From the NCBI RefSeq assembly GCF_000337835.1, contig NZ_AOLM01000018.1, positions 62,001 through 126,000 of the forward strand: a DNA stretch of 64,000 nt, in the 5' to 3' direction. Below the pieces are notes generated by a model that made no database searches, had not been told where the DNA came from, and worked only from the letters and a program-made list of their open reading frames with translations. Position numbers and translations under genes: made by a program. Below, one piece after another: positions 1 to 64,000 of the stretch. Source of the DNA: Haloferax sulfurifontis ATCC BAA-897. Its GTDB lineage: Archaea; Halobacteriota; Halobacteria; Halobacteriales; Haloferacaceae. Each line of letters begins with the position of its first letter. Position 1 is the stretch's first letter.

Positions 1-1269
1 GTCGAAGACGCCCTCCTGAGTCACGGTCTCGTCCGGTCGTCGGCCCCGCGGGGGCGGTCGAAAGCCGACGAAGCGGCCATCGAACCCGGTTCGTCGGGCG
101 ACGACGCGGCCTCGTTGGACCCACACGAGGTCCGAGAGTCGGATTCGGACGGCGAATCAGGCGATGCGGAACCCACGTCAGCGCGAGACGTGCAGTCGGC
201 GCGGGAGGCTCGGGAGGACCGAGCGGTCCACGAGTCGGGCCCTCGGGCGAACTCGGACGCGACCGCGACCCGCGACGCCGACCCGGACACCACGACTGCA
301 ACTGAACGGGAGGCGGGCGTCGACGCCGACAGTCCCGCTGGCGACCACGGCTCGCACGGTCCGACCGCCGAGACGCCTGCTGACTCGTCCGGAGCGACCG
401 ACCCGCCATCGTCCACGCCGCCGACGCCGCCCCGCGAGTACGACCTCGCGCCGGGGCCGGAGACGACCGAGCAGTCGTCGCTTTCGACCGACGACGAGAC
501 TGAACCGGAGGCGGCGCAGGACGCAAATTCGTCGGTCGAACCGGGTACTGACGAGAAAGAACCCCGAAGCCGCCGCTCCCGAATCGCCGCGCCGACGACC
601 CAGCGCGACCTCTCGGGCGAGGAGGCGGACCTCTCGCCGGCGTTCGACTCGCTCCCGTCGATGCGAATCATCGGCCAACTCGCGGACACCTACATCGTCG
701 CCGAGACCGACGAGGGGCTGGTGCTCGTCGACCAGCACGCCGCCGACGAGCGCGTGAACTACGAGCGCCTGAAAGGCGAGGTCGAAGGCGACACGCCGAC
801 GCAGGCGCTGGCCGAATCGGTCGAACTCGAACTCACCGCGCGCGAGGCGGCGCTGTTCGAGGAGTACCGCGAGGCGCTGGCGCAGGTGGGCTTCCACGCC
901 GGGCGAACCGGCGAGCGGACCGTCTCGGTGCGGACCGTCCCGGCGGTGTTCGACGCCGCGCTCGACCCCGGCCTGCTCCGCGACGCGCTGACGGCGTTCG
1001 TCCGCGAGGAGGTCGACGGCGGCCGGAAGACCGTCGACGCCGTCGCCGACGAACTGCTGTCTGACCTCGCGTGTTACCCCTCCATCACTGGCAACACGTC
1101 GCTTCGGGAGGGCTCCGTGCTCGACCTGCTCGCGGCGCTCGACGACTGCGAGAACCCCTACGCCTGCCCGCACGGGCGTCCGGTCATCGTCGAGTTCGAC
1201 CGCGACGAAATCGCCTCGCGCTTCGAGCGCGACTACCCCGGCCACGGCGGGCGGCGGCGCGAGGAGTAG
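1..1269 (+). CDS. mutL: DNA mismatch repair protein MutL, C-terminal part (5' end outside window)
   Basis: The frame is open from base 1, so the N-terminal GHKL ATPase lies upstream of the window. What is seen is a long acidic, low-complexity linker (to about base 640) and then the MutL dimerisation/endonuclease domain. The metal-dependent nicking motif DQHA-x2-E-x4-E is intact at 730-765 (DQHAADERVNYE), and the zinc-site motif CPHGRP lies near 1168-1185. Established knowledge: MutL proteins with this motif nick DNA in mismatch repair and act with MutS, usually encoded next door. Inference: an active endonuclease-type MutL. The start is not visible. Confidence 0.93.
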   Translation, partial: VEDALLSHGLVRSSAPRGRSKADEAAIEPGSSGDDAASLDPHEVRESDSDGESGDAEPTSARDVQSAREAREDRAVHESGPRANSDATATRDADPDTTTATEREAGVDADSPAGDHGSHGPTAETPADSSGATDPPSSTPPTPPREYDLAPGPETTEQSSLSTDDETEPEAAQDANSSVEPGTDEKEPRSRRSRIAAPTTQRDLSGEEADLSPAFDSLPSMRIIGQLADTYIVAETDEGLVLVDQHAADERVNYERLKGEVEGDTPTQALAESVELELTAREAALFEEYREALAQVGFHAGRTGERTVSVRTVPAVFDAALDPGLLRDALTAFVREEVDGGRKTVDAVADELLSDLACYPSITGNTSLREGSVLDLLAALDDCENPYACPHGRPVIVEFDRDEIASRFERDYPGHGGRRREE

Positions 1270-1275
1270 CCCGAG

Positions 1276-1315
1276 CGGGTCGGGTCGGGTCGGGTCGGGT
1301 CGGGTCGGGTCGGGT
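1276..1315. repeat. pentanucleotide tandem repeat (CGGGT)8
   Basis: Eight perfect head-to-tail copies of CGGGT begin six bases after the mutL stop codon; a ninth copy is degenerate (CGAGT). The array is non-coding and lies in the gap before the next gene. Two other arrays of the same 5-bp period lie near 11.5 and 49.15 kb, each also between genes. Confidence 0.95.
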
Positions 1316-1429
1316 CGAGTTGGGGCAGGTCGGGCGGGCGCGGCCGTCTCGTCGCGCTGGTCTCGCCGCCCTGCCCCGAGTCTCGGAACCGATAGCCGCG
1401 GCGAGGATTCAAGTCGGGGCACCGAGACA

Positions 1430-1741
1430 ATGGAGGCGATGAACCCGCTGGTCGTTCTGGGCGTCTGCTTCGGGCCGCTGGTGCTCGTCGTCTCGTATCT
1501 CTTCACCGCGGCGACGGGGCCGAGCGTGCCGCCGTGGGCCGACGCGGTCGGGCAGGCGATTCGGCTCTACGGGACGGCGGCCGCCGTAATCGTCGGCCCG
1601 CTGGCGCTCTACGCCGACCGACTCGACCTCGCCCGCGAGAGCGACTGGGTTCCCTCGCCCGTGTACTACCTCGTGGCGGTCCCGTTCCTGAGCATCCCCA
1701 TCGCGTTCATCTACCTCGTCCGGCGGCTGACCGCCACGTGA
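1430..1741 (+). CDS. small predicted membrane protein
   Basis: This is a 103-residue protein with three hydrophobic stretches (about residues 6-26, 42-62 and 78-98) and a short charged loop between the last two. The start could be ATG 1430 or ATG 1439; the second removes only three residues and begins directly at the first membrane segment. No family is recognised. It lies between mutL and the sugar kinase on the same strand, 160 bases after mutL, with no sign of a functional link to either. Confidence 0.7.
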
Positions 1742-1827
1742 GCGGGCGCGGGGCGACCGAATCGGCCGCGGGCGCGAACCTCGTCGGCAACGCCGGAGGT
1801 TTATATCGCGCCCGCGAACGGCCGTCC

Positions 1828-2784
1828 ATGACAGCACTCGTGACCTTCGGCGAGACGATGCTTCGGCTGTCGCCGCCGCGTGGCGAGCGACTCGAAACCG
1901 CCCGCGAACTCGAAGTGCAGGCGGGCGGCGCGGAGTCGAACGTCGCCGTCGCCGCCGCCCGACTCGGACGGGACGCCGCGTGGTTCTCGAAGCTCCCCGA
2001 CTCGCCGCTCGGCCGGCGAATCGTCGGCGAACTCCGGAGCCACGGCGTCGACACCGACGGCGTCGTCTGGGCCGACGACTCCCGACAGGGCGTCTACTAC
2101 CTCGAACACGGGGCGGCCCCGCGGCCGACGAACGTCGTCTACGACCGCGCCGACGCGGCCGTGACGACGCTGGAGGCTGGCGAGTTCGACCTCGACGCCG
2201 TCCGCGACGCCGAGGTGTGCTACACGACCGGCATCACGCCCGCGCTCTCCGAGACGCTCCGCGAGACCACGGCCGACGTGCTCGACGCGGCGCAGGACGC
2301 CGGGACGATGACCGCCTTCGACCTGAACTACCGGGCGAAGCTCTGGTCGCCCGACGAGGCGGCCGAGGCCTACCGCGACCTGCTCGGTTCCATCGACCTG
2401 CTTTTCGCCGCCGAGCGCGACGCGGCGACCGTCCTCGGGCGCGACGGCGACGCCGAGTCCGTCGCCCGCGGACTCGCCGAGGACTACGGTATCGAGACCG
2501 TCGTCGTCACCCGCGGCGAGGCGGGGTCGCTCGCGGTGTCCGACGGCGCGGTGTTCGAACAGGGCGTCTACGAGGCCGAGACCTACGACGCCATCGGCAC
2601 CGGCGACGCGTTCGTCGGCGGCTACCTCGCGAAGCACCTCGACGGCGGAAGCGTGGCCGAGTCGCTGGAGTGGGCCTCGGCGACGGCGTCGTTCAAGCGG
2701 ACCGTCGAAGGCGACATCGCCGTCGTCAACCCCGAAGACGTCGAGCGCGTCGTCGCCGACGAGGGCGACGGCATCTCGCGGTGA
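1828..2784 (+). CDS. kdgK: PfkB-family sugar kinase, probably 2-keto-3-deoxygluconate kinase
   Basis: This 318-residue ribokinase/PfkB-fold protein shows the N-terminal [11 protein letters not shown] and [15 protein letters not shown] signatures and the C-terminal anion-hole/catalytic motif GTGDAF (near residue 260). The reading frame extends upstream, but ATG 1828 starts the conserved fold and follows a TTTATA box at 1800-1805. Family knowledge: KDG kinases phosphorylate 2-keto-3-deoxygluconate in the semi-phosphorylative Entner-Doudoroff pathway used by Haloferax for glucose. The specific substrate is inferred from sequence resemblance and genus; a fructokinase-like role is the main alternative. 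Confidence 0.85.
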
Positions 2785-2854
2785 GCCGACGGGCGTCCCG
2801 ACGACCGGACGGCCGACCGGCAGGCGTATTTCCGTCCGCCCAGTAGCCGCGGAC

Positions 2855-3499
2855 ATGGAGGTCACGACGACCGGCCGGTTCCGGGTCTATCGCAGTCCGC
2901 GCGACGGAGACGAACTCCTCTTGCTCGAACTCCCCGACGAGCGCATCGACTGGACCGACCCGGCCGTCGAGACCGACGCCGACGACGCCTACTCGCCGAC
3001 GTACGTGCCGCAAACCGGCTACGGCGGCGACCTCGCCGAGCGCGTCTCGGCGCTCGAATCCGGAAACGAAATCGAGGCCACCCTGCGCTGGGAGGACGGC
3101 GACCCGCGCTTTGCGGCCGTGACGGTCCGCGACCGGACCCGCTTCCGGTTCGTCGGGGCCGCGACGGGGCTGTTCGAGGCCGCCCGCGAGACGTGGCGGG
3201 CGACCGGCGACGGCGAGGCCATCGGCTCGCGCGTCACCTACGGCACCGACGGCGACCCGAACGCCGTGCTCTACGTCTTCGCGAAACAGCCCGGCGCGCG
3301 CGACCTGTTCGACGAGTTCGGCGACGGCGTCGTCCCGCTGGACCCGCTTTTGGACCGTCTCGACGACGAGACCGACGCGCCGGACGCGCCCCGCGAGGTG
3401 TTCGTCCTGCGCCCCCTCGACGAGGAGTTCGTCCTCGTCGCCATCGCGCTCGACCGCGAGGGGCTGTTCGCGCGGACGATGCGCGACACCTACTGCTGA
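2855..3499 (+). CDS. haloarchaeal protein of unknown function
   Basis: A 214-residue acidic soluble protein. It has no signal peptide or membrane segment and no catalytic motif that I recognise. The N-terminal part (FRVYRSPRDGDELLLLELP) and the later FVGAATGLFEAARETW stretch look like a conserved haloarchaeal family (possibly DUF6663). ATG 2855 follows the kdgK stop by 70 bases and the next downstream gene is convergent, so co-transcription with kdgK is possible. Codon use is typical of its neighbours. Confidence 0.75.
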   Translation: MEVTTTGRFRVYRSPRDGDELLLLELPDERIDWTDPAVETDADDAYSPTYVPQTGYGGDLAERVSALESGNEIEATLRWEDGDPRFAAVTVRDRTRFRFVGAATGLFEAARETWRATGDGEAIGSRVTYGTDGDPNAVLYVFAKQPGARDLFDEFGDGVVPLDPLLDRLDDETDAPDAPREVFVLRPLDEEFVLVAIALDREGLFARTMRDTYC

Positions 3500-3541
3500 C
3501 GCGCCCCGCGAGTCGCGCGGGCTGATGGCGACCGCCGCGGC

Positions 3542-3709
3542 TCACGCGGGACCGTCGTCGGCGTCGCTCGGCGCGCGGGACCCGCACTCGGAACACCGGT
3601 AGACGGTTCGCCAGCCGCCGCCGGTGACGTACCGCCGCCGAAACGAGTGTTTCGCGCCGCACTCGCCGCAGACCGTCGGCGGCCCGTCCGGGTCGGCCGA
3701 GTCGTGCAT
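3542..3709 (-). CDS. 55-residue two-CxxC zinc-ribbon micro-protein
   Basis: A short ORF reads from ATG 3709 to TGA 3542. It has two knuckles, CGEC (residues 14-17) and CSEC (residues 39-42), separated by an Arg/Lys-rich segment (KHSFRRRYV). This is the layout of the small 'two CPxCG' zinc-finger proteins abundant in Haloferax. The function is unknown; such proteins are generally thought to bind nucleic acid or protein partners. It is convergent with the upstream 214-residue gene. Confidence 0.75.
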   Translation of the reverse strand: MHDSADPDGPPTVCGECGAKHSFRRRYVTGGGWRTVYRCSECGSRAPSDADDGPA

Positions 3710-3887
3710 ACGCCCAGTCGTGGCGGAGACAACCTAACTGTCACGCCGCCGGGCGTCGCCGCCGGGGCGTCTCCGTGCGTCGAGCGGTCGCTGGTCGGGA
3801 GAGCGCCGGGTCGGTCGTGGCGGACCGGGTCGGTTGCGAAGCGCCGGGGACTGGAGACGCGACAGGAAAGCGGGGCGACGGAGCGCG

Positions 3888-4385
3888 TCAGTCCTCTTGG
3901 GACCAGCGCTGGTAGACCGCGGAGCCGCCGAGAACGGCGAAGACGAGCGAGCCGAGACCGGGCGCGCCGACGGCCGAGATGACGGGGACGCCGACGACGA
4001 CGGCAATCATGAGGACGATGCCGAGCGCGGCGAGGGCGGCGTAGTACTCGCTCCACGAGAGTTCGCCCTCGGGGACGACCTCCATGTAGACCGTCACGTC
4101 GCCCGCCTCGGCCAACGAGACGACCTTCGACTCCTCGTCGTAGTGCACGATGTCCAGTTCGACGAGCTTCGGGATATGGGTCTGTTGTAGCGAAACGTAG
4201 GCGCTCTGTCGGATGTTTCGCGGCGGCGGCGACTCCCCGGTCTCGGCTTCCGCGATGCGCTCCGAGAGTTCGCGGAGGGTCAGGTCGCCGTCCTGGAGGA
4301 ACTCGATGGCCATCCGCCGGCGGTCGTTACTCAGTACCTCGTGAATTCGCGTCTCGGAGAGCCCGGGTTCGGATGTTGTCGCCAT
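3888..4385 (-). CDS. winged-helix protein with C-terminal membrane anchor
   Basis: The first ~90 of 165 residues form a winged helix (IHEVLSNDRRRMAIEFLQDG, LTLRELSERIAEAE, YVSLQQTHIPKLVELDIVHY), like the haloarchaeal DUF7344 domain. Residues ~115-160 form two membrane helices, followed by the soluble tail QRWSQED. The layout suggests a membrane-tethered transcriptional regulator, cytoplasmic at the N-terminus. It is divergent from the nickel regulator at 4647, with about 260 bases of shared upstream region. The ligand and targets are unknown. Confidence 0.8.
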   Translation of the reverse strand: MATTSEPGLSETRIHEVLSNDRRRMAIEFLQDGDLTLRELSERIAEAETGESPPPRNIRQSAYVSLQQTHIPKLVELDIVHYDEESKVVSLAEAGDVTVYMEVVPEGELSWSEYYAALAALGIVLMIAVVVGVPVISAVGAPGLGSLVFAVLGGSAVYQRWSQED

Positions 4386-4616
4386 ACGAGGATTCGATCG
4401 GTTTGTGACTGGTCGCTTCTCCTATATCAACAGTTCGCCTCCGGTATCGGAATCGAAAACGCCGACGGCGACGGAACACCCGGACGGAACCGCCGTCAGC
4501 CGGGGTTTCGGGGCGCATTGGCGACCGACGGCGGCCGAGAACCGGCCAACAGATACTTGCAACATCGTTCCCCCGTCGCGGTGCGAGCGGAGCCGATTCG
4601 GGGGACGATACGAATC

Positions 4617-4623
4617 TTTAATA
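4617..4623 (+). promoter_or_regulatory. TATA-like box for the nikR-type gene
   Basis: TTTAATA lies 24-30 bases upstream of ATG 4647, the spacing expected for a leaderless haloarchaeal transcript. No Shine-Dalgarno-like sequence precedes the start. Confidence 0.6.
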
Positions 4624-4646
4624 GGAATTCCTGCCGGAGTTAATAT

Positions 4647-5072
4647 ATGACCGTCGTCAGCGTCTCCATGCCGGAGGAGCTTCTGGAACGCATCGACTCG
4701 TTCGCCGGCGAGCACGGCTACACGGGGCGAAGCGAGGTCGTCAGGGAGGCCGCCCGGAACCTCCTCGGCGAGTTCGAGGACAAGAAGCTCGAAGACCGCG
4801 AGCTGATGGCCGTCGTCACCGTCATCTTCGACTACGAGACGACCGCCGTCGAAGAGCGGATGATGGGCCTGCGACACGAGTACGAGGGCCTCGTGAAGTC
4901 GAACTTTCACAACCACGTCGGCAACCACTACTGCATGGAGCTGTTCGTCCTCGAAGGACAGCTCTCGGACATCTCGACGTTCGTCGGGAAGATTCGCGCG
5001 ACCCGCGACACCCTGAGCGTCGACTACTCGGTGATGCCGGTCGACGAGTTCACGGGCATCGTCGAGGACTGA
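4647..5072 (+). CDS. nikR: NikR-type nickel-responsive ribbon-helix-helix regulator
   Basis: A 141-residue protein with an N-terminal ribbon-helix-helix DNA-binding domain ([29 protein letters not shown]) and a C-terminal ACT-like metal domain. All four nickel ligands of E. coli NikR have counterparts with identical spacing: H77, H88, H90 and C96 (His-x10-His-x-His-x5-Cys). Family knowledge: tetrameric NikR binds operators when loaded with Ni(II), repressing nickel uptake. No nickel transporter is nearby, so its targets are presumably elsewhere. Confidence 0.88.
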
Positions 5073-5145
5073 CGGGTCGGGACAAACGCCGCCGGAGACG
5101 ACGCCGACGAGAAGACTCAACAGGCCGCGGCGGCGACATCGAGCG

Positions 5146-5406
5146 ATGAGCGACGCCGTCCCCATCGTCATCTACACGCGCACGGAGTGCCACCTCTGCG
5201 ACGAGGCCGAAGCGACCGTCCGCGAGGTCGCCGCGGAGGCGGACGTCCCGGTCGATATCGACCTCGTGAACGTCGACGCCGACGAGGAACTCCGCGAGAA
5301 GTACGGCGAGCGCGTGCCGTACGTCTACGTCGACGGCCGGCCCGCGTTCAAGTTCCGCGTCGACGCCGACCGACTCAGGGAGAAGTTGACCGCCGCGCGG
5401 GAGTGA
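5146..5406 (+). CDS. glutaredoxin/thioredoxin-fold small protein
   Basis: 86 residues with a thioredoxin fold and an N-terminal CHLC active site (C15, C18) after the strand VIYTRTE. A cis-Pro segment (ERVPYVYVDG) follows, as in the DUF836/glutaredoxin-like family. Expected role: cytoplasmic thiol-disulfide exchange. ATG 5146 gives the standard length. It is followed 100 bases later by an unrelated gene on the same strand. Confidence 0.85.
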   Translation: MSDAVPIVIYTRTECHLCDEAEATVREVAAEADVPVDIDLVNVDADEELREKYGERVPYVYVDGRPAFKFRVDADRLREKLTAARE

Positions 5407-5507
5407 GCGGCGTCGTCCGCGCCGTCACCGACGGCGACGAACGACGCCGGGGTCGCGCGCTTCGAGGCGGGCGTACGACTATCACCTCGGCGCACCTTCT
5501 GATACGC

Positions 5508-5927
5508 ATGGAAGCTGACAGACGACTCCTCCGAGGGGCGCGGGAGCGGCTCGATGGATGGACGTACACGGCCCGCGACCGGGCGTACCGCGAGCTGTTC
5601 GCCGGCGACGACGCCGCCGTCACGGCCGAGGAGCGACAGCTTCTCGACGAGGTGGACGCGGAACTCGCGGGCGACGGCGACGACGGGCTCTGGGGCACAG
5701 ACGAGTACGCCGTCGTCATGGGCCATCCGAAGAACCACCCGATTTCGGTCGTCTGCACCCGTCACTCCGAGATTCCGGCGTCGTGGTCGCGGGGCGGCGA
5801 GAGCCTGACCGAACCCGAGCGCGAGCAGTTCAACGACCTCCTGTGGGACTACTGCGAGCGCGTCCGCCGGTACGTCCAAGACGAGGTCAACGAGTTCGTC
5901 GGGGTCGCGGCCGTCCCGGAGGAGTAG
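5508..5927 (+). CDS. haloarchaeal conserved protein of unknown function
   Basis: A 139-residue acidic soluble protein. Its centre carries the motif WGTDEYAVVMGHPKNHPISV, followed by a helical C-terminus with a conserved WDYCERVRRYV stretch. It resembles a haloarchaea-restricted family (possibly DUF7539). No catalytic signature is recognised. ATG 5508 was chosen because the upstream extension is low in conservation-like features. Only 10 bases separate its stop from the next small zinc protein, so the two are probably co-transcribed. Confidence 0.75.
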   Translation: MEADRRLLRGARERLDGWTYTARDRAYRELFAGDDAAVTAEERQLLDEVDAELAGDGDDGLWGTDEYAVVMGHPKNHPISVVCTRHSEIPASWSRGGESLTEPEREQFNDLLWDYCERVRRYVQDEVNEFVGVAAVPEE

Positions 5928-5937
5928 CCCGAGGCCG

Positions 5938-6120
5938 ATGCGCGTCATCCACCCGGCGGACCACCGGACCTGTTATCGGTGCGGCGAGCGCGCCGACGTG
6001 GTCGTCGCCCGCGGCCACGACCTTCGGTACAGCTGTTGGGACTGTTCGCACTCGCTTCTCGAACACGGCGGCGTCATCGTCGCGGGCGAACTGGGGAAGT
6101 CCCGCCCGCGGTCTCGGTGA
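5938..6120 (+). CDS. 60-residue two-CxxC zinc micro-protein
   Basis: Two cysteine pairs, CYRC (residues 12-15) and CWDC (residues 33-36), flank a His/Arg-containing segment. A short basic tail ends the protein (GKSRPRSR). The spacing fits a single four-cysteine zinc ribbon. It follows the 139-residue gene by 10 bases. Function unknown; it is one of at least six small zinc proteins of this design in the window. Confidence 0.8.
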   Translation: MRVIHPADHRTCYRCGERADVVVARGHDLRYSCWDCSHSLLEHGGVIVAGELGKSRPRSR

Positions 6121-6240
6121 ACCCCGGCGGCACCCTCTCCAGAGTCCCAGATATCGCCGACTCGACCCGGGTTCGCCTCGATTCCGACGCCGTGAGAACG
6201 AGTCCCGTATTCAAGCCCCCGGAGACCCTAACGGTCGACT

Positions 6241-9057
<2,817 letters not shown>

Positions 9058-9213
9058 ATCGGGGGAAATCGAAGGGCCGAGTCGGAAAACCGAGTCGAGG
9101 AACCGACTCGGAGCGACGCCTCGACCGTGTTCGACCCACGCGTCGGACTCACGGAGCGTCACGAATCGGCGAAGACGCGTAGATTCTTCACCGGATGTGT
9201 GCTACTATATACC

Positions 9214-9663
9214 ATGGCAACTGTGACACCCGCGGCCCGCCCGACGTGGACGGACCTCACGCGTCGCGGGCTGGCGACCGCCGCGGTCGCAACCGTGGCG
9301 AACGCGTTCCTGTTGGCGCTCGTCCTCGAAACGGGGCTCGTCGAGCCGTTCGCGCCGCTTTCGTACCCGCCGGTCGTGCTCTTTTCGGCCGTCGGCGCGG
9401 TCGCGGCGACGCTCGTCTACGGGCTTTTCGCGGCCCGCGTCGCCGACGCGGACCGGACGTTCGTCAGGGTCGCCGCCGCGGTGCTCGTGGCGTCGTTCAT
9501 CCCCGACATCGGACTCCTCTACGTCGACCCCGGCGCGACGGTGCCGGGCGTGGTCGTGCTGATGGTGATGCACGTCGTCGTCGCGGCGGTCTGCGTGGCG
9601 TCGTTCACCGAACTCGGCTGGGGCGTCCCGAAGGGAACCCACCCGGACGCGACCGAGGAGTGA
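9214..9663 (+). CDS. four-helix integral membrane protein of unknown function
   Basis: A 149-residue protein from ATG 9214 with four hydrophobic segments (about residues 15-38, 48-70, 82-102 and 108-130) and a short polar tail. It resembles the DUF6069 family of small membrane proteins. ATG 9127 is possible but adds a non-hydrophobic leader unlike the family, so the internal start is preferred. A CTATATA stretch lies immediately before this start, too close to be its TATA box, so the promoter is unresolved. Confidence 0.7.
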   Translation: MATVTPAARPTWTDLTRRGLATAAVATVANAFLLALVLETGLVEPFAPLSYPPVVLFSAVGAVAATLVYGLFAARVADADRTFVRVAAAVLVASFIPDIGLLYVDPGATVPGVVVLMVMHVVVAAVCVASFTELGWGVPKGTHPDATEE

Positions 9664-9747
9664 CCGCCGGCATCCGGCCCCGACTGTGCCACTGCGAGAC
9701 GACCGGAGCGCCGCGGCGGGTCCCCCCACCTCCCACTGTGCGACCAC

Positions 9748-9767
9748 TTTTTAGGATAGCCTAAAAA
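9748..9767. promoter_or_regulatory. DtxR-type operator, box 1 (perfect palindrome)
   Basis: TTTTTAGGATAGCCTAAAAA is an inverted repeat with 8-bp arms and a 4-bp spacer. It matches the general DtxR/IdeR-family operator form TTAGG-N4-CCTAA. Its centre is 36 bp upstream of box 2, and both precede the small reading frame at 9806. A DtxR-family gene lies 1 kb downstream. Confidence 0.8.
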
Positions 9768-9785
9768 CCGAAGACACTATGTTGT

Positions 9786-9801
9786 TTTAGGTTGGCCTAA
9801 A
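9786..9801. promoter_or_regulatory. DtxR-type operator, box 2
   Basis: TTTAGGTTGGCCTAAA has perfect 6-bp arms with a 4-bp spacer. It ends four bases before ATG 9806. Together with box 1 it would let a metal-responsive repressor cover the start of whatever is transcribed here. Confidence 0.8.
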
Positions 9802-9805
9802 CGGT

Positions 9806-9895
9806 ATGGCCGACAAGGAGTCCCACCGGTCGTCGGGACCGAACCGACGCGGCGCGCTCGCGTGCGGCGGCGGAACCGCCGCGGGTGCGTGTTGA
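9806..9895 (+). pseudogene. truncated Tat/lipobox leader, probable remnant of an iron-transport binding protein
   Basis: ATG 9806 sits directly behind two DtxR-type operators and opens a 29-residue frame. It reads like the start of a haloarchaeal solute-binding lipoprotein: a polar N-terminus, twin arginine (NRRGAL), and a short Ala/Gly-rich stretch ending in Cys. A TGA at 9893 stops it exactly where the mature protein should begin. Family knowledge: DtxR-regulated genes with such leaders usually encode siderophore/iron ABC binding proteins. Inference: the body of the gene was deleted, leaving the operator and leader. A genuine 29-residue peptide is the alternative. Confidence 0.5.
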
Positions 9896-9979
9896 ACATG
9901 CGCGATTGCCTCGGCGTCGAGACCACCGGGTCGGGCGCACCGGCGCGGTTGGGCGCACCGGACAGACGGGGACGCGGAC

Positions 9980-10768
9980 GTGATTGGTGACGAGGCCGCG
10001 GACGTCCGAGACGCGCTGGGCCGCGTCGAGGGCGAGCGCGAGCAGGTGCTGGCGAAGCGACGGGCCGTCGAGCGGTTCGAGCGGCGCGTGCGAAAGCTCG
10101 CCGCACAGTCCGCGCGAGCGACCGCGTGCGGGACGGCGTCGATGCCGGCGGCGACCCGGCGAGACGCCGCCGGCGGGGGACGGCGACGGGTCCGCGAACT
10201 GTTCGCCGAGACGATACGCGCCCACAGCGTCGCCGACGGGGACGAGTCCGAACCGCTCTCGGTGACGATTCGCGAGGAGTTCGGACCGGAGGTCGCGGCG
10301 GCGCTCGATTCTGACACGGGAGGCCGGTTCACGCCGGCGGTCAAGGAAGCGGTCGTGTCGGCGGCGGTGGACCGGAAACGCGGCCTCGACGGGATGCGTC
10401 GGGCGCTCGACGGCGAGGAGCGGTCGCTCCGGGCGGCGCTCGCCGTGCTCGACGAGTGCGAAGACTGGCTGGTGCGGGCGGACGAGACGCCGCTTTCGGG
10501 ACTGGGGTTCGACGCCCTCCGGCGGCGTCACGAGGCGCTCGCCGACCGCCGCGAGGCGTGCGACCGACTGGTCCGCGAGCGACAGCGGCGTCTCGGCGGG
10601 GCGACCCACCACACCGCGGCGGTCGAAGTCGACCACCGACTGCTCGCGGCGTATCTCTACGAGGACCGCGCGACCGACTACCCGGTCTTGGCGGCCGCGA
10701 CCCGCGTTGACGGCGTCTGTGCGGACTGTCAGCGGGCCGTCCGCGACCACCTCGTCCGCCGCGTATGA
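9980..10768 (+). CDS. helical haloarchaeal protein of unknown function (DUF7260-like)
   Basis: This soluble, Arg/Glu-rich, largely helical protein starts at GTG 9980 (262 residues). Its pattern (ALGRVEGEREQVLAKRRAVERFERRV; ELFAETIRAHS; GRFTPAVKEAVV) is what I associate with the DUF7260 family. A C-terminal CADC pair is present. Its stop overlaps the next start by 4 bp (ATGA), so it is translated in the same operon as the DtxR-family regulator. It is in the same frame as the truncated leader at 9806, from which a single TGA separates it; the true start is therefore uncertain. Confidence 0.7.
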   Translation: MIGDEAADVRDALGRVEGEREQVLAKRRAVERFERRVRKLAAQSARATACGTASMPAATRRDAAGGGRRRVRELFAETIRAHSVADGDESEPLSVTIREEFGPEVAAALDSDTGGRFTPAVKEAVVSAAVDRKRGLDGMRRALDGEERSLRAALAVLDECEDWLVRADETPLSGLGFDALRRRHEALADRREACDRLVRERQRRLGGATHHTAAVEVDHRLLAAYLYEDRATDYPVLAAATRVDGVCADCQRAVRDHLVRRV

Positions 10769-11199
10769 TCGGCGCGCCGCAGTACCTCCTCACGCTGTAC
10801 ATCGCCGAGCGGGAGGGCGACGAGGAGACGCCGATTTCGCCGGGCTACGTCGCCGACGCGCTCGACCGCTCGCCGCCCGCGGCGACAGAGCGCCTCCAGA
10901 ACCTCGACGCCAAGGGGCTCGTGGAGTACGAGCCGTACGAGGGCGCGACGCTCACGGCGGAGGGCCGCGACGCGGCCGCGGACCTCTACGACACCTACCG
11001 GACCCTCTCGCGGTTCTGCCGGGACGTGCTCGGCCTCGACGACCACGAGGACGAGGCGATGCAACTCGTCGGAAACGTCAGCCGGACAGTCGCCGAACGC
11101 CTCGCGGCGACACTGCTCCGCGACGAGGCCGACCACGACGAGGCGGACGGGAGCACCGAGACGGGGTCGCAGTCGTCGCCCGACACGCTCGCGGAGTGA
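10765..11199 (+). CDS. DtxR/MntR-family transcriptional regulator with degenerate metal site
   Basis: A 144-residue protein with the N-terminal winged helix of the DtxR family (PGYVADALDRSPPAATERLQNLDAKGLVEYEPYEG, in two blocks, residues ~26-60) and a dimerisation helix pair. The usual primary metal ligands (Cys/Glu/His in a C-x2-E-H motif and the preceding His) are replaced in EDEAMQLVGNVS (residues 95-106). The N-terminal ligand is also missing (APQYL). It may act without metal or through different residues. Three DtxR-type palindromes surround it, so autoregulation and control of local iron genes is likely. Confidence 0.82.
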   Translation: MIGAPQYLLTLYIAEREGDEETPISPGYVADALDRSPPAATERLQNLDAKGLVEYEPYEGATLTAEGRDAAADLYDTYRTLSRFCRDVLGLDDHEDEAMQLVGNVSRTVAERLAATLLRDEADHDEADGSTETGSQSSPDTLAE

Positions 11200-11280
11200 A
11201 CGAGTCGAGCGGGACCGCAGAAAGTGTTATCTATCACTAATTGTCACGAATGCGCCGGGTCAGAACCGTACCCTTTTTGT

Positions 11281-11296
11281 TTTAGGTATCCCTAAA
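11281..11296. promoter_or_regulatory. DtxR-type operator, box 3
   Basis: TTTAGGTATCCCTAAA has perfect 6-bp arms with a 4-bp spacer, the same geometry as boxes 1 and 2. It lies 9-24 bases upstream of ATG 11305, overlapping the position where transcription of that gene should start. Confidence 0.8.
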
Positions 11297-11304
11297 GTCT
11301 CGCA

Positions 11305-11472
11305 ATGGCCGCAGGTACGCAGTCGAACTCTGAATCCGCGTCGGAGCCCGACCGACCCGACTCCCCCGAGATATCCGTCTGCAAGGGCGGACCGGGGAAG
11401 TCGGTGTTCATGGAGTCGGGCAACAGCGACGGCTGGATTTCGAGCGACGTGACTATCGACGTCACTCGGTAA
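11305..11472 (+). CDS. 55-residue conserved-looking small protein under a DtxR-type box
   Basis: A small acidic ORF with a disordered Ser/Glu/Pro-rich N-terminus and a structured-looking C-terminal half (ISVCKGGPGKSVFMESGN, then GWISSD). The C-terminal pattern resembles short haloarchaeal proteins with an AWIxSD-like motif (possibly DUF7331), but I am not sure of this. The operator overlapping its promoter suggests production when metal is scarce. It lies between the DtxR-family gene and dpsA. Function unknown. Confidence 0.6.
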   Translation: MAAGTQSNSESASEPDRPDSPEISVCKGGPGKSVFMESGNSDGWISSDVTIDVTR

Positions 11473-11490
11473 CGCCAGACCTCGCTCGGT

Positions 11491-11525
11491 TCCGTTCCGT
11501 TCCGTTCCGTTCCGTTCCGTTCCGT
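11491..11525. repeat. pentanucleotide tandem repeat (TCCGT)7
   Basis: Seven perfect copies of TCCGT plus a partial copy (TCCG) begin 18 bases after the stop codon of the small gene at 11305. It lies in the gap before dpsA, which converges on it. Non-coding. Confidence 0.95.
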
Positions 11526-11660
11526 TCCGGCCCATTCGAAGGAGCGTGCTCGGGTCGCGAGCGCGGCGAGTACGGTCGCTACGCGTCCAACGGGGTTCCG
11601 CGAGAAAACGGTCGGTCGTCGGAGCGGGGACCGGGTCCTCCGACGCGTCGGCGACGACGC

Positions 11661-12191
11661 TTACTGAACAAGCGTGTCGTCTTCGAGGTAGTGGTCGATG
11701 ACGTGGGCGTGTTCTTCGATTTCGATGAGTTGCTCGCGGAGCATGTGGGCCGTCGCGTGGTCGCCGAGACCCGCGGCGAGTTCGATGTGCTCGCGGTAGC
11801 TCTCGATGATGTCGCCGTACATTTCGAGGTCGTTCTCCAGCGACGTGCGGATGTCGTAGACGTCCTCGTCCTCGGGCTCGACGGTCGCGGCCTCGCTCAG
11901 CGCGGGCATGCTGGCGTGGGGGACGCCACCGATGGACTGGAGGCGCTCTGCGACTTCGTCCGCGGCCTCCTCGACTTCCTCGTAGGCCTCCTGAAGGAAC
12001 TCGTGGAGGCGGAGGTGTTCGGCACCCTCGACGTTCCAGTGGTGCTTGTGGAGCTGGTGGTAGAGGACGTACGCGTCCGCGAGGTCGGTGTTCAGCGCTT
12101 CGATTATCTGTTCGGCCTTCTCGGTGTCGAGTCGAACCGGGTTGTCGCCGACACTGCCTGCTTCCTTGAGGACTGACTTCTGTGTGCTCAT
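11661..12191 (-). CDS. dpsA: DpsA, ferritin-like iron storage/DNA protection protein
   Basis: A 176-residue four-helix Dps protein that forms dodecamers, oxidises Fe(II) and stores the mineral. The ferroxidase ligands are recognisable by alignment with E. coli Dps: H51 in HHWNVEG, and D78 and E82 in AADEVAER. The N-terminal tail (~20 residues) and acidic surface fit haloarchaeal DpsA. It is convergent with the DtxR locus. A TATA-like TAAGTATTAA lies about 27-36 bases upstream, and a degenerate DtxR-type site lies further upstream, so iron or oxidative control is plausible. Confidence 0.95.
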   Translation of the reverse strand: MSTQKSVLKEAGSVGDNPVRLDTEKAEQIIEALNTDLADAYVLYHQLHKHHWNVEGAEHLRLHEFLQEAYEEVEEAADEVAERLQSIGGVPHASMPALSEAATVEPEDEDVYDIRTSLENDLEMYGDIIESYREHIELAAGLGDHATAHMLREQLIEIEEHAHVIDHYLEDDTLVQ

Positions 12192-12634
12192 CTCGACTGG
12201 TAGTTGGGGCTGGGACCACTTAATACTTATCCGAGAACGAACAATTTTTCGTGTTGCCTAAAATCCCGTTTGTCGAAGTTGGCCAATCGCTTCGAAAACG
12301 GCGAATGAAGCGTGTGAACTGGGTGCACGGGGTCGAACGGCTCGGCCGAAAGAGGGCGTCCGGTTCGCACCATATATCACATCTATTATGCTATTTTTCG
12401 CTCGGCCAGTCGCCGTTTCGTGCGGTTCGGTCAGTGCGAACGGAGACCCGATTTTTCGGGTCTGAGCCGGCCGCGAACCACCGTGTGCTCCACCGCGTCC
12501 GCGACGGTTCGGTCGTTCGACCAACACCCTTTTGCGCGGTGCCGTCCAGCGAATAGCCGTGTTCCGACCAGTGCCTAGCGCGGCCGACGACTCGCCGATG
12601 CGCGGCGTCACCGACCGCACGCGGGGAGCGTAAG
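12192..12634. other. intergenic region upstream of dpsA and a divergent membrane-protein gene
   Basis: 443 bases without a supported gene. The dpsA promoter (TATA-like element near 12218-12227) and the half-conserved DtxR box lie at the left end. An AT-rich patch at 12373-12400 (ATATATCACATCTATTATGCTATTTTT) may hold a further promoter. Short frames here lack coding character. Nothing else is recognised. Confidence 0.5.
12247..12262. promoter_or_regulatory. degenerate DtxR-type site upstream of dpsA
   Basis: TTTCGTGTTGCCTAAA matches one arm of the local DtxR boxes exactly (CCTAAA) and the other at four of six positions, with the same 4-bp spacer. It lies 56-71 bases upstream of the dpsA start, upstream of its TATA element, which would suit activation or weak binding. 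Only suggestive. Confidence 0.35.
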
Positions 12635-13315
12635 GTGTTCGCCGACGCCCTCCGGTATCCGTTTGCGGACCGCACGCGAGTGGACGGCACCGCGACGTGC
12701 CTCGTCGCGCTCCTTGTCGCCGTGACGCTCCTCCGCCTCGCGGCGCGGCTCTGGCCCGACCTCACGTTTCTGGCGCCGGCGGCGCTCGGCGTCGTCCCGC
12801 TTTTCGCCTTCTTCGGTCTCGTCGGCGGCGTGCTCGCCGGCGACGGCTTCCCCTCACTGGCGACGGCCGAGACGCTCAGGCTCGCCGGGCGACTGCTCGG
12901 CGTCGCCGCCGTCTACCTCCTGCCGGCCGCGGTCACCGTCGTCGCCGTCGCCTACGTCACCGCGACCGGGACGGTTCCGGCCGTACTGACCGGCGTGACG
13001 ACGGCGATGCTCGCGACCGTCGCGCTACTCGTCACGGTCGTCTGCGCGTATCTCTTGCCGGTCGCGGCCGCCGTGAGCGTCCGCGAGGGACTCCGCGCCG
13101 GGCTTCGACGAGACGCCCTTGGCGGGGCGGTCTCGGCGACGTACTTCCTCGCGTGGGTGGGCGCGGCCGTCCTCGTCGTCCTCTCGTGGAGCGCGCTCGC
13201 GGCGACGATTTCGCGGAGCGTCGCCGCCCTCCTGGCGCTCGGGTGGTGCGCGTACGCCCACGTCGCCGCCGCGGCGCTCGTCGCCGAAGGCGTCGACCGA
13301 ACCCACCACTGGTGA
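12635..13315 (+). CDS. multi-pass membrane protein (DUF4013-like)
   Basis: A 226-residue protein from GTG 12635. The N-terminal segment DALRYPFADRTRVDG precedes five or six hydrophobic helices, rich in Ala/Val/Leu, and the protein ends in a short polar tail. The N-terminal DALRYP element followed by glycine-rich membrane helices resembles the DUF4013 family of haloarchaeal membrane proteins. Function unknown. It is convergent with the sugar ABC transporter ATPase gene. Confidence 0.7.
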   Translation: MFADALRYPFADRTRVDGTATCLVALLVAVTLLRLAARLWPDLTFLAPAALGVVPLFAFFGLVGGVLAGDGFPSLATAETLRLAGRLLGVAAVYLLPAAVTVVAVAYVTATGTVPAVLTGVTTAMLATVALLVTVVCAYLLPVAAAVSVREGLRAGLRRDALGGAVSATYFLAWVGAAVLVVLSWSALAATISRSVAALLALGWCAYAHVAAAALVAEGVDRTHHW

Positions 13316-13360
13316 GACGCGGCGCGCGGTCGAACGACGGGAAAAGGAGTCGCAGTCCGG

Positions 13361-14512
13361 TTAGCTGAGGTCGATCTGCTGTGCGGCTTCCTCCATCGAC
13401 CGGTTGTGGAGCGCCTCGCCCGTGTTGCGGTCGAAGAGGTGAATCGCCTCCTCGGGAATCCGCGCGACCACCGCCTCGCCCGAACTGACGGGGGTGAGGC
13501 CGTCCGTGGTCGCGACCAGCGTCGCCGCGCTCTCGGAGTCCGCGTCGGGGTCGAACTGCAGGTACAGCGTGTTCTCGTCGCCCATCGGTTCGACGACGTC
13601 GACCGTCATCTCGAAGTCGTGGTCGCCGCCCGCGGTCTCGACGAGTTCGACGGACTCGGGTCGGATTCCGAGGACGAGCTCGGTCGCGTCGCCGACGTCG
13701 TCGCGTATCTCCGCGCCGACCGGGTACTCGAAGGCGTCACCGACCAGCCGGTCGCCTTCGAGCGTCACGTCGAAGAAGTTCATCGACGGCTCGCCGAGGA
13801 AGCTCGCGACGAACTGGTTCGCGGGCTCGTGGTAACACTCGAGCGGCGTCGCGATCTGCTGGAGCTCCCCGCCGTCGAGGATGGCGATTCGGTCGCCCAT
13901 CGTCATCGCCTCCGTCTGGTCGTGGGTGACGTAGACGGTCGTGACGCCGAGGTCGTCTTGGAGCCGCTGGAGCTCCGTCCGCATCTGCGCGCGGAGCTTC
14001 GCGTCGAGGTTCGAAAGCGGCTCGTCCATCAGGAACACCTCGGGGTCGCGCACGATGGCGCGGCCGAGCGCGACGCGCTGTTGCTGGCCGCCCGAGAGGT
14101 CGCTCGGCTTCCGGTCCAGCAGGCTCGGGATGTCGAGGAGGTCGGCCGTCTCCGAGACCATCCGGCTGATTTCGTCGTCCGGGAGGTCCGTCGACTCCTC
14201 CAGGCCGAACGACATGTTCTGGCGGACGGTCATGTGCGGGTACAGCGCGTACGACTGAAACACCATCGCGATGTCCCGTTCCTGAGAGGGGACGTCGTTG
14301 ATGACGCGGTCGCCGAGCGAAATCGTGCCCGACGTAATCGTCTCCAGGCCCGCGATCATCCGGAGCGTCGTCGACTTCCCACAGCCCGATGGGCCGACGA
14401 CGACGAGGAACTCCCCGTCGTCGATCGACATCGAGATGTCGTCGACAGCGACGATTTCGTCGTCGCCGTCCTGGAACGTCTTCGTTATCGAATCGAGTTC
14501 AAGCGTTGCCAT
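13361..14512 (-). CDS. sugar ABC transporter ATP-binding protein (CUT1, MalK/UgpC type)
   Basis: A 383-residue ATPase with Walker A (GPSGCGKST, residues 40-48), signature LSGGQQQRVALGRA, Walker B (VFLMDEPLSNLDAK) and the switch histidine (VYVTHDQTEA). A C-terminal ~150-residue MalK-type regulatory OB domain (LGIRPESVELVE) follows. It energises the two permeases encoded just upstream and is the last gene of the four-gene minus-strand importer operon. The 117-base gap before it is the largest in the operon. Confidence 0.95.
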   Translation of the reverse strand: MATLELDSITKTFQDGDDEIVAVDDISMSIDDGEFLVVVGPSGCGKSTTLRMIAGLETITSGTISLGDRVINDVPSQERDIAMVFQSYALYPHMTVRQNMSFGLEESTDLPDDEISRMVSETADLLDIPSLLDRKPSDLSGGQQQRVALGRAIVRDPEVFLMDEPLSNLDAKLRAQMRTELQRLQDDLGVTTVYVTHDQTEAMTMGDRIAILDGGELQQIATPLECYHEPANQFVASFLGEPSMNFFDVTLEGDRLVGDAFEYPVGAEIRDDVGDATELVLGIRPESVELVETAGGDHDFEMTVDVVEPMGDENTLYLQFDPDADSESAATLVATTDGLTPVSSGEAVVARIPEEAIHLFDRNTGEALHNRSMEEAAQQIDLS

Positions 14513-14629
14513 ATCTCTGAGTAGGTATCGTTAGTGAGCTGTCGGTTCCGCGCCGCGGCGAGCGCCTCCGGCGGCCGCGGTCGCCGTTCGAGTCGGCCTC
14601 GACGGCGGCCACGTCCCTGTGACGACGCG

Positions 14630-15574
14630 TCACGCGGCCACCCCCTCGGCGAACTCGTCGCCGAAGAAGATGTACACCGCGAGCGTCGGGAGCGCCGCGA
14701 AGAACGCCCCGGCCATCCGGAGCGCGAAGTCCTGTCCCTCCATCGAGGTGCCGAGCCCGGCGAGAATCAACACGACGGGGGCCGCGGGACTCGACTCCGT
14801 CGAGACGAGCACCAGCGTGAACAGGAGGTCGTTCCATATCTGGGTGAACTGGTAGATGAGGACCACGGCGAACATCGGCCCCGAAAGCGGGAAGACGATG
14901 CGCCGGTACACCCGACGGAGCGTCGCCCCGTCGAGGCGCGCGGACTCTATCATCTCTTCGCTCATCGTCTTGTAGTACGTCCGGAACAGGAGCGTACAAA
15001 TCGGAATCCCGTAGGCGACGTGCGTCACCACGAGCTCGACGATGCCGACGTAGTCGTCCGGGATACCGAGCGCCCAGACGAACGAAAGCAGGTCCGTGAG
15101 CTGAGCCCACTGCGACCAGAACTGCGTCAGCGGCACCAACACGGCCTGGTACGGGATGAAGATGCCCGCGATGATGAGCGCCAGCACCAGCGCCTTGTAC
15201 GACTGCTTCCAGTCGGGAATCGTCAGCCCGTACGCCGTGATGCTCCCGACGAACGCCGAGATAATCGTCGCGGGCACGGCGTACAGCATGCTGTTGCCCA
15301 TCCCTCGCAGGAGGGCCTCGACCGCCGCCTGCCACTTCGCCAGCGTGAACCCGGACGGTCCGGGCGGGGCGAACGGCGCGGTCTGGACGATTGCGGTCCC
15401 GGTCTTGATCGACGTGACCAACCCGGACTCGATCGGGACGAGATAGAACCCCGCCGCCAACAGCAGGACGACGTACAGACCGGCGTCCTCTATCGTCATC
15501 TGCTCGACGTTCCGGCGTAGCCGGTCCGTGATCGTCGCCGTTCCGCCGTCCGTTCGAAGCGTGTCGTCTTTCAT
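14630..15574 (-). CDS. sugar ABC transporter permease (MalG type)
   Basis: A 314-residue inner membrane permease with six predicted helices. The EAA loop that contacts the ATPase is near the C-terminal third (EEMIESARLDGATLRRVYRR). ATG at 15574 overlaps the stop of the other permease by 4 bp (ATGA), which fixes the start and indicates translational coupling. Longer alternative frames upstream have no conserved content. Confidence 0.94.
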   Translation of the reverse strand: MKDDTLRTDGGTATITDRLRRNVEQMTIEDAGLYVVLLLAAGFYLVPIESGLVTSIKTGTAIVQTAPFAPPGPSGFTLAKWQAAVEALLRGMGNSMLYAVPATIISAFVGSITAYGLTIPDWKQSYKALVLALIIAGIFIPYQAVLVPLTQFWSQWAQLTDLLSFVWALGIPDDYVGIVELVVTHVAYGIPICTLLFRTYYKTMSEEMIESARLDGATLRRVYRRIVFPLSGPMFAVVLIYQFTQIWNDLLFTLVLVSTESSPAAPVVLILAGLGTSMEGQDFALRMAGAFFAALPTLAVYIFFGDEFAEGVAA

Positions 15575-16638
15575 AGGTTGTTCCTCCGGTATTCGTAGAC
15601 GAGGTACGGGCCGATGACGCCGAGCGCCATCGCAAAGAGGACGATTGCAATCGCCGCGCCGTACGCCCAGTTGAGGTTCGCATACGCCTCGCGGACCATC
15701 TTCGTCGCCAAGATGTCGGCTCCGTTCGGCGGCCGGTAGCCGCCGACCAGCGAGTAGAGGAAGTCGAACGCCTTCATGCCGAACACCATCAGCACGACGG
15801 CGGCGCTTATCGTCGCGCCCTTCAACTGCGGGATGATGACCCGCCAGTACATCTTCAGCGTCGACGCGCCGTCGACTTTCGCCGCCTCGTAGTGTTCGTC
15901 CGGAATCGCGCGGAGTCCGGCGAGGTACACGACCATCGCGTACCCGGAGAACTGCCACATCAACGCGAAGATGACCGCCCAGAGGACGATGTTCTGATCG
16001 CCGAGCCAGCTAATCGGGCCGAGTCCGAAAACGCCGATGACGCGGTTGGCAATCCCGTTGTTGAAGTTGTAAATCCACAGCCAGAACTGCGCCGTCACGA
16101 CGAACGAGAGGCTCATCGGCAGTAGATAGATCGTCCGGAACGAGTTCTCGAACCGGATTCCGCGGTCGATAAGAATCGCCAGTATGAGGCCGACCGCGAG
16201 CGTCCCTGCCGTGAACGCGACGAGCAGGATGAACGTGTTGACCGCGGCGTCGATGAACCCCGAGTCCGCGAGCGCCCGCGTGTACATCTCGAAGTCGAGG
16301 TTCGAGTAGTCCGGCGCGTTCGCGAACCGCTGGTAGTCGGTCAGCGAGATGAGGAAGTTCCAGATGACCGCGCCGTAGACGAAAAGCCCCATCAGCAGGA
16401 ACGGCGGAATCCAGAAGATCGACGATTCGAGGAAGTCGCTTCCGAGCCGATCGTCTATCCCCGCGGCGAGGCGGTCCAAGACGCCCGATTCGGCCCCCGG
16501 ATTCGGGGAGTCCTCGCTTACGACGCCACCGTCGGTACGGACCGCGTCGCGCCCGCTTTCGTCGCCGTCGCCGACCCGCTGGTCGTCGCTAGCACTGAGG
16601 TTGATCGCACGGCGCACTCGTTGATAAAAATTTGACAT
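15571..16638 (-). CDS. sugar ABC transporter permease (MalF type)
   Basis: A 355-residue protein. A disordered acidic N-terminus (~75 residues) is followed by six membrane helices and the EAA loop (PDEHYEAAKVDGASTLKMYWR). It pairs with the second permease to form the channel. Only 10 bases separate it from the binding-protein gene upstream, so it belongs to the same operon. The long cytoplasmic N-terminal extension is more than MalF relatives usually have before helix 1. Confidence 0.94.
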   Translation of the reverse strand: MSNFYQRVRRAINLSASDDQRVGDGDESGRDAVRTDGGVVSEDSPNPGAESGVLDRLAAGIDDRLGSDFLESSIFWIPPFLLMGLFVYGAVIWNFLISLTDYQRFANAPDYSNLDFEMYTRALADSGFIDAAVNTFILLVAFTAGTLAVGLILAILIDRGIRFENSFRTIYLLPMSLSFVVTAQFWLWIYNFNNGIANRVIGVFGLGPISWLGDQNIVLWAVIFALMWQFSGYAMVVYLAGLRAIPDEHYEAAKVDGASTLKMYWRVIIPQLKGATISAAVVLMVFGMKAFDFLYSLVGGYRPPNGADILATKMVREAYANLNWAYGAAIAIVLFAMALGVIGPYLVYEYRRNNL

Positions 16639-16648
16639 TTCTTACGGT

Positions 16649-18019
16649 TCAGTTCGAGACCGCGTCCAGGAACCCCTGCGTCGCGGCGTCGACGTTGTAC
16701 GGTCCGGTGAACTCCGAGGAGATGACTTCGTTGAGCGCCGTCATCGTCGAAGAGGAGACACCGAGTCCGTGCTGGAGGTTCGGCGGACGGTACTCCGCGT
16801 TGGCGAAGTCCTCGGCGGTCTCCTGGAGGTACGGTCCGAACTCTTCCATGCTCACGTCGGTCCGGGTCGGAATCGAGCCCTTGTACTGGTTAAACGCGAT
16901 CTGCGCCTCGGGACTGCCGACGAACGCCGACCAGGCCTTCGACGCCTCCGGCGTCGGGTTGTCGGCCGGGTAGAGGAACGAGTCCATGTGGAGCGTGTAC
17001 ATCCCCTCCGTGCCGGGGAACGTCTTGAAGCCCCAGTCTTCGCCGTAGTCGAAGTTCTCGGCGTTCCGGAACGCGCCGGCCGCCCAGTTACCCTGGTGGA
17101 TGAAGGCGGCGTTGCCGTTGATGATGTTCTGGTTCGACGAGGTGAGGTTGAGCGAGGCCGCGTCGTCGGAGATGTAGTTTTCGAGCATCTCCGCGGTCGT
17201 CTCGAAGGCCGAGCGAACCGCGCTCTCGGAGGCCTCACCGTTGAGGAAGTCCATGTACGGCTGGTAGCCGTTCACGCCGAGCATCACGGCGCCCCACAGC
17301 TGTGTCGTCGTCCACGTGCCGGACATCGCGTGGGTCATCGGAACCGCGTCGGTCTCGCTTTGCACCGTCTCGAACGCGTCGATGAGCGCCGAGGGGCTGT
17401 TCAGCGAGTCGACGTCGATGCCGGCCTCATCGACGACCGAGACGTTGTAGAACAGGCAGTTCAGGCGGTGGGAACCCAGCGGGACGGCCCGGTAGCTACC
17501 GCCCTGCTGGTGGAGTTCGACCGCCTCGTCGATCATCACTTCTTCGAAGTTGTTCTCCTCCCAGACGTCGTCGACGCTTCCGAGGACGCCCTCGTAGCGG
17601 AGGAGGTTCGGGCCCGGCCAGTTGGCGAACGAACCCGGCGGGTCGTTGCTCTGGAGCCGGTTCGCAATGACCGCGTCGAGGTTCTGATTCCCGCCGCCGC
17701 CGATGGGGTTCATGTCGAGACCGACGTCGGGATAGGCCTCGTTGAACGCCGCTTCGAGCGCTTCGGCCGCCGCGGCGCCGTCGCCGCCGGTCCAGCCGTG
17801 GAGCACCTCGACCGGGGCGCTACTACCGCCGTCACCGCCGTCGCCGCCGTCTTCGGTGGTACTGTCGCCACCCGCTTCAGTAGTACCACCGTCGCCGCCG
17901 TCATCGGAACCGCCGCCGCCGGAACAGCCGGCGAGCCCCATCGTCGCGAGCGCTCCCGCGCCGGCGACGTACTGGCGCCGACTGAGTCGACTATTATCAG
18001 ACTGGCTATCGCGTGACAT
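16649..18019 (-). CDS. sugar ABC transporter substrate-binding lipoprotein
   Basis: A 456-residue extracytoplasmic binding protein. The Tat signal (SRRQYVAG, RR 14-15) ends in lipobox LAGC with lipidated C32, followed by a Gly/Ser/Asp linker and the two-lobed family-1 fold (VLHGWTGGDGAAAAEALEAA). First gene of the importer operon. TTAAGTA at about 18046-18052 is 27-33 bases upstream of the start and is probably the promoter. Substrate not shown by sequence; glucose-type monosaccharide transport is plausible given the nearby Entner-Doudoroff and Azf genes. Confidence 0.93.
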   Translation of the reverse strand: MSRDSQSDNSRLSRRQYVAGAGALATMGLAGCSGGGGSDDGGDGGTTEAGGDSTTEDGGDGGDGGSSAPVEVLHGWTGGDGAAAAEALEAAFNEAYPDVGLDMNPIGGGGNQNLDAVIANRLQSNDPPGSFANWPGPNLLRYEGVLGSVDDVWEENNFEEVMIDEAVELHQQGGSYRAVPLGSHRLNCLFYNVSVVDEAGIDVDSLNSPSALIDAFETVQSETDAVPMTHAMSGTWTTTQLWGAVMLGVNGYQPYMDFLNGEASESAVRSAFETTAEMLENYISDDAASLNLTSSNQNIINGNAAFIHQGNWAAGAFRNAENFDYGEDWGFKTFPGTEGMYTLHMDSFLYPADNPTPEASKAWSAFVGSPEAQIAFNQYKGSIPTRTDVSMEEFGPYLQETAEDFANAEYRPPNLQHGLGVSSSTMTALNEVISSEFTGPYNVDAATQGFLDAVSN

Positions 18020-18103
18020 GCATGAAAAATATTGGACCCATCGTACTTAACGATTGATATTCATTTACTCGGGATAATAGTAAAAATTCTCAGACGGGGC
18101 TAA

Positions 18104-18435
18104 TTACCAGAATTCCGGAGGAAGAAACCCTCGAACGTCAGGTATCTCGTCCGAGCGCAATCGCCGACTTCCCGCTGTGTGGCTCGACGTCGCCGTCAAC
18201 GGCGAACGCAGAGCAGTTGGACGCGTGACGTGAACGGGAAGCGAAATAAACGCTGTGAGAGCGGCAGTCGCGTCAGTTCGCGTCTCGTCCTCGATGGAGG
18301 GGATGCGCGCGCAGTACTTGCACCTCGCATCTTCGCCGCGCGCGCCGAGTAATCGACGAGGCACCACTCGTGACAGCTCCGACACCGGTACTCGACGTAC
18401 CGCCACAGGTCCGTCTCTCGACGAGCCCGCGACAT
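18104..18435 (-). pseudogene. frameshifted two-CxxC zinc protein
   Basis: From ATG 18435 the frame gives MSRARRETDLWRYVEYRCRS and a first cysteine cluster (CRSCHEWC), then runs into low-complexity sequence. In the adjacent frame, just past a GC-alternating run at 18334-18348, the expected second half appears (DARCKYCARIPSIEDETR). Removing one CG dinucleotide from the run would fuse them into one zinc-ribbon protein (CxxC...CxxC). This is probably a 2-base slippage inactivation. A sequencing error in the run or programmed frameshifting are alternatives. The 3' limit given is the stop of the second frame. Confidence 0.6.
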
Positions 18436-18608
18436 CTACCGAACACCCCCGGCTAAAGTTATCGCCCGACCGCGGGCAGGTCCGTGAGCAGAGCTTATGG
18501 AACTGGGATTTCTGGGCGTTTTGAGATTTCGCGGAAACGGCGAATTTAGGCGCGTGAGGGGTCCGTAGAGTGCCTTTTTCATCAGCAACAAACCGACTAA
18601 AAGTATTA

Positions 18609-18683
18609 TGGGCCCCATGGGGTTCGAACCCATGACCACCCGGTTATGAGCCGAGCGCTCTGACCAGACTGAGCTAGGGGCCC
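18609..18683 (-). tRNA. tRNA with CAU anticodon, probably tRNA-Ile2 (AUA-reading)
   Basis: A full cloverleaf: 7-bp acceptor stem (GGGCCCC pairing with GGGGCCC), D-arm with AGCTCAG, anticodon loop CTCATAA, T-arm with GGTTCGAACC and A73. No intron. Known: the elongator tRNA-Met gene of H. volcanii contains an intron and initiator tRNA starts differently, so this intron-less CAU tRNA with a GGGCCC start is best read as tRNA-Ile2, whose C34 becomes agmatidine. The elongator Met alternative is less likely. Confidence 0.9.
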
Positions 18684-18780
18684 TCGGTCGATTCTTTCCC
18701 GTCGTCCCTCTTATGTCTTATCAGAAGCCGTCGCCGACGAACCGGAGACGAGTCGCTCGTCGGGGTGAGAAACGGAGAAG

Positions 18781-18853
18781 CGCCACCGCCAGGACTCGAA
18801 CCTGGGACAACCTCGTTAACAGCGAGGTGCTCTACCAACTGAGCTACGGCGGC
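18781..18853 (-). tRNA. tRNA-Asn (GUU)
   Basis: Cloverleaf with acceptor GCCGCCG pairing with CGGTGGC (one G-U pair), D-arm TAGCTCAGTTGG, anticodon loop CTGTTAA (anticodon GTT), T-arm AGGTTCGAGTCCT and discriminator G73. It lies about 100 bases from the CAU tRNA on the same strand and just upstream of the divergent CCA-adding enzyme gene. Confidence 0.97.
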
Positions 18854-18989
18854 TTTCGTCTGCACTCTCTCGTATTCGATGTTTCTTGATAGGGCTTTCG
18901 TTTTTAACCGACGGCTGGCGGATGCCACCGCCTGACGCGGTCGCAGGAGCACCGTCACGCTTTCGCCCGCCCGCGGGGAACCAGCGGGC

Positions 18990-20369
18990 ATGACGAACTC
19001 GGACCTCGACGCGGTCGTCGCCGCGGTCCGCGAGCGCATCGACCCCGACGAGGCGGAGCGTCGGGCGCTCGCGGACGCCGCGGCGGCGCTCGAATCCCGC
19101 GTCCACGACGCCCTCGCGGACCTGCCGGTGGACGCCGACGCGCTCCAAGTCGGCAGTACCGCCCGCGGCACGTGGCTCTCGGGCGACCGCGACATCGACC
19201 TGTTCGTGCGCTTCCCGGCCGACCTCGACCGCGAGGAACTCGAAGCGTACGGCCTCGAAGTCGGCCACTCCGTCCTCCCCGACGGCCACGAGGAGTACGC
19301 CGAACACCCCTACGTGAAAGGCGACTACGGCGGCTTCGACGTGGACCTCGTCCCCTGTTACGACGTGCCGTCCGCCTCGGACATCCGCTCTGCGGTCGAC
19401 CGGACGCCGTTCCACAACGCCTACCTGACCGAGCGCCTCGACGACGGCCTCGCGGCGGACGTGCGCGTCTTCAAGCGCTTCCTGAAGGGCATCGGTGCCT
19501 ACGGGAGCGACCTCCGAACCGAGGGCTTCTCGGGCTATCTCGCCGAACTCCTCGTGGTCGAACACGGCGGCTTCGAACCGTTGCTCCGGGCGGCCGCCGA
19601 TTGGAGCCCGCAGGTCGAGTTCGACCCGGAGGACCACGGGACGCGGCGTTTCTCCGACCCGCTCGTCGTCATCGACCCGACCGACCCCGAGCGGAACGTC
19701 GCCGCGGTCTGCTCGGCGGAGAACGTCGCGCGGCTCCAGCACTACGCCCGCGACCTGCTTTCTGACCCGCGGGAATCGCTGTTCTTCCGGCCCGACCCGC
19801 CGGCGCTCGACGCCGACGGCGTTCGCGACCACCTCGACCGCCGCGGCACCACGGCCGTCGCCGTCGTCTTCGACTGCCCGGACCTCGTGGACGACCAGCT
19901 CTACCCCCAGCTCAGAAAGTCGCTGACCGGCGTCGCCGACGGCCTCGACAGACGCGGCTTCGACGTGTTCCGACGCGCGACGTTCGCCGACACCGAAGAC
20001 GACGCCGACGGCGAGGCCGTCCTGTTCGCGGAGCTCTCGGTGGCCGAGCGCCCGACAGTCGAGCGCCACGAGGGGCCGCCGGTCCACGTCCGCCAGCACG
20101 CCGAGGGGTTCTACGGCGCGTACGAGGGCGGCGACGACCACTACGGGCCGTTTCTCGACGGCGACCGCTACGTGGTCGAGCGCGAGCGGGAGTTCACCTC
20201 GGCGACCGGCTTCCTCGAAAGCGACGCGCTGTTCGACGTGGCGCTCGGAAAACACGTGGAATCGACGCTCAAAGAAGACGGCTACGACGTTCTCGTCGGC
20301 GACGACGTGGCCGCGCTCGCCGAGTCGTTCGGTCCCGAGTTGGGTCGCTACTTCGCGCCGAGGCCGTGA
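18990..20369 (+). CDS. cca: archaeal (class I) CCA-adding tRNA nucleotidyltransferase
   Basis: A 459-residue enzyme that adds or repairs the 3' CCA end of tRNAs. The nucleotidyltransferase core shows GS (55-56) and the catalytic D-x-D (D68, D70) in GDRDIDLF. The archaeal-type palm/body (FLKGIGAYGSDLRTEGFSGYLAE) and the tail domains follow, at the usual ~440-460 residues. Neither tRNA gene next to it encodes CCA, so this activity is needed. Its 3' end overlaps the convergent deacetylase gene by 22 bp. Confidence 0.97.
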   Translation: MTNSDLDAVVAAVRERIDPDEAERRALADAAAALESRVHDALADLPVDADALQVGSTARGTWLSGDRDIDLFVRFPADLDREELEAYGLEVGHSVLPDGHEEYAEHPYVKGDYGGFDVDLVPCYDVPSASDIRSAVDRTPFHNAYLTERLDDGLAADVRVFKRFLKGIGAYGSDLRTEGFSGYLAELLVVEHGGFEPLLRAAADWSPQVEFDPEDHGTRRFSDPLVVIDPTDPERNVAAVCSAENVARLQHYARDLLSDPRESLFFRPDPPALDADGVRDHLDRRGTTAVAVVFDCPDLVDDQLYPQLRKSLTGVADGLDRRGFDVFRRATFADTEDDADGEAVLFAELSVAERPTVERHEGPPVHVRQHAEGFYGAYEGGDDHYGPFLDGDRYVVEREREFTSATGFLESDALFDVALGKHVESTLKEDGYDVLVGDDVAALAESFGPELGRYFAPRP

Positions 20370-21361
20370 GCGGCGCGCACGTCGTCGACTAGCTCGACGT
20401 TCTTCTCGTCGGGGTCTTCGTCGGGCTCCATCGCGATGCGGCCGTCGAACGTCTCGTGGACGGTCGCGACGCCCTCGGAGAGCGTGTCGAGGCCGTAGCC
20501 ACCTTCGAGGACGAACGCGATGGCGGCATCGGTCGCCGCACAGAGGTCCTGCACGCACTCGGTGAGCATCGCGTAGCCCTCGGTCGAGACGCGCATCCGC
20601 GAGATGGGGTCGTGGCGGTGGGCGTCGAAGCCGGCGCTCACGATGAACAGGTCGGGGTCGAACCGCTCGACGGCGGGCGCGATGGCCTCGTCGAACGAGT
20701 AGACGTAGTCGGCGTCGCCCGCGCCGGCGCGGAGCGGGACGTTGAGAGTGGACCCCTCGCCGTCGCCCTCGCCGGTCTCTTCGACCTCGCCCGTGCCGGG
20801 GTAGAGGCCGTCCTCGTGGATGGACGTGTAGAACACGTCGCCGCGGTCGTAGAAGATATCCTGCGTGCCGTTGCCGTGGTGGACGTCCCAGTCGAAGATG
20901 GCGACGCGCTCGGCGAGGCCGTCGTCGATGACCGCCTGCGCGGCGACGGCGGCGTTGTTGAAGAAGCAAAAGCCCATGGCGTCGTCCTCGACGGCGTGAT
21001 GGCCCGGCGGGCGGCCGAGCGAGAACGGGGTGTCGCGGCCGTCGTCACCGTCGAGCGCGGCGCGGGCGGCCCACTCCGCGAGGCCGGCGGCGGTGAGCGC
21101 GGCGTCCCACGACGCCTCCACGGCGACGGTGTCGGGGTCCCAGTTGCCGCCGCCGTCGGAACAGAAGTCGTGGAACTCGTCGACGTAGCTGTCGTCGTGG
21201 ACGGCCGCGACGGTGGATTTCTCGGCGGGCGGGGCGTCGACGTACTCGACGCCGTGGCGCTTCGCCAGCCCGCGCCGGATGGCCCGCAGTCGGTCGGCCG
21301 TCTCGGGGTGTCGCGGCCCGGTGTCGTGGTCGAGACACGTTTCGCTGTAGCCGAATTGCAT
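20348..21361 (-). CDS. hdaI: class II-type histone deacetylase family protein
   Basis: A 337-residue arginase-fold deacetylase. All catalytic features are present: H121/H122 (RPPGHHAV), zinc ligands D159 and H161 (DWDVHHGNGT) and D246 (GFDAH), and Y289 (LEGGY). The family includes AcuC, acetylpolyamine deacetylases and eukaryotic HDACs. Its ATG overlaps the stop of the histone gene by one base (TAATG), so the two are translationally coupled. Whether it acts on the histone itself or on another acetyl-lysine substrate is not shown by sequence. Confidence 0.93.
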   Translation of the reverse strand: MQFGYSETCLDHDTGPRHPETADRLRAIRRGLAKRHGVEYVDAPPAEKSTVAAVHDDSYVDEFHDFCSDGGGNWDPDTVAVEASWDAALTAAGLAEWAARAALDGDDGRDTPFSLGRPPGHHAVEDDAMGFCFFNNAAVAAQAVIDDGLAERVAIFDWDVHHGNGTQDIFYDRGDVFYTSIHEDGLYPGTGEVEETGEGDGEGSTLNVPLRAGAGDADYVYSFDEAIAPAVERFDPDLFIVSAGFDAHRHDPISRMRVSTEGYAMLTECVQDLCAATDAAIAFVLEGGYGLDTLSEGVATVHETFDGRIAMEPDEDPDEKNVELVDDVRAAHGLGAK

Positions 21362-21798
21362 TATTCGAAGAGGGAGAAGTAGGTCTCGATGTCCTCGGAT
21401 TGGACCGTCCGCCGGTCGGCGTGGTGGGCGAGCTTGACGGCGGCGCCCGCCACGTTGACGGCGTAGTCTTCGAGGATATCGGCCAGGGCGATTCGAGCGT
21501 CCATCGCGACGCGGTAGCGGTCGTCGATTCGGAGGCGAGCGATGCGGTCGATGGGGGCGATAGGGAGGGAGAGTTCGTCGCGGTCGACGACCTGTTGAAC
21601 GCCGAAATCCTCGGCCATCAACGTCTTGCGACCGTCCGCCGTCGCCCGGTCGGCGGCGTCTATCGCGAGTTCCGCGCCGCGGTCCTGAATCCGGCGGGCG
21701 AGCGCCTCGGCGGCGCCGGCGCTCACTCGCAACTCACCTGCGTTCTGCCGGATAATCGCGTCTACCGGGGCGAACGGTAGCTCGACACTCATACCCAC
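21361..21798 (-). CDS. hstA: archaeal histone with two fused histone folds
   Basis: 145 residues forming two tandem histone folds (about 1-72 and 73-145): LPFAPVDAIIRQNAG...RVSAGAAEALARRIQ and LSLPIAPIDRIARLRID...ALADILEDYAVNVAGAAVKLA. Such end-to-end 'doublet' histones are typical of haloarchaea and dimerise internally. There are no lysine-rich tails and the protein is acidic for a histone, so strong DNA compaction is doubtful. The start may be ATG 21798 or the second ATG two codons later. First gene of the histone-deacetylase pair. Confidence 0.95.
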   Translation of the reverse strand: MGMSVELPFAPVDAIIRQNAGELRVSAGAAEALARRIQDRGAELAIDAADRATADGRKTLMAEDFGVQQVVDRDELSLPIAPIDRIARLRIDDRYRVAMDARIALADILEDYAVNVAGAAVKLAHHADRRTVQSEDIETYFSLFE

Positions 21799-22007
21799 AT
21801 ATCGGGTCCGTGTGGCGTATAATCCTTTCCGTCGCGGCCCCTTCTGGATTTTATCGCACGGAGCGCTCTCGAGGAGAGGGATTTCGCTGTGAGAACCCGG
21901 AGAAACCGGACGAACAATGAGTCAGATTCGACGGCTCGCCGACGGCGGTGGGCGGTGGGCGACCAGCGACCTCCGACCGGTGACCGCCGACCGGTGGTCT
22001 CCCCGCC

Positions 22008-23477
22008 CTACCGCTGCGCGCCGGTGTGGACTTCGACCGTCTCCGCGCTGATGCGGCCGTCGGTCTCCGTCCCGGAGACGGTCACCTCGTCGCCGAGGCC
22101 GAGGTCGGCGTCGGTGTCGACGGTCTTGGTCTGCGTGCCGTCGTCGAGGATGACCGGCGTCCCGGCCTGCACGACCGTCCCGGTGAACTCGACCGACTCG
22201 CCGGCGGCCTCGGCCGCGGACGCGTCCGACGAGGACCCGCCGTTCGCGGCGGACGCACCGTCGGACGACCCGGACGACTCGGACGACCCGTCACCGGAGA
22301 ACGCGCCGAGACCCTGGTCGCTCGGCGGGCTGGGGGCCGACCCGCCGGCGTCGGTCCCGGCCGCGCCCTCGGGCGCCTCGTCCATCACGGTGACGGACGA
22401 CCGCCAGCCGGCGGAGGCCTCGAGGTCCTCCTGCCAGCCCTCTTTTATCTCCACGTCGGTGATGACGACGTAGTCCGCGAGGTCGACGTCGGCGTCCGCC
22501 TTCTCGCCCCAGAGGGCGACCCGGATGTCGCCGGTGCCGTCCTTGACGCGGATGTTTCGCACCTGCCCCTCAGAGCCGTCGTCGCGGTCGAAGGTGCGCT
22601 TGCCGTCGGCCTCGATGACGCCGCCGGCGATGTCGACCGTCTGGCCGAGTTCGAGCGTGCCGATGTCGGTCGTCTCGGGGACGTACTCGATGTCCTCGTC
22701 GATGACCTCGACCGCGCCGCGGGAGCCGACGTGGAGTTCGAGCGAGCCGTCGCGCTCGCGGACGTAGCCGTCGACGACCTCGACCGACTGGCCCGTTTCG
22801 AGCTCCTCGGCGAGGTCCGCCCGCTCGTCCCAGAGCGTGACGCGGACGCGGCCGGTCGGGTCGCCGACCGAGAGGTTCGAGACGCGACCCTCGGTGCCGT
22901 CGTCGCGGTCGAACGTTCGGACGGTTCCGGTGTCGAGAATCTTGCCTTCGAGGTTCACGTCCGAGAGGCCGAGCGCGAGGTCTTCGACGCGGTAGGTGTC
23001 GAGCACCTGCACGTCGACCTCGGCGTCGAGGTCCTCTTCGACCTTGCTGGCGCTGACTTCGACGCCGTTGTAGCCGTCTTTCGGGCGGCCGCCGATGCGG
23101 AGGACGGTGCCGACTTCGAGGTTCTCCTTCGCGCCGGCGGCCATCTCGTCCCACAGCGAGACGCGGATGCGCCCGGTCTCGTCGGCGACCTCGATGTTGA
23201 CGACCCGCCCGTCTTCGTCCTCGCCGTCGCGCTCGAACGTCCGCACCTCGCCGATGCTGACGACCTTGGCGAGGAACTTCACGTCCTCCATCCCGGGTTC
23301 GATGTCGGCGATGCCGTGTACCTCCTCGTCGCGCAGTTCGTGGGCGATGAGCATCGCCGCCGTCTCCTCGTCGGCGAGGCCGCCCATCTGTTCGACCTTG
23401 TCGTTGACCGCCGCCTCGAACTCCTCGAACTCGACATCGGTGTCGAGGTCGTCATAGACCTCCCGGATGACGCCCAT
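22008..23477 (-). CDS. rpa2: replication protein A-type single-stranded DNA-binding protein (Rpa2-like)
   Basis: A 489-residue RPA. An N-terminal helical region is followed by at least three OB folds with the recurring signature RTFDRDDG(T/S)EG(R/Q)V.N(L/I).V.D.TG.IRV.LW (near residues 80-130, 190-235 and 290-330). A low-complexity Gly/Ser/Ala linker (about 370-425) and a fourth OB-like C-terminal fold (VEFTGTVVQAGTPVILDDG) complete it. It binds ssDNA in replication and repair. No zinc finger is seen. The name follows my recollection of the essential H. volcanii homologue. Confidence 0.93.
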   Translation of the reverse strand: MGVIREVYDDLDTDVEFEEFEAAVNDKVEQMGGLADEETAAMLIAHELRDEEVHGIADIEPGMEDVKFLAKVVSIGEVRTFERDGEDEDGRVVNIEVADETGRIRVSLWDEMAAGAKENLEVGTVLRIGGRPKDGYNGVEVSASKVEEDLDAEVDVQVLDTYRVEDLALGLSDVNLEGKILDTGTVRTFDRDDGTEGRVSNLSVGDPTGRVRVTLWDERADLAEELETGQSVEVVDGYVRERDGSLELHVGSRGAVEVIDEDIEYVPETTDIGTLELGQTVDIAGGVIEADGKRTFDRDDGSEGQVRNIRVKDGTGDIRVALWGEKADADVDLADYVVITDVEIKEGWQEDLEASAGWRSSVTVMDEAPEGAAGTDAGGSAPSPPSDQGLGAFSGDGSSESSGSSDGASAANGGSSSDASAAEAAGESVEFTGTVVQAGTPVILDDGTQTKTVDTDADLGLGDEVTVSGTETDGRISAETVEVHTGAQR

Positions 23478-23669
23478 CAGGCGTCACCTCCCGGAACGAA
23501 GCGCGCGCGTCGCCGCAGACCAAACGTCGTACTCATACTATGGTCGAACAGGGAAGGGCGGCGCTTAAGCGTTGTTTTCCTCCGGATTGGAACGCGCGAG
23601 CGACGGCACGAATCGAGCGACATAGCGGGGGTGGCCGCGGCCTCGGATTTGAACCTTCGGACCCGACCG

Positions 23670-24176
23670 TCAGGCGTCCACGTCGATGCGAGCGACCTCC
23701 CGGCGGCCGTCCGCGTCGTCGTGGACGACGACCGCCCGACCGGGGAGGCCGCTCTCGAACCGGAGCGTCGCCTCGTAGCCGCGGGCGACCGGCGATTCGG
23801 CGCAGTTCTCCGCGTCGGCTCGCCCGACGGTCTCGACGACGACCGTGGCCGTGTCCGACTCCGCGTCGTAGTCGGCCCGCGCGAGTCGGGCGACGGCGCA
23901 GTCGGTCGCCCCCGAGACGCACCCGACGACGGAGACACCGGTTTCGGTCTCGGACGCGAGCGCCCCCTCGGCCGGGCAGGCGTCGGCGCGGACGGGCGTG
24001 AACGACCGCCCGACGAGTCGCGGATGACGGGGCGTCTCCGCCGGCGTCGGCGACGCGGTCCCGGTCTCGGTGCCGGTGCCCGCCGGTGACTGCTCCGCCG
24101 CGTCGCCGCCGCTCGAACACCCCGCGAGCGAGGCGCACAGCCCGGCGGTTCCGAGGAGGAGCGCGCGTCGATTCAC
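23670..24176 (-). CDS. secreted lipoprotein of unknown function
   Basis: The GTG start at 24176 gives NRRALLLGTAG followed by lipobox LAGC (C20), so a Tat-exported lipoprotein of 168 residues. A Thr/Ser/Glu/Pro spacer (to about residue 50) precedes a compact β-rich domain with four cysteines likely forming disulfides. The frame is open further upstream, but only this start places the signal peptide at the N-terminus. No known family is recognised. Transcribed alone. Confidence 0.75.
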   Translation of the reverse strand: MNRRALLLGTAGLCASLAGCSSGGDAAEQSPAGTGTETGTASPTPAETPRHPRLVGRSFTPVRADACPAEGALASETETGVSVVGCVSGATDCAVARLARADYDAESDTATVVVETVGRADAENCAESPVARGYEATLRFESGLPGRAVVVHDDADGRREVARIDVDA

Positions 24177-24323
24177 GTCCGGGACTAAGCTCGCCGGCGA
24201 AAAAGTCCTTGCGTGCGACACGCACACCGACGCCCGCCTCGTGCCGTGGTCCCGCGGTTCATTGAGAGTTCACATCGTAACCGTCTTAAGTAACCGTCGA
24301 GTACCGGAGAATGCAGTAAGACA

Positions 24324-24396
24324 GTCCTGATAGGGTAGTGGACTATCCTCCTGGCTTGCGGAGCCAGGGACCGGAGTTCAAATCTCCGTCAGGACG
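24324..24396 (+). tRNA. tRNA-Arg (GCG)
   Basis: Cloverleaf with a 7-bp acceptor stem (GTCCTGA/TCAGGAC), D-arm TAGGGTAGTGGACTA, anticodon stem CTGGC/GCCAG with loop TTGCGGA (anticodon GCG, decoding CGC), T-arm CGGAG-TTCAAAT-CTCCG and G73. Extra copies of its 3' half follow at 24496 and, eroded, at 24615. Confidence 0.95.
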
Positions 24397-24459
24397 TTTC
24401 TACGAGGAACTACACGACGAGCGAAGCGAGGAGTCCGCTCCTCGTTGAAACTCCGTTTC

Positions 24460-24523
24460 GGAGACTTGAACAGGGAGCGACCGAAGGGAGCGAGTGAGTT
24501 CAAATCTCCGTCAGGACGTTTCT
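24460..24523. repeat. tRNA-Arg 3'-half module (inverted T-arm plus direct copy of T-arm/acceptor)
   Basis: Bases 24496-24523 repeat 24374-24401 exactly (28 of 28): half of the T-stem, T-loop, acceptor 3' strand, G73 and five flanking bases. Upstream at 24460-24471, GGAGACTTGAAC is the inverted counterpart of GTTCAAATCTCC (24498-24509) with one mismatch, so the copy sits in a 12-bp-stem hairpin with a 26-base loop. Confidence 0.9.
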
Positions 24524-24580
24524 CTCTGGACCCGACCTTCGAGAGCCCTCTGTTCTCTCGGGTCGGTTCACATTCTCTAC

Positions 24581-24635
24581 GGAGACCTGAACGGCAAGCG
24601 ACTTCGTCGCGACCGGGTTCAGCGCTCGTCAGGAC
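24581..24635. repeat. second, eroded tRNA-Arg 3'-half module
   Basis: The same architecture as the module before it: GGAGACCTGAAC (24581-24592), an inner perfect hairpin GCGAC-TTC-GTCGC (24598-24610), then GGGTTCAG (24615-24622) and the acceptor remnant GTCAGGAC (24628-24635). The stop codon of the downstream minus-strand esterase (24629-24631) lies within this remnant. Confidence 0.6.
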
Positions 24636-25312
24636 TCGACGTGAGCGGCCAACCCGAGCTCCAGTTCTTCGACCCCGTCGAGTACCACGTCGGCCATGCG
24701 GCGCGCCCCGCGCTCGCTGAAGTGCGTGTCGTCGGCGACACCCTCCGGATAGTTCGGGTGTTCGCCCGGTTCGAGGTGGTTGTAGAGGCCCGTCGACTCC
24801 GCGGGACCGAGTTCCGCCAGGAGCGCCCGCGTTCGCTCGTCCATGTCGATGAACGGAACGTCGCGGTCGCGTGCGACGGTTCTCGTCAGGTCGGCGTACT
24901 CGCGGTGGGTGTCTTTCGGGACGCCGTCGTCGTCGAAGTGGCGGCGCGCGATGGACGTGAGCAACACCGGCGTCGCTCCGCGTTCGCGCGTCTCGTCGAC
25001 GAACGTCCGGAGGTTGTCGACGAACGCCGCCTCGGTCGTGTGCTGTTCCTTCGAGGGCACCTCGTCGTTGTGGCCGAACTGGACGAACACGTAGTCGGTC
25101 GCGGTCAACTGGCGGACCACGGGACGCCAGCGACCCTCCGCCAGAAACGTGCGGGTGCTCCGGCCGTTTCGGGCGTGGTTCGCCACCGCGACGGCGTCGT
25201 CGAAACAGTCGGCGAAGGGCATTCCCCACCCGGTTTCCGGGCGCTCGTTCGCCTCCTTATCGGCCATCGTGGAGTCCCCGACGAGATGAACGGTAATCGA
25301 CTCGGACGACAT
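24629..25312 (-). CDS. SGNH-family esterase, rhamnogalacturonan acetylesterase-like
   Basis: A 227-residue hydrolase with the block I motif GDSTMADK (nucleophile S14), block III QFGHND and a C-terminal DDTHFSERG carrying the Asp-His pair. The GDSTMAxK form is typical of rhamnogalacturonan acetylesterases (YesT/CE12), which remove acetyl groups from pectic polysaccharide. No signal peptide is visible from ATG 25312, so it probably acts on imported oligosaccharides or other acetylated sugars inside the cell. Its 3' end lies in a tRNA-Arg module. No pectin-degradation neighbours are present. Confidence 0.85.
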   Translation of the reverse strand: MSSESITVHLVGDSTMADKEANERPETGWGMPFADCFDDAVAVANHARNGRSTRTFLAEGRWRPVVRQLTATDYVFVQFGHNDEVPSKEQHTTEAAFVDNLRTFVDETRERGATPVLLTSIARRHFDDDGVPKDTHREYADLTRTVARDRDVPFIDMDERTRALLAELGPAESTGLYNHLEPGEHPNYPEGVADDTHFSERGARRMADVVLDGVEELELGLAAHVES

Positions 25313-25489
25313 TTCGGTAGCGCTCGTCCGGACGACGTATAGAGACACCGGCCGAGTCAATCGACGGGGGGAAACCCACCGCCTAACCGTCGCTAACGGG
25401 AGCCTACCGGCGTCAAATGCGAATCGCGAGGTCGGAGAAATCACGGAACGCCGAGCGCACTCGGCAGTCACGGACCGCGAAAAACGCGC

Positions 25490-25714
25490 TTACGCCTCGT
25501 CGTAGGGGGGTTCGAGGCCGGGCGACCGCTCGTCGTCCTCGCGGCGGCGGACCGACGAGGTCGTCCGCGACCGCTGTGGACGGGGGCGAGGCGTCTCCTC
25601 CGAGCGGGGCTTTGCGGCCCACGACCCGTGGCAGTCCCGACAGTAGTTGCCTTTGTACGACCGCGTGAACAGGTACTGCTCACCACAGCGGATACAAACC
25701 GGGGACGGAGTCAT
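25490..25714 (-). CDS. 74-residue two-CxxC zinc protein with disordered tail
   Basis: CIRC (residues 7-10) and CRDC (residues 25-28) form a compact zinc ribbon around a basic/aromatic segment (YLFTRSYKGNY). It is followed by about 45 residues rich in Arg, Pro, Glu and Ser with no predicted structure. ATG 25714 starts right at the ribbon; longer frames add unconserved sequence. Function unknown; nucleic-acid or protein binding is plausible. Confidence 0.72.
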   Translation of the reverse strand: MTPSPVCIRCGEQYLFTRSYKGNYCRDCHGSWAAKPRSEETPRPRPQRSRTTSSVRRREDDERSPGLEPPYDEA

Positions 25715-25858
25715 CGTTCGACACCTCGGACGAGGGTTTCGAGGGCATTCATGTGCTATCATACCTCATATGTTCCCGAGAGGGATAAGTATGCCAGCCC
25801 TACGTCCCGAGAGCGCGTCCTTCGCGGAATCTTTACTCGTGGACGGCGAACGGTTCGC

Positions 25859-26473
25859 ATGGACGATTCGCTTCGCGCAGGCGTCGCCATCTACAACGCG
25901 GGCGCGTTCCGGGCGGCCCACGGCGCGTGGGAGTCGCGGTGGCTGTCGCTCGAACGCGACACTGACGACGAGCGGTTCCTCCACGGCCTCATCCAGTTCA
26001 CCGCGGCGGTCCACCACGCCCGCGACGGCAACGACTCCGGCGCGGTCGGCCTCGCCCGGAGCACCCGGGAGTACCTCGACGGCCTCGGCGACGACTACCG
26101 CGGCGTCGACCTCGCCGAAGTGCGGGCGTTTCTCGCGCGCCTCGAAGCCGACCCGGGAGTCGCCGCCGCCGACCCGCTGGCGCTCCGACTCGATGGCCGA
26201 GTCGTCACGTACGACGACCTCGATTTCGACGCGGTCGCCGTCGCGGCCGAGACGCTCGCGGAGGAACTGGACGGCTACGACGAGTCGGTCGTCGCCGACG
26301 CCGTCGAATACGCCCGCGGGGAAATCGCCGAGGGAGCACAGACGCAGTTCACGGCGATGGTGTTCGATTTCGTGCGCAACGAGGCCCAGCGAGGACTGGT
26401 GTTTCAGCGATTGAGCGAGCACGTCCGCCGGCGGCGACGGCGCGAAGACGACGTGAGCGGCCTGTTCGAGTGA
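25859..26473 (+). CDS. DUF309-family helical protein
   Basis: 204 residues. The N-terminal half shows the DUF309 pattern: AGVAIYNAGAFRAAHGAWESRW, then FLHGLIQFTAAVHHARDGN and GAVGLARSTREYLDGL. A haloarchaeal C-terminal helical extension follows. The conserved His and Glu (AAHGAWE, LIQFTAAVHH) suggest a metal or small-ligand site, but no reaction is known for the family. ATG 25859 matches the family N-terminus. Confidence 0.82.
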   Translation: MDDSLRAGVAIYNAGAFRAAHGAWESRWLSLERDTDDERFLHGLIQFTAAVHHARDGNDSGAVGLARSTREYLDGLGDDYRGVDLAEVRAFLARLEADPGVAAADPLALRLDGRVVTYDDLDFDAVAVAAETLAEELDGYDESVVADAVEYARGEIAEGAQTQFTAMVFDFVRNEAQRGLVFQRLSEHVRRRRRREDDVSGLFE

Positions 26474-26500
26474 GGAGAAACCGGGGTTCCGACGCCGCGG

Positions 26501-27289
26501 TCAGGCCTCGTCCAGCGGTTCGCCCTCGAAGGTGAACTCGGCGGAGTTGTCCTGCGGGTCGTAGCCGAGCACCGCCCGAGCGCGGTCGATGGAGTAGTAC
26601 TTCCGGTCGTTGTCGGAGATGCCGTAGACGATTTCGTAGTCGTAGTCGGCCTCGATACAGCACTCGAAGAGGTGCGCGCAGTCGCGGTACGACAGCCACA
26701 TCGCCTGTCCGCGCTCGTACTCCTTCGGCGGGTGGTGCTGAGTGAGGTTGCCGATGCGGACGTTCACGACCGAGATGTCGTGGTGGTCGTGGTAGTACCG
26801 ACCGAGCGTCTCGCCGGCGGCCTTGCTCACGCCGTAGAGGTTACTCGGGCGCGGCAGTTCCGTCCCGTCGAGTCGGAACTCGTGGTGCGGGCGGTACATG
26901 TCGGGCGTCCGGTCCGTGGTCTCGTACGCCCCGACGGCGTGGTTCGAGGAGGCGAACGCGAACTTCTCGACGCCGGCGTCGACCGCGGCGTCGAACATCT
27001 GTTGGGTGCCGTCGATGTTGTTCCGGAGGACGCTGTCCCACGGCGCTTCGGGGCGCGGGTCGCCCGCGAGGTGGATGACGGCGTAGACGCCGTCCATGGC
27101 GTTTCGCACGGCGGTCTCGTCGGTGACGTCGGCGACGTACACCTCCGTGGGGTCGACCGATTCGGGTATCTTCTCGTCGGAGAGTGGCTCGCGGTCCAAA
27201 AGCCGCCAGTCGTAGGCGTCGCCGATGTGCCCTAGTATCGCCTGGCCGACGCGCCCGCCAGCCCCCGTCAGCAAAACCGGCTGGTCCAT
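26501..27289 (-). CDS. azf: NAD-dependent glucose-6-phosphate dehydrogenase (archaeal Azf, extended SDR)
   Basis: A 262-residue extended short-chain dehydrogenase with nucleotide motif TGAGGRVGQ (residues 8-16), a serine-containing segment SSNHAVGAY and catalytic Y152-x3-K156 (YGVSK). Known: the Haloferax enzyme of this type (azf, recalled as HVO_0511) oxidises glucose 6-phosphate in an archaeal oxidative pentose phosphate pathway, unrelated to bacterial Zwf. Assignment here rests on family resemblance and conserved surroundings; a generic sugar-nucleotide epimerase is the alternative. Transcribed alone, divergent from mptD. Confidence 0.88.
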   Translation of the reverse strand: MDQPVLLTGAGGRVGQAILGHIGDAYDWRLLDREPLSDEKIPESVDPTEVYVADVTDETAVRNAMDGVYAVIHLAGDPRPEAPWDSVLRNNIDGTQQMFDAAVDAGVEKFAFASSNHAVGAYETTDRTPDMYRPHHEFRLDGTELPRPSNLYGVSKAAGETLGRYYHDHHDISVVNVRIGNLTQHHPPKEYERGQAMWLSYRDCAHLFECCIEADYDYEIVYGISDNDRKYYSIDRARAVLGYDPQDNSAEFTFEGEPLDEA

Positions 27290-27389
27290 TCGGTTCTACG
27301 TCCGGCGAGGGAGGCTAAGTAAGGACCGATTCGCGCTCGCTCGCCACCTCGACCGGCGAACTTTACCCGGCGGCGGCGGAGTTCCCGGT

Positions 27390-27731
27390 ATGGTCACAGA
27401 CCCGCAGACGGCCTGCTTCGAGGCGGGCATCAAGTTCGGGACGCTCTACCACCAGTTCGCCGGGACGCCGGTCAGCCCTGACAGCGCCCGGAGCCTCGAA
27501 CGGGCCATGGCCGAGGCCATCGAGAACCAACCGTACTGCGAGTCGGTCTCGGTGCACATTCTCGACGGCGCACTGGAGACCGAACTCGCCGACTCGACCG
27601 CCGACTACACCGAACTCACGGGGCGGTTCATGGAAGTCGAGATGGAAATCGACTACGAGGGCGTCCGCGTCCGGACGGAAATGGAGATGGAAGACGGCTA
27701 CCCGCTGATGAAACTCGTGTCGGTCGAGTGA
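27390..27731 (+). CDS. mptD: archaeal dihydroneopterin aldolase (MptD family)
   Basis: 113 residues matching the archaeal MptD family (AFEAGIKxGxLYHQFxGTPV pattern seen as CFEAGIKFGTLYHQFAGTPV), followed by SARSLERAMAEAIENQPY. It cleaves dihydroneopterin to 6-hydroxymethyl-dihydropterin in tetrahydromethanopterin or folate biosynthesis. ATG 27390 gives the usual length. No other pterin gene is adjacent. Confidence 0.88.
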   Translation: MVTDPQTACFEAGIKFGTLYHQFAGTPVSPDSARSLERAMAEAIENQPYCESVSVHILDGALETELADSTADYTELTGRFMEVEMEIDYEGVRVRTEMEMEDGYPLMKLVSVE

Positions 27732-27769
27732 GGTCGGAAATCGGCCGCGACCGCGACCGAGTCGCTCGA

Positions 27770-27801
27770 TTTCACTTTCACTTTCGGGGTCGTTTTTAAA
27801 C
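27770..27801 (+). promoter_or_regulatory. TTTCAC tandem element plus TATA box
   Basis: TTTCACTTTCACTTTC (27770-27785) lies eight bases upstream of the TATA-like TTTTTAAAC (27793-27801), which is 24-32 bases before ATG 27825. The same TTTCACTTTCACT stretch precedes a TATA-like element at 62718-62750. Confidence 0.5.
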
Positions 27802-27824
27802 CCCCGCGTGCCGAACGTGTGAGC

Positions 27825-28268
27825 ATGAGTCAAAGCACGCTCGGCGACGACGACCTGTTCGGAGAGGCGGCGGCGGAGATGCGCGCCGACGTCGAAGAGC
27901 ACCTCGGCGAGGCGCGGTCGGCGCTCCCCGACCCGGACGACGTGTGGGAGGCCGAGGCCGACAACGTCCTCGGCGTCCTCAACGGCCTCCGCTCCTCGCT
28001 CAACGTCGAGGGCGCGGCCGAGCACGTCCGACAGGCCAAGAAGTGGTACGTCATCGGTCAGCGCGCCGAGGCGTTCGACGACCCCGAGGACCTCGAAGCG
28101 GCCATCGAAGAGCTGGAAGAACTCATCGAGATGGTGGAGGAGGCCTACGAACTCGTCGGCGACCTCACCAACACGATGCCGCAACTCCGCGGCGCGCTCA
28201 CCGACGCGGCCGAGGCGGCGGAAGCCGCCGACGCGGACGACGACGAAGACGAGGAAGAAGCGGAGTAA
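27825..28268 (+). CDS. acidic coiled-coil-like haloarchaeal protein (DUF5790-like)
   Basis: 147 residues, strongly acidic, mostly helical. The conserved-looking head MSQSTLGDDDLFGEAAAEMR, a middle NVLGVLNGLRSSL and a helical Glu/Leu heptad region (LEAAIEELEELIEMVEEAYELV) precede a pure Asp/Glu tail. It resembles the DUF5790 family. No function known; a scaffold or partner-binding role is only a guess. Promoter with TATA and a TTTCAC repeat just upstream. Confidence 0.78.
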   Translation: MSQSTLGDDDLFGEAAAEMRADVEEHLGEARSALPDPDDVWEAEADNVLGVLNGLRSSLNVEGAAEHVRQAKKWYVIGQRAEAFDDPEDLEAAIEELEELIEMVEEAYELVGDLTNTMPQLRGALTDAAEAAEAADADDDEDEEEAE

Positions 28269-28331
28269 CTCGCCCGCCGGCCGACCAGTCCATCGGTGAG
28301 CCGGTGGGCTGGTGGGCCGGACAGCGGCCGT

Positions 28332-29054
28332 TCAGTCGAGTTCTCGACTCTCGACCGCGTCGAGGAGCGACGCGAGCGAGTCGGCCGCGAGCGATTCCAG
28401 TTCCGCGCCGCGGTCGGCGTCCCCCTCGGCGGGGTCGCCGACGACGCCGTTGTCGGTGAACTCGTCGGAGTCGTGGGCGAGGTTGACGCCCGAGACCCAC
28501 TCGCCCCAGCGGTCGGCACCGCCCGCGCGGGCCTCGTCGATTCGGTCCTCGCGGACCAGTTCTGGGTGCGTGTGGCGGAGGAGCGCGGTTTCTAACGGGC
28601 CGCCGTGGCCCATGTCCGAGGAGTGCTCGCCGACGGCGTCGAACCACGTGAAGGCGACCGCGTAAACGTCGCCCGTCCGCGAGACGCGCCGGCAGAGTTC
28701 CGCCAGCGCGTCGATGTTGCCGCCGTGGCCGTTGACGACGACGACGCGGTCGAAGCCGTGGTGGGCGAGCGATTCGATTGTCTCGCGGACGTACGCGCGG
28801 AAGGTGTCCGGGGAGACCCACAGCGTGCCGTCGAACGCGCGGTGTTCCTCGGCGACGCCGACCGGGATGGTCGGGCCGACGACGACCTCGCCGTCGAACG
28901 CCTCGGCCCCGGCCTCGGCGACCGATTCGGCGTTGAGCGCGTCGGTTCCGAGCGGCGCGTGCGGGCCGTGCTGTTCCGTGCTTCCGACCGGGAGGAGAGC
29001 GAGGTCGGCGTCGAGGTCGGCGACCTCGGTCCAGGTGGCCTCGGAGAGTCGCAT
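28332..29054 (-). CDS. creatininase-family amidohydrolase, possibly ArfB
   Basis: A 240-residue metal hydrolase. The creatininase signatures are LLPVGSTEQHGPHAPLGTDA (metal ligands Glu and His), VVVNGHGGN and DMGHGGPLET (with Glu). Family knowledge: archaeal members include ArfB, the deformylase of riboflavin/F420 precursor synthesis, as well as true creatininases. The sequence alone does not decide between them; in an archaeon that makes F420, ArfB is the more likely role. ATG 29054. Encoded 45 bases downstream of the ABC exporter gene on the same strand. Confidence 0.85.
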   Translation of the reverse strand: MRLSEATWTEVADLDADLALLPVGSTEQHGPHAPLGTDALNAESVAEAGAEAFDGEVVVGPTIPVGVAEEHRAFDGTLWVSPDTFRAYVRETIESLAHHGFDRVVVVNGHGGNIDALAELCRRVSRTGDVYAVAFTWFDAVGEHSSDMGHGGPLETALLRHTHPELVREDRIDEARAGGADRWGEWVSGVNLAHDSDEFTDNGVVGDPAEGDADRGAELESLAADSLASLLDAVESRELD

Positions 29055-29098
29055 GGCGACAGAAGGGACGGCCCCGACCTTAGTGATGGGCGCTTCGC

Positions 29099-31036
29099 TC
29101 AGTCGTTGCCGGCGTCGACCTCGGCCTGCCGGCGGGCGGCGCGCTCGACGAACTCGTCGGGGAGCTGGTCGATTTCGCCGGCCTGCACGCCCCAGAGGTG
29201 GGCGTAGAGGCCGTCTTCCGCGAGGAGGTCGTCGTGGGTGCCGCGCTCGACGATGCGGCCGTCTTCGAGGACGAGAATCTGTTCTGCGTCCTTGATGGTC
29301 GACAGGCGGTGGGCGATGCTGAACGTCGTCCGGTCGGCCGTGAGTTCGTCCAGCGAGCGCTGGATGAGCATCTCGGTCTCGGTGTCCACGTCCGAGGTCG
29401 CCTCGTCGAGGACGAGGATGTCGGGGTCTTTCAGGATGGCGCGGGCGATGGAGACGCGCTGGCGCTGGCCGCCCGAGAGCTTCACGCCGCGCTCGCCGAC
29501 CTTGGTGTCGTAGCCCTCGGGGAGGTTCGAGATGAACTCGTGGGCCTCGGCGGCCTTGGCGGCCGCGACGACCGCCTCGTCGTCGGCGTCGAACGTCCCG
29601 TAGGTGATGTTGTCGCGGACGGTCCCGTAGAACAGGAACGTCTCTTGGCTGACGTAGGCGATTGACTCGCGGAGGCTGGAGATGGTCACGCCGCGCACGT
29701 CCTGGCCGTCGACGCTGACGCGCCCCTCGTCGGGGTCGTACATCCGCATCAGGAGCTTGAGAATCGTCGATTTCCCCGCGCCCGTGGGGCCGACGAGCGC
29801 GAGCGTCTCGCCGCCGTCGACCTCGAAGGAGACGTCCTCGACGATGGTCTCGCCGTCGCCGTAGCCGAACGTCACGTCGTCGTACTCGACGCGGCCCTCG
29901 GAGACGGCGAGGTCGGGCGCGTCGGGCTGTTCGGCCAGCCGCGCGGGCTCGTCCATCAGGCCGAAGATGCGGGCGCTGGACGCGCGGGCGCGCTGGTACA
30001 TGTTGATAATCTGCCCGAACTGAGCCAGCGGCCAGACGAACTGCTGGGTGAGCAGGATGAACGTGACGAACTCGCCGATTTCGAGGTCGCCGGTGAAGGG
30101 GCCGGGACCCTGTCCGTTGATGACCCACAGGCCGCCGACGACGAAGGTGAGCGAAAAGCCGATGCCCGCGAGGATGCGGAGCGCCGGGAAGAACTTGATT
30201 CGGGTGTTGATGGCGTCCCAGTTGGCGTCGAAGTAGTCCATCGAGACGCCGTCGACGCGGTCCGATTCGTGGGGTTCGGCGTTGAACGTCTTGATGACCT
30301 GAATGCCGCCGAGGTTGTTCTCCAGCCGGGAGTTGAGTTTGCCGACCGACGAGCGCACGTCGGCGTACTTCGGCTGGATGATGCCGACGAACTTCCACGT
30401 GAACAGCGCGATGAGCGGCACCGGCAACAGCGCGACGAGCGCGAGTTGCCAGTTGTACGAGAGGAGGACCACCGCGATGGCGACGACCATCACGAACAGG
30501 CGGAAAAACGAGTTCATCCCGTCGTTGAGGAACCGTTCGAGGCGGTTCACGTCGTTCGAGAGGATGGACATCATCTCGCCGGTCTGCTTGTCGGCGAAGA
30601 AGTCCATGTTGAGCAGTTGCATCCGGTCGTAGGTGTCGGTCCGAACGTCGTGTTGAATCTGCTGGGCGAAGGCGTTCCAGCCCCAGTTGCGGAGCCAGTG
30701 GAACAGCGCGCCGGCGGTGAAACTGAACACGATGATGCCGACCGCCAAGAAGAACTGGCCGTCTCGGGTCGCGGGGACGAACGGGGCAATCCACGCCTCG
30801 GGGACGACGGGGAAACCGGCCGCGAACGACGTCTCCTGCCGGATGATGGCGTCGATGGCGAGGCCGAGGACGACCGGCGGCATGAGGTCGAGCACGCGGG
30901 CGGCGACGCTCGCGAGGACGCCCACAAGGAACTCGAAGGTGTTGTCGCGCCCGTACTCGGCGAACAGCCGCCGCATCGGGTTGTCGACCCGCGCTCGCTG
31001 GTCCTCGAACGGGTCGTCGTCGGTTTCAGGGGACAC
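29099..31036 (-). CDS. ABC exporter half-transporter (fused membrane and ATPase domains)
   Basis: 645 residues. A type IV exporter membrane domain of six helices (about residues 40-355) precedes an ATPase with Walker A (GPTGAGKST), Q-loop, signature LSGGQRQRV, Walker B (ILVLDEATSDVD) and switch His (IAHRLST). It works as a dimer, exporting lipids, drugs or peptides; substrate unknown. An acidic 35-residue N-terminal extension (DDDPFEDQRARVDNPMRRL) is typical of haloarchaeal versions. Confidence 0.95.
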   Translation of the reverse strand: MSPETDDDPFEDQRARVDNPMRRLFAEYGRDNTFEFLVGVLASVAARVLDLMPPVVLGLAIDAIIRQETSFAAGFPVVPEAWIAPFVPATRDGQFFLAVGIIVFSFTAGALFHWLRNWGWNAFAQQIQHDVRTDTYDRMQLLNMDFFADKQTGEMMSILSNDVNRLERFLNDGMNSFFRLFVMVVAIAVVLLSYNWQLALVALLPVPLIALFTWKFVGIIQPKYADVRSSVGKLNSRLENNLGGIQVIKTFNAEPHESDRVDGVSMDYFDANWDAINTRIKFFPALRILAGIGFSLTFVVGGLWVINGQGPGPFTGDLEIGEFVTFILLTQQFVWPLAQFGQIINMYQRARASSARIFGLMDEPARLAEQPDAPDLAVSEGRVEYDDVTFGYGDGETIVEDVSFEVDGGETLALVGPTGAGKSTILKLLMRMYDPDEGRVSVDGQDVRGVTISSLRESIAYVSQETFLFYGTVRDNITYGTFDADDEAVVAAAKAAEAHEFISNLPEGYDTKVGERGVKLSGGQRQRVSIARAILKDPDILVLDEATSDVDTETEMLIQRSLDELTADRTTFSIAHRLSTIKDAEQILVLEDGRIVERGTHDDLLAEDGLYAHLWGVQAGEIDQLPDEFVERAARRQAEVDAGND

Positions 31037-31098
31037 GACAACGGTTCAGGGGGCGCGCGCAGTAAAGCGCTCGGGTGGGGGAGCGGGCCGCCGGTAGC

Positions 31099-31992
31099 TC
31101 AACAGGAGGCGTTCCGAACCGTGTTCCTGCTCGAACCCCCGGATTCGACGACCGGCTGTTGGCTGACGCCGCAGAGGTCGTTCCGGATGAGTCGGTTGCG
31201 GTGGGAGTCCTCCAGCGTGACGCCGTGAGCCGAGAGACCGGTCGTCACGACGTTCTCGTGGAGGGAGTTTCGGTCGCTTCCGACGAGTTCGAACCCGGCG
31301 ATGATGATATCGACCTCGTTTTCGACGAAGCGATTCCGGTGGCTGTCGCGGAGTTGGAACCCGGGGCCACCGCCGTCGGCGAGGTTCCGCTGGAACACGT
31401 TCCGATTGCTTCTGACGAGTCTTACCGGGAAGTCCTCGGTCAGGAACTCACAGTCGACGAACTCGTTTCGGTGCGAGTCCGTGAGCGTGAGCACGACCGG
31501 ACTGACGAGCGTACACGACTCGAACCGGGTCCGCGTGGTGCGTCTGAGAACGACGCTCTCCGATTCGAAGATGAAAAAGCTCGTGTTCGTCACCGCACAG
31601 CGCGCTGTGTCCGCGAGGACGAACTGCGGGACCGGGTCGTACTGGTCGCCCGGATGGCCGACGACTTGCGAGTCCGCTATCGTCACCCGACTCGCATCCG
31701 TGATTCGGCCCCCCTTCGTCAGCACGATATCGGTTATCGAGACGCGACTGCCCGAAATCGTCGTCTCGCCGTTCACGGCGTAGCCCCGGCCGTCGACGCG
31801 GACGTCGTCGGCGAGAACCTCCAGACAGTCGAGGTCTCCGTCGAGGTAGTACCGCCCCGACTCGGTGACGCTCGCGCATCCCGAAAGCCCCACCTCGTCG
31901 GTCCGCAGTTGCAACACGCCCGGCGCGAGCGCCGGAAGCGCGGCGAGACCCAGTCCGCGAAGCGCCCCTCTCCTCGTGATGTGTGTCGACAT
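31099..31992 (-). CDS. Tat-exported right-handed β-helix (NosD-like) protein
   Basis: 297 residues. An N-terminal Tat-type signal (ITRRGALRGLGLAAL) is followed by repeated short β-strand rungs, e.g. GSRVSITDIVLTKGGRI, DSHRNEFVDCEF, RSNRNVFQRNLA and DSHRNRFVENEV. The regular N-x-F/N-R-x-x-x-N spacing marks a parallel β-helix like NosD and pectate-lyase folds. The signal has no lipobox cysteine, so the protein is probably secreted or surface-associated. A carbohydrate-binding role is possible; no catalytic residues are assigned. Confidence 0.85.
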   Translation of the reverse strand: MSTHITRRGALRGLGLAALPALAPGVLQLRTDEVGLSGCASVTESGRYYLDGDLDCLEVLADDVRVDGRGYAVNGETTISGSRVSITDIVLTKGGRITDASRVTIADSQVVGHPGDQYDPVPQFVLADTARCAVTNTSFFIFESESVVLRRTTRTRFESCTLVSPVVLTLTDSHRNEFVDCEFLTEDFPVRLVRSNRNVFQRNLADGGGPGFQLRDSHRNRFVENEVDIIIAGFELVGSDRNSLHENVVTTGLSAHGVTLEDSHRNRLIRNDLCGVSQQPVVESGGSSRNTVRNASC

Positions 31993-32120
31993 GGCACTTA
32001 TCCAACTACAACACGTCGGCACAAATACAGATATTGTGAGATTGTTACCAACTACGTATCATAATTCGTGACGTACTGCAACGCCGACGGATGGGTGCGA
32101 GTCGGTCGCGCCGTCGGCGC

Positions 32121-32390
32121 TCAGACGACTCGGTCTTCGACCTCGGGGTCGATTCCGGCCTCGACGAGGTCCTGTCGGACGCGCTCGCGGAGCGGGTCGG
32201 GGACCGTGTCGCGGCCGACGGGGACCGCGACTTCGCCGTCGCCTTTCACCTTCCAGTAGAGGACGCAGTCGGACGGTTCGTAGTACTCGATGCTGTAGGC
32301 GTCGTCCGCCCCGCGGTAGTGGACCCGCGCCGCGAACTCCTCGGCGCGCCAGCCTTCGAGTTCGGAGAGCGCCGCGACGTGTGCTGTCAT
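32121..32390 (-). CDS. small haloarchaeal protein of unknown function
   Basis: 89 residues, soluble and acidic, with a β-rich middle (EEFAARVHYRGADDAYSIEYY, CVLYWKVKGDGEVAVPVG) and a helical C-terminus (PDPLRERVRQDLVEAGIDPE). It ends EVEDRVV. No family recognised. It starts 40 bases downstream of the DUF192 gene stop on the same strand and could be in its operon. Confidence 0.72.
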   Translation of the reverse strand: MTAHVAALSELEGWRAEEFAARVHYRGADDAYSIEYYEPSDCVLYWKVKGDGEVAVPVGRDTVPDPLRERVRQDLVEAGIDPEVEDRVV

Positions 32391-32430
32391 AGTGGGGTCA
32401 ACGGTCGCCGGCCCTTCGGGCGTTTCGCTT

Positions 32431-32928
32431 CTACTCGGCTTCGACCCGGTCGCCCGCGTCGATGCCGGTCTCGTTCGTGTAGCCGTAGGGGAGTTCGAGG
32501 ACGTACTTCCCGGTTCCGCGGTAGCGGGTGAGGTCGGATTCGCTCGTCCCCTCGGGGTCGAGTTCGGCGTGGTGGATGCGCGTGATGGTGCCGTTTTCGG
32601 CGACGAAGACGATGTCGAGGGGGAAGTCCATGTCGCGCATCACGTAGGCGTAGGTGCCCGACGAGTCGTGGACGAACCACATCCCCTCGTTTTCGGCGAG
32701 CGATTCGGTGTCGCTCAGGCCGGTAAAGCGCTTGGCGCGGGTGTCGGCGACGCGGGCGTCGACGGTCGCCAGGGTCTCGCCGGTCTCGTCGTCGACGACG
32801 GTAAGCGTGGTTCGTTCGTAGTCGTCGGTCGAGCCGGGGACGACCGCCGGGTTAGAGAGATACGCGACGCTCGCGACGGCGACGACGACGGCGACGACGA
32901 GCAGGGCGATTCGCGCGCGAGAGGTCAT
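32431..32928 (-). CDS. DUF192-family exported protein
   Basis: 165 residues. An N-terminal membrane anchor or signal (IALLVVAVVVAVASVAYL) is followed by the DUF192 β-barrel: VDARVADTRAKRFTGLSDTESL, GMWFVHDSSG, YVMRDMDFPLDIVFV, and Y.LELP.G. The domain is widespread in bacteria and archaea and is of unknown function. The extracytoplasmic location follows from the anchor. Confidence 0.88.
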   Translation of the reverse strand: MTSRARIALLVVAVVVAVASVAYLSNPAVVPGSTDDYERTTLTVVDDETGETLATVDARVADTRAKRFTGLSDTESLAENEGMWFVHDSSGTYAYVMRDMDFPLDIVFVAENGTITRIHHAELDPEGTSESDLTRYRGTGKYVLELPYGYTNETGIDAGDRVEAE

Positions 32929-33021
32929 TGCCGGACGTGACGGTCGCCGCGCGTCTAAGGGTTCCGGGGACCGGTCGAAACGAAAACCGTTATGAGCGCG
33001 AACCGGCTCGATTGAGGTGCA

Positions 33022-33095
33022 GGGCTCGTGGTCTAGTTGGTTATGACGCGGCCTTTACAAGGCTGAGGTCGGTGGTTCGAATCCGCCCGAGCCCA
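33022..33095 (+). tRNA. tRNA-Val (UAC)
   Basis: Cloverleaf with acceptor GGGCTCG/CGAGCCC, anticodon stem CGGCC/GGCTG with loop TTTACAA (anticodon TAC), T-arm GGTGG-TTCGAAT-CCGCC and A73. Its 3' half is repeated twice downstream (33184, 33229), and an inverted copy with flank occurs at 36886-36996. Confidence 0.96.
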
Positions 33096-33132
33096 CTAAT
33101 TCTGTGTGAGCGACAGCGAACGCGAATTAGTG
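33094..33132. repeat. inverted repeat abutting the tRNA-Val 3' end
   Basis: CACTAATTC (33094-33102) and GAATTAGTG (33124-33132) are perfect 9-bp arms; the first arm starts at C72-A73 of the tRNA. The inverted copy at 36.9 kb has a compensated version of the same hairpin (CACGAACTC/GAATTCGTG). Confidence 0.85.
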
Positions 33133-33139
33133 AACCGAG

Positions 33140-33245
33140 GGCGGGAGAACCTTACGGCAACCGAGCGGAGCGAGGTTGACGGAGTGGTTCGAATCCGCCC
33201 GAACACCGACTGCGATACGAGCGACCGAGGTTCGAATCCGCCCGA
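33140..33245. repeat. two tRNA-Val 3'-half modules
   Basis: GTGGTTCGAATCCGCCCGA recurs at 33184-33202 (19 of 19 with 33072-33090), and GGTTCGAATCCGCCCGA at 33229-33245 (17 of 17). A degenerate inverted T-arm (GGCGGGAGAACC, 33140-33151) and an inner hairpin GGCAACC-GAGCGGAGCGA-GGTTG(A)C precede the first. After the matched block the acceptor end diverges (ACACC, CTCCA instead of GCCCA). Confidence 0.85.
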
Positions 33246-33251
33246 CTCCAC

Positions 33252-33455
33252 TCACACACTTCGTTGCATCACCAAAAGCGACATCGGGACGTTGGCGGCG
33301 ACGAGACCGAACGCGCCGCCGACGAGCGGTTCGACACCCAGCGACGGACCGAGGAGGTAGCCGCCGACGAACCCGAGCGGGTCGAAGACCAACGCGAGGA
33401 TGATGAGCTGTACTGCGAAGTTCTTGGAGGTGAACCAGCGGGGGAGTAGCGACAC
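33252..33455 (-). CDS. 67-residue two-helix membrane protein
   Basis: From GTG 33455: an aromatic/basic N-terminus (SLLPRWFTSKNF) and two hydrophobic helices (about residues 13-34 and 41-62). The promoter supports the call: ATTAAATA (minus strand, 33490-33483) is 28-35 bases upstream, and a 22-bp palindrome lies between it and the start. No family recognised. The 3' end borders the tRNA-Val modules. Confidence 0.7.
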   Translation of the reverse strand: MSLLPRWFTSKNFAVQLIILALVFDPLGFVGGYLLGPSLGVEPLVGGAFGLVAANVPMSLLVMQRSV

Positions 33456-33456
33456 G

Positions 33457-33478
33457 GTTGTCGAAACGTGTCGACAAC
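33457..33478. promoter_or_regulatory. palindromic operator candidate over the start site
   Basis: GTTGTCGA (33457-33464) and TCGACAAC (33471-33478) are perfect inverted arms with a 6-bp spacer. The element lies between the TATA box and the GTG start of the small membrane protein, covering the expected transcription start, as repressor operators do. Confidence 0.55.
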
Positions 33479-33560
33479 CTGCTATTTAATTTCATGTGGT
33501 CGCGGTCGGAGCCACGAGGACGCGAACCCTTTTAGCCCACCACGAACCCTCCACCGAGTA

Positions 33561-33959
33561 GTGAACCCAATCGCTCGACTCCGCGAGAACCCGCGGCGGG
33601 CGGCCGTCGCCCTCGGGTACGCGTTCGTCGTCCTCGTGGTGTCGGTCGTTCCGACGCCGCCGGGAAGCCTCACACCGATGGGTCCGTTCGGACTCGTCGG
33701 CCTCGACAAGTGGGTCCACGCGGTCGGGTACGCCGGTCTCGGATTCGCCGTCGCGTCCGCGATTCGCGCGAGGGGGCGCGAGGAGGTCGCGGCGGCCGTC
33801 GTCGCCGCCGGCGCGTTCGGCGCGGGTATCGAACTCGTGCAGGCGACGCTCCCGTATCGGTCGTTCGGCGTCGCCGACGCGGGGGCGAACCTCGTCGGGG
33901 CGGCCCTCGGTGGAATCGTCTGGGTCGTGGTCGCCCGCGGTTCGGAATCCCGGAGGTAG
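33561..33959 (+). CDS. VanZ-family membrane protein
   Basis: 132 residues from GTG 33561 with four membrane helices. The family motif region is LDKWVHAVGYAGLGFAVA, followed by GAGIELVQATLPYRSFGVADAGANLVGAALG, in which the Glu/Gln and Asp-x-x-x-N residues are typical of VanZ-like proteins. The upstream 31 codons of the open frame are discarded because they lack conservation and the GTG directly precedes the first helix. Function in archaea is unknown. Confidence 0.82.
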   Translation: MNPIARLRENPRRAAVALGYAFVVLVVSVVPTPPGSLTPMGPFGLVGLDKWVHAVGYAGLGFAVASAIRARGREEVAAAVVAAGAFGAGIELVQATLPYRSFGVADAGANLVGAALGGIVWVVVARGSESRR

Positions 33960-34003
33960 GATTATCTCACCCCCTCTCCAAGGGGGCACGAACGGTGAAG
34001 GCA

Positions 34004-34672
34004 ATGGGCACGAGACGACTCATCCGGGCACTCGGTCTCGCGGGAATCGGCGTCGTCGGGACGTACCTCCTCGCGGTTCGACCGTGGCATAGGCGCTGGG
34101 GGACGACAGACGACGAGGCGACGGGGTGGCTCCCCGGTGACGACTTCGTCGCCGAGGCGGACGTCTCCTCGACGCGGGCGATTACGATTACGGCCCCCGC
34201 GCGGGCGGTCTGGCCGTGGCTCGTCCAGTTGGGGCAGGGTCGCGGCGGGTTCTACAGCTACGAGCGACTGGAGAACCTCTTCGGCCTGCAGATTCACAAC
34301 GCGGACCGAATCCTCCCGCAACACCAGCGACTCGACGTGGGCGACGAGATACGACTCGGCCCGCCGGGGTCGGGCGCGCCGTCGTTCCGGGTCGCCTTCG
34401 TGGACCCCGAGCGGAGCCTCGTGTTGAGCGCGCCGGGCTGGGAGACCGGAGAGAGCCCGGCGACGTGGACCTTCGCGTTGCACGAGGTTGCGCCCGGCGC
34501 GACGCGGCTGGTCGTCAGGTTCCGCGGGCGGTCGGAGACGCTCCGCGAGCGCGCGATGAACCGATTGGTCGTCGAGCCGGTCCAGTTCGCCATGGAGCGG
34601 AAGATGCTCAAGGGGATTCGTTCGCGGGCGGAGCGGGCGCGGGCGAGCCCGACGGGCGGCCGGCACCGCTGA
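34004..34672 (+). CDS. membrane-anchored SRPBCC (START-like) domain protein
   Basis: 222 residues. One N-terminal membrane segment (RALGLAGIGVVGTYLLAV) precedes an SRPBCC lipid/ligand-binding fold (RAITITAPARAVWPWLVQLGQG, GGFYSYERLENLFGLQI, ATWTFALHEVAPGATRLVVRFRG). The pattern resembles a family often described as SRPBCC or polyketide-cyclase-like. Ligand unknown. ATG 34004 is 44 bases after the VanZ-like gene on the same strand. Confidence 0.82.
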   Translation: MGTRRLIRALGLAGIGVVGTYLLAVRPWHRRWGTTDDEATGWLPGDDFVAEADVSSTRAITITAPARAVWPWLVQLGQGRGGFYSYERLENLFGLQIHNADRILPQHQRLDVGDEIRLGPPGSGAPSFRVAFVDPERSLVLSAPGWETGESPATWTFALHEVAPGATRLVVRFRGRSETLRERAMNRLVVEPVQFAMERKMLKGIRSRAERARASPTGGRHR

Positions 34673-34733
34673 CCGGACGCCGACGGGCGATTCGAAAGCC
34701 TTTTTGATTCGGTCCGGCTTCGGAAGAGTGCGA

Positions 34734-34807
34734 GCCGCCTTAGCTCAGACTGGGAGAGCACTCGACTGAAGATCGAGCTGTCCCCGGTTCAAATCCGGGA
34801 GGCGGCA
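34734..34807 (+). tRNA. tRNA-Phe (GAA), copy 1
   Basis: Cloverleaf with acceptor GCCGCCT/AGGCGGC, D-arm TAGCTCAGACTGG, anticodon stem CTCGA/TCGAG with loop CTGAAGA (GAA), T-arm CCCGG-TTCAAAT-CCGGG and A73. It is identical to the copy at 36732. Two extra 3'-half copies follow downstream. Confidence 0.97.
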
Positions 34808-34857
34808 TATTCTGAGATTCTGAGCGGGGCGAAGAATCGAAGAAACGACGCCGGACT

Positions 34858-34920
34858 GATTTGAACCCAAGAAGTCGAACGGAGTGAGTCTTCTTTCGGT
34901 TCAAATCCGGGAGGCGGCAT
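34858..34920. repeat. tRNA-Phe 3'-half module 1
   Basis: Bases 34897-34920 repeat 34785-34808 exactly (24 of 24). GATTTGAACC (34858-34867) is a perfect inverted partner of GGTTCAAATC (34898-34907), with a nested AAGAAG/CTTCTT pair inside, so the module folds as one long hairpin. Confidence 0.92.
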
Positions 34921-34979
34921 TTCTCTGTACCTGACCACCGAGCGAAGCGAGCGTGGCAGGTACTGTAACTGCCACCCGA

Positions 34980-35044
34980 CCGGATTCTGAACCAGCGAGC
35001 AAATCGAAGATTTGCGAGCGAGGTTCAAATCCGGGAGGCGGCAT
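34980..35044. repeat. tRNA-Phe 3'-half module 2
   Basis: GGTTCAAATCCGGGAGGCGGCAT (35022-35044 less the first bases of the stem) repeats the native gene. CCGGATTCTGAACC (34980-34993) is its inverted partner with one extra base; inside is GCAAATC-GAA-GATTTGC. Bases 35022-35079 match 36784-36841 (native T-arm and flank of tRNA-Phe copy 2) at 57 of 58 positions. Confidence 0.92.
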
Positions 35045-35238
35045 TTTTCTGCGAACTACCGAGGGAGCGGAGCGACCGAGAGTCACCCTCGGTCGGCGGC
35101 AATCGAATTCCGGGCGGCGCAATCGAACAAGACAGCATTCAGACGTTTCAACCCCGGAGAACCGAACACACGGCACCGCTGGACCCAGAGGCGTTCTTCA
35201 GAAGACTTATCCGCGTGAGGTCGCTTGATTCAAAGGCA

Positions 35239-35433
35239 ATGGCGAAAGGTAAGGTCGACTTCTTCAACGACACTGGCGGCTACGGTTTCATCTCTACTGA
35301 CGACGCGGACGACGACGTGTTCTTCCACATGGAAGATGTTGGCGGTCCGGACCTCGAAGAGGGTCAGGAGATCGAATTCGACATCGAGCAGGCCCCCAAG
35401 GGCCCGCGCGCGACGAACGTCACCCGCCTCTAA
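35239..35433 (+). CDS. cspA: cold shock protein CspA, copy 1
   Basis: A 64-residue cold-shock-domain OB fold with RNP1 (GYGFIS) and RNP2 (VFFHM). It binds single-stranded nucleic acid and acts as an RNA chaperone. ACTTATCC at about 35206-35212 is the likely TATA element for a leaderless or short-leader transcript. It is followed by a T-rich stretch (TTTCTTCCGTTTTT) that may terminate transcription. Nearly identical to the second copy 355 bp downstream. Confidence 0.96.
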   Translation: MAKGKVDFFNDTGGYGFISTDDADDDVFFHMEDVGGPDLEEGQEIEFDIEQAPKGPRATNVTRL

Positions 35434-35593
35434 GCAGGTTTCCGTTCACCGCAGTACATTCACAGACTGACGAACTTTCTTCCGTTTTTCACGCCCGCGA
35501 GCGGCGGCGCTCGGCGGCGCACCGCGAGTCGGGCGAGCGATACCCTCGCCATGCGGAAGGGTTATCCGTTCGCAGGCACGTTGTACGGTTGCA

Positions 35594-35788
35594 ATGGCGA
35601 AAGGTAAGGTCGACTTCTTCAACGACACTGGCGGCTACGGTTTCATCTCTACTGACGACGCGGACGACGACGTGTTCTTCCACATGGAAGATGTTGGCGG
35701 TCCGGACCTCGAAGAGGGTCAGGAAGTGGAGTTCGACATCGAGCAGGCCCCCAAGGGCCCGCGCGCGACGAACGTCACGCGCCTGTAA
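35594..35788 (+). CDS. cspA: cold shock protein CspA, copy 2
   Basis: 64 residues, differing from copy 1 only at residue 45 (Val instead of Ile). The nucleotide sequences differ at just 6 of 195 positions, clustered in two spots (about codons 44-46 and the last three codons); the rest, including all third positions, is identical. The upstream regions are unrelated except for GTTATCC placed as in copy 1. This indicates recent duplication or gene conversion. Confidence 0.96.
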   Translation: MAKGKVDFFNDTGGYGFISTDDADDDVFFHMEDVGGPDLEEGQEVEFDIEQAPKGPRATNVTRL

Positions 35789-35831
35789 TTCGGTTTCCGA
35801 ATTCAGTACCAGACGAATCGATTTCTGAGCG

Positions 35832-35838
35832 TTTTTTT
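35832..35838 (+). terminator. oligo-T terminator after cspA copy 2
   Basis: TTTTTTT, preceded by GAGCG, lies 44 bases after the stop codon. Haloarchaeal transcription usually ends at such T-runs without a required hairpin. Confidence 0.6.
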
Positions 35839-35956
35839 ACACACTCTGAGCCGCGAGGCTGTCCGACGCAGGACGGCGCGCGTCAGACAGTCGCCACCCC
35901 AACTCACAACCCAGAAGGCTCTTATCCCTCGGTAGTTGTGCATCAAATGAACAACA

Positions 35957-36682
35957 ATGTCCGACGACGGGGAGCTTGAACCTCCCGCGGGAATGGACGA
36001 CTCCCACATCGGCGCGGGCGTCTTCGACGAGACGATGGGCCCGGGTTCGTCGTTCGCACACCTCTACCGGGGCGAGATACACCGGATGAAATCGTGGCGG
36101 GAGCGGCTGGACCGGACCAGCAACTGGGCGATTACGCTGATGGCCGGGATTCTGACGTGGTCGTTTTCCGCACAAACGCACCCGCACTACATCATCCTCC
36201 TCGGGGTGGTGACGCTGAGCATCTTCCTCTGTATCGAGGCGCGGCGCTTCCGCGCGTACGACATCTGGCGCTCGCGGGTTCGGATGTTCCAGCAGAACGT
36301 CTGGGCGTACGCGCTCGATCCCGACGGCGGCGTCCTCGACGAGGACTGGCGGAAGAAACTCGGCGAGGACTACCGCACGCCGAACATGAAGATACCCTTC
36401 GAGGAGGCGCTGGCGCATCGGCTCCGGCGGGTGTACCTGCCGCTTTTCGTCGTGATGCTCGTCGCGTGGGTCATCCAGTTGACGGCGTACACGGACGGTG
36501 CGACGCTCGTCGGGAGCGCCGGCATCGGCGGCATCCCCGGCAACATCATCGTCGCGTTCGTCGCGGGGTTCTACGCGACGCTGTTCGGCGTCTCGTTCCG
36601 CCCGCGCGAGTGGCACGTCAACGGCGAACTCATCCCGAGCGACGTGACGGGGTGGGAGGAGTCGGAGTACGGCGGGTCGTAG
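35957..36682 (+). CDS. DUF2270-family membrane protein
   Basis: 241 residues. A soluble N-terminus with the conserved HLYRGEIHRMKSWRERLDRT is followed by four membrane helices (about 60-78, 82-98, 160-180 and 195-215) and a soluble tail. Between the helix pairs lies a charged region with FRAYDIWRSRVRMFQ. The pattern is that of DUF2270, of unknown function. Located between the two tRNA-Phe genes. Confidence 0.87.
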   Translation: MSDDGELEPPAGMDDSHIGAGVFDETMGPGSSFAHLYRGEIHRMKSWRERLDRTSNWAITLMAGILTWSFSAQTHPHYIILLGVVTLSIFLCIEARRFRAYDIWRSRVRMFQQNVWAYALDPDGGVLDEDWRKKLGEDYRTPNMKIPFEEALAHRLRRVYLPLFVVMLVAWVIQLTAYTDGATLVGSAGIGGIPGNIIVAFVAGFYATLFGVSFRPREWHVNGELIPSDVTGWEESEYGGS

Positions 36683-36731
36683 CGTCGCAATTCGAAATGG
36701 TTTTTTCGCTCCTGTGCGTCTGTCGAATCGC

Positions 36732-36805
36732 GCCGCCTTAGCTCAGACTGGGAGAGCACTCGACTGAAGATCGAGCTGTCCCCGGTTCAAATCCGGGAGG
36801 CGGCA
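36732..36805 (+). tRNA. tRNA-Phe (GAA), copy 2
   Basis: Identical over all 74 bases to the tRNA-Phe at 34734. The immediate 3' flank (ATTTTTCTGCGAACTACCGA) is shared not with copy 1 but with the second downstream fragment of copy 1, showing that the gene and its flanking modules have recombined. Confidence 0.97.
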
Positions 36806-36885
36806 TTTTTCTGCGAACTACCGAGAGAGCGGAGCGACCGAATCGTGAGCAGTGAAAATGCCACCCGACCGGATTCTGAACCGCC

Positions 36886-36996
36886 CCGTCAACCTCGCTT
36901 CGCTCGGTTGCCGCAAGGTTCGATTTCTTCCTCGGTTCACGAATTCGTGCTCGCTGTCGCTCGCACAGAGTTCGTGGGCTCGGGCAGTTTCGAACC
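36886..36996. repeat. inverted copy of the tRNA-Val 3' half plus its downstream module
   Basis: The reverse complement of this stretch aligns end to end with 33075-33182, from the tRNA-Val T-arm through its acceptor, the adjoining palindrome and the GAGCGAAGCGAG hairpin; identity is roughly 85 percent by eye. It is inserted between the inverted arm (36868-36882) and the direct arm (37025-37041) of a tRNA-Phe module. Confidence 0.85.
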
Positions 36997-37024
36997 AGCG
37001 AGCAGATCTCCGATTTGCGAGTGA

Positions 37025-37041
37025 GGTTCAAATACGGGAGG
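37025..37041. repeat. degenerate tRNA-Phe T-arm/acceptor copy
   Basis: GGTTCAAATACGGGAGG matches the native tRNA-Phe except for one base; the acceptor end is lost after GGAGG. It is preceded by a hairpin like that of module 2 (GCAGATCTCCGATTTGC), and GCCACCCGACCGGATTCTGAACC-type left-arm sequence occurs at 36860-36882 exactly as at 34971-34993. Confidence 0.85.
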
Positions 37042-37082
37042 TACCCCCAATTTAAGGCCGAGAGTGAGAGCCGAAACCCCGC

Positions 37083-37892
37083 CTACGCCCGCGCTTCGTC
37101 GAGCCACGCGGGTTCGTCGACGGTCGTCGAGCCGACGCCCGTGAGCGAGTACTCCCACGACCCGCTCACCTCGGACCCGTCGTCCATCCGCCCCGAGAAC
37201 GACCACGATTCGTGGCGCGAGAGGCCGTCTTCGTCGACGAGGACGACGTACTCGAAGCTCGTGACCTCCAGGCTTCCGGGCTCGCCCTGCGCCGCGGCCG
37301 ACCCGGCGAGAATCAGCGCCTCGTTGGCGGCCGACAGCTCGTAGCGCTCGACGGACGCGCCGTCGAACGTCTCGGTGCCGGCGAACGTCAGGTCGTCGTC
37401 AGCGCCGTACGCGCGGGCCTGCGAGAGCGCGATGGCGGTGGCGAGGACTTCCGTCGACCCCTCGTAGGAGGTGTAGGTGGCCTCGTCGCCGTCGCCGACC
37501 CGGACGTACGTCACGCCGTCTGTGACGAACTGCTCGACGGCTCCCTCGTCCGGCTGACCGTCGGTCGTCGACGTCGTGCGGGTGTACGACCGTTCGGTTT
37601 CGAGGTCGGCGGCGAACTCGCGGGTGACCGCGGTTTCGACGCCGTCCGCGTCGACGCCGGTGTACGACCAACTGACGGTGAAGCTCCCGGCGTCGCGGAG
37701 GAGTCGCTCGGGGTCGCTCAGTTCGAAGTCGTCGCCGTCGGTCGACTCGCCGGTATCCGCGCTGTCACCGCCGCCGGTCGACTCGCCAGTGTCGTCGGTC
37801 TGGGCGGCCGGCGCGACGTCAGCGCCGCCGGCACAGCCGGCGAGGAGCACGAGAACTGCGACGATCAGGACTGGAATGCGGTTGGAATACAC
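37083..37892 (-). CDS. lipoprotein with LppX/LolA-like β-sheet domain (DUF7537-like)
   Basis: 269 residues. A Sec-type lipoprotein signal ends in LLAGC (C20), followed by a Thr/Gly/Asp/Ser-rich spacer and a ~200-residue domain of repeated strands (FTVSWSYTGVDADG, TREFAADLETERSYTRTT, ATYTSYEGSTEVLATAIA). It resembles haloarchaeal DUF7537 lipoproteins. Presumably anchored on the outer face of the membrane. Function unknown. Transcribed alone. Confidence 0.82.
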   Translation of the reverse strand: MYSNRIPVLIVAVLVLLAGCAGGADVAPAAQTDDTGESTGGGDSADTGESTDGDDFELSDPERLLRDAGSFTVSWSYTGVDADGVETAVTREFAADLETERSYTRTTSTTDGQPDEGAVEQFVTDGVTYVRVGDGDEATYTSYEGSTEVLATAIALSQARAYGADDDLTFAGTETFDGASVERYELSAANEALILAGSAAAQGEPGSLEVTSFEYVVLVDEDGLSRHESWSFSGRMDDGSEVSGSWEYSLTGVGSTTVDEPAWLDEARA

Positions 37893-37994
37893 GACAACCG
37901 TACGACGAGTAGAATCTTAAGTAGGCACAGCAAATCGCGGTCGAATCGGTGCGACCGGCGCGAAACTGGCGAATAGAAAAGGTGAGCGCGACGC

Positions 37995-38387
37995 TCAGGC
38001 GGTGACCGACGCCGACTGCGCCACGTCGCGGTGCGAGACGCGGACTTCGACGCCCGACGGGGTGACGGAGACGGTCACGTCGTCGACGGTGCGTTCGTAT
38101 TCGGCCGTGTGGGTGCCGGAGCGGGAGATGCGGAGGCGCTTCGAGAGGAGGCCGGCGTCCACGAGCGGGTCGAGTTTGCGGTAGGTCGTCGAAAGCGGGA
38201 GGTCGCACGCCTCCGAGAGCTCGCTCGCCGAGCGGGCGACGCCGTCGGTCGCGTCGAGGATGCACCGGCAGTCGTCGTCTTCGAGAAGGGAAAACAGCGC
38301 GTCGACCTCGGCGTGGTCGTCGACGACGCGGGGTTCCGAGGAAGCGGTTGCGGAGCGGAAATCGAACGGGAGCGAAGCCTGACTCAT
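37995..38387 (-). CDS. winged-helix (ArsR-like) transcriptional regulator, paralogue A
   Basis: 130 residues. A winged helix spans about 28-90 (LFSLLEDDDCRCILDATDG, ASELSEACDLPLSTTYRKLDPLVDAGLLSKRLRI, in parts), followed by a β-rich tail. A second gene of the same design lies at 40371; both share LPLSTxYRKLD and nearly the same 13 bases up to the start codon (CTAC/TMGAAGTATG). ATG 38387 chosen; the upstream Met is not supported by that match. Confidence 0.85.
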   Translation of the reverse strand: MSQASLPFDFRSATASSEPRVVDDHAEVDALFSLLEDDDCRCILDATDGVARSASELSEACDLPLSTTYRKLDPLVDAGLLSKRLRISRSGTHTAEYERTVDDVTVSVTPSGVEVRVSHRDVAQSASVTA

Positions 38388-38481
38388 ACTTCTGTAGAAT
38401 CGGCGAACGGGGACCAACTGACAACCCCGATAGCGTGGGACGTTTATATACCCCGGTGGGGAGGGGAGCCCGCGGCGGTCG

Positions 38482-39129
38482 CTAGCCCTCTTCGAGGACG
38501 TCGCCGAGCAGTTTCGTCAGGGCGGCGGCGAGGTGTTCCGAGAACGTCGACTGGTTGATGTCGAGTTCGGCCGCGACCTCGGTCGCGTTGGCCCCGCGCG
38601 GGCGCTCGAAGTAGCCCATGTCGTAGGCGGTCTGGAGGACTTCGAGTTGGCGGGCGGTGAGCTTCCCGCGGTCGACGAAGACGCTGTCGCCGGGGGCGTC
38701 GCCGGTCGGCGAGCGCACGAGGCGCTTGATGTCGAGCCCGGGGAAGCGGTCGCGAAGCTCGCCGATGACGGTCTGTAACTGCTCGTAGTCGGCGGCGTGG
38801 AAGACGAGCGTCAGACTGCCGCGCTGGGCGAAGTAGCGGTCGACCGGACAGCCGAACTCGCCGAGGCACTCGCAGGGACAGCCGACGCTCCCATCGTGCG
38901 TGTAGCGATAGAGGTGCTTCGAACCGTAGGAGAAGATGGGTTCGAGCGCGGCCGCCTCCGGCGGGTCGTCGGCCTCGACGACGAACTCGGAGACGCTGAC
39001 GTCGCCGGGGGTGGAGACGACGCTGGTCGAGACGGAATCGACGACGGAGTCCGTCGAGTGGGCGACCGAGGCGACGGGGCAGACCGACGGCGAGGCGAAC
39101 TCGACCGTGGCGCGAATACCGGCTGGCAT
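38482..39129 (-). CDS. Bat-type HTH_10 transcriptional regulator
   Basis: 215 residues. The N-terminal sensor-like region contains a cysteine cluster (GCPCECLGEFGCPVDRY, with five cysteines near residues 83-96 when the N-terminal 80 residues are counted). The C-terminal bacterio-opsin-activator HTH (KLTARQLEVLQTAYDMGYFERPRGANATEVAAELDINQSTFSEHL) spans about 155-205. The cysteines may bind metal or sense redox state. Its targets are unknown; adjacent genes on the same strand are small regulators and FMN-type proteins. Confidence 0.88.
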   Translation of the reverse strand: MPAGIRATVEFASPSVCPVASVAHSTDSVVDSVSTSVVSTPGDVSVSEFVVEADDPPEAAALEPIFSYGSKHLYRYTHDGSVGCPCECLGEFGCPVDRYFAQRGSLTLVFHAADYEQLQTVIGELRDRFPGLDIKRLVRSPTGDAPGDSVFVDRGKLTARQLEVLQTAYDMGYFERPRGANATEVAAELDINQSTFSEHLAAALTKLLGDVLEEG

Positions 39130-39216
39130 CGTGTTACGCGCGGGCGAGTCGGGGTTCGTCGCAGGGCGGGGCGACCGCCGCGACGAGGGCCGTCCCGGAT
39201 GCGACGACCGCGGACA

Positions 39217-39678
39217 TTACTGGTCGGACTCCGCGTCGTCCAGTTCGACGGCCCGGCCGCTGAGCGTCTCGGGGTCGAGTTCGAACAGTTGGATGTCGAG
39301 GTCGCGCTTCGTCTCGCCCCAGATTTCGAACAGCGGGCGCTTTGCCTTGCCGTACTGGACGATTCGTTCGACGGTCAGCTCGTCGGGGTCGACGCGTTCG
39401 AGCGTCCCCTCGGCGATGATGCTCCGATAGCTCCCGTCGTTCGACTCGTGGACGACGAGTCGCGCCCGCGGCGACGACGTGAGGAACTGCCGCTTTTCGC
39501 TTTCGGGCGTGGAGACGAGTCGGAGATAGAACCGACCGCTCTCGCCGTCGTAGCCGTAGGAGATGGGAATCGCGTATGGTTCGTCCGCCTTCGCGAGCGA
39601 GAGGACGCCCGTCTCGTGACGAGCGAGAACCTCGTGTATCTCGTCGGGCGAGAGTTCGGTCTGTTGGTCCAGAGACAT
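39217..39678 (-). CDS. pyridoxamine 5'-phosphate oxidase-like FMN split-barrel protein, paralogue 1
   Basis: 153 residues with the split-barrel pattern: LSPDEIHEVLARHETGVLSLAKADEPYAIPISYGYD, FYLRLVSTPESEKRQFL, ARLVVHESND and IIAEGTLERV. Family members bind FMN, haem or F420 and act in redox or detoxification; the exact cofactor is not decidable here. A related gene lies at 41805 on the same strand. Confidence 0.88.
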   Translation of the reverse strand: MSLDQQTELSPDEIHEVLARHETGVLSLAKADEPYAIPISYGYDGESGRFYLRLVSTPESEKRQFLTSSPRARLVVHESNDGSYRSIIAEGTLERVDPDELTVERIVQYGKAKRPLFEIWGETKRDLDIQLFELDPETLSGRAVELDDAESDQ

Positions 39679-39840
39679 CGGTTCGTACCACCAGACTCGC
39701 GGCCGACGTAATTACTGTTACTTCTCGGCGACGCCCGCGCGAGTCCAGTCGGGCGAAATCGGCGGACTCGGTCGGGGACGGGTCGCGGGCGAATCGCGGG
39801 CGGCTGGCGGGTCGCGGGCGGGTCGGGAACAGGGGGGCGC

Positions 39841-39987
39841 TCAGGCGGTCGAAAAGGCGTCCGTCGTGAGCGCGGCGCTACAGATGACACAGCCGTTTTC
39901 GAGGAGGGCGTCGCGCATGGAGTCGTTGACCAGCATGGACTCCGCACACTCCGGGCAGACGAACGTGTAGTCCGCGCTGTCGCTCAT
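39841..39987 (-). CDS. 48-residue zinc ribbon, paralogue 1
   Basis: Reads MSDSADYTFVCPECAESMLV and continues with a second pair, CVIC. Cysteines at 11, 14, 33 and 36. A short helix (NDSMRDALLENG) separates the pairs. The next gene encodes a clear paralogue (CPQC...CPIC), so the pair arose by tandem duplication. Function unknown; the CPEC motif and size suit a zinc-binding adaptor. Confidence 0.8.
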   Translation of the reverse strand: MSDSADYTFVCPECAESMLVNDSMRDALLENGCVICSAALTTDAFSTA

Positions 39988-40093
39988 GTGGTTCGTAGTA
40001 CGCGTGGCACACGTATATGTAGCCTACTGTTTCTCGAACGCCGGGCGCGCGACGGGCCGCGCGCCGCGGCCGGACGCGACGGGGAACTGCGAC

Positions 40094-40258
40094 TCACGCG
40101 GGACATGGGTCGAAGGCGTCGGTCGAGGCGGGGCTTCCGCAGATGGGACAGCCGCGTTCGAGGACCGCCGCGCGCATCCCGCCGTTGACGGCGAAGCCCT
40201 CGCCGCACTGCGGACAGGTGAACTCGTAGTCGTCCGCCGGCGTCGGTGTCGCGCTCAT
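40094..40258 (-). CDS. 54-residue zinc ribbon, paralogue 2
   Basis: MSATPTPADDYEFTCPQCGE then GMRAAVLERGCPICG. Cysteines at 15, 18, 37 and 40, the same spacing as the 48-residue gene, with conserved YxFxCPxC, MRxA.LE.GC.IC and TDAF. It lies 106 bases upstream (in transcription order) of that gene and downstream of winged-helix paralogue B, on the same strand. Confidence 0.8.
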   Translation of the reverse strand: MSATPTPADDYEFTCPQCGEGFAVNGGMRAAVLERGCPICGSPASTDAFDPCPA

Positions 40259-40370
40259 CAGTCCACCTCCGGCGAGGCGAGCGCCGTCTCGGTTCGCTCC
40301 GTCCGTCGCGTCGATTCGACGCCCCGCGTCGCGGGCGGCGACGGCGACCGCGTCGACGCGCTCATCGAGG

Positions 40371-40772
40371 TCATCGCGACCGGGCCTCCGAGCCGTCTTC
40401 GCCGCCGTCGGTGGCGACCTGCCGGAACGCGAGCGACACGCCCGCGTCGTCGAACGAAAACGAGAGCGTGTCGAAGTTGGTCGCGAACTCCCGCGGGTGG
40501 TGCGTCGCCGTCTGGACCCGCAGTCGCTCGTCGAGGAGCGACGCCTCGGTGAGCGAGTCGAGCTTCCGGTAGACCGTCGACAGCGGCACGTCACAGAGTT
40601 CGGCGCACTCCTGTGCGGTCCGCGGGCCCCCATCGCAGGCGGCGAGGATTCGCCGGCTGTCGCCGTCGCTGAGCGCCGAGAGGACCGCCGACGGCTCCGC
40701 GGCGACCTGCTGGGTCCGGTTCGGGTCGAGCGTCGATGCGCTTCGGGCGGCGACTGCGGAAGGCGAGTTCAT
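40371..40772 (-). CDS. winged-helix transcriptional regulator, paralogue B
   Basis: 133 residues. Winged helix near 27-88 (VLSALSDGDSRRILAACDGG, AQECAELCDVPLSTVYRKLDSL). Like paralogue A it has a β-rich C-terminal tail of about 45 residues (FATNFDTLSFSFDDAGVSL). ATG 40772 is preceded by CTATCGAAGT, the counterpart of the sequence before paralogue A, which suggests a shared promoter or operator. Probably heads a unit with the zinc ribbons downstream. Confidence 0.85.
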   Translation of the reverse strand: MNSPSAVAARSASTLDPNRTQQVAAEPSAVLSALSDGDSRRILAACDGGPRTAQECAELCDVPLSTVYRKLDSLTEASLLDERLRVQTATHHPREFATNFDTLSFSFDDAGVSLAFRQVATDGGEDGSEARSR

Positions 40773-40828
40773 ACTTCGATAGACGACGGACACCGGGAGG
40801 TATCTCCCCCCGCGCTATCCGGGGAGGT

Positions 40829-41686
40829 TTAAGTACTCGACTCGTCGCCGGCTTCGAGTTGCGCCAGTCTGCGGCGCACCGCGGGGTTCGAACTCGGCGC
40901 GAGGATAAAGCGGCCCGCGCCCATCGTGAGGCTCCGCAAGTACCAGTAGACGACGCGCCGGACCGGGCGGAACCGGCCGTCCGTCAGGGCGACCGCGCCG
41001 CGCCACGCGTTCCGCCGCCCCTCGCGGAGCGTGAAAAACGACAGCGCCTCGTCCAGCCGACCCAACGACTCGTCGATGTCGGCGACGCCCTCGGCGTACC
41101 GCTCGGCGATGAGGTCCTGTTCCTCGTCGACGAGGCGGCGGAGGACCCGGTTGATGCGGCGGTGGTCGTCGTACTTCGCGGGGCGGTCGGGGTCGATGCC
41201 GACCTCGTGGAGCGCCAGCGCGAGGTCGTAGTTCACGTGGGCGTTGACGCCGAGCAACACGTCCTGTACGACGAGCGACTCCCCGGCGAGCGCCGTCTCG
41301 AAGGAGAGTCGCCACGGGTCGGGCACGTCGTCGTGGTCGCCGCGCTCGAAGGCGCGGAACGCCCGGCGGTAGTGGTCCGCGAAGGTGACGAGGTAGTCGG
41401 CGACCCAGTCGGGGTCGGCGAACTCGTCGCCGCCGAGGCCGCGGTCGACCTCGGCGGTCACGCGGGCGTAGATAGTCAGGAACGCGGCGCGGCGGTCGCC
41501 GCGCTCGTACAGGAGCGATTCGAGCGCCGACAGGCGGTCGTGGGCGTCGGCCACGTCTCGGAACGGCGCGTCGACGAGGGCGAGAACCTCCGCGCTCGCG
41601 TCGCGGGCGACGCCGGAGAGCGACGGGTTCGGCGTCCGCACCGCGGCCGCGAGCTTTCTGGCCTCCTCGAACGTCGTCCGTTGCAT
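40829..41686 (-). CDS. DUF5995-family helical protein
   Basis: 285 residues, mostly helical. DRLSALESLLYERGDRRAAFLTIYARVTAEV and a central GVNAHVNYDLALALHEVG carry conserved His/Asn/Asp residues that could bind metal, followed by KYDDHRRINRVLRRLVDEEQD. This matches my memory of DUF5995. No reaction known; the His-rich helical core suggests an enzyme. Transcribed from its own start, 56 bases upstream of winged-helix paralogue B. Confidence 0.8.
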   Translation of the reverse strand: MQRTTFEEARKLAAAVRTPNPSLSGVARDASAEVLALVDAPFRDVADAHDRLSALESLLYERGDRRAAFLTIYARVTAEVDRGLGGDEFADPDWVADYLVTFADHYRRAFRAFERGDHDDVPDPWRLSFETALAGESLVVQDVLLGVNAHVNYDLALALHEVGIDPDRPAKYDDHRRINRVLRRLVDEEQDLIAERYAEGVADIDESLGRLDEALSFFTLREGRRNAWRGAVALTDGRFRPVRRVVYWYLRSLTMGAGRFILAPSSNPAVRRRLAQLEAGDESST

Positions 41687-41804
41687 CGGCTGAACGCTCA
41701 GACGGTCCCGGCTTCGATAACGATACCGGCGCGCGGGGGTCGACCCCGGCGTGCGAGGGTCGGCCGCACTGGTGGCCGCGACGGGCCACGCGGCGACCCG
41801 GCGC

Positions 41805-42260
41805 TCACGCGCGCCGGCGTTGAAGCCCCGACCGGGACGCGATGCGAAGCTCCCAGCCGAGGATGTCCTGCATCGGCTCCGTCTCCGAGAACAGGGTCGG
41901 ATACCACGCGTTGTCTCCGAGCACGTCGCGGACGCGGTCCCAGTCGCCGTCGTCGACCCGGCGGAGTTCGCCGTCGACGACGACGCTCTCCCACTCGTCC
42001 CGCGAGGGGGCGTTCCAGACCGCGAAGCTCGCGCGGGCGGTCCGCTCGGCGAACTCGGTCTTCTTCGAGGACTCCCCGGGCCGGAGGAAGACGAAGTAGA
42101 GCCGCTCCCGGTCGGCGTCGTAGCCGAACGAGAGGGGAATCCCGTAGGCGACGCCGTCGTCCGCGAGCGAGAGAACGCCGACGCCCTCCTCGCGGAGCAG
42201 GCGGTTTATCTCCTCGGCCGACATCTCGATTCGGTTGTGTTGGGCGAAGTCAGGGGCCAT
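41805..42260 (-). CDS. pyridoxamine 5'-phosphate oxidase-like FMN split-barrel protein, paralogue 2
   Basis: 151 residues related to the gene at 39217: MSAEEINRLLREEGVGVLSLADDGVAYGIPLSFGYD, LYFVFLRPGESSKKTEF, ARASFAVWNAPS and SVVVDGELRRVDD. It lacks part of the C-terminal tail of paralogue 1. ATG 42260 is used; an internal MSAEE start is possible. Divergent from nucS across 122 bases. Confidence 0.87.
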   Translation of the reverse strand: MAPDFAQHNRIEMSAEEINRLLREEGVGVLSLADDGVAYGIPLSFGYDADRERLYFVFLRPGESSKKTEFAERTARASFAVWNAPSRDEWESVVVDGELRRVDDGDWDRVRDVLGDNAWYPTLFSETEPMQDILGWELRIASRSGLQRRRA

Positions 42261-42382
42261 GGTACGTATACGCACGGAGATGACATAAGCCTGCCAGCGA
42301 ACCGAGCCGGCGGCGTGCACCGCGGGCGGCCCGCGACGCGGGGCTTATCCCCGACGACGACGAACCGCGGGACGACACCCGG

Positions 42383-43183
42383 ATGACGGTGAACACACTC
42401 CACCGGCCGACGCACCGAGACGCCCTCGTCCACCTCGAAGCCGCCTTCGAGCGCGGCGACATGGTGACGATATTCGGTCGGTGCACGGTCGATTACGACG
42501 GCCGCGCGACGAGCGAACTCGGTCCCGGGGACCGGCTCGTCGTCCTGAAGCCGGACGGCTCGATTCTGGTCCACACCGACGAGAAGCGGACGCCGGTCAA
42601 CTGGCAACCGCCGGGATGCACTCACTCCGCGAGCGTCCGCGACGGCCGGCTTCGGGTCCGGAGCACGCGCACGAGCCCCGACGAGCGACTCGACGTGCGG
42701 TTCGAGCGCGTCGAGCAGTGTTCGGCCTACGCCGTCGACGACCGGAGCGACCTCGAACTCGTCGGGAGCGAGGAGGACCTGCGTCAGCACATCCTCGCGG
42801 ATCCCGAAATCCTCGAACCGGGCTTCGAGCCTCTCGAAACCGAGCGGCAGAGCGACGCGGGCGCTATCGACATCTTCGGCGAGGACGCCGACGGCGTCCC
42901 GGTCGTCGTGGAGTTGAAGCGCCGGCGCGTCGGTCCCTCGGCGGCGAGTCAGCTCCGCCGGTACGTGGACGCGCTCCACCGCGAATTCGGCGACGACGAG
43001 CCGATTCGCGGCGTCCTCGTCGCTCCCTCGGTGACGGAGCGAGCCGCCGACATGCTCGACCGCGAGGGGCTGGAGTTCGTCGCGCTCGACCCCGAGACGG
43101 GCGAACCGCCGGTCGAGGAGGACGAGAGTGAAAGCGGGGGCGAAGGAGAAAGCAGAGACAGCGACGACGGCGACGACGCCTAA
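42383..43183 (+). CDS. nucS: endonuclease NucS (EndoMS)
   Basis: 266 residues. The N-terminal dimerisation/DNA-binding domain is followed by a RecB-like nuclease with GAIDIFGEDADGVPVVVELKRRR, giving the D...E-x-K catalytic set. EndoMS cuts both strands at mismatches; NucS also processes flapped and splayed DNA. A very acidic C-terminal tail (ESESGGEGESRDSDDGDDA) replaces an obvious PCNA-interacting motif. MutL is also in this window, so canonical and NucS-type mismatch systems coexist in this genome. Confidence 0.95.
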   Translation: MTVNTLHRPTHRDALVHLEAAFERGDMVTIFGRCTVDYDGRATSELGPGDRLVVLKPDGSILVHTDEKRTPVNWQPPGCTHSASVRDGRLRVRSTRTSPDERLDVRFERVEQCSAYAVDDRSDLELVGSEEDLRQHILADPEILEPGFEPLETERQSDAGAIDIFGEDADGVPVVVELKRRRVGPSAASQLRRYVDALHREFGDDEPIRGVLVAPSVTERAADMLDREGLEFVALDPETGEPPVEEDESESGGEGESRDSDDGDDA

Positions 43184-43834
43184 TCAGTCCAGCCCGGCGG
43201 CGGCGGCGAAGTTCTCGACGGTTCGGTCGGCCGTCACGTCTCCGAAGTCGCGGTCGGCGTCGTCGCCGGGCCAGCCGAAGTCGTCGGCGACGCGGTCGAG
43301 GAGGGCGGCCGTGAACTCGGGGTGGTACTGGACCGTCCAGAGGGGCGCGTCCTCGTGGCGGGTCGCGAGGTGGTCGTAGTAGTCCGCGGCGGCGACGGTC
43401 TCCATGCGGTCGCCGGGGGCGACGACGTAGTCGCCGTGGACCATCGGGATGCGCTCGGAGACGCCCTCGAACAGGGGGTCGTCGCCGAGGTCCACGTCGG
43501 CGATGCCGCGGCGCTGGTCGCCGGCTTCGACGGTGCCGCCGAGGGCGTCGTTGACGAGCTGGTGGCCGAAGCAGACGCCCAGCGTGGGCAGTTCGCGGGC
43601 GACGAGGTCGCGGGCGAGCAGGCGCGCGTCGTCGAGCCACGGCCGCTCGTCGGTCTCGTAGACGCCCGCGGTGCTCCCGGTGAGGACGACGGCGTCGACG
43701 TCCGAGAGCGTCGGGAGGCCGTCGTCGGGAAGCGAGTGAACGGTCCCCTCGCGGCCGTCGAGCGCGAGGTCGGCGAGCGCGTCGGTGAAGTACGTGGGGC
43801 CGTCCGCAGGCATACAGTCGCAGACGAGCAACAT
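43184..43834 (-). CDS. class I glutamine amidotransferase-like protein
   Basis: 216 residues with the GATase triad: nucleophile C88 in GVCFGHQL, and His-Glu in QYHPEF. Similar stand-alone GATases include GMP synthase-like and γ-glutamyl-hydrolase-like enzymes; substrate unknown. Its stop codon abuts the nucS stop (convergent, no gap). The frame has typical codon use. Confidence 0.88.
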   Translation of the reverse strand: MLLVCDCMPADGPTYFTDALADLALDGREGTVHSLPDDGLPTLSDVDAVVLTGSTAGVYETDERPWLDDARLLARDLVARELPTLGVCFGHQLVNDALGGTVEAGDQRRGIADVDLGDDPLFEGVSERIPMVHGDYVVAPGDRMETVAAADYYDHLATRHEDAPLWTVQYHPEFTAALLDRVADDFGWPGDDADRDFGDVTADRTVENFAAAAGLD

Positions 43835-43995
43835 GGTCCGAATCGTGGCGGCGGCGGCGCATAAGACTGTCTCCCGGCCGGGACGGTCGGCCCGCCGCGA
43901 CGAACCGGCGTGCCAGCGCCTGACACGACCGCGGCGGGCGAATGAAGCTTCGAAGCGTTTTTAGCCCGCCTGACCCTTCGGTTTCACAAGTAACC

Positions 43996-44526
43996 ATGTC
44001 AGACAAGCCCGCCTCTATGTACCGGGAGATTACGAACCCGGCGTACACCCGACGCGAGTACATCACGGGTATCCCCGGTTCGAAGATCGCACAGCACAAC
44101 ATGGGCGACCTGCAGGCCGACCCCGAGGACTACCCCGTCCAGATCAGCCTGAAGGTCGAAGAGGAAGTGCAGATTCGCCACGGTTCGCTCGAATCCGCGC
44201 GTCTGTCTGCCAACCGCCTCATGCTCAAGCACGCCGGCGAAAAGCAGTACAAGATGATCCTGCGCAAGTTCCCGCACCACGTCATCCGCGAGAACAAGCA
44301 GGCGACCGGCGCGGGTGCCGACCGTGTCTCCGACGGGATGCGCCAGTCGTTCGGGAAGGTCGTCGGCACCGCCGCTCGCATCCCCAAGGGCGAGACGGTG
44401 TTCACCATCTACTGCGACGTCGAGGACGCGGAGACCGCGAAGGACGCCTTCCGCCGCGCGTACAACAAGATGTCGCCGCCGTGCCGCATCGTCGTCGACC
44501 GCGGCGAAGAACTGCTCGTCGCGTAA
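43996..44526 (+). CDS. rpl10e: large ribosomal subunit protein L16/L10e
   Basis: 176 residues matching archaeal L10e ([70 protein letters not shown]). It binds 23S rRNA near the central protuberance and the A-site tRNA. TTTTTAG at 43958-43964 is a probable TATA element. Stand-alone location rather than in a large ribosomal operon is usual in haloarchaea. Confidence 0.98.
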
Positions 44527-44611
44527 GTTCGCGTCGGCGCGTCGGCGCGTGCTCGGAACGCGCCTCGCCTCGAACCCACCATTTTTCCCCCGGGACCTCA
44601 CCTCGTAGCGT

Positions 44612-45484
44612 ATGCTTCGGTTGGCGGTCACCACCTCCAGCGAGACGTTCGAGCGAATGCGCGGCCCGCTCGGCGACCGCGGCATCGACGTGGGACACCT
44701 CCCCGCCGAGGGGTTCGCGCTCGACCTCTCGACGCCGCCGGCCGAGTCGTTCGACGTCGGCTTCGTCTACCCGTCCCGCCCGATGGAGGGCGGCGTCGTC
44801 ACCGCCAGACACGACATCCCGTGGGTGAACACGCGCGAGGACGTGCTCACCTCGCGGAACAAGGCGGGCGTCATCGCGGCGCTCGAACGCGCCGGCCTGC
44901 CGGTCCCGCGGAGCGTCTGCGTCTCGAACCCGGCCGACGAGTCCGACCTGCTCGACGCCGTTGAATCCGCGGGTCTCGATTACCCCGTCGTCGTCAAGCC
45001 GAACTCAACGACACGCGGCGTCGGCATCGCCAAGGCCCACGACCCGGACTCGCTTTCGGGGCACGCGGACGTGCTGAGCCTCGTCCACGACTTCCGAGCG
45101 ACCGGCGACAAGTCGTTTCTGATTCAGGAGTGGCTCCCGGACGCGCGGGACTACCGGGCGATGGTGCTCGACGGCGAGGTCGTCGGCGCGGTCGAGCGCC
45201 GCCTGTCCGACGGCGCGCGCGACGGCGGGCGCTGGAAGCACAACGTCCACCGCGGCGCGGAGGCGGTCGGGGTGACCCTCCCGAAGCGACACCGCGACCT
45301 CGCCGAGGCGGTCGCCGACGAGTTGGGCATCCGCTATCTCGGGGTCGACCTGCTCGAGTCCGACGGACGGGTCGTCGTCTCCGAGACGAACGCCCGGCCG
45401 ACCATCGACGACGACGCGAAGTACGACGCCGGCTTTTTCGACCGACTGGCGGCGCTCATAGAGCGGGTCGCAAAGAAGTCCTGA
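44612..45484 (+). CDS. RimK-family ATP-grasp ligase
   Basis: 290 residues with an ATP-grasp core: NKAGVIAALERAGLPVPRS, YPVVVKPNSTTRGVGIAK, FLIQEWLPDARDYRAMVLDGEVVGAVER, and LGVDLLESDGRVVVSETNARP with Mg-binding Glu/Asn. RimK relatives add glutamate or other amino acids to proteins, F420 or lysine-biosynthesis carriers. Neighbours do not show which. It starts 85 bases downstream of L10e and may be co-transcribed; a T-run lies between them. Confidence 0.85.
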   Translation: MLRLAVTTSSETFERMRGPLGDRGIDVGHLPAEGFALDLSTPPAESFDVGFVYPSRPMEGGVVTARHDIPWVNTREDVLTSRNKAGVIAALERAGLPVPRSVCVSNPADESDLLDAVESAGLDYPVVVKPNSTTRGVGIAKAHDPDSLSGHADVLSLVHDFRATGDKSFLIQEWLPDARDYRAMVLDGEVVGAVERRLSDGARDGGRWKHNVHRGAEAVGVTLPKRHRDLAEAVADELGIRYLGVDLLESDGRVVVSETNARPTIDDDAKYDAGFFDRLAALIERVAKKS

Positions 45485-45508
45485 GCGGGCCGCGGCGAGG
45501 TCGAGTCG

Positions 45509-45871
45509 CTACTCGACGTCGATTGCGGCGGAGTCCTCGGCGCGGTCGAACGTGACCTGCAGGACGCCGTTGTTGAAGGTGGCCGACGCGGAGTGCTCGT
45601 CGACGCGGGCCGGGAGGCGGATGCGTTCGTCGTACTCGCGGCGGTCACCGGCGGCGCTGATAGTCAGCGTCTCACCGTCGCACTTGAGGTCGATGGCGTC
45701 TTTATCGACGCCCGGGAGGTCCGCGACGAGTCGGAGTGTAGAGCCCTCATCGTACACGTCGATGTGGGTCTCGGAGGCGAATCCGGCGTCGCCTCCGGTC
45801 ATGTCGTTCATCATCCGTTCGATTTCGTCGAAGATGTTGTCGAACGGGTCGTCGCGGTCGTCTCTGACCAT
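45509..45871 (-). CDS. small heat-shock protein (Hsp20 family)
   Basis: 120 residues. A short amphipathic N-terminus (PFDNIFDEIERMMNDM) precedes an α-crystallin domain with LVADLPGVDKDAIDLKCDGETLTI and the late strand/GVL motif FNNGVLQVTF. It holds unfolding proteins in soluble form. It has no I-x-I/V C-terminal tail motif. Convergent with the ATP-grasp gene. Confidence 0.9.
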   Translation of the reverse strand: MVRDDRDDPFDNIFDEIERMMNDMTGGDAGFASETHIDVYDEGSTLRLVADLPGVDKDAIDLKCDGETLTISAAGDRREYDERIRLPARVDEHSASATFNNGVLQVTFDRAEDSAAIDVE

Positions 45872-46138
45872 GAGGGCCGCTATGAAATCGGAGGATAAAA
45901 CGTTTCTGCCTGTGACAGTCTCCTGCCAACGAATCGCCAGAATTCGGCCGCGAGCGCCCGTCTACGACCCGACCGTCCGACCCACGAGTGGCGTGTCAAT
46001 CTCCGCCCGTGTCTGACCGATTATGTTCGTTTCTGTCGGTATTATGATTGTGAATGAAAGGTAACGTTCGATTCAGCCGGATTTACCGAAACAGATATAC
46101 TCCTGCGCCCGGGATATCCATACGGATACTACTCGAAC

Positions 46139-47191
46139 ATGAGTGAAAAATCCTACCTCAGCGCGGGCGAGAACGTGGATGAATCGGACGTGGTGCGGGT
46201 GGCACTCAACGGCTTCGGCCGCATCGGCCGGAACATCTTCCGTGCCGTCCTCGACAACCCGAAGGTCGAACTGGTCGCCATCAACGACGTCATGGACTTC
46301 GACGACATGGCGTACCTCGCGAAGTACGACTCCGTCATGGGCCGACTCGACGGCGTCGAGCGCGACGGCGACTCGCTGTCCATCGGCGGCACCTCGGTGA
46401 GCCTCTACAACGTTCAGTCCCCCGCGGAGCTTCCGTGGGGCGAACTCGACGTGGACGTGGCGCTCGAATGTACGGGCATCTTCCGCACGAAGGAAGACGC
46501 CTCCGCACACCTCGAAGCGGGCGCGGACAAGGTCGTCATCTCCGCGCCGCCGAAGGGCGACGAGCCGGTCAAGCAGATCGTCTACGGCGTCAACCACGAC
46601 GAGTACGACGGCGAGGACGTCGTCTCGAACGCCTCCTGTACGACCAACTCCGTCACGCCGGTCGCGAAGGTGCTCGACGAGGAGTTCGGCATCGAGAACG
46701 GTCTCCTGACGACCGTCCACGCCTACACGGGCAGTCAGAACCTCATCGACAGCCCCCACGCGAAACAGCGCCGCGGGCGCGCCGCCGCCGAGAACATCGT
46801 CCCGACGACGACCGGCGCGGCGCAGGCGGCCACCGAGATTCTGCCCCAGCTCGACGGCAAGCTCGACGGCATGGCGATTCGCGTCCCCGTGCCGAACGGC
46901 TCGCTCACCGAGCTCGTCGTCCGCCTCGAAGACAAGCCCGACGTCGAGGAGATCAACGACGCCTTCCGCGCCGCGGCCGACTCCGGCCCGCTCGCGGGCG
47001 TCCTCGGCTACACGGACGACGAGGTCACCTCGCGTGACATCCTCGGCCTGCCGTTCTCCAGCACCGTCGACCTCAACACGACCAACCAGGTCAACGACGG
47101 CGGCCTCTACAAGATTCTGACGTGGTACGACAACGAGTTCGGCTTCTCCAACCGGATGCTCGACGTCGCCCACTTCGTCACTCACCAGTAG
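46139..47191 (+). CDS. gapB: type I glyceraldehyde-3-phosphate dehydrogenase (catabolic, GapI)
   Basis: 350 residues with a bacterial-type fold. The Rossmann motif ALNGFGRIGRNIFRA lies after a ~18-residue haloarchaeal N-terminal extension. Catalytic C167 is in SNASCTTNS, followed by the phosphate-site region GRAAAENIVPTTTGAA. Known: Haloferax uses this type I enzyme in sugar breakdown and a separate type II enzyme in gluconeogenesis; both are in this window, flanking pgk. Followed 78 bases later by pgk in the same direction. Confidence 0.95.
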   Translation: MSEKSYLSAGENVDESDVVRVALNGFGRIGRNIFRAVLDNPKVELVAINDVMDFDDMAYLAKYDSVMGRLDGVERDGDSLSIGGTSVSLYNVQSPAELPWGELDVDVALECTGIFRTKEDASAHLEAGADKVVISAPPKGDEPVKQIVYGVNHDEYDGEDVVSNASCTTNSVTPVAKVLDEEFGIENGLLTTVHAYTGSQNLIDSPHAKQRRGRAAAENIVPTTTGAAQAATEILPQLDGKLDGMAIRVPVPNGSLTELVVRLEDKPDVEEINDAFRAAADSGPLAGVLGYTDDEVTSRDILGLPFSSTVDLNTTNQVNDGGLYKILTWYDNEFGFSNRMLDVAHFVTHQ

Positions 47192-47269
47192 ACACCGCCG
47201 CCGCGAATCGCCCGCGATTTCAGCGCGAGCTACCCACCACTAAGTAATCCCTCCACGTTCTTCCACCCG

Positions 47270-48475
47270 ATGTTCAAGACCCTCGACGACCTCGACCCGG
47301 AGCAGTGCGTACTCGTCCGACTCGACCTCAATTCGCCGGTCGAAGACGGCGAGGTCCAAGACAACCGACGGTTCGACCGCCACGCGGAGACCGTCCGCGA
47401 ACTCGCCGAGGCCGGCCACCGCGTCGTCCTCATGGCCCATCAGGGCCGCCCCGGCGACGACGACTTCGTCTCGCTCGAACAGCACGCCGACATCCTCGCG
47501 GGCCACATCGACCGCGACGTCGGATTCGTCGCCGATACGTATGGTGAGGACGCTATCGCCGCCATCGACGCGCTCGAAGCGGGCGAGGTGCTCCTCCTCG
47601 AAAACACGCGGATGTGCGACGAGGAACTCCCCGAGGAGGACCCCGAAGTCAAGGCCGACACCGAGTTCGTCCGGACGCTCGCCGAGCACGTCGACGCCTA
47701 CGTCAACGACGCCTACTCGGCGGCCCACCGCTCGCACGCCTCCCTCGTCGGCTTCCCGCTCGTACTCCCCGCCTACGCGGGCCGCGTGATGCAGACCGAG
47801 TACGAAGCGAACTCCTCTATCGCCACCCGCGAGTTCGACGGGCAGGTGACGATGGTCGTCGGCGGGACGAAAGCCACGGACGTCATCGACGTGATGAACA
47901 ACCTCGGCGACAAGGTCGACCAGTTCCTGCTCGGCGGCATCGCGGGCGAGCTGTTCCTCCGCGCCGCCGGCAACGTCGTCGGCTTCGACCTCGAAGGGAT
48001 GGACTTCTTCGACGACCAGTGGGAGGAAAACCGCGAGACTATCGAGTCGCTCCTCGACGAGCGCGGCGACCAGATTAAGCTCGCCGTCGACCTCGCCTAC
48101 GAGGACGAGACCGACGAGCGCGGCGAAATCGCGGTCGCCAACATCACGGAGAAGGACCGCGCGTACCTCGACGTGGGCTCGATGACGGTCGACGAGTACG
48201 ACCCCATCATCCGCGACTCCGAGGCCGTCTTCGTGAAGGGCGCGCTCGGCCTGTTCGAAGACGAGCGCTTCGCGGTCGGCACGACCGGCGTCCTCCGCGC
48301 CATCGCCGAGACCGACTGCTTCTCCGTCGTCGGCGGCGGCGACACTTCCCGCGCCATCGAGATGTACGGCATGGACGAAGGCGACTTCGGCCACGTCTCC
48401 ATCGCCGGCGGCGCGTACATCCGCGCGCTGACCGGCGCGCCGCTCGCCGGCGTCGAGGCGCTGAAGCAGGACTGA
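47270..48475 (+). CDS. pgk: phosphoglycerate kinase
   Basis: 401 residues with the N-terminal LVRLDLNSPVEDGEVQDNRRF substrate domain in two adjacent blocks, NDAYSAAHRSHAS, and the C-terminal nucleotide domain VVGGTKATDVIDV and SVVGGGDTSRAIE. It interconverts 1,3-bisphosphoglycerate and 3-phosphoglycerate. It lies directly after gapI, so coordinated expression in sugar metabolism is likely. Confidence 0.96.
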   Translation: MFKTLDDLDPEQCVLVRLDLNSPVEDGEVQDNRRFDRHAETVRELAEAGHRVVLMAHQGRPGDDDFVSLEQHADILAGHIDRDVGFVADTYGEDAIAAIDALEAGEVLLLENTRMCDEELPEEDPEVKADTEFVRTLAEHVDAYVNDAYSAAHRSHASLVGFPLVLPAYAGRVMQTEYEANSSIATREFDGQVTMVVGGTKATDVIDVMNNLGDKVDQFLLGGIAGELFLRAAGNVVGFDLEGMDFFDDQWEENRETIESLLDERGDQIKLAVDLAYEDETDERGEIAVANITEKDRAYLDVGSMTVDEYDPIIRDSEAVFVKGALGLFEDERFAVGTTGVLRAIAETDCFSVVGGGDTSRAIEMYGMDEGDFGHVSIAGGAYIRALTGAPLAGVEALKQD

Positions 48476-48574
48476 GTTCCTCGCACTCCCGTTCTTCTTC
48501 TCGGCGACCGCGTCGGAGCCGCGGAGCAGACGTGTCACCCAACGTTGATAGCCGACGCCGCCGAACCGACGCGC

Positions 48575-49063
48575 ATGAAACTCGGCGTCGTCTCCGACAC
48601 GCACGACAACCTCGATCACGTCGAAGCCGCGGTCTCGCACTTCGAATCGGAGGGCGCGGACGTGGTCGTCCACTGCGGCGACATCGTCGCGCCCTTTTCG
48701 GCCGCGCCGTTCGACGCTGACTTCGACTTCCACGCCGTCCGCGGCAACAACGACGGCGAGTGGGCGCTCCGCGAGGCGGTCGAGTCGTTCGGTACCTACC
48801 ACGGCGACTTCGCGCACTTGACGCTCGACGGCCAAGAGATAGCGGTGTACCACGGCACCGAGGCCGGACTGGTCGACGCCCTCGTCGAGTCCGAGACGTA
48901 CGACTTCGTCCTGCGCGGCCACACCCACGAGCGGGTGGTCGAACACCGCGGGAAGACGACGCACGTCAACCCCGGCGGCCTGCCGATTCCCGGCGCTGAC
49001 GACGAGTTCCACGTCGCGGTCGTCGACCTCGACACCGGGAACGTCGCGTCGCGGTCGCTCTGA
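48575..49063 (+). CDS. YfcE/MJ0936-type metallophosphoesterase
   Basis: 162 residues with the calcineurin-like metal motifs: SDTHDNLD (D-x-H), VHCGDIVAP (GD), VRGNNDGEW (GNND), VYHGTEAG and RGHTHERV (GHTH), then NPGGLPIPG. Such enzymes hydrolyse phosphodiesters in vitro, with unknown natural substrates. ATG 48575 places D-x-H at the usual position. It lies between pgk and the convergent gapII. Confidence 0.9.
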   Translation: MKLGVVSDTHDNLDHVEAAVSHFESEGADVVVHCGDIVAPFSAAPFDADFDFHAVRGNNDGEWALREAVESFGTYHGDFAHLTLDGQEIAVYHGTEAGLVDALVESETYDFVLRGHTHERVVEHRGKTTHVNPGGLPIPGADDEFHVAVVDLDTGNVASRSL

Positions 49064-49130
49064 GAGCGCGAGTCGAGTGGGTGGAAAAGCCGCGACTGCG
49101 CCGCACTGCACTGTACCGGACCGTCTCGCA

Positions 49131-49190
49131 CCACACCGAACTGCACCGCACCGCACCGCACCGAACTGAACTGAACTGAACTGAACTGAA
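49131..49190. repeat. compound pentanucleotide repeat (CCGCA/CTGAA)12
   Basis: Twelve successive 5-mers of the pattern C-(C/T)-(A/G)-(C/A)-A: three CCGCA in a row, then five CTGAA, with transition units between. It lies between the convergent phosphoesterase and gapII stops and comes within 16 bases of the latter. The transition CCGCA to CCGAA to CTGAA preserves the 5-bp phase. Confidence 0.92.
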
Positions 49191-49205
49191 CTGGCGATTC
49201 GCCGA

Positions 49206-50273
49206 TTAGTCGTCGGCGAACTCCGCGCGCGCCTGCTCAGCGAATCCAGACGGGCTACCGGAGATACCGATACCGAGCGTCTGGTCCGTGAGTGCCATGC
49301 TGTCCTGTTGGTCTTCGGTGTCGAACATCGCGCGGATGGCGTCGACGTTCTCCGGAATCACGTCGGACTGCTGGTGGATGGCTTGGAACAGATAGAGGTC
49401 CCGGCCGTTGACGCCGATGGACTCGCCCCACACGCAGTTTTCCCACATGTCGCCGCGCGGGCGGCCCGCGTCGAGCGCGAAGTCCATGAGCTTGCCCGCG
49501 CCGTCGATGCCCATCCCCTCCGGGATGACGTAGACGCGGTTTTCGCCTTCGAGCAGTTGCCGGACGTGCGCGCCGGTCACGTCGTCTTCGAGCGTGACGT
49601 TGAGCGCGTGGACGTGCATCAGCGTCGCCGGCACCTTCAGCCCGAGCGTGTCGATTTCGAGGTCCGGGAAGATGGTCTTCACGTCGGGGCCGTGGTGAGA
49701 AGGAATCTTGATCGGGTTCGGGAGAATGTCGTTTATCGGCCCGCGGGAGTTCTGACCGGGGTCGCCGCCGCGGCGGACGAGCGTCGCCCGGACTTTCTCG
49801 ACGCCGTACTCTTCTTCGAGCGGCGCGATGATGCGCGAGAGGCCGGTCGTGTTACAGGAGACGACGCGGACGTAGTCGGCGTCGCGGGCGGCGTCGAAGT
49901 TGGCCCGCGCGTTGAAGCTCACGTCGGCCACGTCGGCGTCCTCGCCGCCTTGGAAGATGGCGGGCGTGTGGTGGGTCTCGTACAGTTCGCGGTTCTCCGC
50001 GCCGATGCCGGACGGCGTGCAGTCGACGATGATGTCCGCCTTGGCGACCAGTTCGTCGACCTCGCCGGCGAGCTCGACGCCGGCCTCGGAAAACAGCGGC
50101 GAACGTTCCGGAATCGCGGCGTACATCGGGTAGCCGCGTTCGCCCGCGGTGTGCGCTTCGAAGTTGGGCTGGGTCTTGGCCACGCCGATGAGTTCCATGT
50201 CGGGTTGCGCGTGGACCGCGTCGGCGACGCGCTTTCCGATTGTGCCGTAGCCGTTGACACCCACTCGTATCAT
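49206..50273 (-). CDS. gapA: type II (archaeal) glyceraldehyde-3-phosphate dehydrogenase (GapII)
   Basis: 355 residues of the archaeal type: [20 protein letters not shown] Rossmann motif, catalytic cysteine in [11 protein letters not shown] and the downstream [20 protein letters not shown]. In Haloferax this form is reported to serve gluconeogenesis. ATG 50273 begins the Rossmann strand. The promoter is seen on the minus strand as CGAAATAACT (50310-50301), about 28-37 bases upstream, a BRE plus TATA arrangement. Confidence 0.94.
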
Positions 50274-50462
50274 GAGAGACAAACGACCGGGCCCGACCAT
50301 AGTTATTTCGATGGTTAATACTTAGAAATTAACTCTCGGGCGAGTGAGTCCCTCGATTACCTCCGAGGCGAGTGAACCGCCCGATTCGGGGCGACGGGGC
50401 GGAAACCGAGCGGGGGAAGCCGGATGGGAACGCCTAACAGCGCCGGCGGCGCAGGTGTCCAC

Positions 50463-51422
50463 ATGACCGAAGCCGACGCCGACCTCCGCGCCGCCAGCGA
50501 GACGGCGGTCCGCCAGTGTCTCGACCTCCAGCCCGACGAGTCGCTCGTCGTCGTCACCGACGACAAGCGCGAGCGCATCGGCGAGGCGCTCTACGAGGTC
50601 GCGAGCGAGGTGACCGACGACGCGACCATCGTCCGCTACCCACCGGGGAGCCAACACGGCGAGGAGCCGCCCGCGCCGGTCGCCGCCGCGATGCAGTCTT
50701 GCGACGCCTTCCTCGCGCCGACGACCAAGAGCCTGAGCCACACCCGCGCCCGCGGCGACGCCTGCGACGCCGGCGCTCGCGGCGCGACCCTCCCCGGCAT
50801 CACCGAGGAGGTGTTCGTCACCGGCCTCGACGCCGACTACGACGCCATCTACGACCACAGCGCGGCGATGCTCGACGCCGTCGGCGACGCCGACGAACTG
50901 CGCGTCACGACCGAGAAAGGCACGGACATCACGTTCGTCCGCGGCGACCGCGAGTGGCTCGCCGACACCGGCGCAATCGCGGAGGCCGGCTCGTTTTCGA
51001 ACCTCCCCGCGGGCGAAATCTTCCTCAGCCCCGCGTCCGCGACGGGCACCTACGTCGTCGACGGGACGATGATGCCCCACGGCCTCCTCGACGAGGGACA
51101 GGAGCTCCGCTTCGAAGTCGAAGACGGCTCCGTCACCGAGATTTCCGACGACGACATCCGCGAGCAGGTCGAGGCCGCGGCCGAGGAGGTCGGCGACGAC
51201 GCCTACAACCTCGCCGAAATCGGCATCGGCACCAACGTCGGCGTGACCGACCTCGTCGGCTCCGTCCTGCTCGACGAGAAGGCCGCGGGCACGGTCCACA
51301 TCGCCATCGGCGACGACGCCGGCATCGGCGGCGACACCGACGCACCGCTCCACCTCGACGGCATCATCCGCGAGCCGACGGTGTACGCCGACGGCGAGGA
51401 AGTCGACCTGCCGCAACCCTGA
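50463..51422 (+). CDS. M29-like metallo-aminopeptidase
   Basis: 319 residues resembling thermophilic aminopeptidases (M29): SLVVVTDDKRERIGEALYEV, LSHTRARGDACDAGARGATLPG, FSNLPAGEIFLSPASATGTYVVDGT, AEIGIGTN, and LLDEKAAGTVHIAIGD with likely Glu/His/Asp metal ligands. It removes N-terminal residues from peptides. ATG 50463 chosen over the upstream Met because the conserved head begins here. Cytoplasmic. Confidence 0.87.
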   Translation: MTEADADLRAASETAVRQCLDLQPDESLVVVTDDKRERIGEALYEVASEVTDDATIVRYPPGSQHGEEPPAPVAAAMQSCDAFLAPTTKSLSHTRARGDACDAGARGATLPGITEEVFVTGLDADYDAIYDHSAAMLDAVGDADELRVTTEKGTDITFVRGDREWLADTGAIAEAGSFSNLPAGEIFLSPASATGTYVVDGTMMPHGLLDEGQELRFEVEDGSVTEISDDDIREQVEAAAEEVGDDAYNLAEIGIGTNVGVTDLVGSVLLDEKAAGTVHIAIGDDAGIGGDTDAPLHLDGIIREPTVYADGEEVDLPQP

Positions 51423-51545
51423 GCGGGCGCACGCCGCGACCGCGGCCGCGCGGCCAGCGGGTCGCCGAACGAGCGTCCTGCCACCGACTCCCACGCCGAA
51501 ACGGAGAAAGGCGGCTTTTTACGGCCTGATGGGCTAGCGACCCGT

Positions 51546-52202
51546 ATGAGCCCACCCGACGCCGGCGAGCGCGTCCCCCTCTCCTGTCCGACGTGTTCGC
51601 CCGACGAACCCACCGTTCACGAGGTGCTGAAGCCCGGCGGTCACTCGACCGTCCGGTGTACCGAATGCGGCCACGTCCACAAGGAGAAAGTCGAGATTCC
51701 CGACGAGACCGAGATGAACGTCGTCGTCTCGCAGGACGGCGACTCCGTCTCGACCGAGGTGCCCGTGCCGGTCGGCACGACCATCGAGGTCGGCGACGAG
51801 TTCATCGTCGACACGCCGGAGGCGATTCAGCTCGTGCGCATCACGGGCATCGAAGTCGGCCCCGAACAGCGCGCCGACGAGGCCGAAGTCGCGGACGTGA
51901 AGACCGTCTGGACCCGCGTCGTCGACAACGTCGCGGTCAACGTCACCATCCACCCGAAGGACGGCAAGCGCGAGGACACCCGGAGCGTCACCGTCAACGT
52001 CCCCGGCGACTACGAGTTCGTCGTCGGCGAGACGGAGGCGTTCGGCGACGAGGAGGTCGAAATCGAAGGCCTCGTCGTCCGCTCGGACGCCCCCGAGTAC
52101 CGCCACGGCAAGCTCGACCACCCCGGCGACATGGTGTACGCGAAGGACGCGAAACGCGTCTACGCCCGCGACCAGACCTCGACCGCGTGGTCGGCCTGGT
52201 AA
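51546..52202 (+). CDS. HVO_0476-family zinc-finger protein
   Basis: 218 residues. An N-terminal zinc ribbon (CPTC at 14-17, CTEC at 38-41, ending CGHVHKEK) is followed by two β-rich repeats (VSTEVPVPVGTTIEVGDEFIV; VNVTIHPKDGKREDTRSVTVNV) and a YARDQTSTAWSAW tail. It matches the archaeal family named after the H. volcanii protein HVO_0476. Function is not established; the ribbon suggests RNA or translation-related binding. Transcribed between the aminopeptidase and two methyltransferase genes. Confidence 0.9.
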   Translation: MSPPDAGERVPLSCPTCSPDEPTVHEVLKPGGHSTVRCTECGHVHKEKVEIPDETEMNVVVSQDGDSVSTEVPVPVGTTIEVGDEFIVDTPEAIQLVRITGIEVGPEQRADEAEVADVKTVWTRVVDNVAVNVTIHPKDGKREDTRSVTVNVPGDYEFVVGETEAFGDEEVEIEGLVVRSDAPEYRHGKLDHPGDMVYAKDAKRVYARDQTSTAWSAW

Positions 52203-52298
52203 GGCGGAGCCGACGCCGAACCGCTCCGACCCGCCGCCGACGGCCCGTCCCGCCGGCCCAACGCACGACCTTTTGTTTCCCGACCCGTCGGTGCGACC

Positions 52299-53237
52299 AT
52301 GCCTACCCGCGACCGGTCGCAGTCGTCGGTCGAATCGCTCGCGCTCCTGTGGGCCGCCCGCGAGAGCGGCGTCATCGACGCGCTCACGACGAGCGCCGGC
52401 ACCGCCGAGGCCGTGGCCGAAACCGCCGGCATCGACTCCCGAGCCGCCCGCATCACCGTCGAGGCGCTGGCCGCGATGGGTTTCATCAAGCGCGTCGGCG
52501 ACGAGTACGAGATAACCAACCGCGCGCTCGGCTTCCTCGCCAAGCGCGACGTGCGCTCCATCGGCCGCCTCCCGCACGCGCTCGACCGCTTTTCGCTCTA
52601 CGCCGACCTCCCAGAGACGATGGTGACCGGCGAGTCACCCGCATTTCCGGACGACTGGCTTCGGAACCGACTCGGCGCGCACGACGCCACCGACGAATCG
52701 GTCGTCCGGGCCTGCGTCACCGCCGCGGTCCGCGAGGCCCCCGACGCGACGCGCGTCCTCGACCTCGGCGGCGCGTCGGGCGTCTTCGCCCGCGAGTTCC
52801 GCGCTCGCGGCCGCGACGTGACCCTCGTCGACGACGCGGACACCGTGGAAGTCGTCCGACCGCTCCTCTCGCGCGCCGGCGTGGACCTCGTCGCCGGCGA
52901 CCCGACCGACCCGCCGGCGTCGGGGTTCGGCCTCGTCTTCGCCGGCGACGCCTTCGCCGGGCGCGAGCCCGAGGGGGCGCGAGCACTCGTCGCGGGCGCG
53001 CACGACGCCCTCGAACCCGGCGGGTCGGCGGCGTTCGTCGACAGCCTGCACGGCCGGTGTTCGACCGACGCGACTGCGGGGCGGGCGGTGGACGCACTCG
53101 CGACCGGCCGCGGCGACCTCTACGACGAGTCGACGGTTCGCTCGTGGGTCGAATCGGCCGGATTCGACGGCTGTACGGTCCGAGACGTGCCGGGGACCGA
53201 CCTGCAGGCGGTCGTCGGCGAGCGTGCGGTTGATTAG
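52299..53237 (+). CDS. winged-helix plus SAM-dependent methyltransferase (O-methyltransferase type)
   Basis: 312 residues. An N-terminal winged-helix dimerisation domain (SLALLWAARESGVIDALT, TAEAVAETAGIDSRAARITVEALAAMGFI) precedes a class I methyltransferase with VLDLGGASGVFAREF, VTLVDDADTV and LVFAGDAFAG. The layout resembles plant/bacterial COMT-type O-methyltransferases. The acidic post-I residue is in VTLVDD. Substrate unknown. It precedes pcm by 21 bases, so they may share a transcript. Confidence 0.85.
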   Translation: MPTRDRSQSSVESLALLWAARESGVIDALTTSAGTAEAVAETAGIDSRAARITVEALAAMGFIKRVGDEYEITNRALGFLAKRDVRSIGRLPHALDRFSLYADLPETMVTGESPAFPDDWLRNRLGAHDATDESVVRACVTAAVREAPDATRVLDLGGASGVFAREFRARGRDVTLVDDADTVEVVRPLLSRAGVDLVAGDPTDPPASGFGLVFAGDAFAGREPEGARALVAGAHDALEPGGSAAFVDSLHGRCSTDATAGRAVDALATGRGDLYDESTVRSWVESAGFDGCTVRDVPGTDLQAVVGERAVD

Positions 53238-53258
53238 GACCGACCTCCGAGGTCGACT

Positions 53259-53993
53259 ATGGACAACTCGGTGCTGCGCGACGACATGGTCGACGGCCTG
53301 GAGCACTCCCTGGAGTCGCTCCCGGAAGCCGTCGCCATCGCCATGCGCGGCGTCCCGCGACACGAGTTCGTCACCGACTCGCCGTATCAGAACCGCCCGA
53401 CGGAGCACCGCGACACGAACACGACCATCCTCGCGCCGACGACGGTCGCGCGCCTGCTTTCCGCGCTCGACCCCCGGCCGGACGACGAGGTGCTCGTCGT
53501 CGGCGCGGGCGTCGGCTACACCGCCGCGGTCATCGCCGAAATCGTCGGCGACGCCCGCGTCCACGCGGTCGATATCACGCGCTCGCTCGTCTACGAGGCG
53601 CGCGAGAACCTCCAGCGCGCCGGCTACGGCGGCGTCCTCGTCGACTGCCGCGACGGCGCGGAGGGGCTGGCCGACTACGCGCCGTTCGACCGCATCCTCG
53701 TCGAGGCCTCGGCGGTCCGCCCGCCCGCGCGGCTCCTCGCACAGCTCGCCGACGGCGGCCGACTCGTCATGCCGAAAGGCGTCGGCGAGCAGACGCTCGT
53801 CGCCGTCGAGGACGGCGAGGTGGCCGAGTCGTTCGGCCCGTTGTCGTTCAAACCGCTCCTCGTGGACGGCGAGCAGACGGGGAGCATCGTCAGAAACCGG
53901 ACGCGCCGCGAGGACCCCGAGTACGAGGGCCGAGGCTGGCACGCCGGCCACGGCTGGGAGCAAGAGTGGATCGACTGGAGCGGTCGCGGGTAG
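53259..53993 (+). CDS. pcm: protein-L-isoaspartate O-methyltransferase
   Basis: 244 residues. Signatures: RHEFVTDSPYQNRPTEHRDT (with the pre-motif-I T-S region), VLVVGAGVGYTAAVIAEI (SAM motif I), VHAVDITRSLVYEARENLQ, and FDRILVEASAVRPP. It methylates isoaspartyl residues in damaged proteins to start their repair. The C-terminal extension (WHAGHGWEQEWIDW) is seen in haloarchaeal homologues as I recall them. Confidence 0.92.
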   Translation: MDNSVLRDDMVDGLEHSLESLPEAVAIAMRGVPRHEFVTDSPYQNRPTEHRDTNTTILAPTTVARLLSALDPRPDDEVLVVGAGVGYTAAVIAEIVGDARVHAVDITRSLVYEARENLQRAGYGGVLVDCRDGAEGLADYAPFDRILVEASAVRPPARLLAQLADGGRLVMPKGVGEQTLVAVEDGEVAESFGPLSFKPLLVDGEQTGSIVRNRTRREDPEYEGRGWHAGHGWEQEWIDWSGRG

Positions 53994-54111
53994 ACGAACG
54001 AGCAGGAGGATCGACGCGTCCGCCGGCGTGACAGTCACGGTTCTCCGGGGGCGAGAACCGCCGGCGCACGATTTAGCCGCCGAGCGCGTAGCTACCAGTG
54101 GTGAATCAACC

Positions 54112-54387
54112 ATGGAGAAGAACGTCGGCGGCTACGACCGCATCGCGCGCGCCGTCCTCGGACCGGTACTGATTATCGTCGGGGCGGCGAGTCTCGCGGG
54201 CTTCCTGACCATCGCGGCGGGGACGCTCGGACTCGTCGTCGCGGTCGCGGCGCTCCTCGTCGGAGCGGTCCTCGCGACCACGGCGGTCACCCAGAAGTGC
54301 CCGCTCAACGAACTGCTGGGCTTCAACACCTACGAGGGCGCGACGGCGACCGAGACCGAATCCGCGGGCAAGCCCCGCGCGCAGTGA
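54112..54387 (+). CDS. YgaP-like membrane protein (DUF2892)
   Basis: 91 residues: NVGGYDRIARAVLGPVLI, two membrane helices (about 12-32 and 36-56), then QKCPLNELLGFNTYE with the conserved Cys-Pro-Leu of the DUF2892 family. Often associated with rhodanese domains in bacteria. No rhodanese is adjacent. Function unknown. Confidence 0.85.
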   Translation: MEKNVGGYDRIARAVLGPVLIIVGAASLAGFLTIAAGTLGLVVAVAALLVGAVLATTAVTQKCPLNELLGFNTYEGATATETESAGKPRAQ

Positions 54388-54510
54388 GCTTTTCTTCGAC
54401 ACTCGAACTCGGCCGCGACCGACGAGAGCGGTGATGCTGACCCGACTGTTATCAGATTGAATAACTAGCGGGAAACAGCTTTTGCGTCGCTCCAGAGACC
54501 GGACGTAGCG

Positions 54511-55842
54511 ATGACGCCACCACTCCCGACGCGGGAACAGCTCCCGGACGACCTGATCGAACGGGCCAACTGGGTCGGGTGGCGAACACGGACGTGCGAC
54601 GGCGAGGAGCGGCCGGTCCCGTGCGACGCGACCGGCGACCCCGCGTCGGTGACAGACGCGTCGGCGCGGACGACGTTCGAGGAAGCGCTCGCGCGCGTCC
54701 GAGGCGGCCCCGCCGACGGCGTGGGCTACGTCTTCACCGACGCCGACCCGTTCGTCGGTATCGAACTCGACAACTGCCGCGACACCGAGACCGGCGCGAC
54801 CGAGGCGTGGGCGCAGACGCTCGTCGACCGGCTCGACTCCTACACGGAAGTCAGTCCCTCGGGGACGGGCTACCGCGTGATTGTCCGCGGGACGCTCCCG
54901 CCGGGACGCACCCGAGCCGACGCCCTCGAACTCTCGGCCGGCGCGCGGTTCTGTCCCGTGACGGGCGACCGCGTCGACGGCGCGCCCGCGGCGGTCGCCG
55001 AGCGAAGCGACGCGCTCGCGGGGGTTCACGGCGCGTACGTCGAAGCCGGCCCCGAGCCGTCGCGGACTCCGACAATCGGCCCGGACGCTCCGGCGGCCGA
55101 CCCAGTCCACTCGGACCCAGCCACACCGGAATCGGACCGAGCGCCCGCCGACGCGCGCCTCAACGAACTGAGCGGGCCGGGCAACGACCTCGCCGACGAC
55201 GAGGTCGTCCGCCGCGCTTCGAACGCCGTCAACGGCGTGACGTTCACCCGCCTGTGGCGGGGCGACGCGAGCGGCTACGACGACCGCGACGAGGCGGACG
55301 CGGCGCTGTGTTCGATTCTCGCGTTCTGGACGGCCGGCGACGCGCGACAGATGTGTCGCCTGTTTCGAGACTCCGGGCTCTTCCGGCCGGCGTGGGACGA
55401 AGTGGCGCACGCGGACGGCTCGACCTACGGCGCGAAGACGGTCCAGCGGGCGGTTCGGGAGACGAGCGAGTTCTACGACCCGTCAGGCTGGTCCAGCGCG
55501 GTTCGGCGGTCGCCGACGCCCTCGGACGACGACCGACCGGGAGACGAACCCGCCGACGACGCGGCGAGTGAACCGCAGGAGCCGCAGGGGCCGCCGCCGA
55601 CCGCCACGTCGCCCATCGGTGAGCGCGGGTCGTTCGACCGGCTCGACGAGCTCCGAGCGCGGCTCGACGAGGTCGCCGGCGAGAACGAACGACTCCGCGA
55701 CGAACTCGACGCGGAGCGGGAGCGACGGCGCGCCCTCGAATCGGGGATGTGCGACACCGGCGCGGGAGAGAGTGAAGAAGGGAGAGACGGAGACGAACGC
55801 GCGGGACGCGGCTGGTCGTTGTTCGGCTGGTTCCGGCCGTGA
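54511..55842 (+). CDS. NrS-1-polymerase-like (PrimPol-type) protein with coiled-coil tail
   Basis: 443 residues. The N-terminal domain (~15-180: WVGWRTR, DGVGYVFTDADPFVGIELDNC, EVSPSGTGYRVIVRG) resembles the archaeo-eukaryotic primase-polymerase fold seen in phage NrS-1 polymerase. Residues about 220-330 resemble its helical bundle (DEADAALCSILAFWTAGDARQMCRLFRDSGL). A disordered region, a coiled coil (~380-420) and a Trp-rich tip (WSLFGWFRP) follow. No helicase domain. At the metal site the usual D-x-D appears as E85-L-D87. Possibly provirus-derived; nothing viral is adjacent. Role unknown. Confidence 0.72.
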   Translation: MTPPLPTREQLPDDLIERANWVGWRTRTCDGEERPVPCDATGDPASVTDASARTTFEEALARVRGGPADGVGYVFTDADPFVGIELDNCRDTETGATEAWAQTLVDRLDSYTEVSPSGTGYRVIVRGTLPPGRTRADALELSAGARFCPVTGDRVDGAPAAVAERSDALAGVHGAYVEAGPEPSRTPTIGPDAPAADPVHSDPATPESDRAPADARLNELSGPGNDLADDEVVRRASNAVNGVTFTRLWRGDASGYDDRDEADAALCSILAFWTAGDARQMCRLFRDSGLFRPAWDEVAHADGSTYGAKTVQRAVRETSEFYDPSGWSSAVRRSPTPSDDDRPGDEPADDAASEPQEPQGPPPTATSPIGERGSFDRLDELRARLDEVAGENERLRDELDAERERRRALESGMCDTGAGESEEGRDGDERAGRGWSLFGWFRP

Positions 55843-55874
55843 CCGCCGCTATCTCGGCTGTGTACTGAGCGAGT

Positions 55875-56978
55875 TCACGATTTGAGTCCGCTTCCGGTGA
55901 GCGGTACGACCACGTCGGCGTCGCGGTCGAGGACGCCCGAGAGCCGCAGTTCGCGGAGCGCCGCGGGCGCGACGGCGCAGGTCGGCTCCGTGTAGAAGCC
56001 GTGGCGGTGGAGCCGGTCGAGCTCGTCTTCGACCGCGTCGGCCGACAGGGCGATGGCGTCGCCGCCGGTGTCGTCGAGCGCCTCGTGAATCTCGGCCTCG
56101 CGGACGGGGTCGAGAATCTGGATGCCGTCGGCGACGTCGTTCGTCTCGTCGGCCGTGTGGTGGCGGGCGTCGGCGATGGGCGAGTAGCCGGCGGCCTGCG
56201 CGCCGTACAGTTCGGGCATCCGGTCGGTCCACCCCGCCTCGTAGAGCGCGCGGAAGCCGCGGTACGCGCCGAGGAAGAGCGTCCCGTGGCCCAGCGGCGT
56301 GACGACCGCGTCGGGGACCGACCAGTCGCGCTGGGCGGCGATTTCGTAGGCGACGGTGGCCGTGCCCGCGAAGAACGCGGGGTTCCACGCGTGGCTCGCG
56401 TACCACGCGTCGTCGGCCTCGACGGCCTCGACGCAGGCGTCGGTCACGGCCTGTCTGGAGCCCTCGATTCGGACGGGCTTCGCCCCGGCGCGCTCGATGG
56501 CGCGGACCTTCGAGGGCTTGACCGACGCGGGGACGTAGATTTCGGCGTCGATGCCGGCGCGGGCGGCGTAGGTGGCGACGGCGGCCCCCGCGTTGCCCGA
56601 GGAGTCCTCGACGACGCGCTCGACGCCGAGTTCGGACGCGAGAGACAGCATCGTCGTCGCGCCGCGGTCCTTGAACGAACCGGAGGGAAAGACGTACTCC
56701 AGTTTGAACGAGGCCTCCCACTCCGCGGCGTCGACGAGGGGCGTCATCCCCTCGCCGAGGCTGGCGTGCGGCTCCGTCGGGAGGAAGTCGTCGAACGCCC
56801 AGAGACCGTCGCGGTAGTCGAGGTCGGCGTCGGTCGGGTCGGCCGCCGACGGCGTCGGGTCGGCCGCGAAGTCGAGCGGCTCGCCGCAGGCACAGCGCCA
56901 GCGCCACGCGTCGTAGGTCTCGCCGCAGGCGTCGCACGCGAGTCGGAGCCGGGTCGGGAGTTCGGGTGATGTCGTCAT
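55875..56978 (-). CDS. thrC: threonine synthase-family PLP enzyme
   Basis: 367 residues. An N-terminal zinc ribbon (CDAC at 15-18, CAC at 29-31) and a fold type II PLP domain with K103 in GSFKDRGAT, SSGNAGAAVATYAARAG and the C-terminal PLTGSGLK. Threonine synthase converts O-phosphohomoserine to threonine, but paralogues of this type also make cysteate or act in other β/γ-replacements, so the substrate is probable, not proven. ATG 56978 starts just before the ribbon. Confidence 0.85.
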   Translation of the reverse strand: MTTSPELPTRLRLACDACGETYDAWRWRCACGEPLDFAADPTPSAADPTDADLDYRDGLWAFDDFLPTEPHASLGEGMTPLVDAAEWEASFKLEYVFPSGSFKDRGATTMLSLASELGVERVVEDSSGNAGAAVATYAARAGIDAEIYVPASVKPSKVRAIERAGAKPVRIEGSRQAVTDACVEAVEADDAWYASHAWNPAFFAGTATVAYEIAAQRDWSVPDAVVTPLGHGTLFLGAYRGFRALYEAGWTDRMPELYGAQAAGYSPIADARHHTADETNDVADGIQILDPVREAEIHEALDDTGGDAIALSADAVEDELDRLHRHGFYTEPTCAVAPAALRELRLSGVLDRDADVVVPLTGSGLKS

Positions 56979-56998
56979 GAACGTAAGTGGGTGGTGTC

Positions 56999-57036
56999 TA
57001 GCGTGGAGTCGGGGTGTCGGTAGCGTGGAGTCGGGG
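56999..57036. repeat. short tandem duplication
   Basis: TAGCGTGGAGTCGGGG occurs at 56999-57014 and 57021-57036 (22-bp period) in the gap between the threonine synthase-like gene and the aspartoacylase-like gene, immediately before the stop of the latter. Probably a replication-slippage product. Confidence 0.8.
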
Positions 57037-57037
57037 G

Positions 57038-57994
57038 TCAGTACGTGTCGAGGTCGATGCCGACGGAACAGACGTACTCGCCGGAGGCGACCTGCGGGAG
57101 GCGGCGCGCGCGCCAGAAGACGCCGTCGTGGTCGGCGGTGACGCGGGCTTTGAGCTTGCCGAACACGTCGGTCACCTCGAAGACGACGTCGCCGGCGGAG
57201 ACGCGCTCGCCGAGGTCGCGTTTGAACCGGACGAGGCCGCCGACCGGCGAGCCGTACTGGTCGAAGCCGCGGGCGCGGGTCTGGGCTTTCAGCTCCACGT
57301 CGCCGTCGAGGAAGTCGTAGCCGCGGAGGACGTTGTAGACGCCGCGGACGCCCTTCTCGATGCTCTCTTCGTCCCACCCGACACAGCCGCCGAGTTCGGG
57401 GTCGATAGTCGGGATGCCGGCGTCGGGGGCGGCGCGGGCGAGCTGGCCGTCGGGACCTTTCTGGTCGAGGACGTAGCCGCACCCGAACGTCTTGGCGAGC
57501 CGGAGGCACTTGGCGTGCATCCGGTGGTGGCGGCCACAGCGGACGCGGACCTCGTCTATCATCCGGCTCGTCGAGCCCTGATGGAGGTCGACGATGAGGT
57601 CGGCGTCGCGGGCGGCGGCGAACGTCGCGGCCGCGATGCGCTCCGAGGAGGTGCCGCGCTCGTCGCCGGGGTACGCCCGGTTCATCTTCGTGTCGTCTAT
57701 CGGATTGCGGTGCTGTGCGACCTGAAAGGCGTGGTAGTTGACGATGCCGACGACGAGAATCGCCCCGGATATCTCCGCGGGGTCGAGTTGCGGGACGACC
57801 CGCTGGATGACGCCGACGCCGTTGAGTTCGTCTCCGTCCGAGGCCGCCTGCATGTAGAGCGTCTTGCCCGACGACGCGCCGTTGATGACGGCGACGGGCA
57901 GGCCGACGCTCCCGCCGTCGCGGGACTCGCCGACTTCGAGGCGGCCCACGTCCATCTCCCCGGGGGCCGCACTCGCCGTTCCCAAGGTAATCAT
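57038..57994 (-). CDS. succinylglutamate desuccinylase/aspartoacylase-family zinc hydrolase
   Basis: 318 residues with AstE/ASPA features: VAVINGASSGKTLYMQAASDGDELNG (H-x-x-E variant as Asp-Glu context), ILVVGIVNYHAFQ, NRAYPGD, and DLIVDLHQGSTSRM with a metal His. A C-terminal β domain ends in VGIDLDTY. It deacylates N-acyl amino acids or related amides. Substrate not determined. Encoded just upstream of the threonine synthase-like gene on the same strand and probably co-transcribed with it. Confidence 0.82.
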   Translation of the reverse strand: MITLGTASAAPGEMDVGRLEVGESRDGGSVGLPVAVINGASSGKTLYMQAASDGDELNGVGVIQRVVPQLDPAEISGAILVVGIVNYHAFQVAQHRNPIDDTKMNRAYPGDERGTSSERIAAATFAAARDADLIVDLHQGSTSRMIDEVRVRCGRHHRMHAKCLRLAKTFGCGYVLDQKGPDGQLARAAPDAGIPTIDPELGGCVGWDEESIEKGVRGVYNVLRGYDFLDGDVELKAQTRARGFDQYGSPVGGLVRFKRDLGERVSAGDVVFEVTDVFGKLKARVTADHDGVFWRARRLPQVASGEYVCSVGIDLDTY

Positions 57995-58065
57995 ACCGCC
58001 AACCTCGGACCCGTCTCCCTTTAGGGGTTCGGTCCGTTGAAGCCCCCGAGGAAAGCGTTGCCGCT

Positions 58066-58383
58066 ATGGTCTCGCGGCCGCAACCGGCGAGCGTGACAGA
58101 CGACGTTCCCGAACGGCCGCCGACGGGGGGACTGGTGCAGGCGCTGGACGTGCCGCGAAACGCCGCTATCGGGGCGGCCGTCGGTCTCGCCTTGGCCGCC
58201 GTCGCCTATCTCTTTCGGGTGCTCGAACTGTTCGGCCCCTTCGCCGGCACCCGCGAGTACCCGATACTCGGCCCCGAGGGCTGGTTCCTCCTCCTCGCGT
58301 TCGTCCTCGCGTCCGCGACGGCACTGCTCGTCGCGACGGTGCTGACGCTCGTCTCCGCGTATCGGCTGAGTAAGACGCTCTGA
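58066..58383 (+). CDS. small two-helix membrane protein
   Basis: 105 residues. A polar N-terminus rich in Pro (to ~30), then hydrophobic helices at about 33-55 and 70-98, ending AYRLSKTL. It resembles a haloarchaea-specific family (possibly DUF7536). No function known. Divergent from the aspartoacylase-like gene and convergent with the PhoU/TrkA-C gene. Confidence 0.75.
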   Translation: MVSRPQPASVTDDVPERPPTGGLVQALDVPRNAAIGAAVGLALAAVAYLFRVLELFGPFAGTREYPILGPEGWFLLLAFVLASATALLVATVLTLVSAYRLSKTL

Positions 58384-58444
58384 GTCGTCGACTCCGGCGG
58401 TTCGGCCTCGGGCTCGGACTCGGTCAGGGCGGGGCGGGGCCGGC

Positions 58445-59653
58445 CTACTCGTCGAACTCGCGCTCGTCGCCGACGAGTTCGCCCAGTCGCTCCGCCCCGG
58501 CGCGGGTCCCCTTGGCGATGATGAGGTCGCCGCCGTGGAGCCGCGTTTCCGACCCCGGGGAGACGACCCACTCGCGGCCGCCGGCCCGGCGGACCGCGAT
58601 GACGCGCATCCCCGTCTCCGTCTTGACGCGCCGGTCGCCGAGGGTCGCCTCCGCGAGGTCGCTCGACGGGGCGACCCGCAGGCGGATGATGACCTCGTCG
58701 GACTCCTTGACCGCGGCGGCGACGACGGGGTGGGCGTCGATGCCGCGGAGGACGCCCTCGGCGATTTCGAGCGCGGCGTCGGAAATCATCTCGGTCGCGC
58801 TCGCCAGTTGGACGAGTCCACGGAGCGACACGGGGTCTTCGACCCGGCTCGCCGCGCGGAGCGTCCACGCCTCGAACCGGGACTTGAGCGCGTCAACCTC
58901 GGCTTCGAGTTCCTCGACCTCCTCGGCGACGCCCTCGCTGTCGAACAGCACCGCGCCGTAGGCGAGGTCGACCGCGAGCTCGCTCATGTCCTTCATCAGG
59001 ACGATGGAGTCGACGGCGCGTTCGAGGTCCTCGATGGTCGGCTCGGGCACGTCCGGCGGGTCGTACCGGAGCCCGGTGGCGGCCTCGTGGACGGTCTGGA
59101 GACCGTCGTCGCGGCCGCGGAGGAGGAGCACGTCGCCGGCGCGGAGCGTCGTCTCGTGGTCGGGGTTGGTCACCCACTCGCCGGCGCGGTGGATGGCGAC
59201 GACGCGGACGCCCGTCTCGGTCTCCATGTTGATGTCGCCGAGGTCGCGGCCCGCGTACGGCGACTCGTCGGTGAGTTCGCACCGAATCGTCGTCTCGACG
59301 GCCTCGGGGAGCGCCGCTCGGATGGCGTCCGGGAGGCCGATGTCCTCGATGACGACCTTGGCGATGTCGCCCGCGGCGTCCGAAATCTTCTCGGCCGCGC
59401 CGACGACGCCGAGGACGGGCGCGAGTTCCTCGGCGTCCTCGGGGCTACGAGCGGCCATCATCAGGCTCATACGCGCCTGTAGCTGGAGGATGTCCATCCG
59501 CTCTTCGAGGTCGAGGACCTCGGCCGCGAGGTCGTCGTTAGCGTGGAGGACGGCGGAGTACGAGAGGTCGATGAGTAACTCCGCGGTGTCTTTCATCTCG
59601 GCGAGGACGGCCTTGACGCTGACAGGCTCGTACTCGATGTCCTCCGGATTCAT
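58445..59653 (-). CDS. duplicated PhoU-like/TrkA-C potassium-channel accessory protein
   Basis: 402 residues built of two repeats. Each has a PhoU-like helical part (LAEMKDTAELLIDLSYSAVLHAND; LMKDMSELAVDLAYGAVLFD) and a TrkA-C/RCK_C β domain (ETETGVRVVAIHRAGEWVTNP...LRAGDVLLLRG; KTETGMRVIAVRRAGGREWVV...LHGGDLIIAKG). RCK_C domains bind nucleotides or ions and gate K+ channels; this protein has no membrane or Rossmann domain. ATG 59653 follows family length; a longer frame adds a doubtful leader. Confidence 0.87.
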   Translation of the reverse strand: MNPEDIEYEPVSVKAVLAEMKDTAELLIDLSYSAVLHANDDLAAEVLDLEERMDILQLQARMSLMMAARSPEDAEELAPVLGVVGAAEKISDAAGDIAKVVIEDIGLPDAIRAALPEAVETTIRCELTDESPYAGRDLGDINMETETGVRVVAIHRAGEWVTNPDHETTLRAGDVLLLRGRDDGLQTVHEAATGLRYDPPDVPEPTIEDLERAVDSIVLMKDMSELAVDLAYGAVLFDSEGVAEEVEELEAEVDALKSRFEAWTLRAASRVEDPVSLRGLVQLASATEMISDAALEIAEGVLRGIDAHPVVAAAVKESDEVIIRLRVAPSSDLAEATLGDRRVKTETGMRVIAVRRAGGREWVVSPGSETRLHGGDLIIAKGTRAGAERLGELVGDEREFDE

Positions 59654-59829
59654 GCGCCCGCCTTCACGACGGGACGGCAAAAGGCTTGCCAGGAATAGTG
59701 GTGCCACCGTGGTTCGAACGAACTACGCCGCCGACGTATATGACTGCGAGGGTCGCCCGAGCGGCGCGCGCGGCGCGGCTCGGGAACACCGTATAAATGG
59801 CCCGAAAACAACGACAATCGTCGAACACT

Positions 59830-59898
59830 ATGTTAGACAGCAACAGTCGCCGAAATCGACAGACGGAACTGCCTTCGTATGTGTATGGCGGTCGATAA
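59830..59898 (+). CDS. candidate 22-residue ORF in the citrate synthase upstream region
   Basis: MLDSNSRRNRQTELPSYVYG and two more residues, ending in TAA. A clear TATA box (GTATAAATGG near 59790-59799) lies 31-40 bases upstream of its ATG, better placed for this ORF than for citrate synthase. Composition differs from the GC-rich surroundings. Could be a genuine micro-protein, a leader peptide or an RNA. Evidence is thin. Confidence 0.3.
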   Translation: MLDSNSRRNRQTELPSYVYGGR

Positions 59899-59951
59899 CA
59901 TATGAGTGAAAACGATAACGCTTTTTTGATATGGTAGGCAACGTTCTGGGT

Positions 59952-61091
59952 ATGTCAGGCGAACTGAAGCGGGGGCTGGAAGGTGTGCTGGTCACCGAAT
60001 CGAAGCTCAGTTTCATCGACGGCGACGCGGGACAACTCGTTTACTGCGGGTACGATATCGAAGACCTCGCACGGGACGCAAGCTACGAGGAAGTGCTCTA
60101 TCTCCTGTGGCACGGGGAGCTTCCGACGCGCGAGGAACTCGACGCGTTCTCCGACGAGCTCGCGGCCCACCGCGGCCTCGACGACGGCGTCCTCGACGTG
60201 GCGCGCGAACTCGCCGAGCAGGACGAGTCGCCGATGGCGGCGCTCCGAACGCTCGTCTCCGCGATGTCGGCGTACGACGAAAACGCCGACTTCGAGGACG
60301 TGACCGACCGCGAGGTCAACCTCGAAAAGGCAAAGCGCATCACGGCGAAGATGCCGTCGGTGCTGGCGGCCTACGCCCGCTTCCGTCGCGGCGACGACTA
60401 CGTCGAGCCCGAAGAGAGCCTGAACCACGCGGCGAACTTCCTCTACATGCTCAACGGCGAGGAGCCGAACGAGGTGCTCGCCGAGACGTTCGACATGGCG
60501 CTCGTGCTCCACGCCGACCACGGCCTGAACGCCTCGACGTTCTCCGCGATGGTCACGTCCTCGACGCTTTCCGACCTCTACAGCGCGGTCACGTCGGCCA
60601 TCGGAACGCTCTCGGGGTCGCTCCACGGCGGCGCGAACGCGAACGTCATGCGGATGCTGAAGGACGTCGACGACAGCGACATGGACCCCACCGAGTGGGT
60701 CGAAGACGCTCTCGACCGCGGCGAGCGCGTCGCCGGGTTCGGCCACCGCGTCTACAACGTCAAGGACCCCCGCGCGAAGATTCTCGGCGCGAAGTCCGAG
60801 GCGCTCGGCGAGGCCGCCGGCGACATGAAGTGGTACGAGATGTCGGTCGCCATCGAGGAGTACATCGGCGAGGAGAAGGGTCTCGCGCCGAACGTGGACT
60901 TCTACTCCGCGTCGACGTACTACCAGATGGGCATCCCCATCGACCTCTACACCCCCATCTTCGCCGTCTCGCGCGCCGGCGGCTGGATTGCGCACGTCCT
61001 CGAACAGTACGAGGACAACCGTCTCATCCGCCCCCGCGCCCGCTACACCGGCGAGAAGGACCTCGACTTCCCGTCGGTCGACGAGCGATAG
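59952..61091 (+). CDS. citZ: citrate synthase
   Basis: 379 residues, the length of the known H. volcanii enzyme. Catalytic regions: VLHADHGLNASTFSAMVTSS, SLHGGANANVMRML and FGHRVYNVKDPRAK with the two active-site histidines, and the Asp in ENVDFYS-like APNVDFYSASTYY. It condenses acetyl-CoA with oxaloacetate at the start of the TCA cycle. ATG 59952 selected over ATG 59931. A TATA-like TTTTTTGATAT (59923-59933) lies 19-29 bases upstream. Confidence 0.96.
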   Translation: MSGELKRGLEGVLVTESKLSFIDGDAGQLVYCGYDIEDLARDASYEEVLYLLWHGELPTREELDAFSDELAAHRGLDDGVLDVARELAEQDESPMAALRTLVSAMSAYDENADFEDVTDREVNLEKAKRITAKMPSVLAAYARFRRGDDYVEPEESLNHAANFLYMLNGEEPNEVLAETFDMALVLHADHGLNASTFSAMVTSSTLSDLYSAVTSAIGTLSGSLHGGANANVMRMLKDVDDSDMDPTEWVEDALDRGERVAGFGHRVYNVKDPRAKILGAKSEALGEAAGDMKWYEMSVAIEEYIGEEKGLAPNVDFYSASTYYQMGIPIDLYTPIFAVSRAGGWIAHVLEQYEDNRLIRPRARYTGEKDLDFPSVDER

Positions 61092-61203
61092 GCGACGCGT
61101 CGCACGCGACTTTTTCCCGTTCCCCGTCACCCGGAGCGACGCGTCGCCCGCCGGGGGCGCTCCCGCTTCCGTCTCCGCCGTCCGTCGTCCGAGCGCGCCT
61201 CGC

Positions 61204-62595
61204 TCAGTCGTCTTCGCCGGCGTCCTCGACGCCGACGCTCCCGCGTTCGACCATGAGCGAGTCGGCGTGGCCCGCCCAGTCGGCGTAGTAGAACGCGACG
61301 AGCGCGAACAGTCCCATCCACGTGAACGACAGGACGATGCCGATTCGCGCGCCGAGCGGGCCGTAGTCGAACACCTCGACGAGCAGGTACGACAGACCGA
61401 CGAAGAAGCCGAACACCCCGGTCAGCCGGGCGACGAAGGGGATTCGCGTCGCGCCCGCGCCCTGTAGCGACCCGGAGAGGCCGACGAACAGCGCCAGCCC
61501 CGGCGCGGCGAGGCCGTAGGCGACGGCGAACTTCACGGCCCACTCGATGTCCGCGCCGCCGCCGGAGCCGAGGAGGCCGACGACGGGTTCGGTGAACGCC
61601 GCGAGCAGGAGGCCGATACCGCCGACCGAAACGACGGACAGGAGCGCCACCGCCTCTCCCTGATACCGGGCGGCCTCGCTGTCGCCCGCCCCGAGGGCCT
61701 GTCCGACGAGGACGCTGGCGGCGACGTTGTAGCCGCGCGCCAGCGGGCTGGCGACCTGCTGGTAGACCCGGCGGCCGATTTGGAAGCCGGCGTTGACGGC
61801 GTCGCCGAAGCCGAGGAGGAGCGCGTTGAACGGGAACTCCGCGAGTTCGGCCGCGATGCCCTCGCCGACTCGCGGGGTGGCGATGCGAACGAGTTGGCCG
61901 GCGACCGTCCGGTCGCGGGGGCGGACCAGCGAGGTCGGCGACGCGGGGCGGGCGAGCGCGACGAGGAGCAGGCCCGCCGAGAGGACGTTGGCGGTGGAGG
62001 TGGCGAGCCCCACGCCGAGCACGCCGAGCGCCGGCAGACCGGCGAGGCCGAAGCCGAGGCCGACCGACAGTCCGATGTTGACGACGTTGGCGAGGACGTT
62101 GACCAGCATCGGAGTCCGGGTGTCGCCGACGCCCTGCAACAACCGCGAGCCGACGAGCGAGACCAGCCGCGCGGGCGAGGTGGCGAAGATGACCGCGAGA
62201 TACGTCGTTCCCAGTTCGACGGCTCGGTCGCTCGCGGGGAACGCGCCGATGGCCGCGTCGCCCAGCGTGAAGCCGAAAATCAGAAACGGGATTCCCGCGA
62301 GGAACGCGAGGACGAGCGCCGTCGAGATGGCCTCGCTCCGGTTGGCGTCCGCGCCGCTCCCCGTGTCCTGACTGGAGAGCGCGATTGCGCCGCCGCCGAG
62401 GCCGAGGCCGATGCGGAGCGGAAACCGGGCGTAGAGATCGGCGAGGCCGATAGCGACGACGGCGGCCGGGGAGAGCGCCGCGGTGACGGCCACGTCGACG
62501 GTCCGCATCGCCGTCTGAGCGGTCTGCTCGGCCATCACCGGCCACGCGAGCGAGAAGATACGCTTCCAGACCCGCCGGAGGCGACCGAGGTTCAT
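61204..62595 (-). CDS. MATE-family efflux transporter
   Basis: 463 residues with about twelve membrane helices in two similar halves (SLAWPVMAEQTAQTAMRTVDVAV; VRIATPRVGEGIAAELAEFPFNALLLG). MATE proteins export cationic drugs, flavins or other metabolites using Na+ or H+. Haloarchaeal members are DinF-related. Substrate unknown. Convergent with citrate synthase. Confidence 0.92.
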   Translation of the reverse strand: MNLGRLRRVWKRIFSLAWPVMAEQTAQTAMRTVDVAVTAALSPAAVVAIGLADLYARFPLRIGLGLGGGAIALSSQDTGSGADANRSEAISTALVLAFLAGIPFLIFGFTLGDAAIGAFPASDRAVELGTTYLAVIFATSPARLVSLVGSRLLQGVGDTRTPMLVNVLANVVNIGLSVGLGFGLAGLPALGVLGVGLATSTANVLSAGLLLVALARPASPTSLVRPRDRTVAGQLVRIATPRVGEGIAAELAEFPFNALLLGFGDAVNAGFQIGRRVYQQVASPLARGYNVAASVLVGQALGAGDSEAARYQGEAVALLSVVSVGGIGLLLAAFTEPVVGLLGSGGGADIEWAVKFAVAYGLAAPGLALFVGLSGSLQGAGATRIPFVARLTGVFGFFVGLSYLLVEVFDYGPLGARIGIVLSFTWMGLFALVAFYYADWAGHADSLMVERGSVGVEDAGEDD

Positions 62596-62951
62596 GCCGA
62601 GGCCACGGACCTCGCGCAGTTGACGCTACCGGAAGCGGCGGTCCCGTCGGTCGTGTTCGATACGACGCGCGAATGACGAACGTCAGACGCGAGCGCTTGG
62701 TCGCCGCAGTCGTTCGATTTCACTTTCACTCCGGGTGGGGGACGTTTATATGCACGGGGACCAGAAAGACAGTTGCACGTCACACGCGTGCATTCCCCCT
62801 TTCCCCTTTCACCGACCGGCGAGCGACGGCGACGGCGCGCGTTGCCGGGGGCGAGACCGAGTTCTCAACCGACGACCGTGAGGGTTGACATCACGCCCCT
62901 GATGCGGACTGGTCCCGAACGATTAAACACAGACACGGGCGATTTCCGACC
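62596..62951. other. intergenic region with two promoters, one without an evident gene
   Basis: 356 bases. ATTAAA at 62922-62927 lies 25-30 bases before the threonine ammonia-lyase start and is its probable promoter. A second TATA-like GTTTATA (62744-62750) follows a TTTCACTTTCACT element (62718-62730). It would start transcription near a hairpin TGCACG-N7-CGTGCA (62774-62792) followed by a C/T-rich tract; no convincing ORF follows, so a non-coding RNA or long leader is possible. Confidence 0.45.
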
Positions 62952-64000
62952 ATGCTCACGCTTGCCGACGTACGCGCCGCCCGCGAGCGCGTCGAAGCGG
63001 TCGCCCGGCGGACACCGCTGGAGTACTCTCACACGTTCTCGGAGATGACGGGTGCCGAGGTGTACCTGAAGCTCGAAAACACCCAGCGCACGGGGTCGTT
63101 CAAGATTCGCGGCGCGACGAACCGCATCGTGACGCTCTCCGACGAGGAGCAGGACGCGGGCGTCGTGACCGCGAGCGCCGGCAACCACGCGCAGGGCGTC
63201 GCGCTCGCGGCGTCGCGGGCGGGCGTGAACTCGAAAATCGTCATGCCGGAGTACGCGCCGATTTCGAAGGTGAAAGCGACCGAGCGCTACGGCGGCGACG
63301 TGGTGCTCTACGGCAACGACTACGACGAGGCGCAGGCGAAGGCCCACGAAATCGAGGCGGCGGAGGGCCGGACCTACGTCCACGCGTTCGACGACGAGTA
63401 CGTCATGGCCGGGCAGGGAACCATCGGCCTCGAAATCGCGGAGGACTGCCCCGACCTCGACACCGTGGTCGTCCCCATCGGCGGCGGCGGCCTCATCTCC
63501 GGCATCTCGACGGCCATCAAAGAGCAGTTCCCCGACGCCCGCGTCATCGGCGTGCAGGCGGAACAGGCCTCCAGCGCCGCCGATTCGCTGAACAAGGGGT
63601 CGATTCAGACCATCGACGAAGTGGACACTATCGCCGACGGCATCGCCGTCCGCAGAATCGGCGACAAGCCGTTCGAGGTCATCCGCGAGCGCGTGGACGA
63701 GGTGGTCACCGTCTCCGACGAGGAAATCGCCGTGGCGCTTACCTACCTGCTCGAACGCGCGAAGACGCTCGTCGAGGGCGCGGGGGCCGTCGCGCTCGCG
63801 GCGCTCCTCTTCCAGAAGTTCGACTACGAGGAGGGCGAGGTCGTCGTCCCCGCGCTGTGCGGCGGCAACATCGACATGAACACGCTGACGACCGTGGTGA
63901 TGCGCGGCCTCGTCGAGACGGGCCGGTACCTCAAGATTCGGACCGAACTGAAAGACCGCCCCGGCTCGCTCGAACAGCTCATCGGAATTATCGCCGCGGA
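62952..64000 (+). CDS. ilvA: threonine ammonia-lyase (3' end outside window)
   Basis: The first 349 codons of a fold type II PLP enzyme: PLEYSHTFSEMTGAEVYLKLENTQ, the PLP-lysine motif GSFKIRGATN, SAGNHAQGVALAA and GGGGLISG. A C-terminal ACT domain begins near the window end (RTELKDRPGSLEQLIGIIAA). It deaminates threonine to 2-oxobutyrate, the first step towards isoleucine; the ACT domain suggests allosteric control. Start ATG 62952 with a TATA 25-30 bases upstream. Confidence 0.94.
   Translation, partial: MLTLADVRAARERVEAVARRTPLEYSHTFSEMTGAEVYLKLENTQRTGSFKIRGATNRIVTLSDEEQDAGVVTASAGNHAQGVALAASRAGVNSKIVMPEYAPISKVKATERYGGDVVLYGNDYDEAQAKAHEIEAAEGRTYVHAFDDEYVMAGQGTIGLEIAEDCPDLDTVVVPIGGGGLISGISTAIKEQFPDARVIGVQAEQASSAADSLNKGSIQTIDEVDTIADGIAVRRIGDKPFEVIRERVDEVVTVSDEEIAVALTYLLERAKTLVEGAGAVALAALLFQKFDYEEGEVVVPALCGGNIDMNTLTTVVMRGLVETGRYLKIRTELKDRPGSLEQLIGIIAA

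Follow-up and report, generated by a model that had tools for sequence, protein, structure and literature searches.

The window analyzed here, a 64,000-nt stretch of the Haloferax sulfurifontis ATCC BAA-897 genome (contig NZ_AOLM01000018.1, positions 62,001 to 126,000), carries a tRNA-Arg gene with the anticodon GCG at positions 24324 to 24396 of the plus strand (found by ARAGORN and matched by Rfam RF00005) and, at 24629 to 25312 of the minus strand, a gene for a GDSL/SGNH esterase of 227 amino acids (Pfam PF13472, E = 1.6e-19). The last 22 nt of the tRNA gene (24375 to 24396, plus strand) recur downstream within a longer repeat: GAGTTCAAATCTCCGTCAGGACGTTTCT is present at 24374 to 24401 and at 24496 to 24523 of the plus strand, 100% identical and with starts 122 bp apart, the second occurrence (tail copy 1) being a perfect 28-bp repeat of the tRNA-Arg 3' end and its flank that lies far above chance level in control tests on the same genome. 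Between the two lies the body of what we call cassette 1 (24402 to 24495, plus strand), which comprises a spacer hairpin (24402 to 24445), an inverted T-arm and a core hairpin. The inverted T-arm, GGAGACTTGAAC (24460 to 24471), pairs with GTTCAAATCTCC in the tail copy (24498 to 24509) at 11 of 12 positions, and in a relative (G008, locus L056), where the inverted arm is GGAGATTTGAAC, all 12 positions pair. The core hairpin, AGGGAGCGACCGAAGGGAGCGAGTG (24472 to 24496, plus strand), carries a GAG...GCGA motif conserved in alignment A1, and the covariance model R1 described below matches window positions 24461 to 24518 (G000:C18:86461-86518) with E = 9e-8. The perfect copy within a hairpin that a preliminary description of this DNA had pointed out is thus real. 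In another relative (G011, L060/L070), the body of cassette 1 is missing as one unit, and the junction there is a single tail copy.

A second, eroded cassette follows on the plus strand. Its spacer (24519 to 24577) contains a hairpin of its own, its inverted arm, ACGGAGACCTGAAC (24579 to 24592), is 86% complementary to 24498 to 24511, and its tail copy 2, GTTCAGCGCTCGTCAGGAC (24617 to 24635), is likewise eroded. Aligned to cassette 1, CGGAGACCTGAACGGCAAGCGAC at 24580 corresponds to CGGAGACTTGAACAGGGAGCGAC at 24459 (83%). Cassette 2 terminates in CGTCAGGAC (24627 to 24635). The esterase stop codon, TGA, is the complement of 24629 to 24631 and lies inside GTCAGGAC, the last part of the eroded cassette, and the last codons of the gene, GAG TCC TGA, fall in the complement of tail copy 2. 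By itself, the 9-mer CGTCAGGAC is no rarer than chance (3 occurrences in the window versus 2.04 expected), so loci of relatives were needed to decide the origin of this junction; no additional CGTCAGGAC in the window could show how the esterase gene came to adjoin tRNA-Arg.

We compared 15 genomes of the genus (G000 to G014, G000 being the window's own), in 8 of which the esterase gene adjoins tRNA-Arg. In one of these relatives (G009, L061), the second unit, that is, the stretch between tail copies, is missing, and the counterpart of tail copy 2 is intact: GTTCAAATATCCGTCAGGAC contains 19 of 20 letters of the tRNA tail and directly abuts the esterase stop. The Haloferax massiliensis locus (L083) has the same end. 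Among named Haloferax records, tRNA-Arg lies a short way past the stop at all six esterase loci, and all six proteins have 227 residues and the C terminus AAHVES-stop or a close variant. The 12 full-length homologues from other haloarchaea (L089 to L100; a partial match, L102, was excluded) have 226 to 235 residues and, without exception, different C termini; their stops lack tail sequence, and the fetched 3-kb flanks contain no tRNA. From the nearly intact tail at the stop in G009 and the other, tRNA-free ends of the 12 homologues, we conclude, on sequence comparison alone, that the esterase end in Haloferax is rebuilt from a tRNA tail. The relatives thereby support both earlier suggestions about this gene, namely, that an eroded second module ends at its stop codon and that the process can supply the 3' end of a neighboring gene, and the case named beforehand as refuting them (a conserved esterase end with the tRNA elsewhere) was searched for among the related loci and not found. 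A merely accidental match of 8 bases at the junction, with no relation to the tRNA tail, finds its only argument in the unremarkable frequency of the 9-mer; it is refuted by the G009 tail and by the homologues outside Haloferax, and we regard it as virtually impossible. In one genome (G014, L059), GTCAGGAC is one base short (GTCAGAC), which shifts the frame at the extreme end of the esterase gene.

Similar arrangements follow other tRNA genes of the window. Two copies of the tRNA-Val tail lie within 33186 to 33250 of the plus strand, with 3 mismatches (33186 to 33207) and 2 mismatches (33229 to 33250). The first tRNA-Phe gene (34734 to 34807) is followed by two tail copies on the plus strand, both without mismatches (34898 to 34919 and 35022 to 35043), and the second (36732 to 36805) by one plus-strand copy with 5 mismatches (37025 to 37046); the sequence 3' of the second copy at the first gene (from 35044) recurs directly 3' of the second gene (from 36806). 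Between the two tRNA-Phe loci lie two near-identical tandem cold-shock-type genes (35240 to 35434 and 35595 to 35789; both beginning MAKGKVDFFNDTGGYGF).

The Rfam tRNA model found 50 tRNA genes in the genome and missed at least one more, a tRNA-Pro near L178/L180. For the 49 tRNA genes with 400 nt of sequence beyond them, we compared the last 22 nt with the 400 nt downstream after masking other tRNA genes. A copy of the gene's own tail was present at 17 of the 49 genes when up to 3 mismatches were allowed and at 22 when up to 5 were allowed; with the tails of other tRNAs as mismatched controls, 3 of 2,363 comparisons gave a copy at up to 3 mismatches, and the 400 nt upstream, tested in the same way, gave none for any of the 49 genes. 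The inverted arms are private to each tRNA, such that, for example, the tRNA-Gly with GGTTCAATTCCC carries the inverted arm GGGAATTGAA (the arm comparison omits the first match of L015 and the whole of L034, which duplicate neighbors). GAG and GCGA around the core are common to the 15 units of alignment A1, in which GC/GT, GG/CC and AG/CT pairs interchange between the GA steps. The R1 model and the pair count rest on 11 of these 15 units; four with an arm one base shorter (L019, L036, L037 and L001), the window's own unit among them, were left out. Both sides had changed in 10 of the 20 pairs of the 11 units, and the covariation score was reached by none of 500 shuffles (slid versions scored no more than 0.09, versus 0.341). 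The units are thus foldable imperfect palindromes with conserved ends and a variable middle (alignments A1 and A2 and pair counts), about 80 to 120 bp long, and contain only a spacer and hairpins, with no open reading frame (ORF).

R1 gave 25 matches in the genome at E values of 0.1 or better, and 22 of them are preceded, at no more than 1.5 kb, by a same-strand tRNA (among these, L185 is the opposite strand of the L174 palindrome). The three exceptions lie 6.8 kb past a tRNA with the same tail (L172), after a tail-like remnant (L181) and after aspS (L184). The second of these cassettes (G000:C2:53176-53232) is about 1.8 kb downstream of a tRNA, and the remnant that precedes it reads GGTTCAAATCCCCTCCCGAGCA.

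At an E value of 0.001, R1 matched 56 of 59 haloarchaeal genomes, representing 30 of 31 genera; three of the 59 (G028, G032 and G040) had no match. The model holds no information on the upstream tRNA, and the best loci of 29 other genomes nevertheless all follow a tRNA at a distance of 31 to 310 nt, with 0 mismatches between the unit tail and the tail of that tRNA in 20 cases, 1 in 7, 2 in one and 5 in one. When three genomes, each from a different family, are taken together, 45 of the 54 matches have a listed same-strand tRNA no more than 1 kb upstream, where about 1% would be expected, and several of the remaining 9 proved on reading to follow intron-containing or unlisted tRNAs. Of 120 genomes drawn from the wider phylum, 17 had matches, all within one order, that of the haloarchaea; among the 20 listed of the 103 without a match, 2 were haloarchaea and 18 came from the wider phylum. 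The general process at tRNA 3' ends that had been suspected from a few loci is thus observed at 17 of 49 tRNA genes in this genome and class-wide in haloarchaea. One cassette (L267, G060:C1:544320-544377) appears isolated, with no recognizable tRNA or tail copy upstream in the stretch that was read.

The copies have sharp boundaries. Across 46 loci (17 from the window's genome and 29 from others), the identity between the tRNA and its first copy is near chance 5' of G53, the G that precedes the T-loop, and about 1.0 from G53 to the end of the tRNA; at the 29 other loci, it drops to about half immediately past the tRNA end. The start of the T-loop reads GTTCRA in the tRNAs, and the junction in aspS reads GTTCCC.

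Close relatives differ precisely in which units they carry. The genus has two chromosomal tRNA-Tyr loci with unrelated flanks (identity of 0.61 to 0.66). In G013, both loci have a 102-bp unit, with a spacer and a core of its own, lying between the tRNA and an older unit; G014 and G003 each have it there at a single locus, and at one G001 locus it replaces the older unit. It is absent from both loci in the window's genome, from locus I in G009 and from locus II in G001 and G008. Over 114 nt, no difference separates the copies in G013 (C22), G014 and G003; identity is 99% for the other copy in G013 and 99% over 103 nt for that in G001. G008 has a chimera of the 102-bp and older units. Since the insert differs from the resident cassette in both core and spacer, it did not arise as a tandem duplication, and simple duplication at tRNA-Tyr is ruled out. 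Extra units are gene proximal both at tRNA-Tyr (G013 and G014) and at aspS (G011 and G014 compared with G008), although we have no tree with which to polarize the direction of change. In other genera, related cores occur at tRNA-Tyr and tRNA-Phe, with the T-arm, but not the acceptor stem, in common, which suggests that cassettes change targets. After tRNA-Lys in G052 (L241, G052:C1:2656300-2657900), four perfect tandem 111-bp units precede one with a different tail, GGTTCGAATCCCGTCGCGCCCG.

At one locus of the window's genome (L237, G000:C19:7500-15800), a 6.7-kb integrated element separates a tRNA from a cassette, both of which have the tail GGTTCAAATCCCTCCACCGGCT. The element carries a Phage_integrase ORF (5935 to 7323, minus strand; PF00589, E = 5e-16) and closes with some 15 bp of tail. 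A complete cassette starts directly thereafter, so the element appears to have inserted next to a preexisting cassette.

A protein gene is a target as well. This gene, which we take to be aspS from its C-terminal sequence without a family search, ends in FPRDRQRLSP-stop in all 15 genomes of the genus, encoded by 11 different DNA versions. In the 8 closest genomes, the mean difference is 17.3% in the last 33 nt versus 3.2% in the preceding 150 nt. Downstream lie displaced aspS ends that carry a common inverted arm and core, in arrays whose units differ between genomes: alpha-delta in G000, alpha-beta-gamma in G014, beta-gamma in G008, beta-alpha-delta in G001 and delta-gamma in G004. G000, G011 and G014 carry unit alpha with 100% identity over 90 bp, and their gene flanks are 96.0 to 96.7% identical over 150 nt; the units of G001, G004 and G013 are 82 to 99% like the reference units. 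Some displaced ends, in G000, G014, G001 and G005, are 100% identical to the working ends of G004, G008, G007 and G007, respectively. Because they are identical to working ends of other species, they are best read, as far as sequence can tell, as former working ends, the present end having come from outside. Target-site duplication alone is ruled out at aspS, since some displaced copies match other species' working ends and differ synonymously from the present end. Of 31 displaced copies identified by DNA similarity, 14 still encode FPRDRQRLSP-stop and 17 are altered, many of them to shorter remnants of the RQRLSP-stop type; together with chimeric units in G013 and G009, the altered copies count against a purely site-specific picture. 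The copies are mostly only 70 to 85% alike, yet their junctions lie at G/TTCCC (the slash marks the junction). The preliminary description was therefore right to name tRNA 3' ends as a target but not as the only one, and its design of inverted arm, inner hairpin and direct arm is present but, as a static description, misses insertion and swapping between species.

On balance, we judge it somewhat more likely than not that these units are a haloarchaeal family of tiny, noncoding insertion cassettes of about 80 to 120 bp that insert at, and replace, the 3' ends of essential genes, nearly always those of tRNAs. Each cassette would combine a replacement for the target 3' end (which in tRNAs runs from G53/T54 of the T-loop through the discriminator base), a spacer hairpin, an inverted T-arm and a core hairpin of variable sequence in which GA steps are conserved. 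Its last base would lie directly before the displaced former end of the gene. Insertion would take place at the start of the T-loop, at 5'-G/GTTC in tRNAs and 5'-G/TTCCC in aspS; the gene would receive the cassette's end, and the old end and older cassettes would shift downstream and erode there. On this reading, an old cassette end in the window fused to the esterase gene and provided its stop codon.

The comparisons demonstrate the anatomy, the sharp boundaries, target-private arms, the class-wide spread, precise presence and absence, one cassette at two unrelated tRNA-Tyr loci and recoded aspS ends. The steps in between are inferred: recombination would be site specific, with the hairpin, folded as a single strand, serving as the recombination site in the manner of an integron attC and with the enzyme supplied from elsewhere. 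Haloarchaea have many tyrosine recombinases. We hypothesize, tentatively and aware that the idea may well fail, an undescribed haloarchaeal recombination system in which a dedicated recombinase acts on the folded single-stranded hairpin and inserts cassettes of about 100 bp at tRNA G/GTTC or aspS-like sites, replacing the ends of essential genes; spent arrays would record past replacements and could supply the stop codons of neighbors. Several observations weigh against the insertion reading. No recombinase has been linked to the cassettes: we found no integrase beside the arrays that were read, although neighborhoods were not scanned systematically and only one integrase ORF, that of L237, was classified. 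A single folded strand has not been shown either: a comparison of the two strands by DNA folding favored the GA-bearing one in 33 of 39 cassettes, but did so in 70% of controls with shuffled cores as well. The chimeras at aspS (G013 and G009) and tRNA-Tyr (G008) show that ordinary recombination also acts inside arrays, and 3 of the 59 haloarchaeal genomes lack a match. Finally, a tRNA whose acceptor stem differs would be damaged if a cassette simply inserted into it, and the adaptation of the arms is unexplained; the change of target between tRNAs is accounted for neither by site-specific nor by ordinary recombination.

The chief rival, which is possible but which we think rather unlikely, needs no dedicated machinery: slippage or foldback template switching would create the units at hairpins, and ordinary homologous recombination or ectopic gene conversion would spread them, with the identical tRNA gene (~74 bp) as homology on one side and a tail copy (~21 bp) on the other. 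Chimeric cassettes, precise losses between tail copies, the four perfect tandem 111-bp copies in G052 and an insert common to paralogous tRNA-Tyr loci are all as such a process would have it. Left unexplained are the constant G53/T54 start in 46 loci, the occurrence of one core motif at many different tRNAs, the aspS arrays with their G/TTCCC junctions between copies mostly 70 to 85% alike and the tRNA-Tyr insert, whose core and spacer are unlike those of the resident unit.

We consider it improbable that the units are footprints of larger integrative elements (proviruses or integrative plasmids) that entered at tRNA 3' ends and lost their interiors. Integrative elements of Haloferax do duplicate tRNA 3' ends, according to the part of one report available to us (PMC7921747), and the window's genome has the 6.7-kb Phage_integrase element between a tRNA and a unit. 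That element, however, ends in ~15 bp of tail with the complete cassette beyond, which was thus already present, and random deletion would not yield the uniform unit design found in 30 of 31 genera. This single example that was read also points to intact elements without an inverted arm and core at their attachment ends. We give little credence to the remaining possibility, that the units are kept for a role as RNA, be it as terminators, in tRNA 3' processing or as decoy tRNA tails. The region folds strongly as RNA (z = -4.46), covariation preserves pairing, and many tails are followed by T-rich stretches; in Haloferax volcanii, transcription is terminated by T stretches and by some hairpins, as stated in the portion of a study that we could consult (PMC7237163). 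Close relatives nevertheless differ in the presence of a unit at the same tRNA, more than half of the tRNA genes have none, many units lie beyond a T-rich stretch, and aspS recoding would be unexplained. An Rfam scan of window positions 24200 to 24800 gave only the tRNA and two subthreshold matches, with no RtT match at an E value of 1; with no matching family and a patchy presence among relatives, we rejected a terminator or known RNA family as the sole explanation.

Among known systems, integrative elements at haloarchaeal tRNA genes (SNJ2-type and other tyrosine-recombinase elements) make use of the 3' end of the tRNA, which they restore, and leave a direct copy at the far end, as far as the accessible parts of two papers say (PMC7921747 and PMC8371274), the latter of which reviews archaeal integrases and their tRNA targets. 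The cassettes resemble them in directly duplicating the 3' end of the target tRNA. Those elements, in contrast, span kilobases and carry an integrase gene, whereas the cassettes, at 80 to 120 bp, are noncoding with no room for one, combine an inverted arm with a core hairpin and form tandem series at many tRNA genes within a single genome. Integron cassettes are small units arranged in arrays, each with an imperfect palindrome that can fold and that has conserved ends and a variable middle, and their order is shuffled between strains; the core site at the crossover is GTTRRRY. The likeness to attC lies in the arrays of small units with such a palindrome. The core site is not met, the fourth base being C (GTTCRA, or GTTCCC in aspS), integron cassettes normally carry an ORF, unlike these, and the cassettes here target essential genes at their 3' ends. 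Neither Halobacter nor haloarchaea appears as a term in what we could see of a paper on archaeal integrons (PMC9668308).

Small mobile repeats (SMR) of Haloquadratum walsbyi are described, in the accessible sections of one paper (PMC3119063), as ~110-bp noncoding sequences with inverted repeats, a strong target preference and an enigmatic mobilization; SMR-A target not tRNA genes but palindromes close to the termini of PATEs and IS605-type transposons. The cassettes are similar in size (~110 bp) and noncoding, but 22 of 25 matches in the window's genome follow a tRNA (within 1.5 kb) and one follows aspS, and those sections do not describe SMR as copying the end of a target, as the cassettes do. 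Partial tRNAs adjoining full copies have been counted in Haloferax gibbonsii LR2-5 (PMC7921747), with no description of an inverted arm, core, mobility or gene-end replacement in the part available, and tRNA fragments are the subject of another paper seen in part (PMC9897764). We found no description of these cassettes in the literature, although subscription journals were thinly covered, so this is not proof of absence. The tyrT distal repeats (rtT RNA) of Escherichia coli are ~178-bp tandem repeats after a tRNA gene, each with ~19 bp of the tRNA 3' end. They belong to one tRNA operon of one bacterium, whereas the cassettes are class-wide, and we know of no class-wide family, inverted arm or protein-gene target for them.

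Mobile elements at tRNA genes usually come with an integrase and with cargo measured in kilobases; here, an archaeal class as a whole has integrase-less, target-private hairpins in or beside essential genes, with evidence for rewritten 3' ends in a tRNA synthetase gene and an esterase gene. If a recombinase is found, it would provide a compact natural system for DNA writing at tRNA genes; if there is none, ordinary recombination at hairpins can repeatedly replace the ends of essential genes. Under either reading, many unexplained partial tRNA copies in haloarchaeal annotations are probably accounted for.

A terminator-like hairpin of the CTCCGAGAGACCTCCGTGTCTCTCGG type lies immediately 3' of several different tRNAs (L017, L025, L035, L046 and the tRNA-Arg loci of G005 and G012); it seems to be a further part that cassettes have in common.

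Follow-up and report, generated by a model that had tools for sequence, protein, structure and literature searches.

A reversed tRNA-Val tail unit within a tRNA-Phe tail unit of Haloferax, one event in a haloarchaea-wide family of structured tRNA tails

In a 64,000-nucleotide stretch of a Haloferax genome (G000:C18:62001-126000; the window), a tRNA-Val tail unit lies in reverse inside the tail unit of a tRNA-Phe gene. We found that this inverted unit is one recent, locus-specific event among tRNA tail units, a family spread across the haloarchaea in which each unit is built around an inverted tRNA end (antiT). No Rfam family matches these units and the literature searched contains no description of them; the class-wide combination of an antiT and two exchangeable G.A hairpins behind many tRNAs is in neither.

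A sequence-only reading of this DNA had proposed a Val unit, reversed, within a Phe unit. It was right, and comparison with empty sites places the insert at 114 bp (Table 1). In a genome-wide search the best match to the reverse complement of positions 36886-36996 was, as that reading had aligned it, the tRNA-Val tail (86% over 109-111 bp, E=5e-30), and the whole genome held no third matching place besides the insert and the native Val tail. The 23-base identity reported between 36860-36882 and 34971-34993 is also real (100%, query 1-23). The insert spans a GGTTC up to just short of the following GGTTC, which equals a single period of the native Val array; it is reversed relative to its host Phe array, GAACC, which is the T-loop core GGTTC read in reverse, is present at both of its junctions, and the host Phe unit is intact on its left and right. 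The assembly is a draft of 29 contigs, and the inverted unit might be ascribed to an assembly error; however, it sits mid-contig and differs by 14% from the sole other copy in the genome, and therefore cannot be a mis-joined copy of that one. We regard such an error as extremely improbable.

Table 1. Coordinates of the tRNA genes, their tail units and the inserted Val unit in the window
Feature	Position	Strand	Basis or remark
tRNA-Val(TAC)	33022..33096	+	tRNA annotation
Native Val tail unit: hairpin 1, antiT, hairpin 2, tRNA-end copy at 33186-33207	33096..33207	+	
Native Val tail, second, partial copy	33229-33252	+	
tRNA-Phe(GAA), first copy	34734..34807	+	tRNA annotation
Phe tail unit type B; 22/22 tRNA-end copy at 34898-34919	34808..34919	+	
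Phe tail unit type C; 22/22 tRNA-end copy at 35022-35043	34920..35043	+	
tRNA-Phe(GAA), second copy	36732..36805	+	tRNA annotation
Host Phe unit, hairpin 1, type A	36806..36858	+	
Host Phe unit, antiT (TGCCACCCGACCGGATTCTGAACC), insertion target	36859..36882	+	
Left junction core GAACC (minus-strand GGTTC), final 5 bases of Phe antiT	36878..36882	-	Empty sites: GATTCTGAACC then AGCGAGC
Inserted tRNA-Val(TAC) tail unit, one array period, 114 bp	36883..36996	-	86% to reverse complement of 33074-33182; empty site in L003, L005, L113
Inserted Val unit, hairpin 2, apex GAGCGAAGCGAG	36883..36916	-	Sequence; 97% to hairpin-2 halves in L094, L102, L104
Inserted Val unit, antiT, ending AATCGAACC	36917..36937	-	Sequence and empty-site comparison
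Inserted Val unit, hairpin 1	36938..36974	-	Hairpin comparison
Insert's copy of tRNA-Val 3' end (GGTTCGAAACTGCCCGAGCCCA)	36975..36996	-	Sequence; foreign antisense tRNA-Val end, 18/22
Right junction core GAACC, the GGTTC opening the inserted Val copy	36992..36996	-	Empty-site comparison
Host Phe unit, hairpin 2 (AGCGAGCAGATCTCCGATTTGCGAGTGA)	36997..37024	+	
Decayed terminal tRNA-Phe 3' end copy	37025..37041	+	94% of 17 nt

The nearest named relative, H. denitrificans, is 99% identical in the gene at 35957-36682 and is the same species according to the search tool; flanking sequences diverge by about 1-4% between strains of the species. Its site is empty (L003/G361), as are those of H. sp. Q22 (L008/L113) and H. 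marisrubri (L005). The empty sites in L003, L005 and L113 read CTGAACC followed directly by AGCGAGC, between which the window adds its 114 bases, again ending in GAACC. Only one of 15 Haloferax genomes carries the inverted unit, and since the same-species genome and all other sampled Haloferax are without it, the insertion is recent. The filled and empty sites in two strains of one species offer a directly testable case. Between the two tRNA-Phe genes lie two tandem cold-shock-type genes (MAKGKVDFFNDTGGYGFISTDD..., 35236-35444 and 35591-35799; 95% identical), a pair also present in L003 and L113.

The insert is 89% identical to the H. sp. Q22 unit and 86% identical to the local Val unit, and its halves are 94% and 97% like units from further species. 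As the unit of another species resembles it more than the local one does, the insert did not arise by simple copying of its present neighbour; it is thus the recent arrival of an older or foreign Val allele. A simple origin from the present Val unit by local inversion-duplication, which the sequence-only reading had named as its alternative, together with there being just two copies in any genome, is disfavoured by the 14% divergence.

Nor are the copies limited to two. A copy of the gene's own end within 400 bases was found for 23 of the 50 tRNA genes of this genome (0.25 expected from shuffled ends) and for 15 of 42 in G121, a genome of another haloarchaeal family (0.0 expected); across these two haloarchaeal genomes, tails that are modular, conserved in structure and without a name in Rfam follow roughly a third to half of the tRNA genes. 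A census pattern of two T-loop cores separated by 75-105 bases occurs in 140 of 145 Halobacteria genomes and 55 of 58 genera, with some of the hits being tandem tRNA genes, for example tRNA-Asp. Reversed, the pattern gave almost no matches in the Halobacteria genomes; in the rest of the phylum it is rare, and the matches listed look like tandem or neighbouring tRNA genes. Two nearly identical successive units in another genus (G055:C1:62328-62534) are probably a recent tandem duplication. In this genome, where units were read in the surroundings of tRNAs, all seven matches of the 186-bp region adjoin the 3' side of tRNA genes and not the unrelated sites that mark dispersed repeats (SMR, MITE, PATE); a dispersed repeat or transposon was thus rejected.

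The anatomy of the tails was established from 45 units of this genome and G121. Their usual order is tRNA, hairpin 1, antiT, hairpin 2 and tRNA-end copy, the antiT matching the 3' end stretch of the tRNA imperfectly and in reverse complement. The copy block begins at the same core in all 45 units and extends from G53 to N73 (0.8-1.0 identity per position inside, background on either side), without the T-stem 5' strand; many terminal copies are decayed. In 43 of the 45 units the antiT matches its own tRNA more closely than it does other tRNAs, and copies are far more faithful than antiTs. Where a copy and its tRNA end differ, the antiT agrees with the tRNA 76 times and with the copy 26 times, partly owing to truncated terminal copies. 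AntiT-copy pairing is therefore not strictly maintained, and cognate pairing of the two as a selected feature was dropped, the test having gone the opposite way.

In most of the examples printed, the predicted folds comprise the cloverleaf, hairpin 1, and then antiT, hairpin 2 and copy as a single long hairpin. Tandem GA/GA internal loops occur 43 times in the hairpins, against 0.55 expected in shuffled units, and the complementary TC/TC form twice. Since tandem G.A pairs are found almost only on the tRNA-sense strand, the structure belongs to that strand, either as RNA or as single-stranded DNA. The hairpin-2 class also shows the compensatory changes typical of structured RNA: 98.7% of its cells are paired versus 84.5% in shuffles, with 18 two-sided changes versus 6.4, and the earlier suggestion that the structure matters is borne out here. 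For hairpin 1 (Val type) covariation is weak. The paired changes said to keep its palindrome arms are real at one pair, which turns from T-A to G-C on both sides between the native and the inserted hairpin, but the insert has lost another pair (C x A), and the first pair is mismatched (T x C) in five of eight copies. Neutral palindrome dynamics, that is, repeated snap-back replication at tRNA ends in the absence of selection, would yield the observed alternation of T and antiT and agree with the decay of many terminal copies, and template switching is favoured at quasi-palindromes. Such dynamics are nevertheless quite unlikely in view of the strand-specific GA/GA loops, the two-sided changes in hairpin 2, the class-wide persistence and the much greater faithfulness of copies than of antiTs.

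Comparison of the loci shows that whole units and also single hairpins have, on the evidence of their sequences, been exchanged and gained between tRNA genes, with apparent breakpoints at GGTTC/GAACC. The corresponding three tRNA loci of other Haloferax species vary in the type, number and order of their units (arrays of one to three units, V1-V3-V2 in L008 and V3-V1 in L011), and L006 and L007 differ in their unit types with neighbouring genes 97% identical. When units were split at the antiT, Val hairpin-1 type 3 was found paired with hairpin-2 types 3, 4 and 5, Val hairpin-2 type 3 with hairpin-1 types 3, 4 and 5, and Phe hairpin-1 type 1 with hairpin-2 types 1, 2, 7 and 8. Hairpin 2 AGCGAGCAACGCGAAGCGTTGCGAGTGA is identical behind Gly-CCC and Phe tRNAs; CTACGAGACGAGCGNNGCGAGTCTCGGTCC is found behind Arg-CCT, Arg-TCT and, with one base altered, Val tRNAs, in two families; a near-identical hairpin 2 lies behind Arg, Val and Leu tRNAs. 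One long hairpin-2 type, taken as a marker of spread, occurs in 7 of 145 genomes (three genera, two families) behind Arg and Val tRNAs. In the tRNA-Asp array of L034, a copy (GGTTCAAATCCCGTCACACCCG) some 125 bases past the second tRNA gene is at least as similar to the ends of other tRNAs as to that of tRNA-Asp; it is possibly a second case of a foreign unit.

The Val unit within a Phe unit and the hairpins common to different tRNAs thus agree with the claim that units move between tRNA loci. The broader description of them as mobile units holds for this exchange, but not in the sense of a dispersed element, since this is the sole one of 15 Haloferax genomes in which the Val unit is found anywhere but behind tRNA-Val, nor in that of viral carriage: the strict pattern, a weak test, found no true unit on viral contigs, its single match being a phage tRNA cluster.

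The best explanation, to which we give about even credence, is that the units are structured tRNA trailers that trade parts through short-homology recombination at GGTTC/GAACC, a core common to all tRNA T-loops and antiTs. The reversed orientation and both junctions of the insert follow from the Val unit having joined the minus-strand core of the Phe antiT. Exchange may occur where DNA is prone to form hairpins, through template switching or break repair over short homologies and with no dedicated recombinase, and Haloferax is capable of microhomology-mediated end joining (PMC7521656). We infer this route because single hairpins between inverted cores cannot leave as circles and because no integron integrase (TIGR02249) exceeds the 265-bit cut-off in this genome (best 41.7 bits). 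Counting against it, the junction homology is only 5-9 bases, and a recombinase cutting the T-loop could just as well have left the near-perfect copy as its footprint.

The absent integrase also bears on a reading of the units as integron-like cassettes, which a site-specific recombinase would excise at GGTTC and insert at any GGTTC, using the sense-strand hairpins as single-stranded substrate. Insertion of a whole period, junctions at a 5-bp core that dictates orientation, the reordered arrays, the shared core that starts every copy block and the one-stranded G.A hairpins would all be expected of such cassettes. The unit core is, however, GTTCRAA and not attC GTTRRRY / RYYYAAC, the units are without any gene, and single hairpins between inverted cores were swapped alongside whole periods such as the insert, which excision cannot do. 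An integron proper was rejected for its missing integrase and different core, and integron-like cassettes we consider unlikely. Class-wide gene-less hairpin cassettes on the T-loop core, acting as structured trailers or spare 3' ends and moved by a dedicated GGTTC-recognising recombination pathway, are likewise a doubtful proposition.

As trailers, the units would persist because of the structure they take up as RNA, the hairpins behind the cloverleaf shaping tRNA 3'-end formation or termination. Such a function is suggested by the strand-specificity of the structure, and a role in termination is possible because in Haloferax T-stretches serve as terminators and hairpins can do so too (PMC7237163). 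Against the trailer reading, transcription could already end within hairpin 1 at T-rich tracts that immediately follow the tRNA. If the units are transcribed, they form an extra, unstudied layer of tRNA maturation in a model archaeal group; if they are a DNA system, tRNA T-loops are a site of unit exchange without a known enzyme.

Alternatively, the copies may be att duplications left by tRNA-targeting proviruses, or decoy att sites that shield the tRNA. The identity block does run from the T-loop to the discriminator at the tRNA 3' end, as in a classic att block, and archaeal integrases favour tRNA 3' ends and duplicate this part from the T-loop onward (PMC8371274). In H. denitrificans, moreover, roughly 640 bp of AT-rich DNA of foreign appearance (L003:6977-7613) directly follow an intact tRNA-Phe end copy, where the window continues into its own flanking sequence; an element that had integrated at the copy instead of the tRNA may have left this remnant. 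However, no integrase-bearing element lies between the copies, the intervals being gene-free and 50-150 bp long, the hairpins and antiT are shared and conserved outside the att block, and the strict pattern leaves viral contigs without units. Two integrase genes (G000:C4:165410-165610 and G121:C1:728322-728771) lie 0.7-1.4 kb behind tRNA-Arg(TCG) and tRNA-Leu(TAG), both without a tail unit, which fits decoys only weakly (n=2). Scars or decoys are therefore rather improbable.

The tail units are best read as neither a dispersed transposon, nor an integron, nor a provirus. Tandem repeats bearing a tRNA end are already known: the tyrT gene of Escherichia coli is reportedly followed by tandem repeats of about 178 bp, each with its last ~19 bases, which are said to yield a small RNA (rtT, Rfam RF00391; no match in the window). 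These repeats share with the tail units the end of the preceding tRNA but concern a single tRNA locus and are not known to have an antiT hairpin pair. Also known are integrase duplications of the tRNA 3' part from the T-loop (PMC8371274); these flank kb-sized integrase elements, whereas tail units enclose about 90 bp of hairpins. Integron attC sites and gene cassettes resemble the units in having short imperfect palindromes as exchange units, a small core and one active strand, whereas the units have no IntI, another core and no genes, are bound to tRNAs and exchange single hairpins. SMR-A and PATE of Haloquadratum walsbyi, which insert into another repeat's palindromes, are similar in length (~110 bp), in their inverted repeats and in lacking target duplication and transposase, but they are dispersed, SMRs being commonly >95% identical within a type (PMC3119063); tail units are mosaics that include the tRNA end and are confined to positions behind tRNA genes. 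Finally, Haloferax transcripts contain t-elements (named in PMC7521656), which have a tRNA-like structure, are processed by tRNase Z and RNase P and, like the units, are tRNA-derived structured sequences; t-elements mimic a tRNA, whereas the unit copies hold only G53-N73.
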